A stretch of DNA of 64,000 nucleotides from Sphaerotilus hippei (GTDB lineage: Bacteria > Pseudomonadota > Gammaproteobacteria > Burkholderiales > Burkholderiaceae_C): the NCBI RefSeq assembly GCF_003201595.1, contig NZ_QJJS01000019.1, positions 1 through 64,000 of the forward strand, in the 5' to 3' direction. The translations under genes and the position numbers were made by a program. Shown here piece by piece: positions 1 through 64,000 of the stretch. The first letter of the stretch is position 1; every line of letters begins with the position of its first letter. Under the pieces are notes generated by a model. That model made no database searches, had not been told where the DNA came from, and saw only the letters and a list, made by a program, of their open reading frames with translations.

Positions 1-1
1 C

Positions 2-91
2 GAGGACTGCAGGAAAGAAGACTTCTTCGGCAACCCCGACGCCCGTTCCCCTCGCGCCAAGGACTTCCTCTCCAAGATCCTCCAGCATTGA
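2..91 (+). CDS. C-terminal end of an amino-acid ABC transporter ATP-binding protein (partial)
   Basis: The window opens inside a reading frame whose last 29 codons end at the TGA at 89-91. The residues run [20 protein letters not shown] and then FLSKILQH. This matches the C-terminus of GltL/GlnQ-type ATPases, where an FFxxP...R...FLxKIL tail is characteristic. Such proteins drive uptake of polar amino acids together with a periplasmic binding protein and two permeases, which would lie upstream, outside the window. Walker motifs are not visible, so the assignment rests on the tail alone. The pyrC promoter overlaps its stop codon. Confidence 0.7.
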
Positions 92-116
92 GCGCGACGG
101 GTCCTGCAGCGACAAT
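88..116 (+). promoter_or_regulatory. Predicted sigma70 promoter of pyrC, very short leader
   Basis: A -35-like TTGAGC at 88-93 and a -10-like GACAAT at 111-116 are separated by exactly 17 bases. The -10 box ends 6 bases before the pyrC ATG, so transcription would begin at or next to the start codon. No Shine-Dalgarno sequence precedes the ATG. The -35 box overlaps the stop codon of the upstream gene. The same arrangement recurs at ubiJ, proA, rsmB, the ubiH-like gene and wbpE. Confidence 0.55.
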
Positions 117-122
117 TCGTGC

Positions 123-1157
123 ATGACCCAGACCCTCACCATCACCCGCCCGGACGACTGGCACCTGCACGTGCGCGATGGCGCCGCGATGGCCGCCGTC
201 GTGCCGCACACGGCGCGCCAGTTCGGCCGCGCCATCATCATGCCCAACCTGCGCCCGCCGGTGACCACGGCCGAGCAGGCGGTGGCCTACCGCGAGCGCA
301 TCCAGGCCGCGGTGCCGGCCGGCGTGGACTTCACGCCGCTGATGACGCTGTACCTGACCGACAACACCCCGGCCGAAGAGATCGCCCGGGCGCAGGCGGT
401 CGGCGTGGTCGCGCTCAAGCTGTACCCGGCCGGCGCCACGACCAACAGCGATGCCGGCGTCACCGACATCCGCAAGACCTACCGGACGCTGGAGGCGATG
501 CAGCGCGCCGGCCTGCTGCTGCTGGTGCACGGCGAGGTCACCGACCCGGCGGTCGACATCTTCGACCGCGAGGCGGTCTTCATCGACCAGGTGATGATCC
601 CGCTGCGGCGCGACTTCCCGGAGCTGAAGGTGGTGTTCGAGCACATCACCACCCGCGAAGCGGCCGAATACGTGGCCAGCGCCGACGAGCACACCGCCGC
701 CACGATCACCGCCCACCACCTGCTCTACAACCGCAACGCGATCTTCACCGGCGGACTGCGCCCGCACTACTACTGCCTGCCGGTGCTCAAGCGCGAGCTG
801 CACCGCGAGGCCCTGGTGAAGGCCGCGACCTCGGACAGCCGCCGCTTCTTCCTGGGCACCGACAGTGCGCCCCACGCCGCGCACCTGAAGGAACATGCCG
901 CGGCCTGTGCCGGCTGCTACACCGCGCTGAGCGCGCTGGAGCTCTACGCCCTGGCCTTCGAGCAGGCCGGAGCGCTCGAGCGCCTCGAAGCCTTCGCCAG
1001 CTTCAACGGCCCGGACTTCTACCGCCTGCCACGCAACACCGGCACGGTGACCCTGAAGCGCGAAGCCTGGACCCTGCCCGAGACGCTGCCCTTCGGCGAA
1101 GCCCTGATCAAGCCGCTGGGCGGCGGCGAGACGCTGGCCTGGCGACAGGTCGACTGA
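123..1157 (+). CDS. pyrC: Dihydroorotase (class II, PyrC type)
   Basis: This cytosolic zinc enzyme cyclises N-carbamoyl-aspartate to dihydroorotate, the third step of pyrimidine synthesis. The 344-residue length is normal for the PyrC type. The HLH metal motif is at His14 and His16, the lysine expected to be carboxylated is Lys99 ([10 protein letters not shown]), the other metal histidines are His136 (VHGEVT) and His174 (EHITT), and the catalytic Asp247 sits in GTDSAPH. All active-site residues are therefore present. The first in-frame ATG is used; it has no ribosome-binding site but lies 6 bases after a -10-like box. It ends 13 bases before the convergent VF530-type gene. Confidence 0.95.
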
Positions 1158-1170
1158 GCGCGGCCACCCC

Positions 1171-1428
1171 TCAGCGCCCGGCGCGGCGCTCTTCCCTCAG
1201 CATGAAGAGGTAGAGCGCCTCCACCTGCTCGCGGGCCCAGGGCGTCTTGCGCAGGAACTTCAGGCTCGACGGGATGCTCGGGTCGCTGGTGAAACAGCGC
1301 ACGGGCATGCGCTCGCCCAGGCCGGCCCAGCCGTAACGGGCGACCAGGGCGGTGACGAGGGCTTCCAGCGTCACGCCGTGCAGCGGGTTGCGGGGTTGAG
1401 CGGACGTGGGAGGCGGCGCGGAGGACAT
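1171..1428 (-). CDS. VF530/DUF2132 family small protein
   Basis: This is an 85-residue protein with the conserved core [20 protein letters not shown], then a [22 protein letters not shown] stretch and VEALYLF. These are hallmarks of the VF530 family (DUF2132), small helical proteins with a SAP-like fold thought to bind DNA. The cellular role is unknown. The ATG at 1428 gives a protein that begins with a short Ser/Pro-rich leader just before the conserved block. It lies between pyrC (convergent) and the Rieske ferredoxin gene, 35 bases downstream of the latter on the same strand, so the two may be co-transcribed. Confidence 0.85.
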
Positions 1429-1463
1429 GGCGGGATTCTGGCATCCCCGCCGCCGGCCCCGGC

Positions 1464-1784
1464 TCAGGCGGGACCGGCCAGGTCGATCTCGAACAGGCCG
1501 TCGACCTGGCGCAGCGGGTATTCGTCCAGCTGGCAGCCGGCAGGTCTCAGGCCCGCGCCGCTGCGGCCGTCGAACACCCAGCCATGGGCGGTGCACACCA
1601 GCACCCGGCCGTTGAACTCGGAGTTGTTGACCAGCGACTGCTGCTCGTGCGGGCACACGCCCTGGAAGGCACGGGGCCGACCGCCGTCGGGCCACAGCAC
1701 CAGGACCTCGTGGCCATCGACCAGGAAAGGCGTGGACTCCCCCTCGCCCAGGTAACGCTGCTTGCAGAGGGTCTGGAAGGCCAT
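1464..1784 (-). CDS. Rieske [2Fe-2S] ferredoxin, T4MOC-like
   Basis: This is a 106-residue soluble Rieske protein. The cluster ligands are in CPHEQQSL (about residues 44-51) and CTAHGW (about residues 64-69), the usual CxH and CxxH pair. Length, spacing and the CQLDEYPL stretch after the second motif resemble TmoC/TouC, the ferredoxins that feed electrons to bacterial diiron toluene monooxygenases. No oxygenase or reductase gene lies nearby, so its partner is unknown. The ATG at 1784 is preceded by a clear AGGAG. A longer frame upstream is rejected because it has no family similarity. Confidence 0.85.
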
Positions 1785-1969
1785 GGTCCGCTCCTGTCGG
1801 CATCGGTTCGATGGGCTCCATTGAAGACCATCTCCGGCCGGCGGCTTCGGGGCACTTCGCAATCCGCAGCAAAGCACTGCACCGATTTCCGCGGCCGATG
1901 CGCAGCCGGGCCGCAGCTGCAATAGTGGAGCGCCGCTGCAGCGCCTGCAGTCCCTGATCGCGACACGCC

Positions 1970-4057
1970 ATGAGCAACCTGTTGTCCGGCGAGACCTCGC
2001 CCTACCTGCTGCAGCATGCCGGGCAACCGGTGCACTGGTTTCCCTGGGGCCCCGCCGCGCTGGAGCGGGCGCGCCGGGACGACCGACCCATCCTGCTGTC
2101 GATCGGTTATTCGGCCTGCCACTGGTGCCATGTGATGGCCCACGAGTCCTTCGACGACGAGGCCACGGCGGCGCTGATGAACCGGCTGTTCGTCAACATC
2201 AAGGTCGACCGGGAAGAACGGCCCGACCTCGACCAGATCTACCAGACGGCCCACCAGCTGCTGACCCGCCAGGGCGGGGGCTGGCCGCTGACCGTCTTCC
2301 TGGCACCGGACGGCACGCCGTTCCACAGCGGCACCTACTACCCGCCCGAGGCCCGGCACGGCCGGCCGGCGTGGCGTGACCTGCTGGAGTCGGTCGCGGC
2401 CGCCTGGCAGTCGCAGCGGGGCGCCATCGACCAGCAGGGCGAGGCGGTGCGCCAGGCGCTCGCGCGGACCACGCCGCAGGCGACGGCGTCGGAGCCCGCC
2501 GCCGTGCTCGCCGCGCTGGGCGGGCCGCTGCAGGCCGTCGCCGGCGCCTGGCTGGCGCAGCGCCACGACCGGGAGCACGGCGGCTTCGGCGGCGCCCCGA
2601 AGTTCCCGCATGCGACCGACCTGGCCTGGCTGCTGGAGCGTGGTGTGGCCGAAGGGGATGGCGACGCCCGGGACATCGCCCTGCTCACGCTCACCCGCAT
2701 GGCGCAGGGCGGGCTGCAGGACCAGCTCGGCGGCGGCTTCTTCCGCTACAGCGTCGACGAGCGCTGGCAGATCCCCCATTTCGAGAAGATGCTCAGCGAC
2801 AACGGTCTGCTGCTCGGCCTCTACGCCGAGGCCACCGCGCTGACCGGCGATCCGCTCCACGGGCGGGCGGTCGAGGACGGCGCAGGCTGGCTGATGCGGG
2901 AGATGCAGGCGCCCGAAGGGGGTTACCTGTCGTCCCTGGACGCCGACGTCGAGGGACGGGAGGGGCGCCACTACGTCTGGACGTCCGAGGAGGTGCGCGC
3001 GGCGCTGACGCCGCTGGAATGGGACCTGGCGTCGGCGCACTGGGACCTGATCGCCGCGCCGAATTTCGAGGCGCGCCACTGGCACCTCGGCGTGGTGCGG
3101 CCCACCGCGCAGCTGGCCGCGACCTTCGATCAGCCGCAGGCCGCGATCGACGAGATCATCACCACCGTGCGGGCCAAGCTGCTGGCGCGGCGGGAACAGC
3201 GCCTGCCCCCCGGACGCGACGACAAGGTGCTGACGAGCTGGAACGCGCTGGCGATCACCGGGATGGTCCGCGCCGCCGGCCTGGCCGGCCGGCCCGACTG
3301 GCTGCAGTCCGCCCGCCGGGCCGCCGACTTCATCCACGACCACCTGTGGATCGAACACCAGGGACGGCACCGCCTGCTGGCGACCTGGAAGGACGGCCAG
3401 GCCCGGTTCGACGCCTACCTCGACGACCACGCCTTCCTGATCGAGGCGATGCTGGCGCTGCTGCAGGCCGACTTCCGCCTCGAGGACCTGCGGTTCGCGC
3501 AGGCGCTGGCCGACGAGCTGCTCGACGGCTTCGAGGACACCGCGCAGGGCGGCTTCTTCTTCACCCGGCACGACCACGAGCGGCTGATCCACCGGACCAA
3601 GACCGGCCGGGACCAGGCCCTGCCCTCGGGCAACGCCTCGGCCGCCTGGGCGCTGCAGCGCCTCGGACACCTGGTGAGCGAGCCGCGTTACCTGCGGGCG
3701 GCCGAGCGCACCCTGCTGCTCTTCGCAGCCGAGGTGGCCCACCAGCCGGGCGCGTGGTCCCGGCTGCTGCAGGCCGCGGTGGAGCAGCAGTGCCCGCCGG
3801 CGCTGATCGTGCTGCGCGGGCCCCAGGCCCGCGAGTGGCGGGATGCGCTGCTGCAGCGCTGCCTGCCGCACACCCTGGTGCTGGCCCCGCCCGACGCCAC
3901 CACCGGGCTGCCGGCACCGCTGGACCACCCGCTGCCGGCCGCAGGCGGCACCACGGCCTGGGTCTGCAGCGGCACGCAGTGCCTGCCGCCGGTGCACCGA
4001 CTGGACGAGCTGCTGGCCGGTCTGGCCCCGGCACCGGCACCGCCCACGGGCCGCTAG
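1970..4057 (+). CDS. DUF255 thioredoxin-fold / six-hairpin glycosidase-like protein (YyaL, SPATA20 type)
   Basis: This 695-residue protein has an N-terminal thioredoxin-like DUF255 domain (about residues 1-165) followed by an alpha/alpha-barrel region resembling N-acylglucosamine 2-epimerases. The start [18 protein letters not shown] and the redox-like SACHWCHVM (Cys50, Cys53) are diagnostic of the YyaL/SPATA20 family, as is [10 protein letters not shown] further in. The biochemical function of the family is not settled; a redox or sugar-binding role is only inferred. The protein is full length and probably cytosolic, with no signal peptide or membrane segment. It diverges from the Rieske gene across 185 bases. 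Confidence 0.9.
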
Positions 4058-4089
4058 CGCCGAGGCCGGGCACCCCCGTGACGACATGC

Positions 4090-4120
4090 CCCTTGAAGTC
4101 ACGGGGACACACCCTCACTT
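4090..4120 (+). promoter_or_regulatory. Possible heat-shock (sigma32-type) promoter of htpX
   Basis: CCCTTGAAG around 4090-4098 resembles the sigma32 -35 element (CTTGAA), and CCCTCACTT at 4112-4120 is a fair match to the -10 element CCCCATnT, with about 14 bases between them. It lies about 40 bases upstream of htpX, a gene induced by heat and envelope stress in E. coli. The -10 half is imperfect, so this is a proposal. Confidence 0.45.
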
Positions 4121-4156
4121 CATGATGGTCGCCATCCCACGACGCTGCCCCACGCC

Positions 4157-5041
4157 ATGAAACGCATCTTCCTGTTCCTGCTGACCAACTTCGCGGTGAT
4201 GATCGTGCTGAGCATCGCCGCGCGCGTGCTCGGAGTCGACCGTTTCCTGACGGCCAACGGGCTGAACATGGGGGCGCTGCTCGGCTTCGCGCTGATCATG
4301 GGCTTCGGCGGCGCGATCATCTCGCTGCTGATGAGCAAGCCGATGGCCAAGTGGAGCACCGGCGCGCAGATCATCAACGACTCGGCCGACCCGACCCACC
4401 GCTGGATCGTTCAGACCGTCGCCCGTTTTGCCGAGCGGGCCGGCATCGGCATGCCCGAGGTGGCGATCTACGAAGGCGAGCCCAACGCCTTCGCCACCGG
4501 GGCGTTCAAGAACGAGGCGCTGGTGGCCGTCTCGACCGGCCTGCTGCACGGCATGACCCGCGAGGAGGTCGAGGCCGTCATCGGCCACGAGGTCGCCCAC
4601 GTCGCCAACGGCGACATGGTCACGCTGACGCTGATCCAGGGCGTGACCAACACCTTCGTGATCTTCCTGTCGCGGGTCATCGGCTACGCGGTCGACCGCA
4701 TGCTCTCGCGCGGCGACGACCGCGAGCACAGCGGCCCGGGCATCGGCTACATGGTCACCTCCTTCGTGCTGGAGATGGTGCTGGGCGTGCTGGCCTCGAT
4801 GATCGTGGCCTGGTTCTCGCGCCAGCGCGAGTTCCGCGCCGATGCCGGCGCCGCGCAGCTGATGGGCGACCGCGCACCGATGATGCGGGCCCTGGCCCGC
4901 CTGGGCGGCATCGACTCGGGCGACCTGCCCCAGAGCGTGCAGGCCATGGGCATCACCGGCCGGCCCGGCGGCCTGATGGCGCTGCTGTCGAGCCACCCGC
5001 CGATCGAGCAGCGGATCCAGGCGCTGCGCGACGCCCGCTGA
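4157..5041 (+). CDS. htpX: Membrane zinc metalloprotease HtpX
   Basis: HtpX is an inner-membrane M48 protease that, with FtsH, clears misfolded membrane proteins. The 294-residue protein has two N-terminal membrane segments (about 5-22 and 36-57), the zinc motif HEVAH at 144-148, two more hydrophobic segments (about 155-178 and 196-220) and the third ligand Glu225 in [10 protein letters not shown]. The closing [13 protein letters not shown] is typical. Active-site residues are intact. It is a single-gene unit between the DUF255 gene and the convergent clsB; a possible sigma32-type promoter lies upstream. Confidence 0.95.
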
Positions 5042-5070
5042 GCCGCCCCGGCCCGACGCGCCGACCCGAC

Positions 5071-6393
5071 TCAGTAGCGCCCGGTCACCCCGGCCAGGCG
5101 CAGGTAGAGCGATGCGCACCAGGCGATGAAGGTGCGGCGCGCCAGCCCCGTCCAGCCCTGGGCGCGCACGCGCTGCGGCGTGATCATGTCGGCCTGGGTG
5201 AAGGCCTGCTCGATCTCGCTGGCCAGCGCCAGGCTGAAGTCGACGTCGCGCACGATCAGGTTGGCCTCGAGGTTGAGCAGCAGCGACAACGGGTCGATGT
5301 TGGAGCTGCCGACGGTGGCCCAGGCCTGGTCGACGACCATGACCTTGGCATGCAGGAAGGCCGGCAGGTACTCGTAGACCTCGATGCCGCTGCGCAGCAG
5401 GTCGTCGTAGAGCACCCGGGCGGCCATGGCCGCGAAGCGGTAGTCGGGCTTGCCCTGCATCAGCAGGCGCACCTGCACGCCCCGCTCGGCCGCCTCGCGC
5501 AGCACGCGGCGGAAATCGCGCCCCGGATAGAAGTACGGCGTGACCAGCCAGATGCGTTCGCTCGCGGACTCGATGGCCTGGGTGTAGGCGCGCTCGATGG
5601 TGCGGCGCTGGCGCACGTTGTCACGCAGCACGAAGGCGGCCAGCGCGGGCGTGCCGTGTTCGCTACGCCGGGACACCGCCTCATGGCGACGGCTGCCACG
5701 CGGCAGCCTCAGTCCGCGGATCATGCCGCGCAGGTGCTCGAAGGAGCGTGGCGCACGCACCAGCGCGCGAGCCTCCTCGCGCCAGTCCTGCCCGAACCAG
5801 GCGCGGGACCACATCGCCCGCACCGCCTGCTGCATGGCCAGCACGACCGGGCCGTGCACACGCACCGCGTAGTCGAGCCGCGGCTGCGTGCTGCGGCCGT
5901 GGTGCAGGTCGTGGCAGTCGTCGATCAGGTTGATGCCGCCGACGAACCCGACGTCACCGTCGACGACGCAGAGCTTCATGTGCAGGCGGCGCAGCTGGCC
6001 GGGCTGCAGCCAGTGGGTCCAGCGCTCGAGCGGGCGGAACACGGTCACCGCCACGCCGGCCGCGCTCAGGCGCGGCTCGATCTGCGCCAGGCCGTCGTGG
6101 CCGCCGAAGCCGTCGATCACTACCCTCACGCGCACCCCGCGGCGCGCCGCCTGCTCCAGCGCCTGCGCCACCTGCAGCGCCGCGTCATCGGTGTGGAAGA
6201 TGTAGGTCGCCAGCCAGACCTCGTGGCGGGCGTGGCCGATCGCCTCGATCATCGCGGGAAAGAGCTCGCGCCCGCCGCGCATCAGGTCGAGCCGGTGACC
6301 GGGCCGGAACACCGGCCGGGGCATCAGGTACCAGGACCAGGGCGGCAGGTCGCTGCCGTCCGCTCCGGGCGCTGCCGCCGCGGGCCCGCTCAC
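5071..6393 (-). CDS. clsB: Cardiolipin synthase B-like phospholipase D family protein
   Basis: This 440-residue protein has two PLD (HxKxxxxD) motifs: HMKLCVVD at His138-Asp145 and HAKVMVVD at His348-Asp355, each followed by the G-G/S-N-I stretch of cardiolipin synthases. These enzymes join two phospholipids to make cardiolipin at the inner membrane. It lacks the two N-terminal membrane helices of ClsA, so ClsB is the better match. The GTG start at 6393 overlaps the stop of the upstream endonuclease/phosphatase gene by 4 bases, so it is the last gene of a nudB-EEP-clsB operon. Confidence 0.88.
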   Translation of the reverse strand: MSGPAAAAPGADGSDLPPWSWYLMPRPVFRPGHRLDLMRGGRELFPAMIEAIGHARHEVWLATYIFHTDDAALQVAQALEQAARRGVRVRVVIDGFGGHDGLAQIEPRLSAAGVAVTVFRPLERWTHWLQPGQLRRLHMKLCVVDGDVGFVGGINLIDDCHDLHHGRSTQPRLDYAVRVHGPVVLAMQQAVRAMWSRAWFGQDWREEARALVRAPRSFEHLRGMIRGLRLPRGSRRHEAVSRRSEHGTPALAAFVLRDNVRQRRTIERAYTQAIESASERIWLVTPYFYPGRDFRRVLREAAERGVQVRLLMQGKPDYRFAAMAARVLYDDLLRSGIEVYEYLPAFLHAKVMVVDQAWATVGSSNIDPLSLLLNLEANLIVRDVDFSLALASEIEQAFTQADMITPQRVRAQGWTGLARRTFIAWCASLYLRLAGVTGRY

Positions 6394-7238
6394 GTCGGCT
6401 CCAGCTCCATGATGAGCGGCAGGTGATCGGACAGGCGCGCCCAGGCGGGGCCGCGTGGCACGGCCAGGCCGGTGCAGCGCAGGCCGCGGGTGTAGACCCG
6501 GTCGAGCGAGAACAGCGGCAGGCGCGACGGGAAGGTCAGCGGCGCACGACCCTGGCTGTCCAGCCCGGCACGCAGCAGGCCGCAGGCGTGCAGCACCGGA
6601 TCGAGCCGCTCGCCCCAGTCGTTGAAGTCGCCGGCCACCAGGATCGGCGCCTCGGGTGGCACCCGCTCGTTCAGGTAGGCCCCCAGGCGCTCGGCCTGGC
6701 GCAGCCGGCTGGCGTGGATCAGGCCGAAGTGCGCGACGACCGCATGGATCTCGAGGCCCTGCCAGTAGATCGGCACGTGCAGCAGGCCACGCTGTTCGAA
6801 GCGGTGGTCCGACACGTCGTGGTGGCCGACCTCGCCCGTGGGCCAGCGACTCAGCAGCGCGTTGCCGTGCTCGCCATCGCGGGTGATGGCGTTGCTGCGG
6901 TAGATCGACTCGTAGCCGTCGGGCGCCAGGAACTCGGCCTGGCCCTGGTTGGGCCAGCCGAAGGTGCTGCGGTCGAAGCGGCGCGCATCACGCTGATGGA
7001 ACAGCCGCACCTCCTGCAGGAAGACCAGGTCGGCCTGCAGCGCCGCCATGGCCGCACCCTGGTTGTGGATCTCCAGCCGCTTGCCCGGACCGACCCCGCG
7101 CACCCCCTTGTGGATGTTGTAGGTGACGATGCGCAGGCGCCGCGCCGGGGCGCTCTCACCCTCCTCGCCCGAGGGGCCGAGATCGCGCCAGGCGGTCGTG
7201 CTCCAGAGGCGTCCGGCACCGGTGCGGCGCGTGCTCAT
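6390..7238 (-). CDS. Endonuclease/exonuclease/phosphatase family protein
   Basis: This 282-residue protein has the EEP fold. Landmarks are TYNIHKG near the start (metal-binding Asn), FLQEVR (catalytic Glu), the GDFND motif late in the protein and a terminal LSDHLPL containing the catalytic Asp-His pair. Substrates in this superfamily range from DNA to phospholipids. Its place between nudB and clsB, with 4-base overlaps on both sides, suggests shared expression and perhaps a phospholipid role. The ATG at 7238 is chosen because it overlaps the nudB stop; longer upstream extensions are the nudB gene in another frame. Confidence 0.85.
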   Translation of the reverse strand: MSTRRTGAGRLWSTTAWRDLGPSGEEGESAPARRLRIVTYNIHKGVRGVGPGKRLEIHNQGAAMAALQADLVFLQEVRLFHQRDARRFDRSTFGWPNQGQAEFLAPDGYESIYRSNAITRDGEHGNALLSRWPTGEVGHHDVSDHRFEQRGLLHVPIYWQGLEIHAVVAHFGLIHASRLRQAERLGAYLNERVPPEAPILVAGDFNDWGERLDPVLHACGLLRAGLDSQGRAPLTFPSRLPLFSLDRVYTRGLRCTGLAVPRGPAWARLSDHLPLIMELEPT

Positions 7239-7723
7239 CGGGCGGCCCCGCAGCGCGCCGGCAGGGCCCGGATGGCCTCGGCATTGCTGCGCGAGAAACA
7301 GCGCCCGGCCGCCTCCTGCCAGGGCAGCCAGACGTGCTGCAGGTGCTCGCGCGGCGCCAGCGTCACCGGGATGCCCGCCGGCACCTGCAGGCCGAAGACA
7401 TGTTCCGTGTTCTGCGTCACGCCGGGCCCGTAGCGGTGGCGCCACATCGGGTAGATCTCGTAGACATTGCGCAGGTCCCAGTCGACCAGCGCCGACGGCG
7501 GCACCCCGGGGCTGCCGACGACGATGCCGGTCTCCTCGGCGACCTCGCGGATGCAGGTGGCCCGCGGGGGCTCGTCGACGAAGTCCATCGAGCCGGTGAC
7601 GCTCTGCCAGAAGCCGGGCTTGTCCGCCCGCTCGATCAGCAGCACGTCGAGCGCGGCGGTGTGGATCACGACCAGCACCGAGGTGGGAATCTTGGGGGGA
7701 CGGGGAACGGGCGCAGTGGGCAT
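7235..7723 (-). CDS. nudB: Dihydroneopterin triphosphate diphosphatase (Nudix)
   Basis: This 162-residue Nudix hydrolase resembles NudB, which removes pyrophosphate from dihydroneopterin triphosphate in folate synthesis. The Nudix box reads from GSMDFVDE to REVAEETGI, with all catalytic glutamates; the spacing between the first Gly and Glu is one residue longer than the strict consensus. KPGFWQSVTGS and the later NTEHVFGL are typical of the NudB group. It heads the tight nudB-EEP-clsB operon. In related genomes nudB often directly follows aspS; here two other genes intervene. Confidence 0.88.
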   Translation of the reverse strand: MPTAPVPRPPKIPTSVLVVIHTAALDVLLIERADKPGFWQSVTGSMDFVDEPPRATCIREVAEETGIVVGSPGVPPSALVDWDLRNVYEIYPMWRHRYGPGVTQNTEHVFGLQVPAGIPVTLAPREHLQHVWLPWQEAAGRCFSRSNAEAIRALPARCGAAR

Positions 7724-7846
7724 CGGGGGTCCCGGCGGGGCCGGTCAGCGGAGGACTCGAGCCGATTTTGCCCGGGTTGCCCACCGCGCAGGCGGCGAAC
7801 GACTTTCGGCTCCTAAAATGTAACCAGAGTTTTCAAGGAGGGATGC

Positions 7847-8974
7847 ATGACGTCTGTTGCGACACCCGCAGGAGCCCGGGCCCGGTCGACACCGGCCCCC
7901 GACCTGGCCCGTGCGCTCTCGCGGCCGCGGGTGGCCGGACTGGACTTCCTGCGGGCGGTGGCCGTGCTGCTCGTGCTGGCCGACCACTCGGGCCTGACCC
8001 ACGTCGGCCCGCTGGCGATCATCGACGGCGGCCTGGGGGTGGAGGCGTTTTTTGTCATCAGCGGCTTCCTGATCACCTGGCTGCTGCTGGGCGAGCATGA
8101 AGCCCGCGGCCGCATCACCCTGCTGGCCTTCTACCGCCGGCGTGTCGCGCGGCTGATGCCGGCGATGCTGCTCTACATGGCCGTGGGCATGGCGCTGCTG
8201 CTGGCCACCGGCCGGCCCGTGCCCTGGGGCGCCGTGGCCTCGACGACGCTGCACGTCGTCAACTACTACCAGGCCTTCACCGGCGCGGCCTCGCACTACC
8301 TGTCGCACTGCTGGTCGCTGGCGGTCGAGGAGCAGTTCTACCTGCTCTGGCCGGCGCTGCTGCTGGTGCTGCTGCGCCGGGGCTGGCCGCTGGCGCGTGT
8401 GCTCGCCGGGGCGCTGCTGGGGCTGTGGGCCCTGAAGGTGGTGCTGGTGCTGGGCGTGGGCATCAGCGACGAATACGCCTACCGGGCGCTGGAGATGCGG
8501 GCCGACCAGCTGCTGGTCGGCTGCCTGCTGGCCGTGCTGCTGAAGTCGGCGGCCGGACGGCACTGGTTCGAGCGGCAGGCCCGGCGGCGCTGGGTGGCCG
8601 GGGCCGTGCTGGTCGCGCTGCTGGCGTCGACCGCGCTGCTGCGCGACTCGATGGTGGCCAAGTACCTGCTGGGTTATTCGATCGAGCCGGTGCTGGTCGC
8701 GCTGCTGCTGCCGCTGGTGGTGCTGGCGGCCCAGGGCGAAGGCTGGCCGGCCAGGCTGCTGAACCTGCCCTTCATGGTGCTGGTGGGGCAGATCTCCTAT
8801 GGCGTCTACCTCTACCACCCCTTCGTCATGCACCCGGTGCGCAAGGGGGTCGAGCGCCTGAGCGGCGCGCCCGGGCTGGGCATCGGCGTGTCGATGCTGG
8901 CGGTGATCGGCGTGGCCTGGCTGTCGTTCCGCTGGGTCGAGCAGCCGCTGCGCGAGCGCTGGCGCGGCCGCTGA
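7847..8974 (+). CDS. Acyltransferase 3 family membrane protein (OafA/YrhL type)
   Basis: This 375-residue integral membrane protein has about ten hydrophobic segments. The opening GLDFLRAVAVLLVLADHSG holds the conserved Arg and His of acyltransferase 3 proteins, and GVEAFFVISGFLITWLL and SLAVEEQFYLLWPALL are the other signature blocks. Members move acyl groups onto surface sugars such as O-antigen. No soluble SGNH domain is attached. The ATG at 7847 follows an excellent AAGGAGGG at 7835-7842. It runs opposite to its neighbours and converges on the UbiA-type gene with 15 bases between the stops. Confidence 0.88.
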   Translation: MTSVATPAGARARSTPAPDLARALSRPRVAGLDFLRAVAVLLVLADHSGLTHVGPLAIIDGGLGVEAFFVISGFLITWLLLGEHEARGRITLLAFYRRRVARLMPAMLLYMAVGMALLLATGRPVPWGAVASTTLHVVNYYQAFTGAASHYLSHCWSLAVEEQFYLLWPALLLVLLRRGWPLARVLAGALLGLWALKVVLVLGVGISDEYAYRALEMRADQLLVGCLLAVLLKSAAGRHWFERQARRRWVAGAVLVALLASTALLRDSMVAKYLLGYSIEPVLVALLLPLVVLAAQGEGWPARLLNLPFMVLVGQISYGVYLYHPFVMHPVRKGVERLSGAPGLGIGVSMLAVIGVAWLSFRWVEQPLRERWRGR

Positions 8975-8989
8975 GCGCGTCCCTCGGGC

Positions 8990-9922
8990 TCAGCGCTGCC
9001 GCATCACCGACACGAAGGCGGCGATCAGCAGCGCCGCATGCAGCACCACGGCGCCCAGCGTCAGCACGATGACCGGCCGCAGGCGCCGTGGCTGCCGGGC
9101 CCGCACGATCAGCCCGATCGCCGCCACCAGGCTCAGCGGCGCCGAGCCCAGCGCCCACCAGGCGGTGGTCGGCAGCCACAGCGCCAGCCACCACCCCGCC
9201 AGCCAGGCATGGGCCGACAGCACCAGGACCAGATGTCCCCAGGCAGCCCGCACCGGGCCGAGCCGCACGACCAGCGTGCGCTTGCCGACCTGGGCATCGC
9301 TGCGGGCGTCGGGGAACTCGGCCACCCACAGCATCGCCGCGATCAGCAGCGCCAGGCTGACCCCGGCCAGTGCAGGTGCGGCATCGAAGTGCCGCCGCTG
9401 CACGTAGTCCGCCCCGATCACCACCAGCCACCAGCCCGCCGCGACCGCCAGCTCGCCCACCCCGCGCGACATCAGCGCCAGCCGCGGATGTGAATAGGCC
9501 CAGCCGAGCGCCAGCCCCGCCAGACCGATGGCGAGCAGTCCCGGCCCGGCGCGCGCGGTCAGCAGCAACCCGCCACCGACGACGACCATGCCCAGCATCT
9601 GCACCATGTCGCGCAGTTGCGCCGCGCTGAACACGCCGTCCTGCACCACCCGCGAGCCGCCGGTGAACGGCCCGATGCGCTCGGTGTTGGCCGCATCCGA
9701 GCCGATCAGCGCATCCCCCCAGTCGTTGTGCAGATTGACCGCCGCATGGGCCAGCAGGGCCAGCACGACGGTGGCCAGCGCCGCCGGGCGATCGATCACC
9801 ACCCCGCAGGCGGCGGCCGAGCCGATGCCGGTGAGCACCGCCCCCAGCGTGACCACCAGGAAACCCGGGCGGGACGCCACCACCCAGCGCCCCACGGAAG
9901 CGAGAGACTCGTGCCATGACAT
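8990..9922 (-). CDS. UbiA-family prenyltransferase, MenA-like
   Basis: This 310-residue membrane protein has about eight transmembrane helices. The first Asp-rich motif is NLHNDWGDALIGSD (about residues 64-77) and the second is the DARSDAQVGKRTL stretch, the two magnesium-prenyl-diphosphate sites of the UbiA superfamily. NDxxDxxxGxD and the following GPFTGGSRV resemble MenA (1,4-dihydroxy-2-naphthoate prenyltransferase) more than UbiA itself. No menaquinone gene is visible nearby, so the acceptor substrate is uncertain. A CAGGGG lies just before the ATG. It is downstream of aspS on the same strand but separated from it by a terminator. Confidence 0.8.
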   Translation of the reverse strand: MSWHESLASVGRWVVASRPGFLVVTLGAVLTGIGSAAACGVVIDRPAALATVVLALLAHAAVNLHNDWGDALIGSDAANTERIGPFTGGSRVVQDGVFSAAQLRDMVQMLGMVVVGGGLLLTARAGPGLLAIGLAGLALGWAYSHPRLALMSRGVGELAVAAGWWLVVIGADYVQRRHFDAAPALAGVSLALLIAAMLWVAEFPDARSDAQVGKRTLVVRLGPVRAAWGHLVLVLSAHAWLAGWWLALWLPTTAWWALGSAPLSLVAAIGLIVRARQPRRLRPVIVLTLGAVVLHAALLIAAFVSVMRQR

Positions 9923-9950
9923 GCCCCTGAGCGTGCCCGCTGGCCGCCCG

Positions 9951-9977
9951 AGCCGCCTTGACGGCCGTCAAGCGGCT
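9951..9977. repeat. Imperfect inverted repeat upstream of the UbiA-type gene
   Basis: AGCCGC-C-TTGACGG at 9951-9964 faces CCGTCAAGCGGCT at 9965-9977: 13 paired positions with one unpaired C and no spacer. It lies 29 bases before the UbiA-type start. It could be an operator or a hairpin that stops leftward transcription, but there is no T-run on either side. Confidence 0.4.
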
Positions 9978-10014
9978 GCCGGCCGGCGACACGGGCCCCG
10001 CCGTGCCGCGGCAC

Positions 10015-10042
10015 CAGGACAAAGGGCGCCCGAAGGCGCCCT
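10015..10042 (-). terminator. Rho-independent terminator of aspS
   Basis: Read on the minus strand, AGGGCGCC-TTCG-GGCGCCCT (10042-10023) is a perfect 8-bp stem with a stable UUCG tetraloop, followed by TTTGTC. It begins 29 bases after the aspS stop codon and separates aspS from the UbiA-type gene. Confidence 0.75.
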
Positions 10043-10070
10043 GTGCAGACCGGCCCGGACGGTGTCCGGA

Positions 10071-11867
10071 TCAGCTGGCGGCCGCGGCCTGCGCATTGCG
10101 CAGGCGGATGTGCAGTTCGCGCAGCTGCTTGTCCTCGACCACCGACGGTGCGCCGGTCAGCAGGCACTGGGCCCGCTGGGTCTTCGGGAAGGCGATGACG
10201 TCGCGGATCGACTCGGCCTTGGTCATCAGCGTGACCAGGCGGTCCAGGCCGAAGGCCAGGCCACCGTGCGGCGGGGCGCCGTACTGCAGCGCGTCGAGCA
10301 GGAAGCCGAACTTGACCTGCGCGTCTTCCTTGCTGATGTTGAGCGCGCTGAACACCTTGCTCTGCACCTCGGCGCGGTGGATGCGGATCGAACCGCCGCC
10401 CAGCTCCCAGCCGTTGAGCACCATGTCGTAGGCCTTGGCGATGCACTGGCCCGGATCGGTGTCCATGTAGTCCTCATGGCCGTCCTTGGGCGCGGTGAAC
10501 GGGTGGTGCACCGCGTTCCAGCGGTCGCCCTCGTCGTCGTGCTCGAACATCGGGAAGTCGACCACCCACAGCGGCGCCCAGCGGTCCTCGAACAGGCCGT
10601 TCTTCTTGCCGAACTCGCTGTGGCCGACCTTCAGGCGCAGCGCGCCGATGGCGTCGTTGACGATCTTGGCCTTGTCGGCGCCGAAGAACAGCAGGTCGCC
10701 GTTCTGCGCACCGGTGCGCGCCAGGATGTCGGCGAGCGCCTGGTCATGCAGGTTCTTGACGATCGGCGACTGCAGGCCGTCACGACCCTTGGCCACGTCG
10801 TTGACCTTGATCCAGGCCAGGCCCTTGGCGCCGTAGATCTTGACGAACTCGGTGTAGCTGTCGATCTCGCCGCGGCTGATCGCGCTGCCCCCCGGCACCC
10901 GCAGGGCCACCACGCGGCCGCCCGGGGTGGTCGCCGGCGTCGAGAAGACCTTGAAGTCGACCGTGCCCATCACGTCGGTCAGCTCGGTGAACTCGAGCTT
11001 GACGCGCAGGTCGGGCTTGTCCGAGCCGTACAGGCGCATCGTGTCGGCGTAGGCCATGACCGGGTAGTCGCCCAGCTCGACGTTCATGGTCTTGCGGAAG
11101 ACGTGGCGGATCATGCCTTCGAACATCGAACGGATCTCTTCTTCGGTCAGGAAGGAGGTCTCGATGTCGATCTGCGTGAATTCGGGCTGGCGGTCGGCGC
11201 GCAGGTCCTCGTCACGGAAGCACTTGGTGATCTGGTAGTAGCGGTCGAAGCCGGCCACCATCAGCAGCTGCTTGAACAGCTGGGGCGACTGCGGCAGCGC
11301 GAAGAAGTGGCCGTCGTTGACGCGGCTGGGCACCAGGTAGTCACGCGCGCCTTCGGGCGTGGACTTGGTCAGCATCGGGGTCTCGATGTCGACGAAGCCG
11401 TTCTCGTCGAGGAACTTGCGCACCTCCATCGCGACCTTGTAGCGCAGCATCAGGTTCTTCTGCATCTGCGGGCGGCGCAGGTCCAGCACGCGGTGCGTCA
11501 GGCGGGTGGTCTCCGACAGGTTCTCGTCGTCGATCTGGAACGGCGGCGTGACGCTCGGGTTCAGCACCTCGAGCTCATGGCACAGCACCTCGACCTTGCC
11601 CGACACCAGGTTGGCGTTGTCGGTGCCCGACGGGCGGGCGCGCACCAGGCCGACCACCTTCAGGCAGAACTCGTTGCGCACGCCTTCGGCGATCCTGAAC
11701 ATCTCGGCACGATCGGGGTCGCAGACGATCTGGACCAGGCCTTCGCGGTCACGCAGGTCGATGAAGATCACGCCGCCATGGTCGCGGCGACGATGGGCCC
11801 AGCCCATCAGGGTAACGGTCTGGCCGGTCAGTGCTTCGCTGACGAGGCCGGCATAGCTGCTGCGCAT
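10071..11867 (-). CDS. aspS: Aspartate--tRNA ligase
   Basis: This class II aminoacyl-tRNA synthetase charges tRNA-Asp and, in many proteobacteria lacking AsnRS, also tRNA-Asn. The 598-residue protein has the N-terminal OB-fold ([19 protein letters not shown]), motif 2 around [18 protein letters not shown], the bacterial GAD insertion domain and motif 3 near the C-terminus ([10 protein letters not shown]). The ATG at 11867 is chosen because the protein then begins [10 protein letters not shown], the family start, with GGAG about 10 bases upstream; an in-frame extension to 11930 is rejected. It is the last gene of the fmdB-DUF502-aspS set. Confidence 0.96.
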
Positions 11868-11963
11868 GTTGTGTTCTCCGGGAATCTGGTTCTTGGGGCC
11901 CGTGCGCCCGGGACGGGGCGGCACGGGCACGGGCGCCCCGTCAGGGCGCCCGCGGGGAGGGGG

Positions 11964-12608
11964 TCACTTGAGGGCGACCGGCACGGTCGCCGGGGCCTCG
12001 ACCGGACCGACCACCCCCATCGAGATGATGTATTTCAGGGCCTCGTCCACGCTCATGCCGAGCACGCGCACGTCGCGGCGCGGCACCATCAGGAAAAAGC
12101 CCGAGGTCGGGTTCGGCGTGGTCGGCACGTAGAGGCTGACGTGGTCGTCGTCGAGGTGCTGGGCCACTTCACCGCCGGGCTTGCCGGTCACGAAGGCGAT
12201 GGTCCAGGAGCCTTCGCGCGGGTACTGCACCAGCACCGCCTCGCGGAACGCGTTGCCATTGCTGGAGAACAGCGTGTCCGAGACCTGCTTGACCGAGCTG
12301 TAGATCGACTTGACGATCGGGATGTTCGTCAGGATGCGGTCCCACTGGCGCAGCCACCACTGGCCGACGAAGTTGGCCACGAACATGCCGGTCAGCAGCA
12401 TCAGCAGCACCAGCAGCAGTACCCCGAGACCGGGCACGTCGCCCAGCACGTTCAGCGCATGCTGGGCGCTGACGGGCAGCACGGCGCCGGCCGCCGACAG
12501 CAGGGCCTGGAACACCCCGTCGAGCACCCCCACGATCCACAGCAGGACCCAGATGGTGATCGCCAGAGGCAGCCAGACCAGCAGTCCGGCGATGATGTAT
12601 TTCTTCAC
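11964..12608 (-). CDS. DUF502 family membrane protein
   Basis: This 214-residue protein starts MKKYIIAGLLVWLPLAITIWV, the first of two membrane helices, with the second at about residues 60-85 (LLLVLLMLLTGMFVANFVG). The conserved IPIVKSIYSSVKQVSDTLFS and, near the end, a VPTTPNPTSGFFLMVPR stretch define DUF502. Function is unknown; plant relatives (COV) sit in membranes. It lies between fmdB and aspS on the same strand, an order common in betaproteobacteria. Confidence 0.92.
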   Translation of the reverse strand: MKKYIIAGLLVWLPLAITIWVLLWIVGVLDGVFQALLSAAGAVLPVSAQHALNVLGDVPGLGVLLLVLLMLLTGMFVANFVGQWWLRQWDRILTNIPIVKSIYSSVKQVSDTLFSSNGNAFREAVLVQYPREGSWTIAFVTGKPGGEVAQHLDDDHVSLYVPTTPNPTSGFFLMVPRRDVRVLGMSVDEALKYIISMGVVGPVEAPATVPVALK

Positions 12609-12728
12609 GTGTACTCGAAGCAGGGGGCCAGGGGCACTGCGCCTCGCAGACGCCCGACCCGCAAGATTAACAGCGCCGGGCCCGGCGCCCGTGACAACCG
12701 GGCGGCAGGCCGCAGCGCCGACGGGGCT

Positions 12729-13058
12729 TCAGTGACAGGCGCAGGAGCCGCCGCACGGCGTGCTGCCACCGGCCGAAGCGGCCGGTGCGGCATCGGCGGG
12801 CGCCGCCGCAGGCGCCGGTGCCGCAGCGGCCGCACCCGCGGCCGGCACGGCGGCGGCGCTGGTCGCGCTGCCCGAGCCATTGCGGAAATCGGTCGCATAC
12901 CAGCCCGAGCCCTTGAGCTGGAAGCCGGCGGCGGTGAGCTGCTTGGAGAAGGCCTCGGCCCCGCAGGCCGGGCAGGTGGTCAGCAGCGGATCGGACATCT
13001 TCTGCAGCACGTCCTTGGCATGGCCGCAGGCACTGCAGCGGTAGGCGTAGATAGGCAT
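12729..13058 (-). CDS. FmdB family zinc-ribbon protein
   Basis: This 109-residue protein begins MPIYAYRCSACGHAKDVLQK and has a second CPAC pair about 20 residues later, the four-cysteine zinc ribbon of the FmdB/CxxC_CXXC_SSSS family. The middle is a long Ala/Pro linker (about residues 62-98), and the protein ends in a second Cys cluster, CGGSCACH. The family is described as putative regulatory proteins without a proven target. On the minus strand, TACAAT at 13090-13085 could be its -10 box. It is the first gene of fmdB-DUF502-aspS. Confidence 0.9.
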   Translation of the reverse strand: MPIYAYRCSACGHAKDVLQKMSDPLLTTCPACGAEAFSKQLTAAGFQLKGSGWYATDFRNGSGSATSAAAVPAAGAAAAAPAPAAAPADAAPAASAGGSTPCGGSCACH

Positions 13059-13121
13059 GTCTAAACCCTTGATTCGAAAACGGGATTGTAAATTAGGGGG
13101 TCTGTCCGCGTCTGCGGGCGG

Positions 13122-14699
13122 TCAACCTGAGAGCTGCCAGCGCAGCAGCAGGGCCGCACCCAGCACGCCGACCAGGAAGCCGAAGAACATCAGCAGCAGC
13201 GCCTGCAGCAGGCGGTTGGTGCGGCGCTGTTCGACCAGCACCGCCTGCATCAGCTCGCGCGACGGGCCGGCCTGCTGGGCCGGCGCACCGGCCTGGGCCT
13301 GCAGCGCGTCATGCAGCAGGCGGGGCAGCGCGGGCAGCAGTCGGGCGTAACGCGGCGCTTCGCTCTTGAGCTGGTGGACCAGCGCGCGCCAGCCGACCTG
13401 CTCGTTCATCCAGCGCTCGAGGAAAGGCTGGGCCGTGCTCCAGAGGTCGAGCTCCGGATCGAGCTGGCGCCCCAGGCCCTCGACGTTGAGCAGCGTCTTC
13501 TGCAGCAGCACCAGCTGAGGCTGGATCTCGACGTTGAAGCGGCGCGAGGTCTGGAACAGCCGCAGCAGCACCTGGCCCAGCGAGATGTCCTTGAGCGGCC
13601 GGTCGAAGTGCGGCTCGCAGACCGCCCGCACCGCGCCTTCGAGCTCGTCGATGCGGGTGCTCGCCGGCACCCAGCCGGACTCGACGTGCAGCTCGGCCAC
13701 CCGGCGGTAGTCCCGCTGGAAGAAGGCCAGGAAGTTCTGCGCCAGGTAGTCCTTGTCGCGCTCGTCGAGCGTGCCGACGATGCCGAAGTCCAGCGCGATG
13801 TAGCGCTGGAAGGTCTGCGGCGCGGTCGACACCATGATGTTGCCCGGGTGCATGTCGGCGTGGAAGAAGCCGTCGCGGAACACCTGGGTGAAGAAGATCG
13901 TCACGCCGTCGCGGGCCAGCTTGGGGATGTCGACCCCGGCCTCGCGCAGCCGGTCGACCTGGCTGATGGGCATGCCCACCATGCGCTCCATCACCAGCAC
14001 CTCGGCGGTGCTGAGCTCCCAGATCATCTCCGGGATCATCACCAGGCCGAGCCCGTCCATGTTGCGGCGCAGCTGGGTGGCGTTGGCGGCCTCGCGCACC
14101 AGGTCGAGCTCGTCGTGCAGGTACTTGTCGAACTCGGCCACCACCTCGCGCGGGCGCAGCCGGCGGCCGTCGCCCGACAGGCGCTCGACCCAGCGGGCGG
14201 CGCTGCGCAGCAGGCCGAGATCGGCGTCGATGATGTCGAGCACGCCCGGGCGCAGCACCTTGACCGCGACCTCGCGGCCGTCGTGCAGCTGGCCGAAATG
14301 CACCTGCGCGATCGAGGCGCTGGCCACCGGGTCGGCGTCGAACTGGCGGAAGACCTCGTGGATCGGGCGGCCCAGCGCCCGCTCGATCAGCGCATGGGCC
14401 TGCTCGCTCGGGAACGGCGGCACCCGGTCCTGCAGGCGGGCCAGCTCGTCGGCGATGTCGGGCGGGATCAGGTCGCGACGCGTCGACAGCACCTGGCCGA
14501 ACTTGACGAAGATCGGACCGAGGCGCTCGAAGGTCAGGCGCAGCCGCACGCCCCGGGGGGCGTCGAGCCGCCGGCCCAGCACCAGCACCCGCGCCAGCGT
14601 CATCAGGCCCGGGTAGCGCAGCTGCTGCAGCACCATCTGGTCCAGTCCGTTGCGCAGGCAGACCCAGGCGATCAGCGCCAGCCGCAGGGCGTGTTTCAT
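13122..14699 (-). CDS. ubiB: Ubiquinone biosynthesis kinase-like protein UbiB
   Basis: This 525-residue member of the atypical ABC1/ADCK/UbiB kinase family is needed for ubiquinone synthesis and binds the inner membrane through two C-terminal helices (about residues 470-520). Landmarks are the KxGQ-type motif in [11 protein letters not shown], the Ala-rich ASIAQVHFG loop, the VKVLRPG lysine region, the catalytic-loop-like [10 protein letters not shown] and the LDFGIVG metal motif. The ATG at 14699 gives the usual short N-terminus ([10 protein letters not shown]), though no good ribosome-binding site precedes it. ubiJ lies 37 bases upstream on the same strand. Confidence 0.94.
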
Positions 14700-14736
14700 G
14701 AAGGCAGCCGGTGGAAGGAGGATCGGGACCCGCGGA

Positions 14737-15267
14737 TCACGACAGCGCGCCGCCCGCACGGGGCAGGCGCTGCAGCAGCGCACGCAGCGCCTGGGCCGCC
14801 GCGCGGGCCACGCCGCCGAGCAGGCGGGCCGGTCCGTCGCCGACGATGCGGGCCAGGTCGTCCTCGATGTCCCAGCGCAGGTGCTCGGCCAGCCAGCTGA
14901 CCTCGGCGGCCAGGCCGGCGTCGCCGCGGATGTCCAGCGGCGGGCGACCATCGGCGCCCGACAGGCTCCAGCGCAGCAGTTCGGTGGCCGACAGCGTCAC
15001 GGTCAGCGTGGCCTGGTCGGCCGGCAGCGCGCCCTCGGCGGCGCCGTCGTCCAGCTCCAGCAGGCCGGCGGGCGTGATGCGCCAGACCATCGCCGGCGGG
15101 GGCGGCAGCAAGCGGGGCCACTGCTGCCAGTCCACCCCGATGGTGCGGCCGATCTGCGTGCCCAGGCGACGCTGCGCCTCGGGTTCCGCATGGATCACGT
15201 GGTTGAGCAGGAGGGTGACGCGGGCCAGGGCCTCGCGGCCGAGCGGATCGAGCAGCGCTTGCAACAT
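14737..15267 (-). CDS. ubiJ: Ubiquinone biosynthesis accessory protein UbiJ (SCP2 domain)
   Basis: This 176-residue protein has an N-terminal helix followed by an SCP2 sterol-carrier-like domain (about residues 15-110), as in UbiJ, which together with UbiK supports late aerobic ubiquinone hydroxylation by binding the lipid intermediates. Similarity in this family is low; the call rests on the LNHVIHAEP opening, the LELDDG and WSLSGADG strands and the position directly before ubiB. The ATG at 15267 lies 6 bases after a TACAAT box; longer in-frame extensions run into non-coding DNA. Confidence 0.85.
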
Positions 15268-15273
15268 CCCGCG

Positions 15274-15279
15274 ATTGTA
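15274..15279 (-). promoter_or_regulatory. -10-like box of ubiJ, 6 bases from the start codon
   Basis: On the minus strand TACAAT (15279-15274) is followed by six bases (CGCGGG) and the ubiJ ATG. No Shine-Dalgarno lies between them, so a leaderless or nearly leaderless transcript is predicted. No convincing -35 was found at 16-18 bases. Confidence 0.45.
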
Positions 15280-15445
15280 GGAGGCTGGTCCGTTTGACCG
15301 TGATGTGCACCCGTTTTTGTCCCCCGCAGGCCACGCCCGGAACGCAAGCGGCTCAGGGTTTGCCAGAATCCGCAGCAACGGCATGGAGACCGGTCTCCGC
15401 ATGGTGCGGACCCGGCCCGGCACAGGGAAGAGCGTACACATCCAC

Positions 15446-16468
15446 ATGGCAACCATCCTGCTCACCGGCGCGACCGGCTACATCGCATCCCACACCTGGC
15501 TGGCGCTGGACGCCGCCGGCTACCAGGTGCTCGGCGTGGACAACCACGCCAACAGCTCGCCGAAGGTGCTCGACCGCCTGGCCGCGCTGCTGGGCAAGAC
15601 GCCGGTGTTCGAGAAGGCCGACGTCAACGACTGCGCCGCGATGCAGGAGATCATGACGCGCCACCAGGTCGACGGCGTGGTGCACTTCGCCGCGCACAAG
15701 GCCGTGGGCGAGTCGACCCAGAAGCCGCTGGAATATTTCCGCAACAACCTGGGCGGGCTGATCAGCGTGGCCCAGGCGCTGGAGAACACCGGCAAGCACA
15801 CGCTGGTGTTCAGCTCGTCGGCCACCGTCTACGGCCAGCCCGAGGCGCTGCCCATCACCGAAGGCTCGGCGCTGACCGCCACCAACCCCTACGGCCTGAC
15901 CAAGCTGCTGGGCGAGGAACTGCTGCGTGAGCTGGAGCGCTGCAAGCCCGAGTGGCGCATCGCCTACCTGCGCTACTTCAACCCGGTGGGCGCGCACCCG
16001 AGCGGCACCATCGGCGAGGACCCCAGCGGCATCCCGAACAACCTGATGCCCTTCGTCACCCAGGTGGCCGTGGGCAAGCGCGCCCACCTCAACGTGTTCG
16101 GCGGCGACTACGACACGCACGACGGCACCGGCGTGCGGGACTACATCCACGTGGTCGACCTCGCCGACGGCCACGTCGCGGCGCTGCGCTACCTGCAGGA
16201 GCAGCAGAAGTCGGTCACCGTCAACCTCGGCACCGGCCAGGGCTACAGCGTGCTTGATGTCATCAAGGCCTTCGAGGCCGCCAGCGGCCGCCCGATCTCC
16301 TACCAGATCGCGCCGCGCCGCGCCGGTGACGTGGCCGCCTGCTACGCCGACCCGGGTGCCGCCGAACGCCTGCTGGGCTGGAAGGCCAAGCTGGGCCTGA
16401 AGGCCATGTGCGAGGACAGCTGGCGCTGGCAGAGCCAGAACCCGAACGGCTTCGAGCCGGCCGCCTGA
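15446..16468 (+). CDS. galE: UDP-glucose 4-epimerase
   Basis: This 340-residue short-chain dehydrogenase-type enzyme interconverts UDP-glucose and UDP-galactose using bound NAD. The Rossmann motif is [10 protein letters not shown] (about residues 7-16; IxSH is usual for GalE), followed by VDNHANS, the catalytic SSSATVYG serine and the YGLTK Tyr-x-x-x-Lys pair. [13 protein letters not shown] and [15 protein letters not shown] are GalE signatures. The ATG at 15446 directly precedes [11 protein letters not shown]; 47 upstream in-frame codons are not family-like. It supplies sugar nucleotides for surface glycans such as those encoded at 49-62 kb. Confidence 0.95.
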
Positions 16469-16476
16469 GGACGCCC

Positions 16477-16494
16477 GGCGGGCCACGGCCCGCC
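16477..16494. terminator. GC-rich hairpin between galE and proA
   Basis: GGCGGGCC-AC-GGCCCGCC is a perfect 8-bp inverted repeat 9 bases after the galE stop. It has no T-run, so intrinsic termination is not certain. The same arms appear at 56482-56498 before wbpE. Confidence 0.5.
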
Positions 16495-16518
16495 ACCCCA
16501 CGCCCGGGACGCCTCTGC

Positions 16519-16524
16519 GACAAT
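16519..16524 (+). promoter_or_regulatory. -10-like box of proA, 5 bases from the start codon
   Basis: GACAAT is followed by CGGGC and the proA ATG. No Shine-Dalgarno is present. The context TCTGCGACAATC is nearly identical to TCTGCAACAATC before wbpE. No -35 element is evident at 17 bases. Confidence 0.45.
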
Positions 16525-16529
16525 CGGGC

Positions 16530-17810
16530 ATGGATTCCACCGACGTCATCGCCTACATGAACCGGGTCGGCGCCGCCGCCCGGGGTGCCGCAGCCGCCAT
16601 GGCCGCCGCCTCCACCGCCGCCAAGAACCAGGCCCTGAGCCTGCTGGCCGCCAAGCTGGAAGCGCACCGCCCGCTGCTGGCCGCCGCCAACCAGCTCGAC
16701 CTCGACCGGGCCGCCGCCAACGGCCTCGAAGGCCCGCTGCTGGACCGCCTCAAGCTGGACGCCAAGAGCCTGGCCACGGTGGCAGAGGGCTGCGTGCAGC
16801 TCGCGGCCATGCCCGACCCCATCGGCGAGATCCTGAACGTGCGCCGTCGCCCCACGGGCATCAGCGTCGGCCAGATGCGCGTGCCGCTGGGCGTGTTCGG
16901 CATGATCTACGAGAGCCGCCCGAACGTGACCATCGAGGCCGCCTCGCTGGCCATCAAGAGCGGCAACGCCTGCATCCTGCGCGGCGGCTCCGAGGCCATC
17001 AACTCCAACGTCGCGCTGGCCCGCCTGGTGCGCGAGGCCCTGCTCGAAGCCGGCCTGCCCGCCGACGGCGTGCAGCTGGTCGAGACCACCGACCGCGCCG
17101 CCGTGGGCCGCCTGATCGCGATGCCCGAATTTGTGGACGTGATCATCCCGCGCGGCGGCAAGGGCCTGATCGAGCGCATCAGCGCCGAGGCCAAGGTGCC
17201 CGTCATCAAGCACCTGGACGGCAACTGCCACACCTACGTCGACGCCGAGTTCGACCTGGAACAGGCGCTGGTCGTCACCGACAACGCCAAGACGCAGAAG
17301 TACAGCCCCTGCAACGCCACCGAGTCGCTGCTGGTGCACCGCGACGCGGCCATGGCCTTCCTGCCGCGCATCGGCGAGATCTTTGCGCGCAAGAGCGTGG
17401 AGATGCGCTGCGATGCCGCCGCCAAGGCGATCCTCGCGGATGTCCCGGGCGCGAAGGTCGTGGACGCCGTCGAGTCCGACTGGTCCGAGGAATACCTCGC
17501 CCCGATCATCAGCGTGAAGGTCGTGGCCGATCTGGACGAGGCCATCGCCCACATCAACCGTTACAGCTCGCACCACACCGAAGCCATCCTCACGACCAAC
17601 CACCCGAACGCGATGCGCTTCCTGCGCGAGGTGGATTCGGCCAGCGTGATGGTCAACGCCAGCACGCGCTTCGCCGACGGCTTCGAGTACGGCCTGGGCG
17701 CCGAGATCGGCATCTCCACCGACAAGTTCCACGCCCGCGGCCCGGTGGGCCTGGAAGGACTGACCTCGCTGAAGTACATCGTGCTGGGCCAGGGCGAGAT
17801 CCGCCGATGA
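16530..17810 (+). CDS. proA: Glutamate-5-semialdehyde dehydrogenase
   Basis: ProA reduces gamma-glutamyl phosphate to glutamate-5-semialdehyde with NADPH, the second step of proline synthesis. The 426-residue length is normal. Signatures are [17 protein letters not shown], the cofactor-site ILRGGSEA, the catalytic cysteine in [10 protein letters not shown] and, at the end, a [18 protein letters not shown] stretch. The TGA overlaps the queC ATG (ATGA), so the two genes are translationally coupled even though their pathways are unrelated. Confidence 0.96.
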
Positions 17811-18529
17811 CCGATCCCCGCACGGCGCTGGTGCTGTTCTCGGGCGGCCAGGACTCGACCACCTGCCTGGCCTGGGCGCTGGAGCGCCATGCGCGCGTCG
17901 AGACGCTGGGCTTCGACTACGGCCAGCGCCACCGCATCGAGCTCGACTGCCGGCTGACCGTGCTCGACGAGCTGCGCGCCCGCTTTCCGCACTGGGCCGA
18001 CCGGCTCGGCGACGACCACGTGCTCGACCTGAGCCTGATCGGCCAGATCTCCGACACCGCGCTGACCTCCGAGCGGGCCATCGAGCTGCAGGCCGACGGC
18101 CTGCCCAACACCTTCGTGCCGGGTCGCAACCTGCTGTTCCTCGGTTTCGCGGCCACGCTGGCCTACCGCCGCAGCGCCTCGGTGCTGGTGGGCGGCATGT
18201 GCGAGACCGACTACTCCGGCTACCCGGACTGCCGCGACAACACGCTCAAGGCGCTGCAGGTCGCGCTGTCGCTCGGGCTCGATGCGCCGATGACGGTCGA
18301 GACGCCGCTGATGTTCCTGACCAAGGCGCAGACCTGGACGCTGGCGCACGAGCTCGGCGGCGATGCGCTGGTCGACCTGATGATCGAGCACACCCACACC
18401 TGCTACCTCGGCGAGCGGGGCCGGCGCCATGCCTGGGGCCATGGCTGCGGCCACTGCCCGGCCTGTGCGCTGCGGGCCAGCGGCCACGCCACCTGGATCG
18501 GCACCCGGCCCGGGCCGGCCGCAGGCTGA
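17807..18529 (+). CDS. queC: 7-cyano-7-deazaguanine synthase
   Basis: QueC converts 7-carboxy-7-deazaguanine to preQ0 with ATP and ammonia, in queuosine tRNA-modification synthesis. The 240-residue protein has the PP-loop SGGQDST at residues 12-18 and four zinc-binding cysteines: Cys199, then Cys214, Cys217 and Cys220 in [23 protein letters not shown] is a family signature. It overlaps proA by 4 bases. No queD, queE or queF gene is in the window. Confidence 0.94.
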
Positions 18530-18544
18530 AGCGGGGGCACGCCG

Positions 18545-19168
18545 GTGTCCACGCTGCTGACCCTCGTCGCGATCGCGATCCTGTCGTTCTGGCTGCTCGG
18601 GGCGCACAACCGCCTGGTCAAGCTGCGCCACCGGCACCACAACCACTTCACGCCGCTGGCCGCCGCGCTGCGCCAGCGCCATGCGGTCGCCCTGACGCTG
18701 GCCGAATCGGCCCGCCACCTGTCGGGCAGCGACCACGACCAGATCGAGGACGTGCTCACCGCGACACGCGAGGCCGGCAGCGCCAGCGACGGCGCCACCA
18801 CCCGGCCGCTGCGGACCCTCGCGCTGCAGCGGGTGGCCCATGCCGAGGAGCGGCTCGGCCAGGTGCTCGACCAGCTCTGCAACACGCTGCAGGACATGAG
18901 CTACGGCGACGCGCCCGAACCGGCCATCAGCGAGCTGCTGCGCCAGCGGCACGCGCTGCAGGGCCAGATCCTGTTCGCCGGGCAGGTCTACAACGACAGC
19001 GCCCGCCTCTACAACGACGCGCTGGCGCTGTTCCCGACGACGCTGGCGGCCCGCCTGCTGCGCTTCGACCCCGCGCCGACCTTCCCCCAGATCGTCGTCA
19101 CGCCCGCCCTGCTGATCGCGGTGGACCCGTCCACCGGCACACCCAGCCGCCCCGGCGACCTGATCTGA
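18545..19168 (+). CDS. LemA-like membrane-anchored protein
   Basis: This 207-residue protein has one N-terminal hydrophobic segment (about residues 3-19) then the LemA-like GAHNRLVKLRHR block, where LemA usually has AYN, and a helical body ending ILFAGQVYNDSARLYNDALALFP; the repeated YN pairs and the FP turn are LemA-family marks. Function is unknown. The GTG at 18545, 15 bases after queC, is the first start that keeps the membrane helix. LemA genes are often paired with a membrane metalloprotease; the next gene lacks one. Confidence 0.75.
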   Translation: MSTLLTLVAIAILSFWLLGAHNRLVKLRHRHHNHFTPLAAALRQRHAVALTLAESARHLSGSDHDQIEDVLTATREAGSASDGATTRPLRTLALQRVAHAEERLGQVLDQLCNTLQDMSYGDAPEPAISELLRQRHALQGQILFAGQVYNDSARLYNDALALFPTTLAARLLRFDPAPTFPQIVVTPALLIAVDPSTGTPSRPGDLI

Positions 19169-19237
19169 GGCGTACCAGGGCGCACGATCCGGATTTTTCA
19201 TCCCGACGCTGGACAACCCCCCATTCAGGCGGGCACG

Positions 19238-20149
19238 ATGGTGCATCGCCCTGTCTCGGGCCGCACCTTGCCAGGCACCGTCCGGATGAGCCCTGCCATC
19301 GCCGCCATGGTCCCGACCGCCCGGGCGGACGAGGTCCGCATGGTCCAGGCCGCCTGGCCGGTGCTGGATCGCCTGCACGGCCCCGGCGAGCTGCGCGCGG
19401 CCGTGCTGTCCCTGCTGATGTCGGGACACGACGAGGCCGAGCACGACGCCTGGCAGCTCGAGACCCGGGGGGTGGCCGGAGCGGCCGACACCCGCTCGCT
19501 GCTCGTCAGCCTGCCGGCGGCCGCTCACCCCGCGCTGACCGAGGCCTTCTCGCGTCGCCTGGCCAGCCACCCGCTGGAGATCCGGCAGGAGACGCTGGCC
19601 GGTGCCCGCCGGCTGATGTGCGCCGACCAGCGGGTCAGCCCGCTGGACCGGCTCCACCTGCTGCAACTGCGCCACCTGCTGCACGAACCGACGCCGCTGC
19701 ACCGCGGCGGCCTGCGGGAGTGGAACGAACTGACCAGCCTGCCGCTGGCGCTGCGGCAGGCGATCGCCAGCCTGACGGCCTTCATGGCCCGCTGCGTGCC
19801 GGAGCCGGACGCCCACGCCACCGTCGGGCTGGCCGGCACCGCGTGGTATCAGGCGGTGGTCACGGCGCTGTGGCGGGACCCGCGCCAAGCGCCGGCCTGC
19901 CATGTGCCGGACGGCGACACGCTGGTGCGGGCCCTGCGCACGCTGACGGCGCTGTCCTGGCACCACCGACCGCTGCTGGCCCGCACCTGGACCCTGCCCG
20001 CGCTGGCCCACCACGGGCGGCGCCTGCCGCTGGTGGCCGCCCGCAGCCTGCGCTGCGCCTGCGTGCTGCTCGACACCCCTCTGCCGCCCGACCTCGGGCC
20101 GGCCTTCATCGAACTGCCGGACGACGGGCCCCGCGACGACACCGCGTGA
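19238..20149 (+). CDS. Unrecognised protein next to LemA; possible stand-alone C-terminal domain of an M48-type partner
   Basis: This 303-residue protein is mostly helical, has no signal peptide or membrane helix, and has no zinc HExxH motif. A stretch around residues 90-140, with PAAAHPALTEAF, RQETLAGARRLMCADQRVSPL and LQLRHLL, recalls the helical C-terminal region of M48 metallopeptidases encoded beside LemA in other proteobacteria. That comparison is from memory and is tentative. The start is uncertain: ATG at 19238, or ATG at 19286 (MSPAIAAM). It lies 69 bases after the LemA-like gene and ends 32 bases before rsmB. Confidence 0.6.
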   Translation: MVHRPVSGRTLPGTVRMSPAIAAMVPTARADEVRMVQAAWPVLDRLHGPGELRAAVLSLLMSGHDEAEHDAWQLETRGVAGAADTRSLLVSLPAAAHPALTEAFSRRLASHPLEIRQETLAGARRLMCADQRVSPLDRLHLLQLRHLLHEPTPLHRGGLREWNELTSLPLALRQAIASLTAFMARCVPEPDAHATVGLAGTAWYQAVVTALWRDPRQAPACHVPDGDTLVRALRTLTALSWHHRPLLARTWTLPALAHHGRRLPLVAARSLRCACVLLDTPLPPDLGPAFIELPDDGPRDDTA

Positions 20150-20174
20150 GTCCGGCCACGCCGCCCCGTAGACT
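20146..20174 (+). promoter_or_regulatory. Possible promoter of rsmB with short leader
   Basis: TAGACT at 20169-20174 lies 7 bases before the rsmB GTG, and GTGAGT at 20146-20151 is a weak -35 candidate exactly 17 bases upstream, overlapping the stop codon of the preceding gene. No Shine-Dalgarno is present. Confidence 0.35.
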
Positions 20175-20181
20175 CGCGGCC

Positions 20182-21540
20182 GTGAAACCCGACCGCTCCC
20201 CTCGCCCCTCCACGCCGACCGGCCGCCCCGCGCCGGGCCAGGCCCTGCCGCTCGCGACCCTGCTCGAGCACACCGCACATGCGGTCGCCGCCGTGCGCGC
20301 CGGACGCTCGCTGACCGATGCGCTGGCCGACTGCCCGCCGGCGGCACGCCCGGGTTGCCAGGCGCTGAGCTTCCACGTGATGAAACACCTGGGCGGGGCC
20401 CAGGCGGCCCGCGCCGCGCTCGTGCCTCGCCAGCCCCCGGCCGAGGTCGAGGCGCTGCTGCTGTGCGCGCTCGCCCTGCTGTGGCCCGATGGCGAGCCAC
20501 CCTACGGCGAACACACGCTGGTCGACCAGACCGTGCGCTGCGCCCGCCAGCGCACCCCCGCCCAGGCCGGTTTCATCAACGCCGTGCTGCGCCGCTTCCT
20601 GCGTGAACGGGCCGCGCTGGTGCCCAGGCTCGAGCAAAGCGACCCGGTCGCCCGCTTCCAGCACCCGCGCTGGTGGATAGCCCGGGTGCGCCAGGACTGG
20701 CCGCAGCAGGCCGAGGCGCTGCTGGCGGCCAACCAGGTGCACGCGCCCATGGCGCTGCGGGTCAACGCCCGGCACGGCGACGCGAGCCGCTATCTGGCCG
20801 AGCTCGCCGGCATCGACCTGCCCGCCATCGCCGCCGGCGAGCACGCGGTGGTGCTGGACCGGGCCGTGCCGGTCGACCGCCTGCCCGGTTTTGCCGAAGG
20901 CCGGGTGTCGGTGCAGGACCTGTCGGCCCAGCGGGCCGCGCTGCTGGTGCTGGGCCAGGGCGACGAGCGCCTGCCCGAGGGCGCCCGGGTGCTCGACGCC
21001 TGCTCGGCCCCGGGGGGCAAGACCGCCCACCTGCTCGAGCTGGCCACGCTCGACCTGACCGCGCTCGACGCCGACGCCAGCCGCCTCGAACGGGTGGCCG
21101 GCACGCTGCAGCGCCTGCAGCTGCACGCCCGGCTGCAGGCCGCCGACGCCGGCGACGTCGAGCGCTGGTGGGACGGCCAGCCCTTCGACGCCATCCTGCT
21201 GGACGCGCCCTGCAGCGCCTCGGGCATCGTGCGGCGCCACCCGGACGCCCGCTGGCTGCGCCGCCCGGGCGACATCCCCGAACTGGCCCGGCTGCAGGCC
21301 CGCCTGCTCGACCGGCTGTGGCCGCTGCTGCGCCCGGGCGGACGCCTGATCTACGCCACCTGCTCGATCTTCAAGGCCGAGGGGGAAGACCAGGTTGAAG
21401 CCTTTTTGCAACGCACCGTGGACGCCGAGCGACGAAACGCCCCCGGTCACCTGCTGCCCTTGGTCGACAATTCCATCGGATCCAGCGCGGCCGGCGTGGG
21501 TGACGGCTTCTACTACGCCCGCCTGGACAAGCGCACCTGA
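20182..21540 (+). CDS. rsmB: 16S rRNA (cytosine-967-C5)-methyltransferase
   Basis: RsmB methylates C967 of 16S rRNA with S-adenosylmethionine. The 452-residue protein has an N-terminal NusB-like RNA-binding domain (about residues 20-150, with FINAVLRRFLRE) and a Rossmann methyltransferase domain. Motif I is DACSAPGGKTAHLLE, motif IV DAPCSASGIVRRHPD with Cys344, and the motif VI nucleophile region YATCS with Cys394, so both catalytic cysteines are present. The GTG at 20182 precedes the first family-like residues; upstream codons in the same frame belong to another gene's frame. DUF4390 and the ntrYX-like pair follow, a common betaproteobacterial order. Confidence 0.93.
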   Translation: MKPDRSPRPSTPTGRPAPGQALPLATLLEHTAHAVAAVRAGRSLTDALADCPPAARPGCQALSFHVMKHLGGAQAARAALVPRQPPAEVEALLLCALALLWPDGEPPYGEHTLVDQTVRCARQRTPAQAGFINAVLRRFLRERAALVPRLEQSDPVARFQHPRWWIARVRQDWPQQAEALLAANQVHAPMALRVNARHGDASRYLAELAGIDLPAIAAGEHAVVLDRAVPVDRLPGFAEGRVSVQDLSAQRAALLVLGQGDERLPEGARVLDACSAPGGKTAHLLELATLDLTALDADASRLERVAGTLQRLQLHARLQAADAGDVERWWDGQPFDAILLDAPCSASGIVRRHPDARWLRRPGDIPELARLQARLLDRLWPLLRPGGRLIYATCSIFKAEGEDQVEAFLQRTVDAERRNAPGHLLPLVDNSIGSSAAGVGDGFYYARLDKRT

Positions 21541-21591
21541 ACCCGACGGGCGCCGGGGCGCCCGAGCACAAGAACAACCCATCACCACCAC

Positions 21592-22245
21592 ATGGCCGTG
21601 CAGCCGCGCCTCGCCTCGTCGATCGACACCTCCCGGGCCTTCGCCACGGCCGCCGCCTGCGCCCTCGGGGCAGGCGCCCGCCGGATGCACGCGGCCCTGC
21701 GGGCCGGCCTGCTGATGCTGGCGCTGCTGCTGGTGGCGGCCCGCCCGTGCCACGCGGCGGCCCTGGAGCTGCCGCTGCTGCAGGCCCAGGACAGCGAGCA
21801 GGGCGTGATGCTGACCTTCGAGACCCGCTTCGACCTGCCCGCCGGGGTCAGCGAGGCCCTGCAGAAGGGCGTGGCGCTGCATTTCGTGGCGACCGCCGAG
21901 GTGGTGCGACCCCGCTGGTACTGGCGCGACAAGCGCATCGCCCAGGCCACGCGGCTCTGGCGCCTGTCCTACCAGCCACTGACCTTCAGCTACCGGGTCA
22001 GCTTGGGCGGGCTGTCGCAGACCTACCGCTCGCTCAGCGAGGCGCTGCGGGCGGTGCAGAGCAGCGCACAATGGCGCATCGCCGAGCCCCTGACGGGCGG
22101 CGACGAAGGCAGCTGCCACCTCGAGTTCAGCTACCGCCTCGACACCGACCAGCTGCCGCGTCCGCTGCAGATCGGCATCGGCTCCCAACCTGAATGGAAT
22201 CTGCGCGTGGACCGAACTGTCAGCTTGAGCGCCGACAATCGCTGA
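21592..22245 (+). CDS. DUF4390 family exported protein
   Basis: This 217-residue protein has family features LSYQPLTFSYRVSLGG and SYRLDTDQLPRPLQIG. Function is unknown; the place between rsmB and an NtrY-like kinase is conserved in Burkholderiales, so an envelope-sensing link is possible. The ATG at 21592 gives 31 extra residues before a clean signal peptide starting at Met32 (MHAALRAGLLMLALLLVA...CHA), so the true start may be 21685. Neither start has a strong ribosome-binding site. Confidence 0.85.
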   Translation: MAVQPRLASSIDTSRAFATAAACALGAGARRMHAALRAGLLMLALLLVAARPCHAAALELPLLQAQDSEQGVMLTFETRFDLPAGVSEALQKGVALHFVATAEVVRPRWYWRDKRIAQATRLWRLSYQPLTFSYRVSLGGLSQTYRSLSEALRAVQSSAQWRIAEPLTGGDEGSCHLEFSYRLDTDQLPRPLQIGIGSQPEWNLRVDRTVSLSADNR

Positions 22246-22306
22246 TCAGGCTCCGGCCGCCCCGTCGGGCGGACGCTCCTGCTCGCCGTTGCCTTCCCCT
22301 GTTCCC

Positions 22307-24583
22307 ATGAGTCGTCGTTCCCTGCGCTGGACCCTGCTGATCGCCCTGCTGGCGACCGGTGCGACCGTGCTGGTGCTGGTCTTCCTGCTGACCGTGGCGA
22401 CCAACAACCGGGCGCTGTACGAGCACCACTTCGGCTGGCTGCTGTGGGTCAACATCGGCGTGGCCGCCGCCCTCGGGCTGGTGATCCTGATCGCGCTGCT
22501 GCACCTGACGCGGCGCATGCGGCGTGGCAAGTTCGGCAGCCGGCTGCTGTTCAAGCTGGCCGCCATCTTCGCCTTCGTCGGCGTGGTGCCGGGCGCGCTG
22601 ATCTACGGCGTGTCCTACCAGTTCGTCTCGCGCAGCATCGAGAGCTGGTTCGACGTCGAGGTCGAAGGCGCGCTCGAATCCGGCCTCAACCTGGGCCGCA
22701 GCACGCTGCAGACCCTCGTCACCGACCTGGGCACCAAGACCCGCACGGCCGCCGAGCGTGCGGCCGACAACCACGAGCGCCTGCAGGTGCTGGCGCTGGA
22801 GCGGCTGCGCGAGCAGCTGTCGGCGCAGAGCGTCGCGGTGCTGTCGAGCAACGGCCAGGTGATGGCCTCGGCCGGCGGCTCGATCGGCGTGGTGCTGCTG
22901 CCCGACCGCCCCTCGGCGCTGCTGCTGCGCCAGACCCGCAACGCCCGCGTGACCTCCGTGCTCGAGGGCCTGGACGCCGATCCCGGCGACCCTTCGGGCG
23001 CAGCCCCCGAGGCCCGCGTCCGCGCCCTGGCGTGGATCCCCTCGCCCGAGTTCAGCCTCGGCAACGAGGACCGCTACCTGCAGGTCACCCAGTCCATTCC
23101 CGCCGAGCTCTCGGCCAATGCCCTGCGGGTCCAGGCCGCCTACAGCGAATACCAGCAGCGGGCGCTCGGCCGCGAAGGCCTGCGCCGGATGTACATCGGC
23201 ACGCTGACGCTGGCGCTCATCCTCGGCGTGTTCAGCGCGCTGCTGATGGCCGCGGCCCTGGGCCACCAGCTGGCGCGGCCGCTGCTGGTGCTGGCCGAAG
23301 GCGTGCGCCAGGTCGCCCGTGGCGACCTCACGCCCAAGGCCGTGTTCGACTCGCGCGACGAGCTCGGCGGGCTGACCCGCTCGTTCGCCGACATGACCCA
23401 GCAGCTCGCCGACGCCCGCTCGCTGGTCCAGCGCAGCCTGGCCGAGGTGGAGAGCGCCAAGGCCCACCTGCAGACCATCCTCGACAACCTCAACGCCGGC
23501 GTGCTGGTCTTCGACGCCCAGGGGCGCATCGAGATGGCCAACCCCGGCGCGGCGCGCATCCTGCGCCTGCCACCCGACCTCGGCCACGGCCGCACGCTGG
23601 CGCAGCTGCCCGGCCTGGCCGACTTCGCGCTCGCCGTCGCGCAGCGCTTCTCCAAGGCCAACCTCGACACCGAGCGCAGCGAGCACAGCCACTGGCAGGA
23701 CACGCTCGAGATCACCTCCAGCACCGACAGCGCCACCGTGACCCTGCTGGTGCGGGGCGCGCTGCTGCCCGAGATGCAGCCGCTGATCGTCTTCGACGAC
23801 ATCACCGAGGTCGTCTCCGCCCAGCGCAGCGTCGCCTGGGCCGAAGTCGCCCGCCGGCTCGCCCACGAGATCAAGAATCCGCTCACCCCCATCCAGCTGT
23901 CGGCCGAGCGCCTGCAGCACAAGCTCGAGAGCAAGCTCACCGGCACCGACCAGCAGATGCTGGTGCGCTCGGTGGGCACCATCGTCACCCAGGTCCAGGC
24001 GATGAAGACCCTGGTCAACGAATTCCGCGACTACGCCCGGCTGCCTGCGGCCAGCCTCGCGCCGCTCGACCTCAACAGCCTCGTCAGCGACGTGCTCGGG
24101 CTCTACGCCGTGCAGCAGGAACGTGGCGTGCTCAGCGCCGACCTGGGTGCGGACCTGCCCGCGCTCGAGGGGGATGCCACCCAGCTGCGCCAGGTCATCC
24201 ACAACCTGGTGCAGAACGCGCTCGACGCCATCGACGGCCAGCCCGAAGGTGAGGTCGAGGTCTGCACCGACCTCTGCCTGCACCCCGACGGGCGCCTGCG
24301 CAGCGTGCGGCTGAAGGTCATCGACAACGGCCCGGGCTTCTCCGACAAGGTCCTGAAACGGGCCTTCGAGCCCTACGTCACCACCAAGGCGCGTGGCACC
24401 GGACTGGGCCTGGCGGTGGTGCGCAAGATCGTCGAGGAGCACGGTGCCCGGATCCGTCTGCGCAACCGCAACGAGCAGACTCAGGACACCACTTTCGACG
24501 GCGCGCAGCACGGCGCCGAAGTTTCTATATCATTTTCCCGCTGGGTACCGGTGATTGACCCTGCGCCAAGCCTGACGGCTTGA
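22307..24583 (+). CDS. NtrY-like membrane sensor histidine kinase
   Basis: This 758-residue protein has three N-terminal membrane helices (about residues 6-30, 43-68, 80-105), a periplasmic-type loop, a fourth helix near residue 300, a HAMP linker, a PAS domain (LDNLNAGVLVFDAQGRI), a HisKA domain with His520 in AHEIKNPLTP and a HATPase domain (RQVIHNLVQNALDAI, then DNGPGF and GTGLGLAVV). It would phosphorylate the regulator encoded next. NtrY proteins respond to nitrogen or redox state in other bacteria; the signal here is unknown. The ATG at 22307 is preferred over an in-frame TTG at 22289. Confidence 0.9.
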   Translation: MSRRSLRWTLLIALLATGATVLVLVFLLTVATNNRALYEHHFGWLLWVNIGVAAALGLVILIALLHLTRRMRRGKFGSRLLFKLAAIFAFVGVVPGALIYGVSYQFVSRSIESWFDVEVEGALESGLNLGRSTLQTLVTDLGTKTRTAAERAADNHERLQVLALERLREQLSAQSVAVLSSNGQVMASAGGSIGVVLLPDRPSALLLRQTRNARVTSVLEGLDADPGDPSGAAPEARVRALAWIPSPEFSLGNEDRYLQVTQSIPAELSANALRVQAAYSEYQQRALGREGLRRMYIGTLTLALILGVFSALLMAAALGHQLARPLLVLAEGVRQVARGDLTPKAVFDSRDELGGLTRSFADMTQQLADARSLVQRSLAEVESAKAHLQTILDNLNAGVLVFDAQGRIEMANPGAARILRLPPDLGHGRTLAQLPGLADFALAVAQRFSKANLDTERSEHSHWQDTLEITSSTDSATVTLLVRGALLPEMQPLIVFDDITEVVSAQRSVAWAEVARRLAHEIKNPLTPIQLSAERLQHKLESKLTGTDQQMLVRSVGTIVTQVQAMKTLVNEFRDYARLPAASLAPLDLNSLVSDVLGLYAVQQERGVLSADLGADLPALEGDATQLRQVIHNLVQNALDAIDGQPEGEVEVCTDLCLHPDGRLRSVRLKVIDNGPGFSDKVLKRAFEPYVTTKARGTGLGLAVVRKIVEEHGARIRLRNRNEQTQDTTFDGAQHGAEVSISFSRWVPVIDPAPSLTA

Positions 24584-24634
24584 GCAAAAACGCTACAGCC
24601 CGTACCCCTGAAACGAGTCAGCTTCGATCCTTCC

Positions 24635-25447
24635 ATGGCCAATATTCTTGTCGTCGACGATGAAATGGGCATCCGTGCCCTGCTGCAGGAAATCCTGACG
24701 GACGAAGGACACACCGTCGAGCTGGCCGAAAACGCCGCTCAGGCCCGTGCCAAGCGCGAGCAGATGCAGCCCGACCTGGTGCTGCTCGACATCTGGATGC
24801 CCGATGTCGACGGCATCACCCTGCTCAAGGAATGGGGCTCGGGCTCGCAGCTGTGCATGCCCGTGATCATGATGTCCGGCCACGGCACCATCGACACCGC
24901 GGTCGAGGCCACCAAGTACGGCGCGATGGCCTTCCTCGAGAAGCCCATCACCCTGCAGAAGCTGCTGCGTGCCGTCGAGCAGGGCCTGGCCAAGCCGGCG
25001 CCCAAGAGCGCCGCACCCGCCGAGGCCGGCGGCGGCGCCCTGCCGCTGCGCGCCGAACGCGGCTACGGCACCTACCAGCACAGCAGCGACACCGCCACGC
25101 TGGCCGCGCCCGTCTACAACCCGAGCCATGGCCAGACCAGCACCGCACCGCTGAACCACGGCAGCGGCGGCTTCAGCAGCCACCCGCACCCGCCCCACGG
25201 CAACCACCACGCCACCAGCATCCTCGCCCCCAGCGGCCCGATCCCCGAACAGAGCTTTGCACTCGACCGCCCGCTGCGCGAGGCCCGTGACGCCTTCGAG
25301 AAGGCCTACTTCGAGTTCCACCTCGCCCGCGAGAACGGCAGCATGACCCGCGTGGCCGAGCGCACCGGCCTCGAACGCACCCACCTCTACCGCAAGCTCA
25401 AGCAGCTCGGCGTCGACCTGACCCGCAACAAGCGCGGCGGCAACTGA
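24635..25447 (+). CDS. NtrX-like response regulator without AAA+ domain (receiver plus Fis-type HTH)
   Basis: This 270-residue protein has a receiver domain (residues 1-120; acidic pocket Asp8-Asp9, phospho-acceptor Asp52, Lys103) and a C-terminal Fis-type helix-turn-helix (about residues 225-265; RVAERTGLERTHLYRKLKQL). Full NtrX has a sigma54-activating AAA+ ATPase between these; here there is instead a linker of about 100 residues rich in His, Ser, Gly and Pro (SSHPHPPHGNHH). It therefore cannot remodel sigma54 polymerase and probably acts as a simple repressor or activator. It follows its kinase by 51 bases. Confidence 0.88.
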   Translation: MANILVVDDEMGIRALLQEILTDEGHTVELAENAAQARAKREQMQPDLVLLDIWMPDVDGITLLKEWGSGSQLCMPVIMMSGHGTIDTAVEATKYGAMAFLEKPITLQKLLRAVEQGLAKPAPKSAAPAEAGGGALPLRAERGYGTYQHSSDTATLAAPVYNPSHGQTSTAPLNHGSGGFSSHPHPPHGNHHATSILAPSGPIPEQSFALDRPLREARDAFEKAYFEFHLARENGSMTRVAERTGLERTHLYRKLKQLGVDLTRNKRGGN

Positions 25448-25486
25448 GCCGATCCGGACCCTTTCAAAAAAATCAGCCCGAAAAGC

Positions 25487-25515
25487 TTGGACAACTCAGA
25501 AAAGCTGGTTATACT
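25487..25515 (+). promoter_or_regulatory. Sigma70 promoter of tRNA-Phe
   Basis: TTGGAC at 25487-25492 and TATACT at 25510-25515 are separated by 17 bases; transcription would start about 5-6 bases before the mature tRNA 5' end at 25528. This is one of the best consensus-like promoters in the window. Confidence 0.7.
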
Positions 25516-25527
25516 AGCGTTCTTGAT

Positions 25528-25603
25528 GGCCTGGTAGCTCAGTTGGTAGAGCAGCGGATTGAAAATCCGCGTGTCGGTGGTTCGATTCCGCCCCAGGCCA
25601 CCA
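25528..25603 (+). tRNA. tRNA-Phe (anticodon GAA)
   Basis: A 76-base cloverleaf: acceptor GGCCTGG pairs with CCAGGCC, D arm GCTC/GAGC, anticodon stem GCGGA/TCCGC around the loop TTGAAAA (GAA), T arm GGTGG/CCGCC with loop TTCGATT, discriminator A and an encoded CCA. All stems pair fully. Confidence 0.97.
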
Positions 25604-25620
25604 GAATTTTTCAAGCATTG

Positions 25621-25652
25621 ACGCCTACTTGAGCCAGTAGGCGTTTTTGTTT
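25621..25652 (+). terminator. Rho-independent terminator after tRNA-Phe
   Basis: ACGCCTACT (25621-25629) pairs perfectly with AGTAGGCGT (25636-25644) around a 6-base loop and is followed by TTTTGTTTG. It lies 17 bases after the tRNA-Phe CCA end. Confidence 0.85.
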
Positions 25653-25749
25653 GTGCAGTCAGAGCCCACGAGTCCGGTTCCTGTCCGGTCTCCCGGCGGA
25701 ACTGCAGCGAAGCGGACGCCGACCGGCACCGCTTCCGATTCGGCACGAT

Positions 25750-25825
25750 GCGGGATTAGCTCAGTTGGTAGAGCGATACCTTGCCAAGGTATAGGTCGAG
25801 AGTTCGAGTCTCTTATCCCGCTCCA
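25750..25825 (+). tRNA. tRNA-Gly (anticodon GCC)
   Basis: A 76-base cloverleaf: acceptor GCGGGAT pairs with ATCCCGC, D arm GCTC/GAGC, anticodon stem ATACC/GGTAT around the loop TTGCCAA (GCC), T arm with loop TTCGAGT, discriminator T and an encoded CCA. It is separated from tRNA-Phe by a terminator, so it has its own promoter somewhere in 25653-25749, which was not identified with confidence. Confidence 0.96.
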
Positions 25826-25840
25826 TGCGCATCAAGCAGC

Positions 25841-25868
25841 GCCAGCCCCAGCGGGCTGGCGTTTTGCT
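25841..25868 (+). terminator. Rho-independent terminator after tRNA-Gly
   Basis: GCCAGCCC (25841-25848) pairs perfectly with GGGCTGGC (25853-25860) around a 4-base loop, followed by GTTTTGCTT. It starts 16 bases after the tRNA end. Confidence 0.8.
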
Positions 25869-26101
25869 TCGTGACGCAGACACGTCCGCAGGCCACACTC
25901 TGCGGTCGCTCTCTGGCCACGAAGCCGACCGCAACCCGAGCACTTCGTGACCGACGACAGCCCCCATCGGCCGCACGGCTCACGGCCAGCCAACGGCAGA
26001 CACGGCCGGCACGAAATCCGCATCCAGTCCGGCAGCGATGGACTGGCCTGAAATTTCCGCCCTTCGTCGCCCGGACGGGGCAGAAGCGCCTGGTTCATCA
26101 A

Positions 26102-26117
26102 ATTTCCGTACGGAAAT
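26102..26117. repeat. Perfect 16-bp palindrome
   Basis: ATTTCCGTACGGAAAT is perfectly self-complementary in the middle of the gene-poor stretch. A related GAAATTTCCG lies about 50 bases upstream. Its length and AT flanks suit a dimeric repressor site, but no adjacent regulator gene was recognised. Confidence 0.6.
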
Positions 26118-26258
26118 CAACGGATCGGTGCCGATGCATCGGGCCCGTCTTTCTTCTCTCGTCGCAGACCGCGCCCTTCCCTCCATCGGGTTCGCGCCTC
26201 ATTTCCCTCTCAAGGATCCCACATCCAAAGTCTTCACCCCGCAGCAGCATCCTTCCAG

Positions 26259-26480
26259 CTGAACGAATCGGCCGGCCTCGCCCAGTTCGGGCTTGCCCAC
26301 ACCCAGGTGATCGCCTACCTGAGTGAATCCGTGTGCCGGGCGCGCTTCAAGCCCGCCCACCAGGACCCCAGCTTCGCCGAGCTGCTGGTCACCAACGCCG
26401 AACAGATCACCGCGGCCATCGCCCGCCGCTTCGCCTCGGGCGCCCGGAGCATCTTCGTGCTGCGTCCGACGGACTTCTGA
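26259..26480 (+). pseudogene. Probable remnant of a small protein gene without a visible start
   Basis: The frame ending at TGA 26478-26480 reads as a plausible protein for about 70 residues (for example FAELLVTNAEQITAAIARRF and FVLRPTDF at the C-terminus), but has no ATG, and no GTG or TTG close to where the protein-like part begins; codons before about 26259 look non-coding. It is therefore either the 3' part of a truncated gene or a gene with an unusual start. The family is not recognised. It lies between the tRNA genes and two other unrecognised small genes, which supports decay of accessory DNA here. Confidence 0.4.
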
Positions 26481-26702
26481 TCCGGCACCGCCACGCCGCG
26501 CCAGCAGCGAATCGACCTCGGCGCCGTGCATGCCCCTTCGGCGACATGCCGCCTCGACGACTCAAGCTTTCGGGCCGGGCGCCGATGACGACGGATCACC
26601 CTCGAAGTGCCGCGCATGACCTCCTCCGCCACCCCGCCCGCCACCAGGCATCGCCCGTTGACCTGCAGGTGCTGTCGGACGTTTGCCTTCCAGAGGAGGC
26701 TC

Positions 26703-27032
26703 ATGAGCGCCAACGACTGGTCCGCCGACTTTCGTCCGCTCACGACACCCTCGGAAGACTGCTTCTTTCCGGGCACTCATGACTACGTCGTCTTTCTCAG
26801 GGGCTCGCCCGAGATCGAGCAGATGGTGCGCGACCGGACGATCTGGAGCGTGGCCAGCGGCAAGGCCGGCGAGTTCTTGGTGCCGGGCGCCGGAGATGAC
26901 TGCCCGACGGTGCGCTACCACTACCGCACGGCAGTGCCTTGGGATGACCACACGCCATCGGTGGCGTGGATGCTGATCGAGGGACTGCCATCGCTGGAAG
27001 AGATCGTTCAAAGGCATCGTGATGAAGACTGA
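26703..27032 (+). CDS. Unrecognised 109-residue protein
   Basis: The ATG at 26703 (MSANDWSADFRPL) is preceded by AGGAGG at about 7 bases, the clearest ribosome-binding site in this region; an in-frame ATG at 26607 gives a Arg/Cys-rich extension and is rejected. The protein is acidic and soluble, with no signal peptide or membrane segment. Features include DYVVFLRGSPEIEQM, a central VPGAGDDCPTVRYHYR and a C-terminal helix LPSLEEIVQRHRDED. No family was recognised. The next gene follows after 39 bases in the same direction, so the pair may form an operon. Size and acidity would fit an orphan immunity-type protein, which is speculation. Confidence 0.65.
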   Translation: MSANDWSADFRPLTTPSEDCFFPGTHDYVVFLRGSPEIEQMVRDRTIWSVASGKAGEFLVPGAGDDCPTVRYHYRTAVPWDDHTPSVAWMLIEGLPSLEEIVQRHRDED

Positions 27033-27071
27033 TCATGCGGTCGTCGCGCGCACAACCACCGTCGGACTTCG

Positions 27072-27545
27072 ATGAAGCTGCCGCGACGCCAGTTCCTGCG
27101 CGCGTTCGTCCGATGGGCCCAACACCACCGCGCCGACCTGCCCTTCAGCCTGCGAACCACCTTGAGACGGGATGACCACCTGACCTTCACGATGAGGGGC
27201 ATCCACCCGGCGCTGGTGCTGGTCGTCGGGCGACAAGAGGTTTGCGTCGACATCCACCACGCCGGCCGCTCCTGGGACATGCTCGGCTGCTTCGAGGCCG
27301 TCGCCCGGCACCGGCCCGATGGCCATCACTGCGACCTCTGCCTTGACCAGCAGCAGACCTGGCCGACGCGCGAGGCGCTGTGGCTCGACCACTGCTTCGA
27401 GCCGCTGGCCGCCTGGATGGCGGGCCCGCTGACTTCAGCCCGCTGGCTGGACCTGTGCGCCCACGAGGGCATGACCTGGGCGACGCTGACGGACGCCGAT
27501 CGGACACCGGAAGGCCTGCGATACCGCCTGCCCGTCCACCTCTGA
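27072..27545 (+). CDS. Unrecognised 157-residue protein
   Basis: The frame begins MKLPRRQFLRAFVRWAQHH and contains LRRDDHLTFTMRGIHPALVLVVG and VCVDIHHAGRSWDMLGCF, then HCDLCLDQQQTW with a CxxC pair close to two histidines, and ends RTPEGLRYRLPVHL. It is rich in Trp and His and appears soluble. It could bind a metal through the H-C-x-x-C cluster (about residues 90-95), but no family was recognised. It follows the 109-residue gene by 39 bases and converges on lldR with 2 bases between the stops. Confidence 0.65.
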   Translation: MKLPRRQFLRAFVRWAQHHRADLPFSLRTTLRRDDHLTFTMRGIHPALVLVVGRQEVCVDIHHAGRSWDMLGCFEAVARHRPDGHHCDLCLDQQQTWPTREALWLDHCFEPLAAWMAGPLTSARWLDLCAHEGMTWATLTDADRTPEGLRYRLPVHL

Positions 27546-27547
27546 AC

Positions 27548-28321
27548 TCACACCGCGCCACGCCGCATCGACCGCTCCCGCCGCACCGACTCTTCGCGCA
27601 GCGAGGTCAGCGTGCGGTCGACGAAGTCGATGTGCGCTTCGGCGGCGGCGCGGGCGGCCGCGCCCTGGCGGGCCTGCACGGCCAGCCAGACGGCGCGGTG
27701 CTGATCGAGCAGCTGGGCCGACACCGTGCCGGCGGCGAACAGGTTGGCGATGTTGTCGTGCACATGGGTGTGCAGCATGGTCAGCAGGTTGGCGCTGAGG
27801 TGGGTGAACAGGGCGTTGTGGGCCGCGTCGGCCAGCGCCTGGTGGAACTGCACGTCGATCCGTGACGTCAGGTCGAGCCCGCCCTGGCGGTGGGCCGCCT
27901 CCATCTGCGCGAACAGCGTGCCGATGCGCTCGATGTCGGCATCGGTCGCCCGCTCGGCGGCCATCTGCGCCACCGTGCCTTCGAGCATGCGCCGGAACTC
28001 CAGCACGTCACGGTGCAGTTCGGGGTGCTTGCCCAGCATCTCCTGCCAAGGATCGGCAAAACCGCTGTCGAGATGACCGGTCACGTAGGTGCCGCCACCC
28101 TGGCGGGACGTGACCAGGCCGCGCGCGGCCAGCTTCTGGATCGCCTCGCGCAGCGACGGCCGCGACACGCCCAGCTGCTCGGCCAGCTGACGCTCGGGCG
28201 GCAGGCGGTCACCGGGCTTGAACGAGCCCTCCAGCATCATGGTCTCGAGCTGCTGGACGATCTGGTCGGACAGGCGGGTGACGTTCAACGGCTTGATCGG
28301 GACGGCGGTCGATGCGGGCAT
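27548..28321 (-). CDS. GntR/FadR-family regulator of lactate use (LldR-like)
   Basis: This 257-residue regulator has an N-terminal winged helix (about residues 10-80; GDRLPPERQLAEQLGVSRPSLREAI and a GTYV wing) and a C-terminal FCD ligand domain with the metal histidines in DVQFHQALADAAHN and the later HTHVHDN. FadR/LldR-type proteins release DNA on binding an organic acid. The divergent neighbours encode a lactate dehydrogenase and a lactate permease, so lactate is the likely inducer. The ATG at 28321 is preferred to an in-frame TTG at 28330. Three operator-like palindromes lie upstream, one overlapping its own probable -10 region (TATCAT at 28375-28370, minus strand). Confidence 0.88.
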   Translation of the reverse strand: MPASTAVPIKPLNVTRLSDQIVQQLETMMLEGSFKPGDRLPPERQLAEQLGVSRPSLREAIQKLAARGLVTSRQGGGTYVTGHLDSGFADPWQEMLGKHPELHRDVLEFRRMLEGTVAQMAAERATDADIERIGTLFAQMEAAHRQGGLDLTSRIDVQFHQALADAAHNALFTHLSANLLTMLHTHVHDNIANLFAAGTVSAQLLDQHRAVWLAVQARQGAAARAAAEAHIDFVDRTLTSLREESVRRERSMRRGAV

Positions 28322-28356
28322 GGCAGGCAATCGGCTGCAGTCGCAGCCAAATCTGA

Positions 28357-28371
28357 ATTGGTCTTACCAAT
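28357..28371. promoter_or_regulatory. LldR-type operator 1
   Basis: ATTGGT-CTT-ACCAAT is a perfect 6+3+6 palindrome of the form TGGTnnnACCA bound by LldR/GntR-FadR regulators. It lies 36 bases before the regulator's start and overlaps TATCAT, its likely -10 box, which fits autoregulation. Confidence 0.75.
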
Positions 28372-28409
28372 GATAGCGCCTGTCCGGAAAATTCAGTTCA
28401 ACGCCATTT

Positions 28410-28424
28410 ATTGGTCAGACCAAT
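28410..28424. promoter_or_regulatory. LldR-type operator 2
   Basis: ATTGGT-CAG-ACCAAT is a perfect palindrome 53 bases from operator 1. Its flank, CGCCATTT before the palindrome, is shared exactly with operator 3. It lies about 80-95 bases upstream of the predicted dehydrogenase transcription start. Confidence 0.78.
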
Positions 28425-28468
28425 TTACTAAATTGACTGAACCAAGGGTTAACACCGATCTTTTTTCG

Positions 28469-28497
28469 TTGACCGGTCGGATGGGTCGCTCTAAATT
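28469..28497 (+). promoter_or_regulatory. Sigma70 promoter of the lactate dehydrogenase-permease operon
   Basis: TTGACC (28469-28474) and TAAATT (28492-28497) are separated by exactly 17 bases, placing the start site near 28504. Operator 3 lies just downstream and operator 2 upstream, as expected for repression by roadblock or looping. Confidence 0.6.
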
Positions 28498-28517
28498 TCC
28501 GCCCCATCGCGCCATTT

Positions 28518-28532
28518 ATTGGCCTGACCAAT
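28518..28532. promoter_or_regulatory. LldR-type operator 3
   Basis: ATTGGC-CTG-ACCAAT has one mismatch in the palindrome. Its flanks repeat those of operator 2 (CGCCATTT before, AATT after), and the two are 108 bases apart. It sits about 14-28 bases downstream of the predicted start site and 22 bases before the dehydrogenase ATG. Confidence 0.75.
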
Positions 28533-28553
28533 TAACCAAGACTGCGGCCGCCC

Positions 28554-31397
<2,844 letters not shown>

Positions 31398-31442
31398 ACG
31401 CCGCCCTTCGAACTTCCCCCGCCTACCCGGAAAGATCCACCC

Positions 31443-33137
31443 ATGCCCACCTGGCTTCAAACCTACGACCCGCTCGGCAACCTGACACTGTCAGCGCTGG
31501 TCGCGGTCATCCCCGTCGTCTTCTTCTTCATCGCGCTGGCGGTGCTGCGCATGAAGGGCCACATCGCCGGCACGATCACCGTGGCGCTGGCGCTGGGCAT
31601 CGCCATCCTGTTCTACGGCATGCCGGTGGACATGGCGCTGGCCTCGGCCGGCTACGGCTTCGTCTACGGCCTGTGGCCGATCGCGTGGATCATCGTGTGC
31701 TCGGTGTTCCTCTACAAGGTCACGGTCAAGACCGGCCAGTTCGACATCATCCGCGCGTCGATCCTGTCGATCACCGATGACCAGCGCCTGCAGATGCTGC
31801 TGGTGGGCTTCGCCTTCGGCGCCTTCCTGGAAGGCGCGGCGGGCTTCGGCGCGCCGGTGGCCATCACCGCCGCGCTGCTGGTGGGCCTGGGTTTCAACCC
31901 GCTGTACGCGGCCGGCCTGTGCCTGATCGCCAACACCGCCCCGGTGGCCTTCGGCGCCATGGGCATCCCCATCCTGGTGGCGGGCAAGGTCACCGGCATC
32001 GACCCCTTCCTGATCGGCAAGATGGCCGGCCACCAGCTGCCGCTGCTGTCGCTGTTCGTGCCCTTCTGGCTGGTGTTCATGATGAACGGCCTCAAGGGCG
32101 TGAAGGACACCTGGCCGGCCGTGCTGGTCGCCGGTGGCAGCTTCGCCGTGACCCAGTTCTTCACCGCCAGCTACCTCGGCCCCGAACTGCCCGACATCAC
32201 CTCGGCGCTGGTCAGCCTGGTCTGCCTGACGCTGTTCCTGAAGGTCTGGCACCCGAAGGAGACCTTCCGCTTCGCCGCCGCCGGTGGCGTGGGCGCCTCG
32301 GCCGTGGCCGGTGCCGGCCTGAACGTGGCCGGCGGCAGCAAGCGCAAGCCCTCGGGCTACAGCGCCGGCCAGATCTTCAAGGCCTGGTCGCCGTTCGTGA
32401 TCCTGACCGTGCTGGTCACGATCTGGAGCCTCAAGCCCTTCAAGATGCTGTTCGACAAGGGCGGCGCGATGGCCGGCTGGGTCTTCAAGGTGGAAGTGCC
32501 GCACCTGCACAACCTGGTGATCAAGACCACCCCCATCGTCAGCGCCGACAAGGCCTACGAGGCGATCTACAAGCTCGACCTGATCTCCGCCACCGGCACG
32601 GCCATCCTGCTGGCCGCCGTGCTGTCGATGATCGTGCTGCGCATGAAGCCGCTGGACGGCCTGCGCACCTTCGGTGAAGTGGTGATGGAACTCAAGCGCC
32701 CGATCTACTCGATCGGCATGGTGCTGGCCTTCGCCTTCGTCGCCAACTACTCGGGCCTGTCGTCGACGCTGGCGCTGGTGCTGGCCGGCACGGGTGCGGC
32801 GTTCCCGTTCTTCTCGCCCTTCCTGGGCTGGCTGGGCGTGTTCCTGACCGGCTCGGACACCTCGGCCAACGCGCTGTTCGGCTCGCTGCAGGCGACCACC
32901 GCGCACCAGATCGGCGTCAGCGACACCCTGCTGGTGGCGGCCAACACCACCGGCGGCGTGACCGGCAAGATGATCTCGCCGCAATCGATCGCCGTGGCCT
33001 GCGCCGCGGTGGGCCTGGTGGGCAAGGAGTCGGACCTGTTCCGCTTCACGCTCAAGCACAGCCTGTTCTTCGCCACCATCGTGGGCGTGATCACCTACCT
33101 GCAGGCCTACTACCTGACAGGCATGATCCCGCACTGA
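31443..33137 (+). CDS. lctP: L-lactate permease (LctP family)
   Basis: This 564-residue inner-membrane protein has about a dozen or more hydrophobic segments and the LctP landmarks TYDPLGN at the start, [22 protein letters not shown] and, near the end, [15 protein letters not shown] and [15 protein letters not shown]. Members import lactate, and often glycolate, with protons. It follows the dehydrogenase by 45 bases in the same direction and should share its LldR-controlled promoter. A GC-rich hairpin follows the stop. The E. coli homologue is lldP. Confidence 0.94.
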
Positions 33138-33149
33138 ACGGTGCTCCCG

Positions 33150-33180
33150 GGCTCCGCCGGCCCCTGTGCCCGGCGGAGCC
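33150..33180. terminator. GC-rich hairpin after lctP
   Basis: GGCTCCGCCGG (33150-33160) pairs perfectly with CCGGCGGAGCC (33170-33180) around a 9-base loop, 12 bases after the permease stop. There is no T-run, so it may terminate weakly or protect the 3' end. Confidence 0.55.
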
Positions 33181-33297
33181 TGCAGCGGCCAGAATGCCAA
33201 ATAACGGGTTTTCGACAATCACTTGACCGATTCCCGGTGACCCGATCTGCGTAGGATCGGCCGATTCTTTCCATCAGAGTCGGCAGAGGTGTACCGG

Positions 33298-35949
33298 ATG
33301 AGCGCCAAGCGCATCGTGACCAGTTTCCTGGCGTTCGGCACGGCCTGGATCCTGGCCTCGGACCGGGCGATCGACCTGATCACCCGGGACGCGGCGATCG
33401 TCTCGTCGATCCAGTCGGCCAAGGGCCTGGTCTTCGTGGGCCTGAGCGCCCTGCTCATCTACGTGCTGGTGCGCCATGCGGAGCGCTCCCAGGCGGCCCT
33501 CAAGGCCGAGACCGTGCGCCAGCGCGACCGGCTCGCCCACATCCTGGACGTCTCCCCGGCCGTCATCTACACGCTGAGCAGGCGCCAGGATGGCCAGCCC
33601 GGCTGGGACGTCGACTTCATCAGCCAGAACGTCGAGCAGGTCACCGGCCATGGACCGGCCCGCTGGTCCTCCCGGGCCGATTTCTGGCGTGAGCACATCC
33701 ACCCCGACGACCGGACCCCGGCCGAGCTCGCGCAGCAGCGGCTGATGCAGCAGGGCACGGTGCAGCACGAGTACCGCTTCCGGCACGCCGACGGCCGCTG
33801 GCGCTGGATCAACGACACCGTCACCCTGCTGCGCGACGCGGCCGGCCAGCCGGTCACGCTGACCGGCGCCTGGCTGGACGTGACCGACCGCAAGCAGGCC
33901 GAGCTGGCCACGCAGGCCTCCGAACACCGCTACCACGAGCTGTTCGACCTCAACCCGCTGCCGATGTGGGTGCACGACCTCGAGACCCGGCGCTTCGTCG
34001 CGGTGAACGCGGCCACGACCGCGCGGTATGGCTACAGCCACGCCGAGTTCAGCACGATGACGCTGGAGGACATCCAGCCCGAGGCGCCGGGCACGGCGCT
34101 GCCGCCCGGAGAGTCGATGCACCGGCGCCGGGACGGCACGAGCTTCCGGGCCGAGCTGAGCACCCGCACGCTGGACCGCGAGGGCCGTGCGGTGCAGCTG
34201 GTGCTGGTGCACGACCTCACCGACCGCCTCGACGCGCAGGAACATGCAAGGCTGATCGCCCAGGTGTTCGAGTCCAGCCAGGAAGGCATCTTCATCACCG
34301 ATGCCCAGACCCGCTTCCTGTCGGTCAACGGCTCCTTCACCCGCATCACCGGCTACAGCGACGCCGAGGTGCAGGGCCACACGCCGGCCCTGCTGAAGTC
34401 GGGCCGCCAGGACCGGCTGTTCTACGCCGAGATGTGGGCCCGCATCAAGGCCGAGGGCCGCTGGGAAGGCGAGATCTGGAACCGCCGCAAGAACGGCGAG
34501 ATCTTCCCCGAGTGGCTCACGATCAGCGCCATCCAGGACTCGCACGGCACACTGCAGCAGTACCTCGGCATCTTCACCGAGACCTCCAACCGCAAGGCGG
34601 CGGAGGAGCGCATCCTGCGCCTGTCGAACTACGACACGCTGACCGACCTGCCCAACCGCACCCTGCTGGCCGAGCGGGCCCGCGTGGTGCTGGCCGCCGC
34701 GCACCAGCAGGACCGCCCCGCCCTGCTGATGCACCTGAACGTGGACCATTTCGGGGGCGTCAACGAATCGCTCGGTCATGACGCCGGCGACCAGGTGCTG
34801 CGCGAACTGGCCCAGCGCCTGTCGCGCGCGCTCAAGCCGGAGGACATCCTCTGCCGCCTGGGCGGAGACGACTTCATCCTGCTGCTGCCCGGCAGCGCGG
34901 TGCACGACGTGGCGCCGATCGGCCTGCGGCTGATGGAAGCCGTCGCCCGGCCGATGACCGTGGCCGGCCAGGCGCTGCGCCTGAGCGCCAGCATCGGCGT
35001 GGCCGAGTATCCGGGCAACGGCAAGGACCTCGCCCAGCTGACCCAGGCGGCCGAGCTGGCCGTGCACCTGGCCAAGCGCGAGGGGCGCAACACGATGCGG
35101 CTGTTCTCGCTGCGCATGCAGCAGCAGGTGCAGGAGACGCTGGCCATCGCCCGGGACCTGCGCTGGGCGGTGGAGCGCCGGCAGCTCGTGCTGCACTACC
35201 AGCCGCAGGTCGATGCCCTGACCCACCGCCTGGTCGGCGTCGAGGCGCTGGTGCGCTGGCAGCACCCTCAGTGGGGCCTGGTGTCGCCGGCACGTTTCAT
35301 CCCGATCGCCGAGGACACCGGGCTGATCCAGGAGATCGGCACCTGGGTGCTGCACGAGGCGCTGCGCCAGAACGGCGCCTGGCAGGCCGCCGGCCTGCCC
35401 ATCGTGCCGATGGCGGTCAACCTGTCGGTGGCGCAGTTCCGCCATCCGCTGCTGCACGGCACGCTGGCCGAGGCGCTGCGCCACAGCGGCCAGCCCGCCC
35501 ACATGCTCGAGCTCGAGCTCACCGAGAGCGTGGCGATGGAAGATTCGGACTTCACCGTCACCACGATCGCCGGGCTCAAGCAGCTCGGCGTGTCGCTGTC
35601 GATCGACGATTTCGGCACCGGTTACTCCTCGCTGAGCTACCTGAAGCGCTTCAAGGTGGACAAGCTGAAGATCGACCAGTCCTTCGTGCGCGGCCTGAAC
35701 CGCGACCCGCAGGACGAGGCCATCGTCGACACCGTCATCAGCCTGGCGCGCAGCCTCGGGCTGCGCACCATCGCCGAGGGCGTGGAGACGAGCGACCAGC
35801 TGCAGTTCCTGCAGCAGCACGGCTGCGACGAGATCCAGGGTTACCTGTTCAGCCGTCCGGTGCCGGCCGACGCTTTCCCCGAACTGCTGCGCTCGCTCAG
35901 CGGAATCGACCGCGTGACCACCATGGCGCCCCATCCGGTGTCATGCTGA
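33298..35949 (+). CDS. PAS-PAS-PAS-GGDEF-EAL protein; probable c-di-GMP phosphodiesterase
   Basis: This 883-residue protein has two N-terminal membrane segments (about residues 8-25 and 45-60), three PAS-type domains (about 75-200, 205-310, 315-435), a GGDEF domain (about 445-600) and an EAL domain (about 620-870). The EAL catalytic motifs are intact: EALVRW at Glu649, [10 protein letters not shown] at Asp770 and KIDQSF. The GGDEF domain is degenerate: GGDDF at 522-526 and LNVDHF, where Asn481 replaces the usual first metal Asp. It should hydrolyse c-di-GMP, with the GGDEF domain perhaps sensing GTP. The ATG at 33298 is preferred to the GTG at 33289. Confidence 0.9.
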
Positions 35950-35978
35950 CGGTCCAGCGGCAGATCAGGGAGAGCGAC

Positions 35979-37367
<1,389 letters not shown>

Positions 37368-37392
37368 CGCGACGCCGGCGGCCGATCCGTGA

Positions 37393-37608
37393 TCAGTAGT
37401 GCGGCGGCAGCTCGTCGCGCAGGTTGCGCTCCGAGCTGGTCGGGCCGTCGGGCACCTGCTGGCGCAGCTGGCTGACCTCGCGCAGCAGCCGGTCGATCTG
37501 CTGCTGCTGGCTCACGACGACCTGGTTGAGGTGATCCACCAGGTCCTCGGTGAAGCTGGCCTTGACCTCGAGGTCGGTCAGGCGGCGGTCGATGTCGCTC
37601 GGGCTCAC
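37393..37608 (-). CDS. slyX: SlyX family protein
   Basis: This 71-residue coiled-coil protein reads DIDRRLTDLEVKASFTEDLV, then a Gln-rich heptad region (SQQQQIDRLLREVSQLRQQV) and ends in the hallmark PPHY. SlyX function is unknown. The GTG at 37608 overlaps the stop of the small upstream gene by 4 bases (GTGA) and gives the expected length. Longer in-frame extensions are in unrelated sequence. Confidence 0.88.
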   Translation of the reverse strand: MSPSDIDRRLTDLEVKASFTEDLVDHLNQVVVSQQQQIDRLLREVSQLRQQVPDGPTSSERNLRDELPPHY

Positions 37609-37739
37609 TTCTTCTTCGAGCGGTCCGGCACGATGGTCGTGATCGTGGGCATCACGGCGCCCGGAGAGACCGGCTTGGACGGCGTCTGGTCCTTCTTGGG
37701 CTTCTTGGCTTCTTTGGTGCTGCGCTGACCCTTGGGCAT
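37605..37739 (-). CDS. Tiny basic protein overlapping slyX
   Basis: A 44-residue frame: MPKGQRSTKEAKKPKKDQTP followed by a short hydrophobic middle and ending PDRSKKK. Lysine-rich ends suggest nucleic-acid or ribosome contact, but no function is known. The ATG at 37739 has GAGGAG at an ideal distance; an ATG two codons upstream (37745) is too close to it. Its stop overlaps the slyX GTG by 4 bases, strong evidence for translation of both as one unit. It is easily missed by gene finders because of its size. Confidence 0.75.
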   Translation of the reverse strand: MPKGQRSTKEAKKPKKDQTPSKPVSPGAVMPTITTIVPDRSKKK

Positions 37740-37903
37740 GGACATCTCCTCGGCATGGTGGGTGTAGAGCCGCACAGGTTACCCGGTTCCGGCGACGGCA
37801 CGCGCGGGGCGCCGTCAAGCTGCGTGCAAACCCGTGCCCGCCGACGGCGCCGGCCCTCGAGAATCGACCGACCGCCGGCCCCCGGCACCGCGAGGACCTC
37901 CGC

Positions 37904-38464
37904 ATGGATCGCAGACACTGGCTGATGGACATGGCCGCGCTGTGCGTGCTGGCGGGCCCGGGTCGGGCGGCGCGGGCGCAGACGCAGACGCAGACGGGTA
38001 GTGAGCTGCCCACGCTGGTCGTGCTCGACTTCGAGCTGGTCGACGACCAGGACAACCCGCTGACGAAGGCCGCCCAGGTGATCCGCCTGCAGCGGGCCAC
38101 CGCGCAGCTGCAGCAGGAACTGGCGCAGCGCCAGCTCTACCGGGTGATCGATCCCGAGGCCTCGGCCGTGCGCCAGCGCCAGCTGCGCGAGCAGCAGGCC
38201 TACCTGTACCGCTGCGACGACTGCGCGGCACAGATCGGCCAGCTCACCGGCGCCGACCTGGTGATGTCGACCTGGGTGCAGAAGGTCAGCGAGCTGATCC
38301 TGAACCTGAACGTGCAGGTCCACGACGGCCGCACCGGGCGGGTGCTGCTGAGCAAGTCGGTCGACCTGCGCGGCAACGAGGACGAGTCCTGGCGCCGGGC
38401 CGTGCGTTACCTGGTGCGCGACATGGCGCAGCGGCGCGAGCGCCAGCCGGGTTACGGCCGCTGA
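37904..38464 (+). CDS. Exported DUF2380/DUF3280-like protein
   Basis: This 186-residue protein has a signal peptide (about residues 1-25, starting MDRRHWLMDMAALCVLAGPG, with an RR pair that could suit Tat export) and a mature domain beginning LPTLVVLDFELVDD, typical of DUF2380-like proteins with a TolB-N-like strand, then CDDCAAQIGQLTGADLVMS. These proteins are thought to be periplasmic; function is unknown. A short tandem repeat (GCAGAC three times, 37978-37995) encodes a QTQTQT stretch at the cleavage region. It runs divergently from the small gene before slyX. Confidence 0.75.
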   Translation: MDRRHWLMDMAALCVLAGPGRAARAQTQTQTGSELPTLVVLDFELVDDQDNPLTKAAQVIRLQRATAQLQQELAQRQLYRVIDPEASAVRQRQLREQQAYLYRCDDCAAQIGQLTGADLVMSTWVQKVSELILNLNVQVHDGRTGRVLLSKSVDLRGNEDESWRRAVRYLVRDMAQRRERQPGYGR

Positions 38465-38485
38465 GCCGCCACGAACCGGCCGGGC

Positions 38486-39454
38486 TCAGCGCCCCAGCGT
38501 CTCGTTGAGCAGCAGGGCCAGTCGCACGCCGGCCCGCTGCAGGCGCGCCTCGGCCAGCTCGCGGGCGGCCTGGTACTGCGCGGCCGTCAGGCGACTCGCC
38601 CCCGCCTCGCCCGGCGCCGGCAGCGTGGCATAGACCTCGCGGCGCGCCACCTCGTGGGACTCGAGCGCCCACGCGTCGGCCGAGCGCTGCGAGCGCCAGA
38701 GGCGCAGGTCGGCCGGCCGGATGCGCTGCACCAGGCGATCGGCGATCACCTGCGGATCGCGGCTGATCGAGCGCACCAGGTGGTGGTCCCACAGGCTGTG
38801 CAGCGAGATCGGCCGGGTGCTGCGCCCCACCAGCACCTGCCGGTCGTTGCCGCCGTGGTCCCCGTCGTCGATGGTGTGCAGCGGCTGGTGCACATCACCC
38901 ACCAGGTGCAGCAGGAACTGCAGCGCACGGCGGCGCTCGTCGCGCGGGGCCTCGCGGGAGGCCAGCGTGGCGCGGAACTGCTCGATCTTGTCGACGATGC
39001 AGGCCCGGGCCGGGCCGGTCGACGCCCGGCTGCCCTCGGGCAGCGGCGGGCGGCCGAAACACGCGGCGGACAGGTCGGGCGGCTGGCCTGCGGGCAGCAG
39101 GGGCAGGTTGACGAAGTGCCACTGGCGCGTGCCCAGGTAGTTCACCTTGCTGCCGTAGCGGTCGGCGTCGCGCCAGCGGTCGGCCCAGACCGACTCGCTG
39201 GCCAGGCCCCGGTCGGGCACCAGCGCGGTGTCGTCGCCCGACAGCAGCGCCTCGATGCGCTCGCGGGTGCGGCTGTGCAGGTAGTGCTGGGCGACCAGCG
39301 CGATGGCCCGGTGGCCACCTTCGCTCCAGGCCCGCGCCGGCGCCGGCACCAGGCCGGCCAGCGTGGCCAGCCCGCCCAGCAGCAGGGCCGTCAGCGCGCG
39401 GCGCGCACCCCCGCGACGCGGCGGCACGGGCACGGCGCGGGTGCCGCGGGGCAT
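38486..39454 (-). CDS. S1/P1-type zinc nuclease, secreted
   Basis: This 322-residue protein has a signal peptide (about residues 1-42, ending APARA) and a mature N-terminus starting with Trp, WSEGGHRAIA; in S1/P1 nucleases this Trp is a zinc ligand. The other ligands are in HLVGDVHQPLHTIDDGDHGGN and LHSLWDHHLV. Such enzymes cut single-stranded DNA and RNA outside the cytoplasm and may serve nutrient scavenging. It lies 9 bases downstream of ychF on the same strand. Confidence 0.9.
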   Translation of the reverse strand: MPRGTRAVPVPPRRGGARRALTALLLGGLATLAGLVPAPARAWSEGGHRAIALVAQHYLHSRTRERIEALLSGDDTALVPDRGLASESVWADRWRDADRYGSKVNYLGTRQWHFVNLPLLPAGQPPDLSAACFGRPPLPEGSRASTGPARACIVDKIEQFRATLASREAPRDERRRALQFLLHLVGDVHQPLHTIDDGDHGGNDRQVLVGRSTRPISLHSLWDHHLVRSISRDPQVIADRLVQRIRPADLRLWRSQRSADAWALESHEVARREVYATLPAPGEAGASRLTAAQYQAARELAEARLQRAGVRLALLLNETLGR

Positions 39455-39463
39455 CGCTGGCGC

Positions 39464-40558
<1,095 letters not shown>

Positions 40559-40587
40559 GATGGGTGGTTCTCGGGAGGGGATGCGTG

Positions 40588-40613
40588 ATTGTAGGTGGCC
40601 CCCTCCCTACAAT
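40588..40613. promoter_or_regulatory. Divergent, mutually overlapping promoters of ychF and the ubiH-like gene
   Basis: ATTGTAGG (40588-40595) and CCTACAAT (40606-40613) form a perfect inverted repeat with 10 bases between. Read outward, each arm is a TACAAT -10 box, leftward for ychF and rightward for the ubiH-like gene. A -35 for either promoter at 17 bases would fall on the other's -10, so both cannot be occupied at once. The rightward box ends 8 bases before the ubiH-like ATG. Confidence 0.55.
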
Positions 40614-40621
40614 TCACCGCC

Positions 40622-41809
40622 ATGAGCTCAACAGCATCTTTCACGGCGGGTCCGGCACTGGACGTGTGCATCCGGGGGGGCGGCGCCGTGGGCACCAGCC
40701 TGGCGCTGGCGCTGTCGCGCCAGGGGCTGCAGGTCGGCCTGGTGGCGCCGCCCGCGCCCCGCACCGGCACGGGTGACCTGCGCGCCTACGCGCTCAATGC
40801 CGGCTCGGTCGCGCTGCTGCAGAGCCTGCGGGTGTGGGATGCGCTGCCCGACACCGCACGCACCCCGGTCGACGAGATGCGGGTGCATGGCGACGAGCGT
40901 GGCCAGCTGGGCTTCTCCGCCTGGCAGCAGCAGGTCGACCACCTGGCGTGGATCGTCGACGCCGCCGCCCTCGACCGGGTGCTGGGCGAGGCATTGCGTT
41001 ACGCCCCGCATGTGCAGCGCCTCGACGAGGCGGCTCCGGCGGCGCTGCTGGCCGTCTGCGAAGGCCGGGCCTCGGCCACCCGCGAGGCGCTGGGCGCCGG
41101 CTACGAGGCCCGCCCCTACGGCCACACCGCGATCGCCGCCCGGCTGGTCTGCGACCTGCCGCACCGCGCCACCGCCTGGCAGTGGTTCCGCAGCCCGGAC
41201 ATCCTGGCGCTGCTCCCCTTCGACCAGCCCGAGCCGGGCCGCTCCTTCGGGCTGGTCTGGTCGCTGCCGCAGGCGCAGGCCGAGGCGCTGCTGGCCGACG
41301 ACGACCGCAGCTTCGAGGCCCGCCTGAACCTGGCGGTGCAGGAAGGGCTGGCGCACCAGGGCCTGGACGCGGCCGAGACCCTCGGCACGCTGCAGCTGGC
41401 CTCGGCACGCGCCGGCTGGCCGCTGATGATCGCCAACGCGCAGCGCTGGTCCGGCGACGGCTGGGTGCTGGTGGGCGACGCCGCCCACGCGGTGCATCCG
41501 CTGTCGGGCCAGGGCCTGAACCTGGGGCTGGGTGACGTGAGCTGCCTGGTGCGGGTGATCGCCCAGGCGCGCCGCAGCACGCCGTGGCGCTCGCCCGGAG
41601 ACGCCCGGGTGCTGCGCCGTTATGCACGCGAGCGCCGCCTGCCCACGCTGGCGATGGGCGGGCTGACCGACGGCCTGCTGAACCTTTTCGCCACGCCCGC
41701 CGGCCCGCTGAAGGAGCTGCGCAACCACGGCATGGACCTGATCCACCGGCTCGGCCCGCTCAAGCGCTGGCTGGGCCATCAGGCCCTGGACTCGAGCCCG
41801 CCACGCTGA
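40622..41809 (+). CDS. FAD-dependent ubiquinone-biosynthesis-type monooxygenase (UbiH/UbiF family)
   Basis: This 395-residue flavoprotein has an N-terminal FAD motif GGGAVGTSLALALSRQGLQV, the AYALNAGSVALLQSL block of ring hydroxylases and the second FAD motif VGDAAHAVHPLSGQGLNLGLGD. UbiH/UbiF/UbiI/UbiM members hydroxylate the ubiquinone ring; which position this one serves cannot be told from sequence. dsbC follows, a frequent order in Burkholderiales. The ATG at 40622 lies 8 bases after TACAAT; no Shine-Dalgarno is seen. Confidence 0.88.
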   Translation: MSSTASFTAGPALDVCIRGGGAVGTSLALALSRQGLQVGLVAPPAPRTGTGDLRAYALNAGSVALLQSLRVWDALPDTARTPVDEMRVHGDERGQLGFSAWQQQVDHLAWIVDAAALDRVLGEALRYAPHVQRLDEAAPAALLAVCEGRASATREALGAGYEARPYGHTAIAARLVCDLPHRATAWQWFRSPDILALLPFDQPEPGRSFGLVWSLPQAQAEALLADDDRSFEARLNLAVQEGLAHQGLDAAETLGTLQLASARAGWPLMIANAQRWSGDGWVLVGDAAHAVHPLSGQGLNLGLGDVSCLVRVIAQARRSTPWRSPGDARVLRRYARERRLPTLAMGGLTDGLLNLFATPAGPLKELRNHGMDLIHRLGPLKRWLGHQALDSSPPR

Positions 41810-41861
41810 ACCGGCCGCCGCCGCGCGGCCCGACACCACCCCGACCCCCAAGGATTCCCCG

Positions 41862-42575
41862 ATGCTGCTGCGTCACGCCCTCACCGCCGCCCTGCTCACC
41901 GTCGCCACCGGCGCCGCCGTGGCCGACGAAGCGACCATCCGTCGCACGCTGCAGGAGCGCTTCCCGCAGCTGCCGCGCATCGACGAGGTCCGCCCGACAC
42001 CGATGACCGGCGTCTGGGAGGTCCGCATGGGCACCGACCTGGTCTACAGCGACGCACGCGGACAGTTCCTGCTGCAGGGCTCGCTGATCGAGACGACGAC
42101 CCGGCGCAACCTGACCGAGGAGCGCATCGACAAGCTGACCGCGATCGACTTCTCCGACCTGCCGCTGAAGGACGCCATCGTCTGGAAGAACGGCAACGGC
42201 AAGCGCCGCATCGCGGTGTTCGCCGATCCGAACTGCGGCTACTGCAAGCGCCTGGAGAAGGACCTGCTCAACGTCCGGGACGTGACGGTCTACACCTTCG
42301 TGATCCCCATCCTCGGCGGCGACTCGCCCGACAAGTCGAAGTCGATCTGGTGCGCCCGCGACAACACCGCCGCCTGGCGCAACTGGATGGTCGACAACAC
42401 CACGCCGCCGCGGGTGATGGGCCAGTGCGACGCCTCGGCGATCGAGCGCAACAGCGCCCTGGCCCGCAAGTACAAGGTCACCGGCACGCCGGCGATCGTG
42501 TTCGAGGACGGCTCGCGGGCCCCGGGGGCGATCCCCGCCGCCGAGATCGAGAAGCGGCTCGCCTCGAAGTCCTGA
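41862..42575 (+). CDS. dsbC: Periplasmic thiol:disulfide isomerase DsbC/DsbG family
   Basis: This 237-residue protein has a signal peptide (about residues 1-21, ending GAAVA), an N-terminal dimerisation domain and a thioredoxin domain with the active site CGYC in FADPNCGYCKRLEKDL and the cis-proline loop TGTPAIVFEDG. It would reshuffle wrong disulfides in exported proteins, kept reduced by DsbD. It follows the ubiH-like gene by 52 bases and converges on the enoyl-CoA hydratase gene. Confidence 0.92.
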   Translation: MLLRHALTAALLTVATGAAVADEATIRRTLQERFPQLPRIDEVRPTPMTGVWEVRMGTDLVYSDARGQFLLQGSLIETTTRRNLTEERIDKLTAIDFSDLPLKDAIVWKNGNGKRRIAVFADPNCGYCKRLEKDLLNVRDVTVYTFVIPILGGDSPDKSKSIWCARDNTAAWRNWMVDNTTPPRVMGQCDASAIERNSALARKYKVTGTPAIVFEDGSRAPGAIPAAEIEKRLASKS

Positions 42576-42585
42576 GGCTCCCGGT

Positions 42586-43389
42586 TCAGCGGTGCGTGAA
42601 CTTCGGGGCGCGCTTCTGCAGGAAGGCCTGCATGCCTTCCTTCTGGTCGTCGGTGGCGAACAGGGCGTGGAAGGCACGGCGCTCGAACAGCAGGCCTTCG
42701 GTCAGCGGCGCCTCGTAGGCGCGGTTGACGCTCTCCTTGGCCGCCATCAGCGCGATCAGCGAGAAGCCGCACATCGCCTGGGCCGCCTTGTCGGCCTCGG
42801 CCTGCAGCTCGGCCGCCGGCACCACGCGCGAGACCAGCCCGCTGCGCTCGGCCTCGGCCGCATCCATCATGCGGGCGGTCAGCGCCAGGTCCATCGCCTT
42901 GCTCTTGCCCACCGAGCGTGGCAGGCGCTGCGTGCCGCCCGCGCCGGGGATGATGCCCAGCTTGATCTCGGGCTGGCCGAACTTCGCGCTGTCGGCGGCG
43001 ATGATCAGGTCGCAGGTCATCGCCAGCTCGCAGCCTCCGCCCAGCGCAAAACCGGCCACCGCGGCGATCACCGGCTTGCGCACCTCGCGCAGCGTGTCCC
43101 AGTTGCGCGAGATCAGGTTGCCCCGGTAGGCCTGGGCGTAATCGAAGGTCGACATCATCGAGATGTCGGCCCCGGCGGCAAAGGCCTTCTCGCTGCCGGT
43201 GACGACGATGCAGGCGATGCCGTCGTCGGCGTCGAAGGCCCGCAGCGCCGCGCCCAGCTCGTCCATCAGCGCGTCGTTGAGCGCGTTCAGCGCCTTCGGG
43301 CGGTTCAGCGTGATCCAGCCGTAGCTCAGCGCGCCCTCGCCGGTGCCGGCGCGGGTCTCGACCAGGATGTTCTCGTAGGGGGTGCTCAT
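42586..43389 (-). CDS. Enoyl-CoA hydratase
   Basis: This 267-residue crotonase hydrates 2-enoyl-CoA in beta-oxidation. The oxyanion motif is in [10 protein letters not shown], and both catalytic glutamates are present: [11 protein letters not shown] and [18 protein letters not shown]. The C-terminal [14 protein letters not shown] is typical. The ATG at 43389 has AAGGAG about 8 bases upstream; longer in-frame sequence is rejected. Confidence 0.93.
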
Positions 43390-43466
43390 GCGGGGGTCTC
43401 CTTGGGAATCCATCGACTGTACGCAGAGGGCATGACGCCAGGCTGGCACCTGCGCGACAGTGCGCC

Positions 43467-44621
43467 TCAGGGCCCGCCCTGCTCCGGCGCGGCCGCCAGG
43501 CGCAGATCGGCCCAGGTGTCCTCGTCCTGCTGGATGCGGATGCGCACCGGCAGCCACTGCAGCGACGGGGCATACCAGATCTCGGCCGACAGCGCGCCTT
43601 TCACCTGCACGCGGCGGGGACGCACGTGCACCGTGTCCAGCCCGCCGACCGGCGTCTCCAGGCGCTCGCGCTGGCCGACATCGTAGACCCAGCGCTCGAG
43701 CTTGTGCGGCAGCGCCAGGCCGAACTCGATGCGCTGCCCGGCCCGGGCCAGCTCCGGCCGGGTGGTGAACAGGAAGATCATCTGGATGAACTGGCTGGCG
43801 GTGTCCTGCACATCGGCCATCGTCGCCACCCGGTCGCCGTTGGCCAGGCGCACGCCGTCGGCATCGAAGCTCATGCGCACCCGCTTGTCGGCCCCGATGA
43901 TCTGGCGCGTGTGCTGCTCGTAGCGCTGCGGCTCGAGCCCCTGTTCGCCCAGTCGGCCTTCGCTGCTCATGCGCCGCGTCACCAGCGGCGCGATCGACGG
44001 GCCGATCGCGACCTCGAGGTGCACCTGGTAACGCTCGCCCTCACGCAGCCACTCGACCTGGGCACTGCCCTGCACATCACCGCGGTACCAGCCCTGCAGG
44101 TCGTAGCGCACCCGCGACGAACGGGGCCAGACCACCGCCGGCCCGCCCGATGCCGCCGATGCCGATGCCACGACCGCCGCCGGGCGACCGGACGCGGCCT
44201 CGGCCACCGGCAGCGGCACTGCGCTGGCGGCCGCCCCGGGCAGCAGGTCGACGGCCGGCGGGGCCGAGGCGCCCGCCACCACCGCAGCGGCGGCGTCAGC
44301 CCTCTGCGGCGCGGAGGCCGGCTCGGGCGCCGACGCGGCCTCGTCCACGCCCGAGGCGGCGGCTTCGGCACCCGCCACGGCCGGCGGGGCCGAGCGGGAG
44401 CGAGGCGGCGGCCCCGGCCGGGGAGCCTGGGGTGGTGCCGCGGGCTGCAGCAGGCGGGTGTAGCTGACGCTCATGCGCTCGATGGCGGGCTGGGGGTCCA
44501 GGCCCTCGACCTGGCGCTCGAGCCAGGCCATCACCAGCGCATGGCCGGCGAGCACCGCCAGCAGCAGCGCCACCAGCGCGCCGGCACGGCGCCGCCGGCT
44601 CAGCATGCGGCCGAGCCGCAC
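43467..44621 (-). CDS. DUF3108 protein with N-terminal membrane anchor
   Basis: This 384-residue protein has a single N-terminal membrane helix (about residues 14-32), a long Ala/Pro/Ser-rich linker (about 58-160) and a C-terminal DUF3108 beta domain (about 165-375; [36 protein letters not shown]). The domain is thought to be periplasmic; function is unknown. The GTG at 44621 or the ATG at 44606 could be the start; the GTG is listed. It lies 42 bases after the M61 protease gene. Confidence 0.82.
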
Positions 44622-44663
44622 GACACGGACAGCGGGTGACGCCGCGACACCGGGATCAGCGCA

Positions 44664-46418
44664 TCAGGCCGGATCGGCCACGGCCGGACGCAGCCAGGCG
44701 GTGCGGTCGCGGGTCCGGGCCTCGGTGGAGGCGCCCACGCCCAGCGCGACGGCGCCCTCGAGCGCCGTGACGGCGGGCAGCGTCAGGTTCAGCAGCCGGC
44801 GGTCCCGGCTGACCAGCAGCTCGGCCGCCTGCTCGAAGGCGCCGTAGAGCGGCAGGTCGTCGAGCTTGCCCAGGCGCCACTGGTTCAGCGCGATCAGCTC
44901 GTCCCCGGCGGCCAGGCCGGCCTGCTCGGCCGCCCCGCCACGCAGCACCGACTGCACCTTGAGGCTGTCCTGCACCCGCGCGCCGAGGCGATGGGCCAGC
45001 GTGGGCGCCTCGCGGCTCCAGGCCACGCCCATGGTCGCCAGCAGGCGCTCGAGCGGCAGGTCGTCGGTGCCATGCACCCAGGCCGGCAGCATCTCGGCCA
45101 CCCCCGGCGCCACCGACCGCACGGCCGCGACGATGTCGGCCTCGTCGATGCCGCGGTCGCCGGCGTGGTCCGGCTGCCCGGCCGGGGCGCTGCGCTGCCA
45201 CAGCAGGTGCATGACGTCGTCGAGCGTGCCGGTGCCCGCCTCGCGCAGGCTCAGGTCCAGCGCCAGCGCGACCAGCGCGCCCTTGGTGTAGTAGCTGACC
45301 GTCGCGTTGACGGTGTTCTCGTCGGGGCGGTAGTACTTGACCCAGGCGTCCCAGCTGGCGCGGGCCAGGCTCTGGACATGGCGCCCGGGCGTGCCCAGCA
45401 CCTGGTTGATCGTGCGGGTGAGCAGCTTCAGGTAACGCGCCTCGTCGATCAGCCCGGTGCGCACCAGGAACTGGTCGTCGTAGTAGCTGGTGAAGCCCTC
45501 GAAGAACCACAGCAGCTCGGTGTGGTTCTCGCGCGTGAGGTCGTAGGGAACGAACTCGCGCGGCTTGAGGCGCTTGACGTTCCAGGTGTGGAAGTACTCG
45601 TGGCTGATCAGCCCGAGCAGCGTGACGTAGCCGTCGCTGCCCGCCCCCGGCGGCTGGCCCCGGCGCGGCAGGTCGCGGCGCCCGGCGATCAGCGCGGTGC
45701 TGTTGCGGTGCTCCAGCCCGCCATAGCCGTCGTCGACCGCGTTGAGCATGAACACGTAACGCTCGAAGGGCGGCCGCCCTTCGCCATGCCAGAAGCGGAT
45801 CTGCGCCTCGCAGAGGCGGCGGGTGTCCTCGAGCAGGCGCTCGCCGTCGAAGCTGGGCAGCGCCCCGGCGACGACCAGCTCGTGCGGCACGCCACCGGCG
45901 ACGAACTCGCCACGCCAGAACGGACCGAGCTCGATCGGGTGGTCGATCAGCGCGTCGTAGTCCGGCGCCAGCCAGCCGCCCTCGGCGGCGGCCGGCAGCC
46001 CGGTGGCCACCTGCCAGCCTTCAGGCAAGGGGCCCAGCGTCAGCCGCTGCGGCCGGTGCTCGTGGCCCTCGCAGCGCAGGAAGGTGCTGGTGCCGTTGAG
46101 GAAACCCCGCTGGCGGTCGAGCCACGCGGTGCGCACCGAGGCGTCGAAGGCATAGACCAGGCAGCTGACCGTCAGCGGTCGGGCGTCGGTGCAGCCGGCC
46201 TGCCAGGTGGTCTTGTCGAGCTGGGTCAGCGGCACCTCGTGGTGGTCCTGCCAGGCCTGCAGCGACTGCAGGTGCCGGCCGAACTCGCGCACCAGGTAGC
46301 TGCCCGGGATCCACACCGGCAGCGACAGGCGCTGCAGGGCGGCCGGCGAGTCCAGCGTCAGCGTCACGCGCAGCAGGTGCGCCTGCAGGTCGACGATCTC
46401 GAGGTGGTAGCGGACCAT
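44664..46418 (-). CDS. M61 family metallopeptidase with PDZ domain
   Basis: This 584-residue protein resembles M61 glycyl-aminopeptidase-type proteases. An N-terminal beta domain (about residues 1-170) precedes the zinc motif HEYFHTWNVKRLKP and the FFEGFTSYYDD block, which holds the third ligand; a PDZ domain follows (about residues 480-560; LKVQSVLRGGAAEQAGLAAGD). There is no signal peptide. The preferred substrate is not known. It is followed by the DUF3108 gene and preceded by the DUF3429 gene with a 4-base gap. Confidence 0.92.
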   Translation of the reverse strand: MVRYHLEIVDLQAHLLRVTLTLDSPAALQRLSLPVWIPGSYLVREFGRHLQSLQAWQDHHEVPLTQLDKTTWQAGCTDARPLTVSCLVYAFDASVRTAWLDRQRGFLNGTSTFLRCEGHEHRPQRLTLGPLPEGWQVATGLPAAAEGGWLAPDYDALIDHPIELGPFWRGEFVAGGVPHELVVAGALPSFDGERLLEDTRRLCEAQIRFWHGEGRPPFERYVFMLNAVDDGYGGLEHRNSTALIAGRRDLPRRGQPPGAGSDGYVTLLGLISHEYFHTWNVKRLKPREFVPYDLTRENHTELLWFFEGFTSYYDDQFLVRTGLIDEARYLKLLTRTINQVLGTPGRHVQSLARASWDAWVKYYRPDENTVNATVSYYTKGALVALALDLSLREAGTGTLDDVMHLLWQRSAPAGQPDHAGDRGIDEADIVAAVRSVAPGVAEMLPAWVHGTDDLPLERLLATMGVAWSREAPTLAHRLGARVQDSLKVQSVLRGGAAEQAGLAAGDELIALNQWRLGKLDDLPLYGAFEQAAELLVSRDRRLLNLTLPAVTALEGAVALGVGASTEARTRDRTAWLRPAVADPA

Positions 46419-46422
46419 GGGC

Positions 46423-46878
46423 TCAGGTCCGGGCGGCGGCGAGGAAACAGCTCAGGGTCGCGATGGCCGTCAGGCGGAAACGCATCGTCAGCCAGTTCGA
46501 CAGCCCGTAGCCCGGATAGGTCCGGCGGTCGAAGAGGTAGCAGCCCACCAGCAGCAGGCCGTCGATCACCAGGCCGGCATGGGCGGGCATCACCACCGCG
46601 ATCCAGGCCAGGCAGGACACGACCGCGGCCCAGGCGAACGGCGCCGGCGACGGCACCGTGCCCTTCATGCCCATGCCCCAGTGGATGCCACCCAGGAAGG
46701 AGAGGATCACCGCGGCATAACCGGCCAGCATCAGCACCACGTAGGGATGCACGTCGTCCCAGACCACCAGCGACAGGAAGGCCCCGCCGACGAAGGGGAT
46801 CAGCCCGGCGTAACAGAGCTTCGTCGCGACGGGGTTGAGCGGTTCGGCAACACGGTAGGAGGGGGTCAAGGCGGACAC
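46423..46878 (-). CDS. DUF3429 membrane protein
   Basis: This 151-residue protein has about five hydrophobic segments. Family features are KLCYAGLIPFVGGAF, LSFLGGIHWGMGM and the RTYPGYGLSNWLTMRFRLT stretch. Function is unknown. It starts with GTG at 46878 and ends 4 bases before the M61 protease start, so the two are probably co-transcribed. Confidence 0.87.
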   Translation of the reverse strand: MSALTPSYRVAEPLNPVATKLCYAGLIPFVGGAFLSLVVWDDVHPYVVLMLAGYAAVILSFLGGIHWGMGMKGTVPSPAPFAWAAVVSCLAWIAVVMPAHAGLVIDGLLLVGCYLFDRRTYPGYGLSNWLTMRFRLTAIATLSCFLAAART

Positions 46879-47047
46879 GGCGAGGTGTTTTCAGGCTGGG
46901 GGTCGATGACAGCCACTGCCCGCCGGTGCGTGGCCGGACCGGGACAGGCTGCCCGCGACCCCGGCCGACGTCACCGGCCGCAACGGCCGAGCTGGGCACA
47001 TTGTCGCCGCAGCCGCCCGCGGCCGCACAAAACCGCCACAAGCCCGA

Positions 47048-47668
47048 TCAGGGCGAGATCCAGCGGGCCCCTCCGGCGTCGAAGCGCGCCCGGCGGTGGC
47101 CCTCGGGACGCAGCTCCAGCCAGTCGACCGACTCGACCTGGGCCGTCAGCACCGCGAAGTGCTGGCGGGTGCGCCGCTCGCCCAGGCACTCCCGGCCCGG
47201 CGTGGCGTGGCCCTGCGACCCCTCGAGCAGCACGGTGCCGGGCGCCCTCGGGGCCAGGTAGTCCTGCGCCGACGGGCTGTGGCGCAGGCGGGCCCAGCGG
47301 GCCGTGACATGCAGGCCGTCGGTGGCCACCTGGAGGCGGCAGCGCAGGCGCAGCTGCCAGCTCAGCGCACGCGACCAGCACACCACCATCGCCACGGGCT
47401 GGCGGCGCAGCTGGTCGATCTTGCTGGCCCGGGTGTCGCTGTAGAACATCAGCTCATGGCGATCGACCTGGACCTCGCGCAGCACCACCGTGCGGGCGTC
47501 GGGGCCGTGTTCGTCGTCCTGGGTGGCCAGCGTCAGGTGCTGCCATTCATGGGCCGGCTGCACGGCCGCGCGGGCCAGTTCGGACCACAGCGCCGCCTCG
47601 ATGCGCTCCAGCCGGTCCGTCTGCCCATCCTCCGCCTCGACCACTCCCGCCATCCTGCCTGTGCGCAT
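47048..47668 (-). CDS. Pyridoxamine 5'-phosphate oxidase-like FMN-binding protein
   Basis: This 206-residue protein has the split-barrel flavin fold. Landmarks are HLTLATQDDEHGPDARTVVL, LMFYSDTRASKIDQL and the later arginine-rich RLRHSPSAQDYL block, as in the Alr4036/PNPOx-like group. The conserved C-terminal dimerisation region of true PdxH is not evident, so a genuine PdxH role is doubtful. It is a single gene between lysS and the DUF3429 gene. Confidence 0.8.
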   Translation of the reverse strand: MRTGRMAGVVEAEDGQTDRLERIEAALWSELARAAVQPAHEWQHLTLATQDDEHGPDARTVVLREVQVDRHELMFYSDTRASKIDQLRRQPVAMVVCWSRALSWQLRLRCRLQVATDGLHVTARWARLRHSPSAQDYLAPRAPGTVLLEGSQGHATPGRECLGERRTRQHFAVLTAQVESVDWLELRPEGHRRARFDAGGARWISP

Positions 47669-47807
47669 GATTCACCCCCGACTTCATTCATTCATTCGCG
47701 TGACTGCGAACGTACACCGCGTGCGGGTCGCGGGGCGACAGGGTTTTCGAGCGAAGCCGGTGCGAGCCGGCGGCGCCCCCGTCGATCGACGGGGGCCGTG
47801 ACCGTGC

Positions 47808-49319
47808 TCAGCCCTCGCGGCGCAGCGCCGGGAACAGGATCACGTCGCGGATGCTGGGCGAGTCGGTCAGCAGCATCATCAGGCGGTCGATGCCGATGCC
47901 GCAGCCGCCCGTCGGGGGCATGCCGTACTCGAGCGCACGGATGAAGTCGGCGTCGAAGAACATCGCCTCCTCGTCGCCGGCATCCTTGTTGGCCACCTGG
48001 CTGTGGAAGCGGGCGGCCTGGTCCTCGGCGTCGTTGAGCTCCGAGAAGCCGTTGCCGAACTCGCGGCCGGTGATGAAGAGCTCGAAGCGTTCGGTGATCG
48101 CCGGGTTGCTGTCGGACGCACGCGCCAGCGGGCTGACCTCGACGGGGTAGTCGATGATGAAGGTCGGCTGCCAGAGCTTCTCCTCGACCACCGCCTCGAA
48201 CAGGCCGAACTGCAGCTGGGCCAGCTTCCAGTGCTTGGGCGGCTCCTCGCCCAGCTCCTTGAGGCGGGCGTGCACGGCGTCGGCCGAGTCGGCCTGCTCC
48301 GGGCTCAGGCCGGCATGCACCACCAGCGAGTCACGCACCGACAGGCGGGCGAAAGGCTCGTCGAGGTGCACGTCCTTGCCGGCATAGCTCAGGCGGGCCG
48401 AACCGGTCGCCGAGCGGGCCGCGTGGCGCAGCAGCTGCTCGGTGAAGTCCATCAGGTCGTGGTGGTTCCAGTAGGCCGCGTAGAACTCCATCATCGTGAA
48501 TTCGGGGTTGTGCCGAACCGAGATGCCTTCGTTGCGGAAGTTGCGGTTGATCTCGAACACGCGCTCGAAGCCGCCCACCACCAGGCGCTTGAGATAGAGC
48601 TCAGGCGCGATGCGCAGGAACATCTCCTGGTCCAGCGCGTTGTGGTGCGTGATGAAGGGCTTGGCGTTGGCGCCGCCCGGGATCGGGTGCAGCATCGGCG
48701 TCTCCACTTCCAGGAAGTGGTGCTCGATCATGAACTGGCGGATGCTCGAGACCGCCTTGCTGCGCGCACGGAACCGGTCGCGGGCCGACTCGTCGGTGAT
48801 CAGGTCGACGTAGCGCTGGCGGTACTTCTGCTCCTGGTCGGTCATGCCGTGGAACTTGTCGGGCAGCGGACGCAGCGCCTTGGTCAGCAGGCGGATCGTC
48901 GTCACCTTGATCGACAGCTCGCCGGTCTTGGTGCGGAACAGCGTGCCTTCGGCGCCCAGGATGTCGCCCAGGTCCCAGTGCTTGAACGCGGCCAGCTTGT
49001 CGGCCCCGACGTTGTCCTGGGTGACGTAGAGCTGGATGCGGCCCGAAGCGTCCTGCAGCGTCGCGAAGCAGGCCTTGCCCATCACCCGCTTGAGCATCAT
49101 GCGGCCGGCCACGCAGGCCGTCACCGGAGCGGCCTCGAGCGCCTCGTTGTCCCTGGGCTCGTGCACGCGGTGCAGGTCGACCGCGTGGTCACGCGGCTTG
49201 AAGTCGTTCGGGAAGGCGACGCCCTGGGTGCGGATGGCGGCCAGCTTCTCGCGGCGTTCGGCCATCAGCTGGTTGTCGTCGACGGCAGGGGCGGCGTGGG
49301 GGGTGGGGGCGTTGGTCAT
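47808..49319 (-). CDS. lysS: Lysine--tRNA ligase (class II)
   Basis: This 503-residue synthetase charges tRNA-Lys. It has an N-terminal OB-fold ([21 protein letters not shown]), motif 2 around [21 protein letters not shown] and motif 3 in [20 protein letters not shown]. The C-terminus ([14 protein letters not shown]) is complete. A minus-strand TAAAAT about 35 bases upstream may be its -10 box. It diverges from wlbA. Confidence 0.96.
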
Positions 49320-49427
49320 CTTGTGCTCGTGAGGTCTGCCGCAATTTTAGGCTGTCGGGACGGGTCGCCCGGCGCCGCGGGAGCGCAGTTCTAGAATCGT
49401 CGGCTTGGCCGGCCCCGGATATTCCCC

Positions 49428-50489
49428 ATGAGCGCTCCGCAGCACCCCATCACAGATCGCAGGATCCGCTTCGCCCTGGCGGGCTGCGGACGCATCGCGA
49501 AGAACCACTTCGCCTCGCTGCAGCAGCACGCCGACCGCGCCGAGCTGGTCGCCGTCTGCGACACCGTGCCCGAGCGGGCGCAGGCCGCGGCGGCCGCCTG
49601 CGGCGCGCAGGCCTACACCTCGCTGGACACGCTGCTCGCCGGCAGCGACGCCGACATCGTCGTGCTGACCACCCCCAGCGGCCTGCACTCGCAGCAGGCG
49701 GTGCGGGTGGCACGCGCCGGGCGCCACGTGCTGAGCGAAAAACCGATGGCCACCAAGTGGGACGAAGGCATGGCGATGGTGCGCGAGTGCCGCGACGCCG
49801 GCGTCAAGCTCTTCGTCGTCAAGCAGAACCGCCTGAACGCGACGATGCAGCTGCTGAAGAAGGCGATCGACCAGAAGCGCTTCGGCCGCATCCACATGGT
49901 CACGGTCAACGTCTTCTGGACCCGCCCGCAGAGCTACTACGACGAGGCACCGTGGCGCGGCCGCTGGGACATGGACGGCGGCGCCTTCATGAACCAGGCC
50001 AGCCACTACGTCGACATGGTCGACTGGCTGGTCGGCCCGGTCGACAACGTGCACGCCTACACCGCCACGCAGGGCCGCGACATCGAGGCCGAGGACTCGG
50101 GCGTGATGAGCCTGCGCCTGCGCGCGGGCGGGCTGGCCAGCATCAACGTGACGATGCTGACCTACCCGAAGAACCTCGAAGGCTCGATCACCGTGCTCGG
50201 CGAGCGCGGCACGGTGCGCATCGGCGGCGTGGCGGTCAACGACATCCAGCACTGGGAGTTCGACCAGCCCACGCCCGAGGACGAGCAGATCAAGGCCGCC
50301 AGCTACGCGACCACCTCGGTCTACGGCTTCGGCCACCCGCTGTACTACGCCAACGTCATCGACACGCTGCGCGGCGAGGCCCACGCCGAGGTCGACGGCT
50401 ACAGCGGCCTGCGCTCGCTGGAGGTGCTGATCGCCGGCTACCGCTCGGCGCGCGACGGCGTGCGCGTCGGCCTGCCGCTGGTGTTCTGA
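49428..50489 (+). CDS. wlbA: UDP-N-acetylglucosaminuronate 3-dehydrogenase (Gfo/Idh/MocA; WlbA/WbpB)
   Basis: This 353-residue NAD enzyme has the Rossmann motif [14 protein letters not shown] and the catalytic-lysine motif EKPMA. Together with the next gene and the DegT aminotransferase at 56523, it matches the WlbA-WlbB-WlbC (WbpB-WbpD-WbpE) set that builds UDP-2,3-diacetamido-2,3-dideoxy-glucuronate: WlbA oxidises C3, WlbC aminates it and WlbB acetylates it. The [20 protein letters not shown] stretch is typical of this subgroup. The UDP-GlcNAc 6-dehydrogenase (WbpA) and epimerase (WbpI) are not in the window. Confidence 0.85.
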
Positions 50490-50517
50490 GACCCCGACCC
50501 CTGACCGGAGCCCCGAC

Positions 50518-51129
50518 ATGAGCAGCCCCTCCCCCGCCTGGCAGCATGAATCCGCCATCATCGACGCCGGCGCGCAGATCGGCGCGGGCAGCAAGGTCTG
50601 GCACTTCAGCCACGTCTGCGGCGGAGCGCGCATCGGCGAAGGCTGCTCGCTGGGCCAGAACGTCTTCGTCGGCAACGACGTCGAGATCGGCCACGGCGTG
50701 AAGATCCAGAACAACGTCTCGGTCTACGACGCGGTCACGCTCGAGGACGACGTGTTCTGCGGCCCGAGCGTGGTGTTCACCAACGTCTACAACCCGCGGG
50801 CCGCGGTCTCGCGCAGGAACGAGTACCTGCGCACGCTCATCCGCCAGGGTGCGACGCTGGGGGCCAACTGCACCATCGTCTGCGGCACCACCGTCGGGCA
50901 GTACGCCTTCATCGGCGCGGGCACCGTGGTCAACCGCGACGTGCCCGACTACGCGCTGATGGTCGGGGTGCCAGCGCGGCGCATCGGCTGGATGAGCCGC
51001 CACGGCGAGCGGCTCGGCCTGGCCCTGCGCGGCGAAGGCGAAGCCACCTGCCCGGCCACCGGCGAGCGCTACCGGCTGCGCGGCGAGGTCGTGACCCGGG
51101 TGATGGACAGCGCCACACCCACCGCCTAG
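50518..51129 (+). CDS. wlbB: UDP-3-amino-sugar N-acetyltransferase (left-handed beta-helix; WlbB/WbpD)
   Basis: This 203-residue protein is built of hexapeptide repeats ([19 protein letters not shown], then repeated I/V-G turns). It matches WlbB/WbpD, which acetylate the 3-amino group of UDP-GlcNAc3[22 protein letters not shown] and the [11 protein letters not shown] loop are subgroup features. It follows wlbA by 28 bases. Confidence 0.87.
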
Positions 51130-51148
51130 ACCCCGGAGAACGCCCCGC

Positions 51149-51484
51149 ATGTACAGCGCCACCTTCATCTTCGACAAGAAGCAGTTCGACCCGGAGTTCC
51201 ACGCCCTGGACCTCGAGATCGCCGCCGCGGCCCGGCTCAGCACCGGCTACCTCGGCGAGGAGTCGTGGGAGAACCCCGGGACCGGCCGGATCTGCAATGT
51301 CTACTACTGGTCCGACGAGCTCGGCCTGCAGGAGCTGATCCGCCACCCGCGCCACCTGCAGGCCAAGGCCAGCCAGGAGCGCTGGCTGAACGGCTACCAG
51401 GTGGTGATCGCCAAGGTGCTGCGCAGCTACGGCGATGGCGCCATGGACCACCCCACGCTGCGAACGCCCGGAGCACCGGCGTGA
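51149..51484 (+). CDS. Small dimeric alpha/beta-barrel (ABM-like) protein
   Basis: A 111-residue protein, MYSATFIFDKKQFDPEFHAL, then a YLGEESWENPGTGRICNVYY strand and HLQAKASQERWLNGYQVVIA. Size and pattern (strand-helix-strand, E-S-W, NVYYW, helix) resemble the antibiotic-biosynthesis-monooxygenase/EthD-like fold. A catalytic role is not evident. It lies between wlbB and a GNAT gene it overlaps by 4 bases. Confidence 0.65.
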   Translation: MYSATFIFDKKQFDPEFHALDLEIAAAARLSTGYLGEESWENPGTGRICNVYYWSDELGLQELIRHPRHLQAKASQERWLNGYQVVIAKVLRSYGDGAMDHPTLRTPGAPA

Positions 51485-51990
51485 ACGACGACGACGTGGG
51501 CGACGTGGGCGACGACGGGCAACCGCCGGTGCGCATCCGCCGCGCCGGCCTGCCGGACGTGGCCGTGCTGGCGCCGCTGTTCGACGCCTACCGGCGCTTC
51601 TACGAGCAGCCCGCCGACCTGGAGCGGGCGGCCCGTTTCCTGACCGAGCGGCTGGAGCGCCACGAATCGCTGCTGCTGATCGCCGAGACCGGCCCGGCGC
51701 AGGCCGTGCAGGCGATCGGCCTGTGCCAGTGCTATCCGACCTTCTGCTCGGTGATCGCCGAGCCCGTCCTGGCGCTCTACGACCTGTTCGTCGTGCCCGA
51801 GGCCCGCGGACTCGGCGCCGCGCGGGCGCTGATGCGGGCCGCCGAGCACGAGGCCCGTCGCCAGGGCAAGGCCCGGCTGGACCTGACCACCGCCAAGAGC
51901 AACCTGCCGGCGCAGCGCCTGTACGAATCGCTGGGCTGGCAGCGTGACGAGGTGTTCCTGATCTACAACCGGGTGCTGGCGCCGGCCTGA
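51481..51990 (+). CDS. GNAT family N-acetyltransferase
   Basis: This 169-residue protein has the GNAT fold: IRRAGLPDVAVLAPLFDAYRRFY at the start, the acetyl-CoA site LYDLFVVPEARGLGAARALM and the LPAQRLYESLGWQRD motif near the end. The substrate is unknown. The GTG at 51481 overlaps the stop of the upstream small gene (GTGA), so translation is probably coupled. It converges on the LacI-type gene with 5 bases between stops. Confidence 0.85.
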   Translation: MNDDDVGDVGDDGQPPVRIRRAGLPDVAVLAPLFDAYRRFYEQPADLERAARFLTERLERHESLLLIAETGPAQAVQAIGLCQCYPTFCSVIAEPVLALYDLFVVPEARGLGAARALMRAAEHEARRQGKARLDLTTAKSNLPAQRLYESLGWQRDEVFLIYNRVLAPA

Positions 51991-51995
51991 GCCGG

Positions 51996-53039
51996 TCAGA
52001 CGTTGGCCACGGTGTGGATGTCGAAGGGCAGCGGCGGCAGGGCCCGGCCCTGCGGCGGGTGCGGGCCGCGCACGGCGGCGCCCATGAGCTCGATCAGCCG
52101 GCGGGCCATGCCCTCGCGCGGATGGGACAGCACCATGCTGACGTGGCCGTCGAGCAGGGCCTGACGGGTCACGTCGGTCAGGTCGTGGCAGACCGTGACC
52201 AGGCGCGGCGGCAGGCCGGCCGTCAGGCCTTCGAGCACCCCCTCGATGCCCCCGCCGGCGATGTAGATGCCGACCAGGTCCGGGTGCTGGTGCAGCAGCT
52301 CGAGCACCGCCGTCTGCGCGACCTGCACGTCCTCCAGGCTCACCAGCGTCTCCAGCAGGTGGAAGTTGGGGGCATGCTCGCGCAGGTAGGAGCGGAAGCC
52401 GATCTCGCACTGCTCCTGGCACAGGTAGCGGTGGCTGCCCAGGATCAGCCCCACCTTGCCGGGGCCCCGGCTCAGGTGCGCCATCGTCCACGCCGCCATG
52501 CGGCCCATCTTGCGGTTGTCCACGCCCACGTAGGCGGCCAGCGCGGGTGAGCTCAGGTCGGACACCAGCGCGAACACCGGCACCCCGTCGGCGCTCACCG
52601 CCTCGACGGCCTGCGTGATCTGCGGGTGCTCGGCGGCGACCAGCGCCACCGCGTCGCAGCGCTGCCCGAGCGCGGCGAGGTGGTGCGCGACGCTGCGCGG
52701 GGTCAGGTCGCCCAGGTGCACGATGAGCAGCTCCGGCGGCGGCTCGGGCAGCACCCGCACCGCCGCGCGCAAGGCCTCGGCCAGCTCCCGGTAGAAGGGG
52801 GAGCGTTCGGTCTGCAGCAGCACGCCCAGGACGGGTGGGCGGGTCGGTTCGCCCAGGCGGCGCTGGATCAGGCCGGTGCGGCGGAAACCCAGCGCCTGCG
52901 CGGCCTCGAGCACACGCCGCGCCGTCTCGGCGCGCACCGGCGCACGGCGGTTGATCACCCGGTCCACCGTGGCCACGCCCACGCCCGCGGCCTGGGCCAC
53001 GTCGGCCATGGTGGGTTCCGTCGGCTTGGGCGGCTTCAT
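51996..53039 (-). CDS. LacI-family transcriptional regulator
   Basis: This 347-residue protein has an N-terminal LacI helix-turn-helix (ADVAQAAGVGVATVDRVINR, about residues 10-30) and a hinge followed by a type-I periplasmic-binding-protein-like sugar domain (LGVLLQTERSPFYRELAEAL onward). The ATVDRVIN variant is common in regulators of inositol and rare-sugar genes. It diverges from a three-gene catabolic operon across 214 bases carrying palindromes, so it probably represses that operon. The ATG at 53039 is chosen; an extension to 53093 runs into the operator region. Confidence 0.88.
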   Translation of the reverse strand: MKPPKPTEPTMADVAQAAGVGVATVDRVINRRAPVRAETARRVLEAAQALGFRRTGLIQRRLGEPTRPPVLGVLLQTERSPFYRELAEALRAAVRVLPEPPPELLIVHLGDLTPRSVAHHLAALGQRCDAVALVAAEHPQITQAVEAVSADGVPVFALVSDLSSPALAAYVGVDNRKMGRMAAWTMAHLSRGPGKVGLILGSHRYLCQEQCEIGFRSYLREHAPNFHLLETLVSLEDVQVAQTAVLELLHQHPDLVGIYIAGGGIEGVLEGLTAGLPPRLVTVCHDLTDVTRQALLDGHVSMVLSHPREGMARRLIELMGAAVRGPHPPQGRALPPLPFDIHTVANV

Positions 53040-53042
53040 GAT

Positions 53043-53084
53043 GGATCTATCAGGAATGGTGGATCCACATGATAGAGGTGATAG
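53043..53084. repeat. Operator-like half-sites next to the LacI-type gene
   Basis: CTATCA at 53047-53052 faces TGATAG at 53070-53075, with another TGATAG at 53079-53084; between them GTGGATCCAC (53059-53068) is a perfect 10-bp palindrome. GGATCTATCA (53043-53052) recurs at 53175-53184. These share half-sites with the palindrome at 53179. Confidence 0.5.
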
Positions 53085-53101
53085 GCGATTCACCCCGTGG
53101 A

Positions 53102-53130
53102 TTGACCCTGATCAGCCACAAACCAATAAT
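53102..53130 (+). promoter_or_regulatory. Sigma70 promoter of the sugar-catabolic operon
   Basis: TTGACC (53102-53107) and AATAAT (53125-53130) are separated by exactly 17 bases, placing the start near 53137. The main LacI-type palindrome lies about 42 bases downstream, where bound repressor would block elongation. Confidence 0.55.
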
Positions 53131-53178
53131 CCATCGAACGATTTCGAAAGGGAACGGCCAGCGTCCGTCAGGCCGGAT

Positions 53179-53197
53179 CTATCAAGAACATTGATAG
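53179..53197. promoter_or_regulatory. Main LacI-type operator
   Basis: CTATCAA-GAACA-TTGATAG is a perfect inverted repeat with 7-base arms and a 5-base spacer, between the LacI-type gene and the isomerase it probably controls. Half-sites matching its arms recur at 53047-53084. Confidence 0.65.
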
Positions 53198-53253
53198 CCC
53201 ACGATTTCCCGAGGCGCGCAGACGCCCCATCCGCCCACTGGAGACACCCGCAC

Positions 53254-54159
53254 ATGAAGATCGCGCTGGACCCGTACATGATCCGCCACCTGCCGTTGAC
53301 CGAGCTGCCCGCCGTGGTGGCCGATCTCGGCTACGACCAGATCGAGCTTTCTCCCCGGTCGGACTTCCTGGACTGGTGGGTCATGCCACGCGCCACCCGG
53401 GAGCGCATGGCCGCCTTCAAGTCCGCCCTGCGCTCGGCCGGCGTGGGCCTGGCCACGCTGCAGCCCATGTACCGCTGGGCCAGCCCCTTCGAGGACGAGC
53501 GGACCTGGGCCGTGCGCTGCTGGAAGAAGGCCATCGAGGTCTCGGTGGAGATGGACTGCCCGCTGATGATCTCCGAGTTCGGCCGGGGGGCCTCCCCCGA
53601 GCGCTCGGTCGGCGAGCGCCCCGGTGCCAACACCAAGGAGATGTGCGAAGCCGCCTGGTTCCGCTCGATGGACGAGCTGCTGCCCATCCTCGAGCGCGAG
53701 GGCATCACGCTGAGCGTGGAGCCGCACCCGGAGGACTGGATCGAGACGATGCAGCCGGCGGCCGACATCGTCAAGAACATCGGCTCCAAGGCACTCAAGC
53801 TCAGCTACATCGCCCCGCACACCTTCTACTACGGCGACGACATGGCCGCGATGATCAAGGAAGCGGCCCCGGTGCTGGCCCACGTGCGCGTGGCCGACAC
53901 CTTCGACCACAAGAAGAGCAGCCAGCTGCGCTACATCGTCAACCCGCCGGGCTCCACGCAGATCCGGGTGCACCAGCACCTGGACATGGGCCAGGGCGAG
54001 ATCGACTGGGACCTGTTCTTCAGCACGCTGGCCGAGGTGGGCTTCGACGGGGTGATGTCGTCCTGCGTGTTCGCCTGGGAGGAGCGCGCCGCCGACTCCA
54101 GCCGCTTCATGCGCTGCGAGATCCAGCGCCTCCTCGAGCGGCACGCCTGCGCCCGCTGA
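53254..54159 (+). CDS. Sugar phosphate isomerase/epimerase family TIM-barrel protein
   Basis: A 301-residue xylose-isomerase-like TIM barrel. It starts KIALDPYMIRHLPLTELPAV, with YDQIELSPRSDFLDWW, a metal-ligand-like LSVEPHPEDW, HVRVADTFDH and HQHLDMGQGEIDWD. The exact substrate is unknown; such enzymes epimerise or isomerise keto-sugars or inositol derivatives. The ATG at 53254 has GGAG upstream; a longer in-frame reading through the operator is rejected. First gene of the LacI-controlled operon. Confidence 0.85.
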   Translation: MKIALDPYMIRHLPLTELPAVVADLGYDQIELSPRSDFLDWWVMPRATRERMAAFKSALRSAGVGLATLQPMYRWASPFEDERTWAVRCWKKAIEVSVEMDCPLMISEFGRGASPERSVGERPGANTKEMCEAAWFRSMDELLPILEREGITLSVEPHPEDWIETMQPAADIVKNIGSKALKLSYIAPHTFYYGDDMAAMIKEAAPVLAHVRVADTFDHKKSSQLRYIVNPPGSTQIRVHQHLDMGQGEIDWDLFFSTLAEVGFDGVMSSCVFAWEERAADSSRFMRCEIQRLLERHACAR

Positions 54160-54323
54160 GCAGGCGTCCGGACGCGTCACCCTTCACGCCGCTCACCTCG
54201 TCCATGAGCGCGCCCCTGCCCGCGCGCTGAACGCCCCCGACCTCACCCCACCACGCCCACCCACCGCCCCTGCGCGGCGGGTGCGCGGCAGCCCGTCCAT
54301 CCGCGACCGAAAGACCCGCCACC

Positions 54324-55262
54324 ATGGCCATCCACATCACCGGAGCCCCCTGCAGCTGGGGCGTCGACGACCCCAAGAACCCGCACCTGCCGCCCTGGAC
54401 CACGGTGCTGCGCGAGGCCGCCAGCGCCGGCTACCGCGGCATCGAGCTCGGCCCCTACGGCTACCTGCCGCTGGACGTGGCCACCGTCTCGGCCGAGCTG
54501 GATACGAACGGCCTGCGCGTGGTGGCCGGCACCATCTTCGACGACCTGGTCAGCCCCGCCAACCGCGAGTCCCTGCTGCGCCAGACGCATCAGATCTGCG
54601 CCCTGCTGCGCCAGCTGCCGCCGCTGCCCACAGAGGCCGGCCAGCGCTTCGAGGCACCCTACCTGGTCGTGATCGACTGGGGCAGCGATCAGCGCCACGT
54701 GGCGCGCGACTACGCCGCCGGCCACGGCGACCGCGCGGTGCGCCTGCCGGCCGCCGACTGGCAGACCATGGTCGGCCACATCACCGAGATTGCCGAGCTG
54801 TCGTGGCAGACCTACGGCGTGCGCACCGTGATCCACCCGCACGCGGGCGGCCACATCGAGTTCGCCGACGAGGTCGCGCAGATCGTGGCCGACATCCCGG
54901 CCGCCGTCGCGGGCCTGTGCATCGACACCGGCCACACCCACTACGCCGGCATGGACCCGGTGGCCACGCTGCGCCAGTACGCCCACCGCATCGACTACGT
55001 GCACTTCAAGGACATCGACGCCGACGTGTTCGATGCCGTGCTCGCCAAACGCATCCGCTTCTTCGCCGCTTGCGGCGAGGGCGTGATGTGCCCGATCGGC
55101 CGCGGCGTGCTGGACTACGACGGCATCCGCCAGGCCCTCACCGACATCGGCTACCAGGGCTACATCACCGTCGAGCAGGAGCGCGACCCGCGCAACACCG
55201 GCTCGGTGCTGGCCGACGTCCAGGCCAGCCGCGACTTCCTGCGCGGCGTCGGCTTCGTCTGA
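54324..55262 (+). CDS. IolE-like sugar isomerase/dehydratase (TIM barrel)
   Basis: This 312-residue protein resembles IolE (inosose dehydratase): GAPCSWGVDDPKNPHLPPW at the start, GYRGIELGPYGYLP, TVIHPHAGGHIEF, CIDTGHTHYAGMDPV and YVHFKDID, the usual metal and substrate histidine and aspartate sites. A true IolE role would need other iol genes, which are absent here. It is the second gene of the operon, 164 bases after the first. Confidence 0.8.
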   Translation: MAIHITGAPCSWGVDDPKNPHLPPWTTVLREAASAGYRGIELGPYGYLPLDVATVSAELDTNGLRVVAGTIFDDLVSPANRESLLRQTHQICALLRQLPPLPTEAGQRFEAPYLVVIDWGSDQRHVARDYAAGHGDRAVRLPAADWQTMVGHITEIAELSWQTYGVRTVIHPHAGGHIEFADEVAQIVADIPAAVAGLCIDTGHTHYAGMDPVATLRQYAHRIDYVHFKDIDADVFDAVLAKRIRFFAACGEGVMCPIGRGVLDYDGIRQALTDIGYQGYITVEQERDPRNTGSVLADVQASRDFLRGVGFV

Positions 55263-55307
55263 ACCCCGGCACCGGACCCGCCCTTCATCCTCGGAAAGCA
55301 CTTCATC

Positions 55308-56480
55308 ATGATCAACGGAGAAAACCTCGTGCCCGCCCCCATCCGCTGGGGCATGGTCGGCGGCGGCCGCGGCAGCCAGATCGGCTACATCCACCGCTCG
55401 GCCGCGCTGCGCGACGGCGTGTTCACCCTCGTCGCCGGCGCGTTCGACCTCGACGCCGAGCGCGGCCGCGCCTTCGGCACCGGCATCGGCGTGGCGGCCG
55501 AGCGCTGCTACGCAGACTACCAGGCGATGTTCGCCGCCGAAGCGCAGCGCCCCGACGGCCTGCAGGCCGTGTCCATCGCCACGCCCAACGGCACGCACTT
55601 CGCCATCTGCAAGGCCGCGCTCGAAGCCGGCCTGCACGTGGTCTGCGAGAAGCCGCTGTGCTTCACCACCGCCGAGGCCGAGGAACTGCGCGAGCTGGCC
55701 GAGGCAAAGCGCCGCGTGGTCGGCGTGACCTACGGCTACGCCGGCCATCAGCTGATCGAGCAGGCGCGCGAGATGATCGCGGCCGGCGAGCTGGGCGAGA
55801 TCCGCATCGTGCAGATGCAGTTCGCGCACGGCTTCCACAACGAGGCGGTCGAGGCCGCCAACCCCGCCACGAAATGGCGCGTGGACCCGAAGATGGCCGG
55901 CCCCAGCTACGTGCTGGGCGACATCGGCACCCACCCGCTGTACCTGAGCGAGGTCATGCTGCCGCAGCTGAAGATCAGGCGCCTGATGTGCTCGCGCCAG
56001 AGCTTCGTGAAAAGCCGCGCGCCGCTGGAAGACAACGCCTTCACCCTCATGGAATACGACAGCGGCGCGGTCGGCTGCGTGTGGTCCTGCGCGGTCAACG
56101 CCGGCTCCATGCATGGCCAGAAGATCCGCGTGATCGGCAGCAAGGCCAGCCTCGAGTGGTGGGACGAACGGCCCAACCAGATGAGCTTCGAGGTGCAGGG
56201 CAAACCGCTGCAGGTGCTGGAGCGCGGCATGGGCTACCTGCACCCGCACGCGCTGGCCGACGACCGCATCGGCGGCGGCCACCCCGAGGGCCTGTTCGAG
56301 GCCTGGTCCAACCTCTACGTGCGCTACGCCCGGGCCATGGTCGCCAGCGACCGCGGTGACACCGCCGCGCTCGCTGCCCTCCACTACCCCGGCATCGACG
56401 CCGGCGTCGAAGGCGTGCGCTGGGTCGAGCACTGCGTGCGTTCGGCCGACGCGGGCGCGGTCTGGGTCGATTACGCCTGA
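55308..56480 (+). CDS. Gfo/Idh/MocA family oxidoreductase
   Basis: This 390-residue NAD(P)-dependent sugar or inositol dehydrogenase has the Rossmann motif GMVGGGRGSQIGY (about residues 15-27) and the EKPLCFT active-site lysine, followed by a DIGTHPLYLSE histidine motif. It would oxidise the substrate that the two TIM-barrel enzymes rearrange. Long forms of this type (about 390 residues, ending VWVDYA) occur in catabolic operons with isomerases. It is the third and last operon gene; no sugar transporter gene is adjacent. Confidence 0.85.
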   Translation: MINGENLVPAPIRWGMVGGGRGSQIGYIHRSAALRDGVFTLVAGAFDLDAERGRAFGTGIGVAAERCYADYQAMFAAEAQRPDGLQAVSIATPNGTHFAICKAALEAGLHVVCEKPLCFTTAEAEELRELAEAKRRVVGVTYGYAGHQLIEQAREMIAAGELGEIRIVQMQFAHGFHNEAVEAANPATKWRVDPKMAGPSYVLGDIGTHPLYLSEVMLPQLKIRRLMCSRQSFVKSRAPLEDNAFTLMEYDSGAVGCVWSCAVNAGSMHGQKIRVIGSKASLEWWDERPNQMSFEVQGKPLQVLERGMGYLHPHALADDRIGGGHPEGLFEAWSNLYVRYARAMVASDRGDTAALAALHYPGIDAGVEGVRWVEHCVRSADAGAVWVDYA

Positions 56481-56499
56481 CGGCGGGCCGGGCCCGCCG
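56481..56499. terminator. GC-rich hairpin between the catabolic operon and wbpE
   Basis: CGGCGGGCC-G-GGCCCGCCG is a perfect 9-bp inverted repeat immediately after the oxidoreductase stop. It has no T-run. Its arms match those of the hairpin before proA. Confidence 0.5.
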
Positions 56500-56510
56500 C
56501 GGCGGTCTGC

Positions 56511-56516
56511 AACAAT
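56511..56516 (+). promoter_or_regulatory. -10-like box of wbpE, 6 bases from the start codon
   Basis: AACAAT is followed by CCCGGC and the wbpE ATG. No Shine-Dalgarno is present and no -35 was found at 17 bases. TCTGCAACAATC here is one base different from TCTGCGACAATC before proA. Confidence 0.4.
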
Positions 56517-56522
56517 CCCGGC

Positions 56523-57656
56523 ATGCAATTCATCGACCTCAAAGTCCAGTACGCCGCACTGAAGACCGACATCGACGCGGCGATCCAGCGCGTGCTCGAT
56601 CACGGCCAGTACATCATGGGCCCCGAGGTCAGGCAGCTGGAGGCCGTGCTGGCCGAGCGGGTCGGCGCCAGGCACTGCGTCACCGTCTCCAGCGGCACCG
56701 AGGCGCTGCTGATCGCGCTGATGGCGCTCGACCTGAAGCCGGGCGACGAGGTCATCACCACGCCGTTCACCTTCGCGGCCACCGCCGAGGTCATCGCGCT
56801 GCTGGGCGCGCGGCCGGTGTTCGTCGACATCGAGCCCGACACCTGCAACATCGACGTGACGCGGATCGAGGCCGCGATCACGCCCAGGACCCGCGCGATC
56901 ATGCCGGTGAGCCTCTACGGCCAGGTCGCCGACATGGACGGGATCAACGCCATCGCCGCCCGCCACGGCCTGCCGGTGATCGAGGATGCCGCGCAGAGCT
57001 TCGGCGCCACCTACCGCGGCGGCCACAGCGCCCACCTGTCGACCTTCGGCTGCACCAGCTTCTTCCCGAGCAAGCCGCTGGGCTGCTACGGCGACGGCGG
57101 CGCGCTGTTCACCGACGACGATGCGCTCGCGCAGGCCGCGCGCGAGATCCGCGTGCACGGCCAGAGCGCGCGCTACACCCACACCCGCGTCGGCCTGGGC
57201 GGGCGCATGGACACGATCCAGTGCGCGGTCGTGCTGGCCAAGCTGCCGCGCTTCGACTGGGAGCTGCAGCGCCGCCGCGAACTGGGCGCGCGGTACCACC
57301 AGTTGCTCGCGCCGCTGGCCGAGCGCCACCCCGGCTTCGGCCTGCTCAGCGTGCGGCCGGACCGCGACAGCGTCTGGGGCCAGTACACCGTGTTCGTGCC
57401 GCAGCGCGCCGCGGTGCAGGCGGCGCTGCAGGCCGCGGGCGTCCCGACCGCCGTGCATTACCCCAAGCCGCTGCACCACCAGGGCGCCTACGCCGCGTTC
57501 TGCTGCCCCGACTGCTGCCCGAACAGCGTGGCGGCGGCGGCACGGGTGATGAGCCTGCCGATGAGCCCGGACCTGTCGGACGCGGACCAGGACCGGGTCG
57601 TCGCCGTGCTGGCCGAGGCGCTGGCCACGCTGCCCTCCCACGGCGCAGGCGCCTGA
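56523..57656 (+). CDS. wbpE: DegT/DnrJ/EryC1 sugar aminotransferase (WlbC/WbpE-like)
   Basis: This 377-residue PLP enzyme starts MQFIDLKVQYAALKTDIDAA and has the PLP-lysine motif FFPSKPLGCYGDGGA, with SSGTEALLIALMAL and EDAAQSFGATYRG. It matches WbpE/WlbC, which aminates the 3-keto sugar made by WlbA using glutamate. Its partner genes wlbA and wlbB lie 6 kb upstream, separated by the catabolic cassette. The flippase gene starts 2 bases after its stop. Confidence 0.85.
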   Translation: MQFIDLKVQYAALKTDIDAAIQRVLDHGQYIMGPEVRQLEAVLAERVGARHCVTVSSGTEALLIALMALDLKPGDEVITTPFTFAATAEVIALLGARPVFVDIEPDTCNIDVTRIEAAITPRTRAIMPVSLYGQVADMDGINAIAARHGLPVIEDAAQSFGATYRGGHSAHLSTFGCTSFFPSKPLGCYGDGGALFTDDDALAQAAREIRVHGQSARYTHTRVGLGGRMDTIQCAVVLAKLPRFDWELQRRRELGARYHQLLAPLAERHPGFGLLSVRPDRDSVWGQYTVFVPQRAAVQAALQAAGVPTAVHYPKPLHHQGAYAAFCCPDCCPNSVAAAARVMSLPMSPDLSDADQDRVVAVLAEALATLPSHGAGA

Positions 57657-57657
57657 G

Positions 57658-58932
57658 TTGCTGCGGGCCACGCTGACGCTGCTGGCCGGCGGCGCGCTGG
57701 CGCAGGCGCTGCCGCTGCTGCTGGGCCCGCTGCTGACCCGGCTGTATGCGCCGCAGGAGTTCGGCGCCTTCCACCTGTTCGCCGCGGTGGCGGGCAACCT
57801 GGCCGTGGTCGCCTGCGGGCGCTACGAGTTCGCGCTGCCGCTGGCGCGCACGCCGGCCGAGGCGACCCTGCTGCGGCGGCTGTGCGGGCGGCTGCTCGGC
57901 CTGGCGGCCGGCCTGTCGGCGCTGGGCGGGCTGGGCTGGGCGTGGTGGAGCGGGCTGGGCTGGGCGCTGTGGCTGGGGCCGGCGGTGGCCGTCGGCGGGG
58001 CGCTGTCGCTGGCCACGATGTGGGCCACCCGGGCCGGGCGCTTCCAGGCGCTGGCCGTGGCGCGGGTGCTGCAGTACGGCGGCGCGGCGCTGGCGCAGGC
58101 GGTGGCCGGCGCGCTGCACGGCGGGGTGCTCGGGCTGGTGGTCGCGCCGATCGCCGCCCAGGGGCTGGCCGTGCTGCTGCTGTGGGCCGGTGGACGGGCC
58201 CGGCCGGCCGCCCCCGTGTCGGCCGGCCCCCCCGCCACCCCGGCCGCGCCGGTCCCCACGCTGCGGACCACGGCCTGGCAGTTCCGCGAATTCCCGCTGC
58301 TCAACACGCCCCACGCCTTCCTCGGCGCGCTGCAGGACACCGCCTCGCTGGCGCTGATCGCCGCGACGCTGGGGCCGGCCGCCGCCGGGTTCTGGGGCCT
58401 GGCGCTGCGTTACCTGAAAGCGCCCGCGACGCTGGTGGGCAGCGCGGTCTCGCAGGTGCTCTACCCGCAGCTGGCCGCCCGGGGACCGGGGCCGACCCCG
58501 GCCGCGCGGGCGGCGGTGCGGCGCGTGATGGGCCTGCTGGGCGCGCTGGCCCTGCTGCTGTCCATCGTGCTGGCGGCCGCCGGGCCGTGGCTGTTCGAGC
58601 GGCTGTTCGGCGCCGGCTGGCGCGAGGCGGGTGAGCTCGCCCGGGTGCTGGCGCCCTACATCGGCGCCCACTTCGTCGCCGCGCCGCTGGCGGTGGTGAC
58701 GATGGCCTGGGGCGCGCAGGCCTGGGCGCTGCGGCTGGCGCTGTGGGGCCAGGCGGCCTTCGTCGGCGCGCTGGCGCTCGGCCTGCACCTGGGCGGACTG
58801 CAGGGCGCGGGCCGCGCCGTTTCTCTGGCGATGCTGGTCTACTTCGGATGGTATTTTTGGCGGCTGGCCACCTGGCCCTGCACCGAGCCGATCGATCCAC
58901 CGACCGCCCCCACTCCGGAGTCCTCCCCTTGA
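57658..58932 (+). CDS. Wzx-like polysaccharide flippase (MOP superfamily)
   Basis: A 424-residue integral membrane protein with about twelve hydrophobic segments. LLTRLYAPQEFGAFHLFAAV near the start and REFPLLNTPHAFLGALQDT in the middle are typical of lipopolysaccharide/exopolysaccharide exporters that flip undecaprenol-linked repeat units. It begins with TTG at 57658, 2 bases after wbpE. The stop overlaps the next start (TGATG). Confidence 0.82.
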   Translation: MLRATLTLLAGGALAQALPLLLGPLLTRLYAPQEFGAFHLFAAVAGNLAVVACGRYEFALPLARTPAEATLLRRLCGRLLGLAAGLSALGGLGWAWWSGLGWALWLGPAVAVGGALSLATMWATRAGRFQALAVARVLQYGGAALAQAVAGALHGGVLGLVVAPIAAQGLAVLLLWAGGRARPAAPVSAGPPATPAAPVPTLRTTAWQFREFPLLNTPHAFLGALQDTASLALIAATLGPAAAGFWGLALRYLKAPATLVGSAVSQVLYPQLAARGPGPTPAARAAVRRVMGLLGALALLLSIVLAAAGPWLFERLFGAGWREAGELARVLAPYIGAHFVAAPLAVVTMAWGAQAWALRLALWGQAAFVGALALGLHLGGLQGAGRAVSLAMLVYFGWYFWRLATWPCTEPIDPPTAPTPESSP

Positions 58933-59573
58933 TGCTGCCGTTCCTCTCGCGCTGGCGTGGTCCGTTCAACCGCTGGCGCCGCCGTCGCCTGCACCGCCGG
59001 ATGTTCCGCATGGTGTTCGGCGAGACCTCGCAGGGACACTGGCTGCCCCACACCCGGATCTCGCCGTCGACCTGCATCGAGTCGCCCGAGCGCCTGACGC
59101 TGCACGACCACGTCTTCATCGGCCACTTCAACTTCATCGAGGCCAGCGGCGGCATCGTGATCGGCGAAGGCGTGCAGATCACCAACCACGTCAGCATCGT
59201 CACGCACAGCTCGCACCGCGCCCAGCGCCTGCTGGGGCGGGCCTTCACGAGCTGGCCGGCCGCGATGCCGGCCTGGCTGGCCGAGCCGGGTGCGCAGCGG
59301 CCGGGCTGGATCGCCGGCCCGGTGCACATCGGCGCCTGGAGCTTCATCGGCCCGCACAGCCTGATCGAGGCCAACACCCGGCTGGGCCGCGGCACCATCG
59401 TCTGCGCCGGCAGCCAGGTGCGGGGCGAGTTCACCGACTTCGCCATCCTCGAGGGCGTGCCCGCACGGGTCGTCGGCGACAGCCGCCGCACCGACGAGAA
59501 GCTGCTGGCGCGTTACCCCGAACTGCGCGAGCACTACGACGCCTGGGCCTGTCCGCCCGCCGACGGCCGCTGA
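58932..59573 (+). CDS. Hexapeptide-repeat acyltransferase (left-handed beta-helix)
   Basis: A 213-residue protein with an Arg-rich N-terminus (about residues 1-25) and a beta-helix: THTRISPSTCIESPERLTL-like beginning, VFIGHFNFIEASGGIVIGEG, the catalytic-type histidine in NHVSIVTHSSH and a C-terminal FAILEGVPARVVGD. It probably acetylates a sugar of the repeat unit. The ATG at 58932 overlaps the flippase stop. Confidence 0.85.
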   Translation: MLPFLSRWRGPFNRWRRRRLHRRMFRMVFGETSQGHWLPHTRISPSTCIESPERLTLHDHVFIGHFNFIEASGGIVIGEGVQITNHVSIVTHSSHRAQRLLGRAFTSWPAAMPAWLAEPGAQRPGWIAGPVHIGAWSFIGPHSLIEANTRLGRGTIVCAGSQVRGEFTDFAILEGVPARVVGDSRRTDEKLLARYPELREHYDAWACPPADGR

Positions 59574-59598
59574 CCCGCGCACCACCCCGGATCTCCCC

Positions 59599-60759
59599 AT
59601 GGCCCGACCGAACCGGCACATCCCGTCCCGCCCCGCCCCCTCCGCCGCCCGGCGCGCGGCCAGCCAGGCGGCCTCCCGCCCGGGGCGCTGGCGCCATGTG
59701 CTGATCGGCGACGCCGAGAGCCCGCACCTGCTGAAGTGGGCGCGCGCGCTGGCGCCGCGGGTCGAGCTGTGGGCGGTCTCCAGCCGGGGCTTCGCCCCCG
59801 GCTTCGACGCGCTGGTGCCGCCGGAGCGCCGCCTGGCGCTGGGCGCCGACGTGCGCCACGGCGGGGGCAACATCGGCCTGATCACCCGGCTGCCCGAACT
59901 GGGCCGCTGGCTGCAGCAGGTCGACGCCGACTGGCTGCACCCGCACTACCTGACCTCGCACGGCACGCTGGCCTGGGGCGCGCAGCGGGGCTGGCGGCTG
60001 CGCGCGCGCATCGTCGGCTCGGCCTGGGGCAGCGACATCCTGGTGACCCCGCGCCACAGCCGCCTCTACCGCTGGCTGACCCGGCGGGTGCTGCGCGCCT
60101 GCGCGCTGACGACCAGCGACTCCGCGCACATGGCCGCCGAGATGCGTGCCCTGGGCGCGGGCGAGGTGCAGGTCTTCCCCTTCGGCCTGGAGCAGCTGCC
60201 GCCGCCCTCGCCGGCCAAGGCCCCCTGGGGCTTCTTCGCCAACCGCGGGCTGGAGCCGATCTACCGGCCCGAGCGGGTGCTGCAGGCCTTCGCGGCCATC
60301 GCCCGCGAGCAGCCCGAGGCGCAGCTGGTGGTGGCCCACGACGGCTCGCTGCGCGCCACGCTCGAGGCGATGGTGCCGGCGCTCGGGCTGGCGGGGCGGG
60401 TCGAGTTCGTCGGCCGCCTGGACGCCGCCGCGCAGGACCGCCACTACGCCCGCGCCACCTGGTACCTGAGCCTGCCGGCCAGCGACTCGGTGTCGGTCTC
60501 GGTGCTCGAGGCGCTGGGGCACGGCTGCATCCCGCTGCTGTCGGACCTGCCCGCCAACCGCGAGCTGGTGCGCCCGGGCGACAACGGCCTGATCCTGCCC
60601 GACGACACCCTGCCCACGCTCGCCGACCTGGACCCGCTGGCCGGACGCGCCCGCGAGATCGGCCGCGCCAACCGCGCCTGGGTGCAGCGGCACGGCCTGT
60701 TCGCCCCGGCGGTGGACGGGCTGCTGCAGCGGCTGTCCGAACTGATGCCTGCCCGATGA
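59599..60759 (+). CDS. Glycosyltransferase, GT4-type (GT-B fold)
   Basis: A 386-residue protein with an N-terminal Arg/Pro-rich tail (about residues 1-32), a Rossmann-like acceptor domain (LIGDAESPHLLKWARAL, DWLHPHYLTSHG) and a donor domain with ANRGLEPIYRPERVLQAF and a C-terminal SVSVLEALGHGCIPLLSDLPANRELV, the E-x7-E nucleotide-sugar site of GT4 enzymes. Acceptor and donor are unknown. Its stop overlaps the next start. Confidence 0.85.
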   Translation: MARPNRHIPSRPAPSAARRAASQAASRPGRWRHVLIGDAESPHLLKWARALAPRVELWAVSSRGFAPGFDALVPPERRLALGADVRHGGGNIGLITRLPELGRWLQQVDADWLHPHYLTSHGTLAWGAQRGWRLRARIVGSAWGSDILVTPRHSRLYRWLTRRVLRACALTTSDSAHMAAEMRALGAGEVQVFPFGLEQLPPPSPAKAPWGFFANRGLEPIYRPERVLQAFAAIAREQPEAQLVVAHDGSLRATLEAMVPALGLAGRVEFVGRLDAAAQDRHYARATWYLSLPASDSVSVSVLEALGHGCIPLLSDLPANRELVRPGDNGLILPDDTLPTLADLDPLAGRAREIGRANRAWVQRHGLFAPAVDGLLQRLSELMPAR

Positions 60760-62024
60760 ACATCCTCTACCTGAACCACTACGCCGGCTCGCCCACGCTG
60801 GGCATGGAGTACCGGCCCTATTACCTGGCGCGCGAGTGGGTGCGTGCCGGCCACCGGGTGCAGATGATCGCCTCGGCACACTCGCACGTGCGGGCGCGCC
60901 AGCCCGAGCTGCCCGCCGGGGCGACGGGCCCGTGCTGGCAGGCCATCGACGGCATCGACTACGGCTGGTTCGCCACCCCGCCCTACGAGGGCAACGGCCT
61001 GGGCCGGGTGAAGAACATCTGGTCCTTCCTGAGCCAGGTCTGGCGCGCCACCGACACGCTGATCGCCCACCGCAGGCCGGACGTGGTGATCGCCTCGAGC
61101 ACCTACCCGATGGACATCTGGGTGGCCCGGCGCCTCGCGCGGCGCACCGGCGCGACGCTGGTCTTCGAGGTGCACGACCTGTGGCCGCTGTCGCCGATCG
61201 AGCTGTCGGGCATGTCGCGGCGCCACCCCTTCATCCAGCTGGTGCAGAAGGCCGAGGACGACGCCTACCGCGATGCCGACGTGGTGATCTCGATGCTGCC
61301 CAAGGTGCACGACTACATGGCCAGCCGCGGGCTGGACCTGAAGAAGCTGCACATCGTGCCCAACGGCATCACGCTCGACGAGTGGAGCGGCGAGCCGCCG
61401 CCGCTGCGCGAGGACGTGGCGCAGGCCGTGGCCACCGCCCGGGCACGGGGCGCCACCGTCGTCGGCTACGCCGGCTCGATGGGCCGGCCCAACGCGCTGG
61501 ACACGCTGCTCGACGCCGCCCGCCTGCTGCGCGACGAGCCGCTGGCGATCGTCATGGTCGGCAGCGGCCACGAGCGGGATCGCCTGGCGCAGCGCATCAC
61601 CACCGAAGGGCTGGCGCACGTGCAGCTGCTGCCGCCGATCCCCAAGGCGCAGATCCCGAGCTTCCTGGCCGCGGTCGACATCGCCTACATCGGCTGGCAG
61701 CGGGTGCCGATCTACCGCTTCGGCATCGCGCCCAACAAGCTGATGGACTACCTGATGGCGCGCTGCGTGGTGCTGCACTCGGTGGAGGCGGGCAACGACC
61801 CGGTGGCCGAAGCCGGCTGCGGACTGACCGTGCCGCCTGAATCGCCCGAGGCGGTCGCCGCCGGCCTGCGCCAGCTGGCCGCGCTGCCGCCCGGCACGCG
61901 CCGGGAGATGGGCGAGCGCGGCCGGGCCTTCGTGCTGGCCCGCCACACCTATCCGGTGCTGGCGCAGCGTTTCCTGGACGCCTGCGGACCGGCCCCGGCA
62001 CTCGCCGCGCCCGCGCGGATGTGA
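60756..62024 (+). CDS. Glycosyltransferase, GT4-type (WbuB-like)
   Basis: A 422-residue protein starting MNILYLNHYAGSPTLGMEYR and containing FEVHDLWPLSPIELSGM, VPNGITLDEW, VVGYAGSMGRPNALDTLLDA and IAPNKLMDYLMARCVVLHS. The pattern resembles WbuB-type fucosamine transferases of O-antigen clusters; donor identity is inferred only. It overlaps the previous gene by 4 bases (ATGA) and the next by 4 bases (GTGA). Confidence 0.88.
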   Translation: MNILYLNHYAGSPTLGMEYRPYYLAREWVRAGHRVQMIASAHSHVRARQPELPAGATGPCWQAIDGIDYGWFATPPYEGNGLGRVKNIWSFLSQVWRATDTLIAHRRPDVVIASSTYPMDIWVARRLARRTGATLVFEVHDLWPLSPIELSGMSRRHPFIQLVQKAEDDAYRDADVVISMLPKVHDYMASRGLDLKKLHIVPNGITLDEWSGEPPPLREDVAQAVATARARGATVVGYAGSMGRPNALDTLLDAARLLRDEPLAIVMVGSGHERDRLAQRITTEGLAHVQLLPPIPKAQIPSFLAAVDIAYIGWQRVPIYRFGIAPNKLMDYLMARCVVLHSVEAGNDPVAEAGCGLTVPPESPEAVAAGLRQLAALPPGTRREMGERGRAFVLARHTYPVLAQRFLDACGPAPALAAPARM

Positions 62025-62806
62025 CAGGATGCGACGCCACGCCCTCCGTTGACGCCGCCCGCACCCGAGCCGCCGCCATGCCCCGCACCGCCCCCCCGCA
62101 CGAGGAAACCCTCAGGATCGAACGGCGCTACGCCCGGCGGGCGCCGTCCCCCGGCCCGCTGGATCGCTACAGCCTGCTGCAGCCCGACGTGTGGCAGACG
62201 GTGCAGGAGCGCCAGCGCGTCCTGCTGCGCCGGCTGCGCCGGCAGGGCTGGACCGACCTGGCGCAGCGCCGGGTCGTCGAGGTGGGCTGCGGCAGCGGCG
62301 GCAACCTGCTGGAGTTCCTGCGCATGGGTTTCCGGCCCGAGCACCTGACCGGGCTGGAGCTGCTGCCCGAGCGCCACGCCCAGGCCCGCCAGGTGCTGCC
62401 CGGATCGGTGGCGCTGCACCTCGGGGACGCGAGCGTCGCGCCGATCGCCGACGGCAGCTGCGACCTGGTCTTCCAGGCGACGGTGTTCTCGTCGCTGCTC
62501 GACGACGGATTCCAGCGGCAGCTGGCCGGGGCGATGTGGCGCTGGCTGAAGCCGGGCGGCGCGGTGCTCTGGTACGACTTCACCGTCGACAACCCGCACA
62601 ACCGCGACGTGCGGGGCGTGCCGCTGCGGCGGGTGCGCGAGCTGTTCCCGCAGGCCGTGGTGCAGGCCACGCGGGTGACGCTGGCCCCGCCGATCGCCCG
62701 GCGCGTCTGCGCCCTGCACCCGGGGCTCTACGGCGTCTTCAATGCGCTGCCGCCGCTGCGCACCCATGTGCTGGCCTGGCTGGCCAGACCCGCGGATCAG
62801 GCGTAA
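62021..62806 (+). CDS. SAM-dependent methyltransferase
   Basis: A 261-residue class I methyltransferase with motif I VVEVGCGSGGNLLEFLR and the LVFQATVFSSLLDD and WLKPGGAVLWYDF post-motifs. It probably methylates a sugar at the end of the surface-polysaccharide pathway. The GTG at 62021 overlaps the glycosyltransferase stop; an ATG at 62078 (MPRTAPPHEE) is an alternative. Its 3' end overlaps the convergent response-regulator gene by 10 bases. Confidence 0.82.
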   Translation: MTGCDATPSVDAARTRAAAMPRTAPPHEETLRIERRYARRAPSPGPLDRYSLLQPDVWQTVQERQRVLLRRLRRQGWTDLAQRRVVEVGCGSGGNLLEFLRMGFRPEHLTGLELLPERHAQARQVLPGSVALHLGDASVAPIADGSCDLVFQATVFSSLLDDGFQRQLAGAMWRWLKPGGAVLWYDFTVDNPHNRDVRGVPLRRVRELFPQAVVQATRVTLAPPIARRVCALHPGLYGVFNALPPLRTHVLAWLARPADQA

Positions 62807-63159
62807 CGCGCGAGCGTCTGGAGCAGCTGGCGCGGCCCGAAGGGCTTGACCAGGTACTCGTCGGCGCCGGCCTCGAGGCCCTCGGCCCGCTCGGCGGCGT
62901 GGTCGCACGAGGTCAGCATCACGATGCGCATGCGGCGCAGGCGCTCGTCGGCTCGCAGCCGGCGGCACACCGACAGGCCGTCGAGCCCGCCGGGCAGGCG
63001 CACGTCGAGCAGCACCAGGTCGGGCACGATCCGGGCGGCCGTCTGCAGCGCGGCAGGGCCGTCCACCGCCTCGTGGATCTCGTAGGTCCCGAGCTCCAGC
63101 GTCATGCGGATGAGTTCACGGCTGTCGATCTGGTCTTCGACGATGAGGATGCGCTTCAT
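62797..63159 (-). CDS. Single-domain response regulator (CheY-like)
   Basis: A 120-residue receiver domain: KRILIVEDQIDSRELI, the phospho-acceptor Asp in PDLVLLDVRLPGG, MLTSCD and the conserved Lys in LVKPFGPRQLL. There is no output domain, so it acts through protein contacts. The partner kinase is unknown. It overlaps the convergent methyltransferase tail by 10 bases. Confidence 0.9.
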   Translation of the reverse strand: MKRILIVEDQIDSRELIRMTLELGTYEIHEAVDGPAALQTAARIVPDLVLLDVRLPGGLDGLSVCRRLRADERLRRMRIVMLTSCDHAAERAEGLEAGADEYLVKPFGPRQLLQTLARYA

Positions 63160-63331
63160 GGACGGATCGCGGACAAAACGCGCCGGACGGGGGACACCTG
63201 CGCACTCTAGGCCGAGGCCCTGTGAGGACCTCAGCGAAATGGCCAGGGATAGGCCCCGTTATTTCCACGAAGGTACCTCGATGCACCACTACCGTGACGG
63301 GCATCGGTCCATAGAGAACTCAGGGTGGGGC

Positions 63332-64000
63332 ATGTCAGCATCAGCACTACAGCATCCGTCATTGCCCGGCCAGGAGGCCGGGGTCCGGCTCGCCGGCATC
63401 ACCCTGGCCACCGTGGCCGTGGGGCTGGCGACCGGCAACGGCGCCTCCGTGGAGGAGCTCGCCCGCACGGCAGTCACCGCCTTGGCCGGCTTGCCCGCCC
63501 TGTGGCGGCTCAGCCCCTGGGCCCGCCGGCAGGACACGGTCCGCACGGCCTGGCTGGCCACGCTGGCGGCCGCGACCGCCGGCATCGCGCTGATCACCCA
63601 GTCCGGCCTGCAGGCCACGACCGGCGCGCTGCTCGCCGCCCTGGTGTTCGGCAGCGCCCATCAGGGCCGCTGGCGCCACACGCTGGTGCTGGGCGCCACG
63701 CTGTCGCTCGCCTGCGCGCTGCAGGCCGGCACCGCCAGCGCCACCACGGCCGGCCTCGAGTCCTGGGGCCTGGCCGTGCTGCTGGCCGCGCTCACGGCGG
63801 CCCTGCTGCCCGCCGCGCGCCGGATCCGCATCGAGGACATCGAACGCTTCGACATGGCCTTCCTGATCGCGGCGATCGGGCGCGAGGGGCCGATCCGGCT
63901 GAACCTCCAGGTGCTCGAGCCGGAGTCCACGCTGGGCGCGCGGCTCAAGCACACCCACGACCGCATGGCCGCCGCGATGCTGCAGGTCGCCCGCTCGACC
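63332..64000 (+). CDS. N-terminal part of a membrane sensor, possibly a chemotaxis receptor (runs off the window)
   Basis: A frame open from ATG 63332 to the end of the window (223 codons). It has about four to six hydrophobic segments (roughly residues 20-165), then a soluble start: RIRIEDIERFDMAFLIAAIG and LEPESTLGARLKHTHDRMAA. The E-S-x-L-G-x-R-L-K-H pattern recalls the region before the signalling domain of some methyl-accepting chemotaxis proteins. Lying 172 bases from a CheY-like gene, it could be a receptor, but the diagnostic domain is beyond the window. No good ribosome-binding site is seen. Confidence 0.6.
   Translation, partial: MSASALQHPSLPGQEAGVRLAGITLATVAVGLATGNGASVEELARTAVTALAGLPALWRLSPWARRQDTVRTAWLATLAAATAGIALITQSGLQATTGALLAALVFGSAHQGRWRHTLVLGATLSLACALQAGTASATTAGLESWGLAVLLAALTAALLPAARRIRIEDIERFDMAFLIAAIGREGPIRLNLQVLEPESTLGARLKHTHDRMAAAMLQVARST

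Follow-up and report, generated by a model that had tools for sequence, protein, structure and literature searches.

A probable three-operator variant of the lactate switch in Sphaerotilus hippei, with comparative evidence that operator spacing evolves in helical turns

Looping of DNA between paired operators was proposed earlier for LldR-type repressors, reportedly by Aguilera in 2008 for E. coli LldR, and was unseen in one large reporter assay. Do these repressors loop DNA? In the window, by which we mean the whole 64,000-nucleotide stretch of DNA that was analysed, a 232 bp intergenic stretch between a regulator gene and a dehydrogenase gene contains three palindromes, O1, O2 and O3. The features of the locus are as follows.

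27548..28321, minus strand: GntR/FCD regulator, LldR/PdhR-like, 257 residues (ATG at 28321; TTG at 28330 possible)
28357..28371, no strand: O1, ATTGGTCTTACCAAT, predicted regulator-proximal operator, exact match, PWM 24.6
28370..28375, minus strand: TATCAT, possible -10 box of the regulator gene, 2 bp overlap with O1
28410..28424, no strand: O2, ATTGGTCAGACCAAT, predicted middle operator, top PWM score, 27.9
28446..28456, no strand: GGGTTAACACC, imperfect palindrome between O2 and the promoter, possible activator site (post hoc pattern)
28469..28497, plus strand: sigma-70-type lactate-operon promoter TTGACC-17-TAAATT, TTGAC conserved, start inferred at about 28504
28518..28532, no strand: O3, ATTGGCCTGACCAAT, predicted operon-proximal operator, one imperfect half, PWM 20.9
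28554..31397, plus strand: FAD-linked oxidase fused to an Fe-S domain, D-lactate dehydrogenase type (FAD_binding_4, FAD-oxidase_C, Fer4)
31443..33137, plus strand: LctP/LldP-family lactate permease (TIGR00795, 733.3 bits; cut-off 341.15)

The preliminary description had placed three LldR-type operators at 28357, 28410 and 28518. All three palindromes lie exactly there, and the pattern TTGGT-N3-ACCAA is present at the target promoter. The window contains three matches to ATTGGTNNNACCAAT with at most two mismatches, compared with a mean of 0.23 in 100 shuffles, only one of which gave three or more. The exact core, ATTGGNNNNNCCAAT, occurs in the whole genome (4,429,270 bases in 46 contigs) only at O1, O2 and O3, and a control pattern does not occur at all. 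An independent matrix, built from 128 sites of relatives with the window sites excluded, gives the three scores listed above and only -3.1 for the next-best site in the 64 kb. The imperfect half of O3 is seen again in three related loci (L016, L017 and L022). As described earlier, O2 and O3 also share flanks (CGCCATTT...AATT). The left flank is common to the two operators within a species, as CGCCATTT in the window (28402-28424 and 28510-28532) and as TCAATT in L016 (around 2349 and 2458). Flanks that are alike within species and unlike between species would fit concerted evolution of O2 and O3.

The promoter reported between O2 and O3, and the 108 bp separating these sites, were likewise confirmed: TTGACC lies at 28469-28474 and TAAATT at 28492-28497, with a 17 bp spacer, and this is the sole sigma-70-like match in 28300-28570 (shuffles, 0.2). 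Its position is conserved. TTGAC starts 49 bp upstream of O3 in the window. Of 95 loci, 81 have it 37-50 bp ahead of their target-proximal operator (1.5 in shuffles), as do 61 of 75 non-redundant loci with the window included (1.1 in shuffles), counted without L018-L021, L038 and loci whose upstream stretch is too short. Relative to the inferred start, O3 would cover about +14 to +28 and O2 about -94 to -80. On the other side, O1 overlaps TATCAT, and the box recurs as TATCAT in L016 and L017 and as TATCGT in L022. Inspected by eye, TTGAGC precedes the box by 17 bp in L016, and the window has no good -35. The earlier suggestion that the third site autoregulates the regulator gene is borne out as to the overlap, less so as to the promoter itself, and autoregulation through O1 is plausible.

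The regulator belongs to the FadR subfamily (GntR-FCD), with PF00392 at 86.3 bits and PF07729 at 77.5 bits, both above cut-off. Its best NCBIfam matches are PdhR (240.7 bits, equivalog cut-off 330) and LldR (201.4 bits, cut-off 311), both too low, yet it keeps four D/H/H/H residues in its FCD domain, and for these reasons we call it LldR/PdhR-like. All four residues (D156, H160, H208 and H230), presumably metal ligands, are present in E. coli LldR and in GlcC, whereas V, Q and R replace the first three in E. coli PdhR. Among the 97 aligned rows that are not from E. coli, D/H/H is present in all and the last H in 96, the window being counted twice. The recognition helix is PdhR-like. The NCBIfam matches of the dehydrogenase (GlcD, YdiJ) are all under cut-off, and its domain architecture and the adjacent permease suggest D-lactate as its substrate. 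The permease lies just under the cut-off for the LldP equivalog (910.1 of 918 bits). Adjacent genes for lactate oxidation and permease, a mark of LldR, are present here and in many relatives, where the regulator adjoins lldE-, lldD-, lldP- or dld-like genes. Judged by gene families, the neighbourhood is one of ordinary LldR/PdhR-like lactate control. Elsewhere in the genome, the LUD domain of lldFG has no match; FMN_dh has four, of which two are almost complete, share 42% and 36% identity with E. coli LldD, and have no operators in their fetched flanks. For these reasons the three-site array seems to serve a single operon. The gene downstream of the permease (33289-35949) resembles, by eye, a PAS-GGDEF-EAL signalling protein.

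How these parts would work together can be outlined as a repressor switch for D-lactate use that is local, regulates itself and includes a loop between O2 and O3, a reading we hold to be more probable than not. When lactate is absent, FCD-GntR dimers would block the promoter by binding O3, just past the start, and O2, some 87 bp upstream of it, probably joined across the roughly 108 bp of DNA as a loop. A loop would be useful because, of the three sites, O3 is the weakest. The regulator's own promoter would be covered by a dimer on O1. Lactate, presumably D-lactate, in the FCD pocket would release the regulator, and the dehydrogenase and permease would then be made.

Several known systems resemble this arrangement in part: (i) E. 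coli LldR (lldPRD) has the same D/H/H/H residues and TTGG-type palindromes upstream of lldP, which in K-12 are ATTGGCCCTACCAAT and, 126 bp apart from it, the weaker ATTGGCAGTGCCACT with three mismatches. Its gene lies inside the operon with lldP and lldD, whereas the window regulator gene is divergent, and the window differs further in its D-lactate-dehydrogenase-type gene, its three sites and a regulator under the LldR equivalog cut-off. (ii) Pseudomonas LldR (lldP-lldD-dld; called PdhR in PMC8827060) shares the divergent FCD regulator, LldP and the FAD/Fe-S dehydrogenase (L107, L111), and the accessible text of PMC8827060 has the P. aeruginosa and P. fluorescens systems responding to both L- and D-lactate. 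In contrast to the window, its second operator is often sub-threshold, and a third site of the window type is absent among the loci examined. (iii) E. coli PdhR has a near-identical recognition helix (VSRPSLREAIQ) and a ATTGGTAAGACCAAT site upstream of pdhR, but lacks three of the four FCD residues and adjoins aceE, for pyruvate dehydrogenase. (iv) Atu1419 is an FCD repressor with operator pairs, one of them 109 bp apart; in the available portion of PMC7797058, its tetramer forms a 190 bp loop seen by EM, and the 109 bp pair lies at another promoter. Atu1419, however, belongs to the VanR subgroup, with a 10 bp palindrome and hydroxycinnamate genes.

The preliminary description held that the logic of E. 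coli LldR works here as well. Operators do flank a conserved promoter, but in the large reporter assay of PMC7804116, which cites Aguilera 2008, repression of lacUV5 by E. coli LldR was no stronger with a distal site, as far as the accessible text of that paper goes. Since E. coli LldR did not act as a looping repressor there, a shared logic can be taken as a possibility, not as a fact.

The three-site layout itself is rare. Of 396 loci examined, three (the window, L016 and L017) have a third site at a distance of 50-58 bp from the second; L022 has the outer sites and, between them, a remnant with three mismatches. These four loci form one clade, starred on the tree (from which seven rows are absent), in which this distance is 53-55 bp. 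A search of relatives, as suggested earlier, recovered the layout in this clade, with a degenerate middle site in L022, and nowhere among the remaining 392 loci. Counted with the matrix threshold, the first 102 loci had two sites in 65 cases, three in 15, one in 20 and none in 2. In Dechloromonas/Azonexus-type loci the third site is a different one: it lies only 18 bp from the second, where the regulator gene begins. This pair 18 bp apart, with a further site 113-126 bp away, is seen in L030-L033 and L041-L048 and in weaker form in L034, L049, L051 and L055. Four other species of the window's genus (L018-L021) have a relative of the regulator, 44-45% identical, next to an lldE-like gene, and a single operator close to where the regulator starts.

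Among the 14 nearest loci, the operon-proximal pair is 107-109 bp apart in 8, 127 bp apart in L025 and 96 bp apart in L037, and L027, L029, L038 and L039 have no second site nearby. The spacer of the window is 21-28% identical to those of L023, L024, L026 and L028, four of these eight, when ungapped, which is the shuffled level, and 28-39% identical with gaps. Spacing and intergenic length are uncorrelated in short-spacing loci (r = -0.06, n = 37); over all 77 loci r is 0.74. We rejected constant spacing with compensating changes around the -35 as evidence: the eight loci had been preselected for a spacing of 107-109 bp, so that a small standard deviation and a negative correlation of the parts are uninformative. 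No general compensation was found over 94 pairs, where r = -0.47 leans on one +6/-6 pair.

Both spacings in the window (53 bp for O1-O2, 108 bp for O2-O3) had been described as close to whole helical turns. At 10.5 bp per turn this is correct for 53 bp (5.05 turns), but 108 bp corresponds to 10.29 turns, about 100 degrees off. The case for phasing rests on the size of the larger jumps in spacing among relatives. A common absolute phase across all lineages was considered and rejected (permutation p of 0.29, 0.72 and 0.62 with clustering at 85%, 75% and 65%); the p value of 0.046 at 95% clustering reflects near relatives. In a spanning tree of near relatives drawn from the first data, 43 changes were of 0-2 bp, none of 3-4 bp and 25 larger, the larger ones mostly near one or two turns (p = 0.005). 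For the 34 strictly independent pairs from the same data, p was 0.15 with a period of 10.5 bp and 0.01 with one of 11 bp.

The enlarged data set comprised 252 two-site loci, reduced to 223 by duplicate removal and to 221 by a second list (L146-L150, L174 and L229, five of the seven already removed). Spacings were set by hand for weak second sites in L022, L034, L049, L051, L053, L054, L055 and L111, and also in L296. From the 221 loci (17 of them without the regulator control, 19 without the target control) we drew 100 independent sister pairs and averaged the counts over 20 tie-breaks:

Change (bp): 0-2; 3-5; 6-8; 9-13; 14-17; 18-24; more
Operator spacing (100 pairs): 63.8; 8.6; 0; 13.8; 2.1; 8.3; 3.4
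Control, site to regulator codon (91 pairs): 67.8; 3.6; 1.2; 4.6; 4.3; 1.6; 7.8
Control, target start to O3 (92 pairs): 42.0; 8.5; 6.4; 9.1; 4.0; 3.8; 18.2

Small changes (2 bp or less) are no rarer for the site-to-regulator-gene distance than for the operator spacing, and the evidence is therefore the size of the larger jumps, not constancy. In a scan of periods from 6 to 16 bp, 10.5 bp fits the spacing changes best, and both control distances lack this periodicity. Label permutation against the two controls, for changes of 6-40 bp at 10.5 bp, gives p of about 0.0009 overall, 0.002 for Halomonadaceae and about 0.03 for the remaining loci (0.05 at 11.0). The result depends in part on the range: the mean cosine of 0.49 drops to 0.25 when changes of 3-40 bp are set against a uniform null (p of about 0.003, one duplicate pair included). 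Although found post hoc, this turn-sized evolution of spacing favours looping.

The family labels Halomonadaceae and Pseudomonadaceae are partly inferred from named relatives. Matches were obtained in 211 of 250 genomes in the family of G1146 (133 of these loci taken), in 269 of 298 in the family of G945 (110 loci taken) and in 49 of 199 in the family of G318 (30 with loci and 17 of the rest taken). Two sites are present in 143 of the 151 Halomonadaceae loci examined. Spacings in the 122 non-redundant loci fall at 186-190 bp (47) and 195-201 bp (47), with two at 192-193 bp and the remaining 26 elsewhere, seven of these at 181-184 bp. A quick regulator-gene tree of 125 Halomonadaceae loci implies at least 13 switches between the two main classes. 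With a period of 10.5 bp, the spacing has a Rayleigh value of 0.51, compared with 0.06 for the target-to-O3 distance and 0.07 for intergenic length; the distance from the regulator-proximal site to the regulator codon is also significant (0.31), so clumping by descent contributes. For the Pseudomonadaceae-like family (G945) the prediction was fixed beforehand. Two sites were found in 59 of 110 loci, and informative pairs were few: the 25 pairs yielded two informative changes (12 and 13 bp), and one pair owed its value to a spurious call at 17 bp. Spacings in this family cluster at 133 and at 139-143 bp, about 7 bp apart. The test had little power and its result was not clean.

Other palindromes lie between O2 and the promoter. 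A GGG-AT-rich-CC (GGG-W-CC) palindrome, defined post hoc so as to include GGGTTAACACC of the window, occurs 60-76 bp upstream of O3 or the target-proximal site in 22 of 64 beta loci (shuffles, 0.45; L018-L021, L038 and L093 left out of the count) and in 1 of 30 gamma loci, and is possibly the site of another activator. In the window's own genome it shows no excess over a control pattern (52+41 versus 59+59), and the open frames at its eight best genomic matches form no clear regulon. In gamma loci, CYAAAGTMK, also a post hoc pattern, lies 68-93 bp upstream of O3 in 21 of 30, many of them near relatives (shuffles, 0.05; L081, L086, L088, L089, L091, L094-L100, L103, L104, L108, L110-L113, L115 and L116), and in none of the 64 beta loci. 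It resembles the ACTU sites of CrbR in the part of PMC5715377 available, and can also be likened to those of CrbR/ErdR. Gamma lactate operons that carry it may also be under an acetate two-component system.

Two readings without an O2-O3 loop have to be weighed against the switch proposed above. The operators could act independently, O3 as a roadblock or start-site blocker and O1 and O2 in control of the regulator gene, with the spacing of 107-109 bp kept by descent. Precedent exists for this: a single downstream site is enough for GdhR at lctP (PMC6957213, in its accessible part), and 71 of 100 double-site FadR-subfamily divergons that contain a TF gene are of the "separate" type in what is available of PMC4494728, which sorts double sites into those of constant and of increasing spacing and, in the same portion, has no helical test of them. 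The behaviour of E. coli LldR at lacUV5 points the same way, as do the 51 of 110 loci of the Pseudomonadaceae-like family with one site above threshold and the regulator-proximal site, whose distance from the regulator gene is kept within 2 bp in 67.8 of the 91 pairs. What independent operators would leave unexplained is that spacing changes come in turn-sized steps that are missing from both control distances, and we regard this reading as unlikely, though by no means negligible.

Helical steps would also follow if O2-bound regulator acted by a phased contact on RNA polymerase or on an intervening activator, as repressor or co-activator. Changes in the O2-to-promoter distance are indeed as periodic as those in O2-O3 (mean cosine 0.41-0.54), and the conserved palindromes of beta and gamma loci lie in this very interval, but their patterns were defined post hoc. 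Moreover, in Halomonadaceae we derive a position of O2 about 140-150 bp upstream of the -35, so such a contact would itself need bending there. We consider it quite improbable. A looped repressor switch is the reading we retain for the window.

The lactate switch of the window is of a known kind, in a genuine and well-formed variant with three operators; what is new is comparative evidence, found post hoc, that operator spacing evolves in helical turns. A search of the open-licence literature, mostly by title, found no comparative test of operator phasing for the lactate FCD family. Turn-sized evolution of spacing is an independent line of evidence for a phase-dependent interaction, and the sister-pair method can be applied to other double-operator families. 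That selection across Proteobacteria holds paired lactate operators in register, permitting drift by a few bases or jumps by whole turns, that FCD lactate regulators repress through short loops at their native promoters, the result for E. coli LldR at lacUV5 notwithstanding, and that O1 in the clade of the window ties the regulator promoter into the array is a broader view to which we give a little less than even weight. To lactate systems of this kind the window adds a compact three-site switch for D-lactate, apparently dedicated to one operon.
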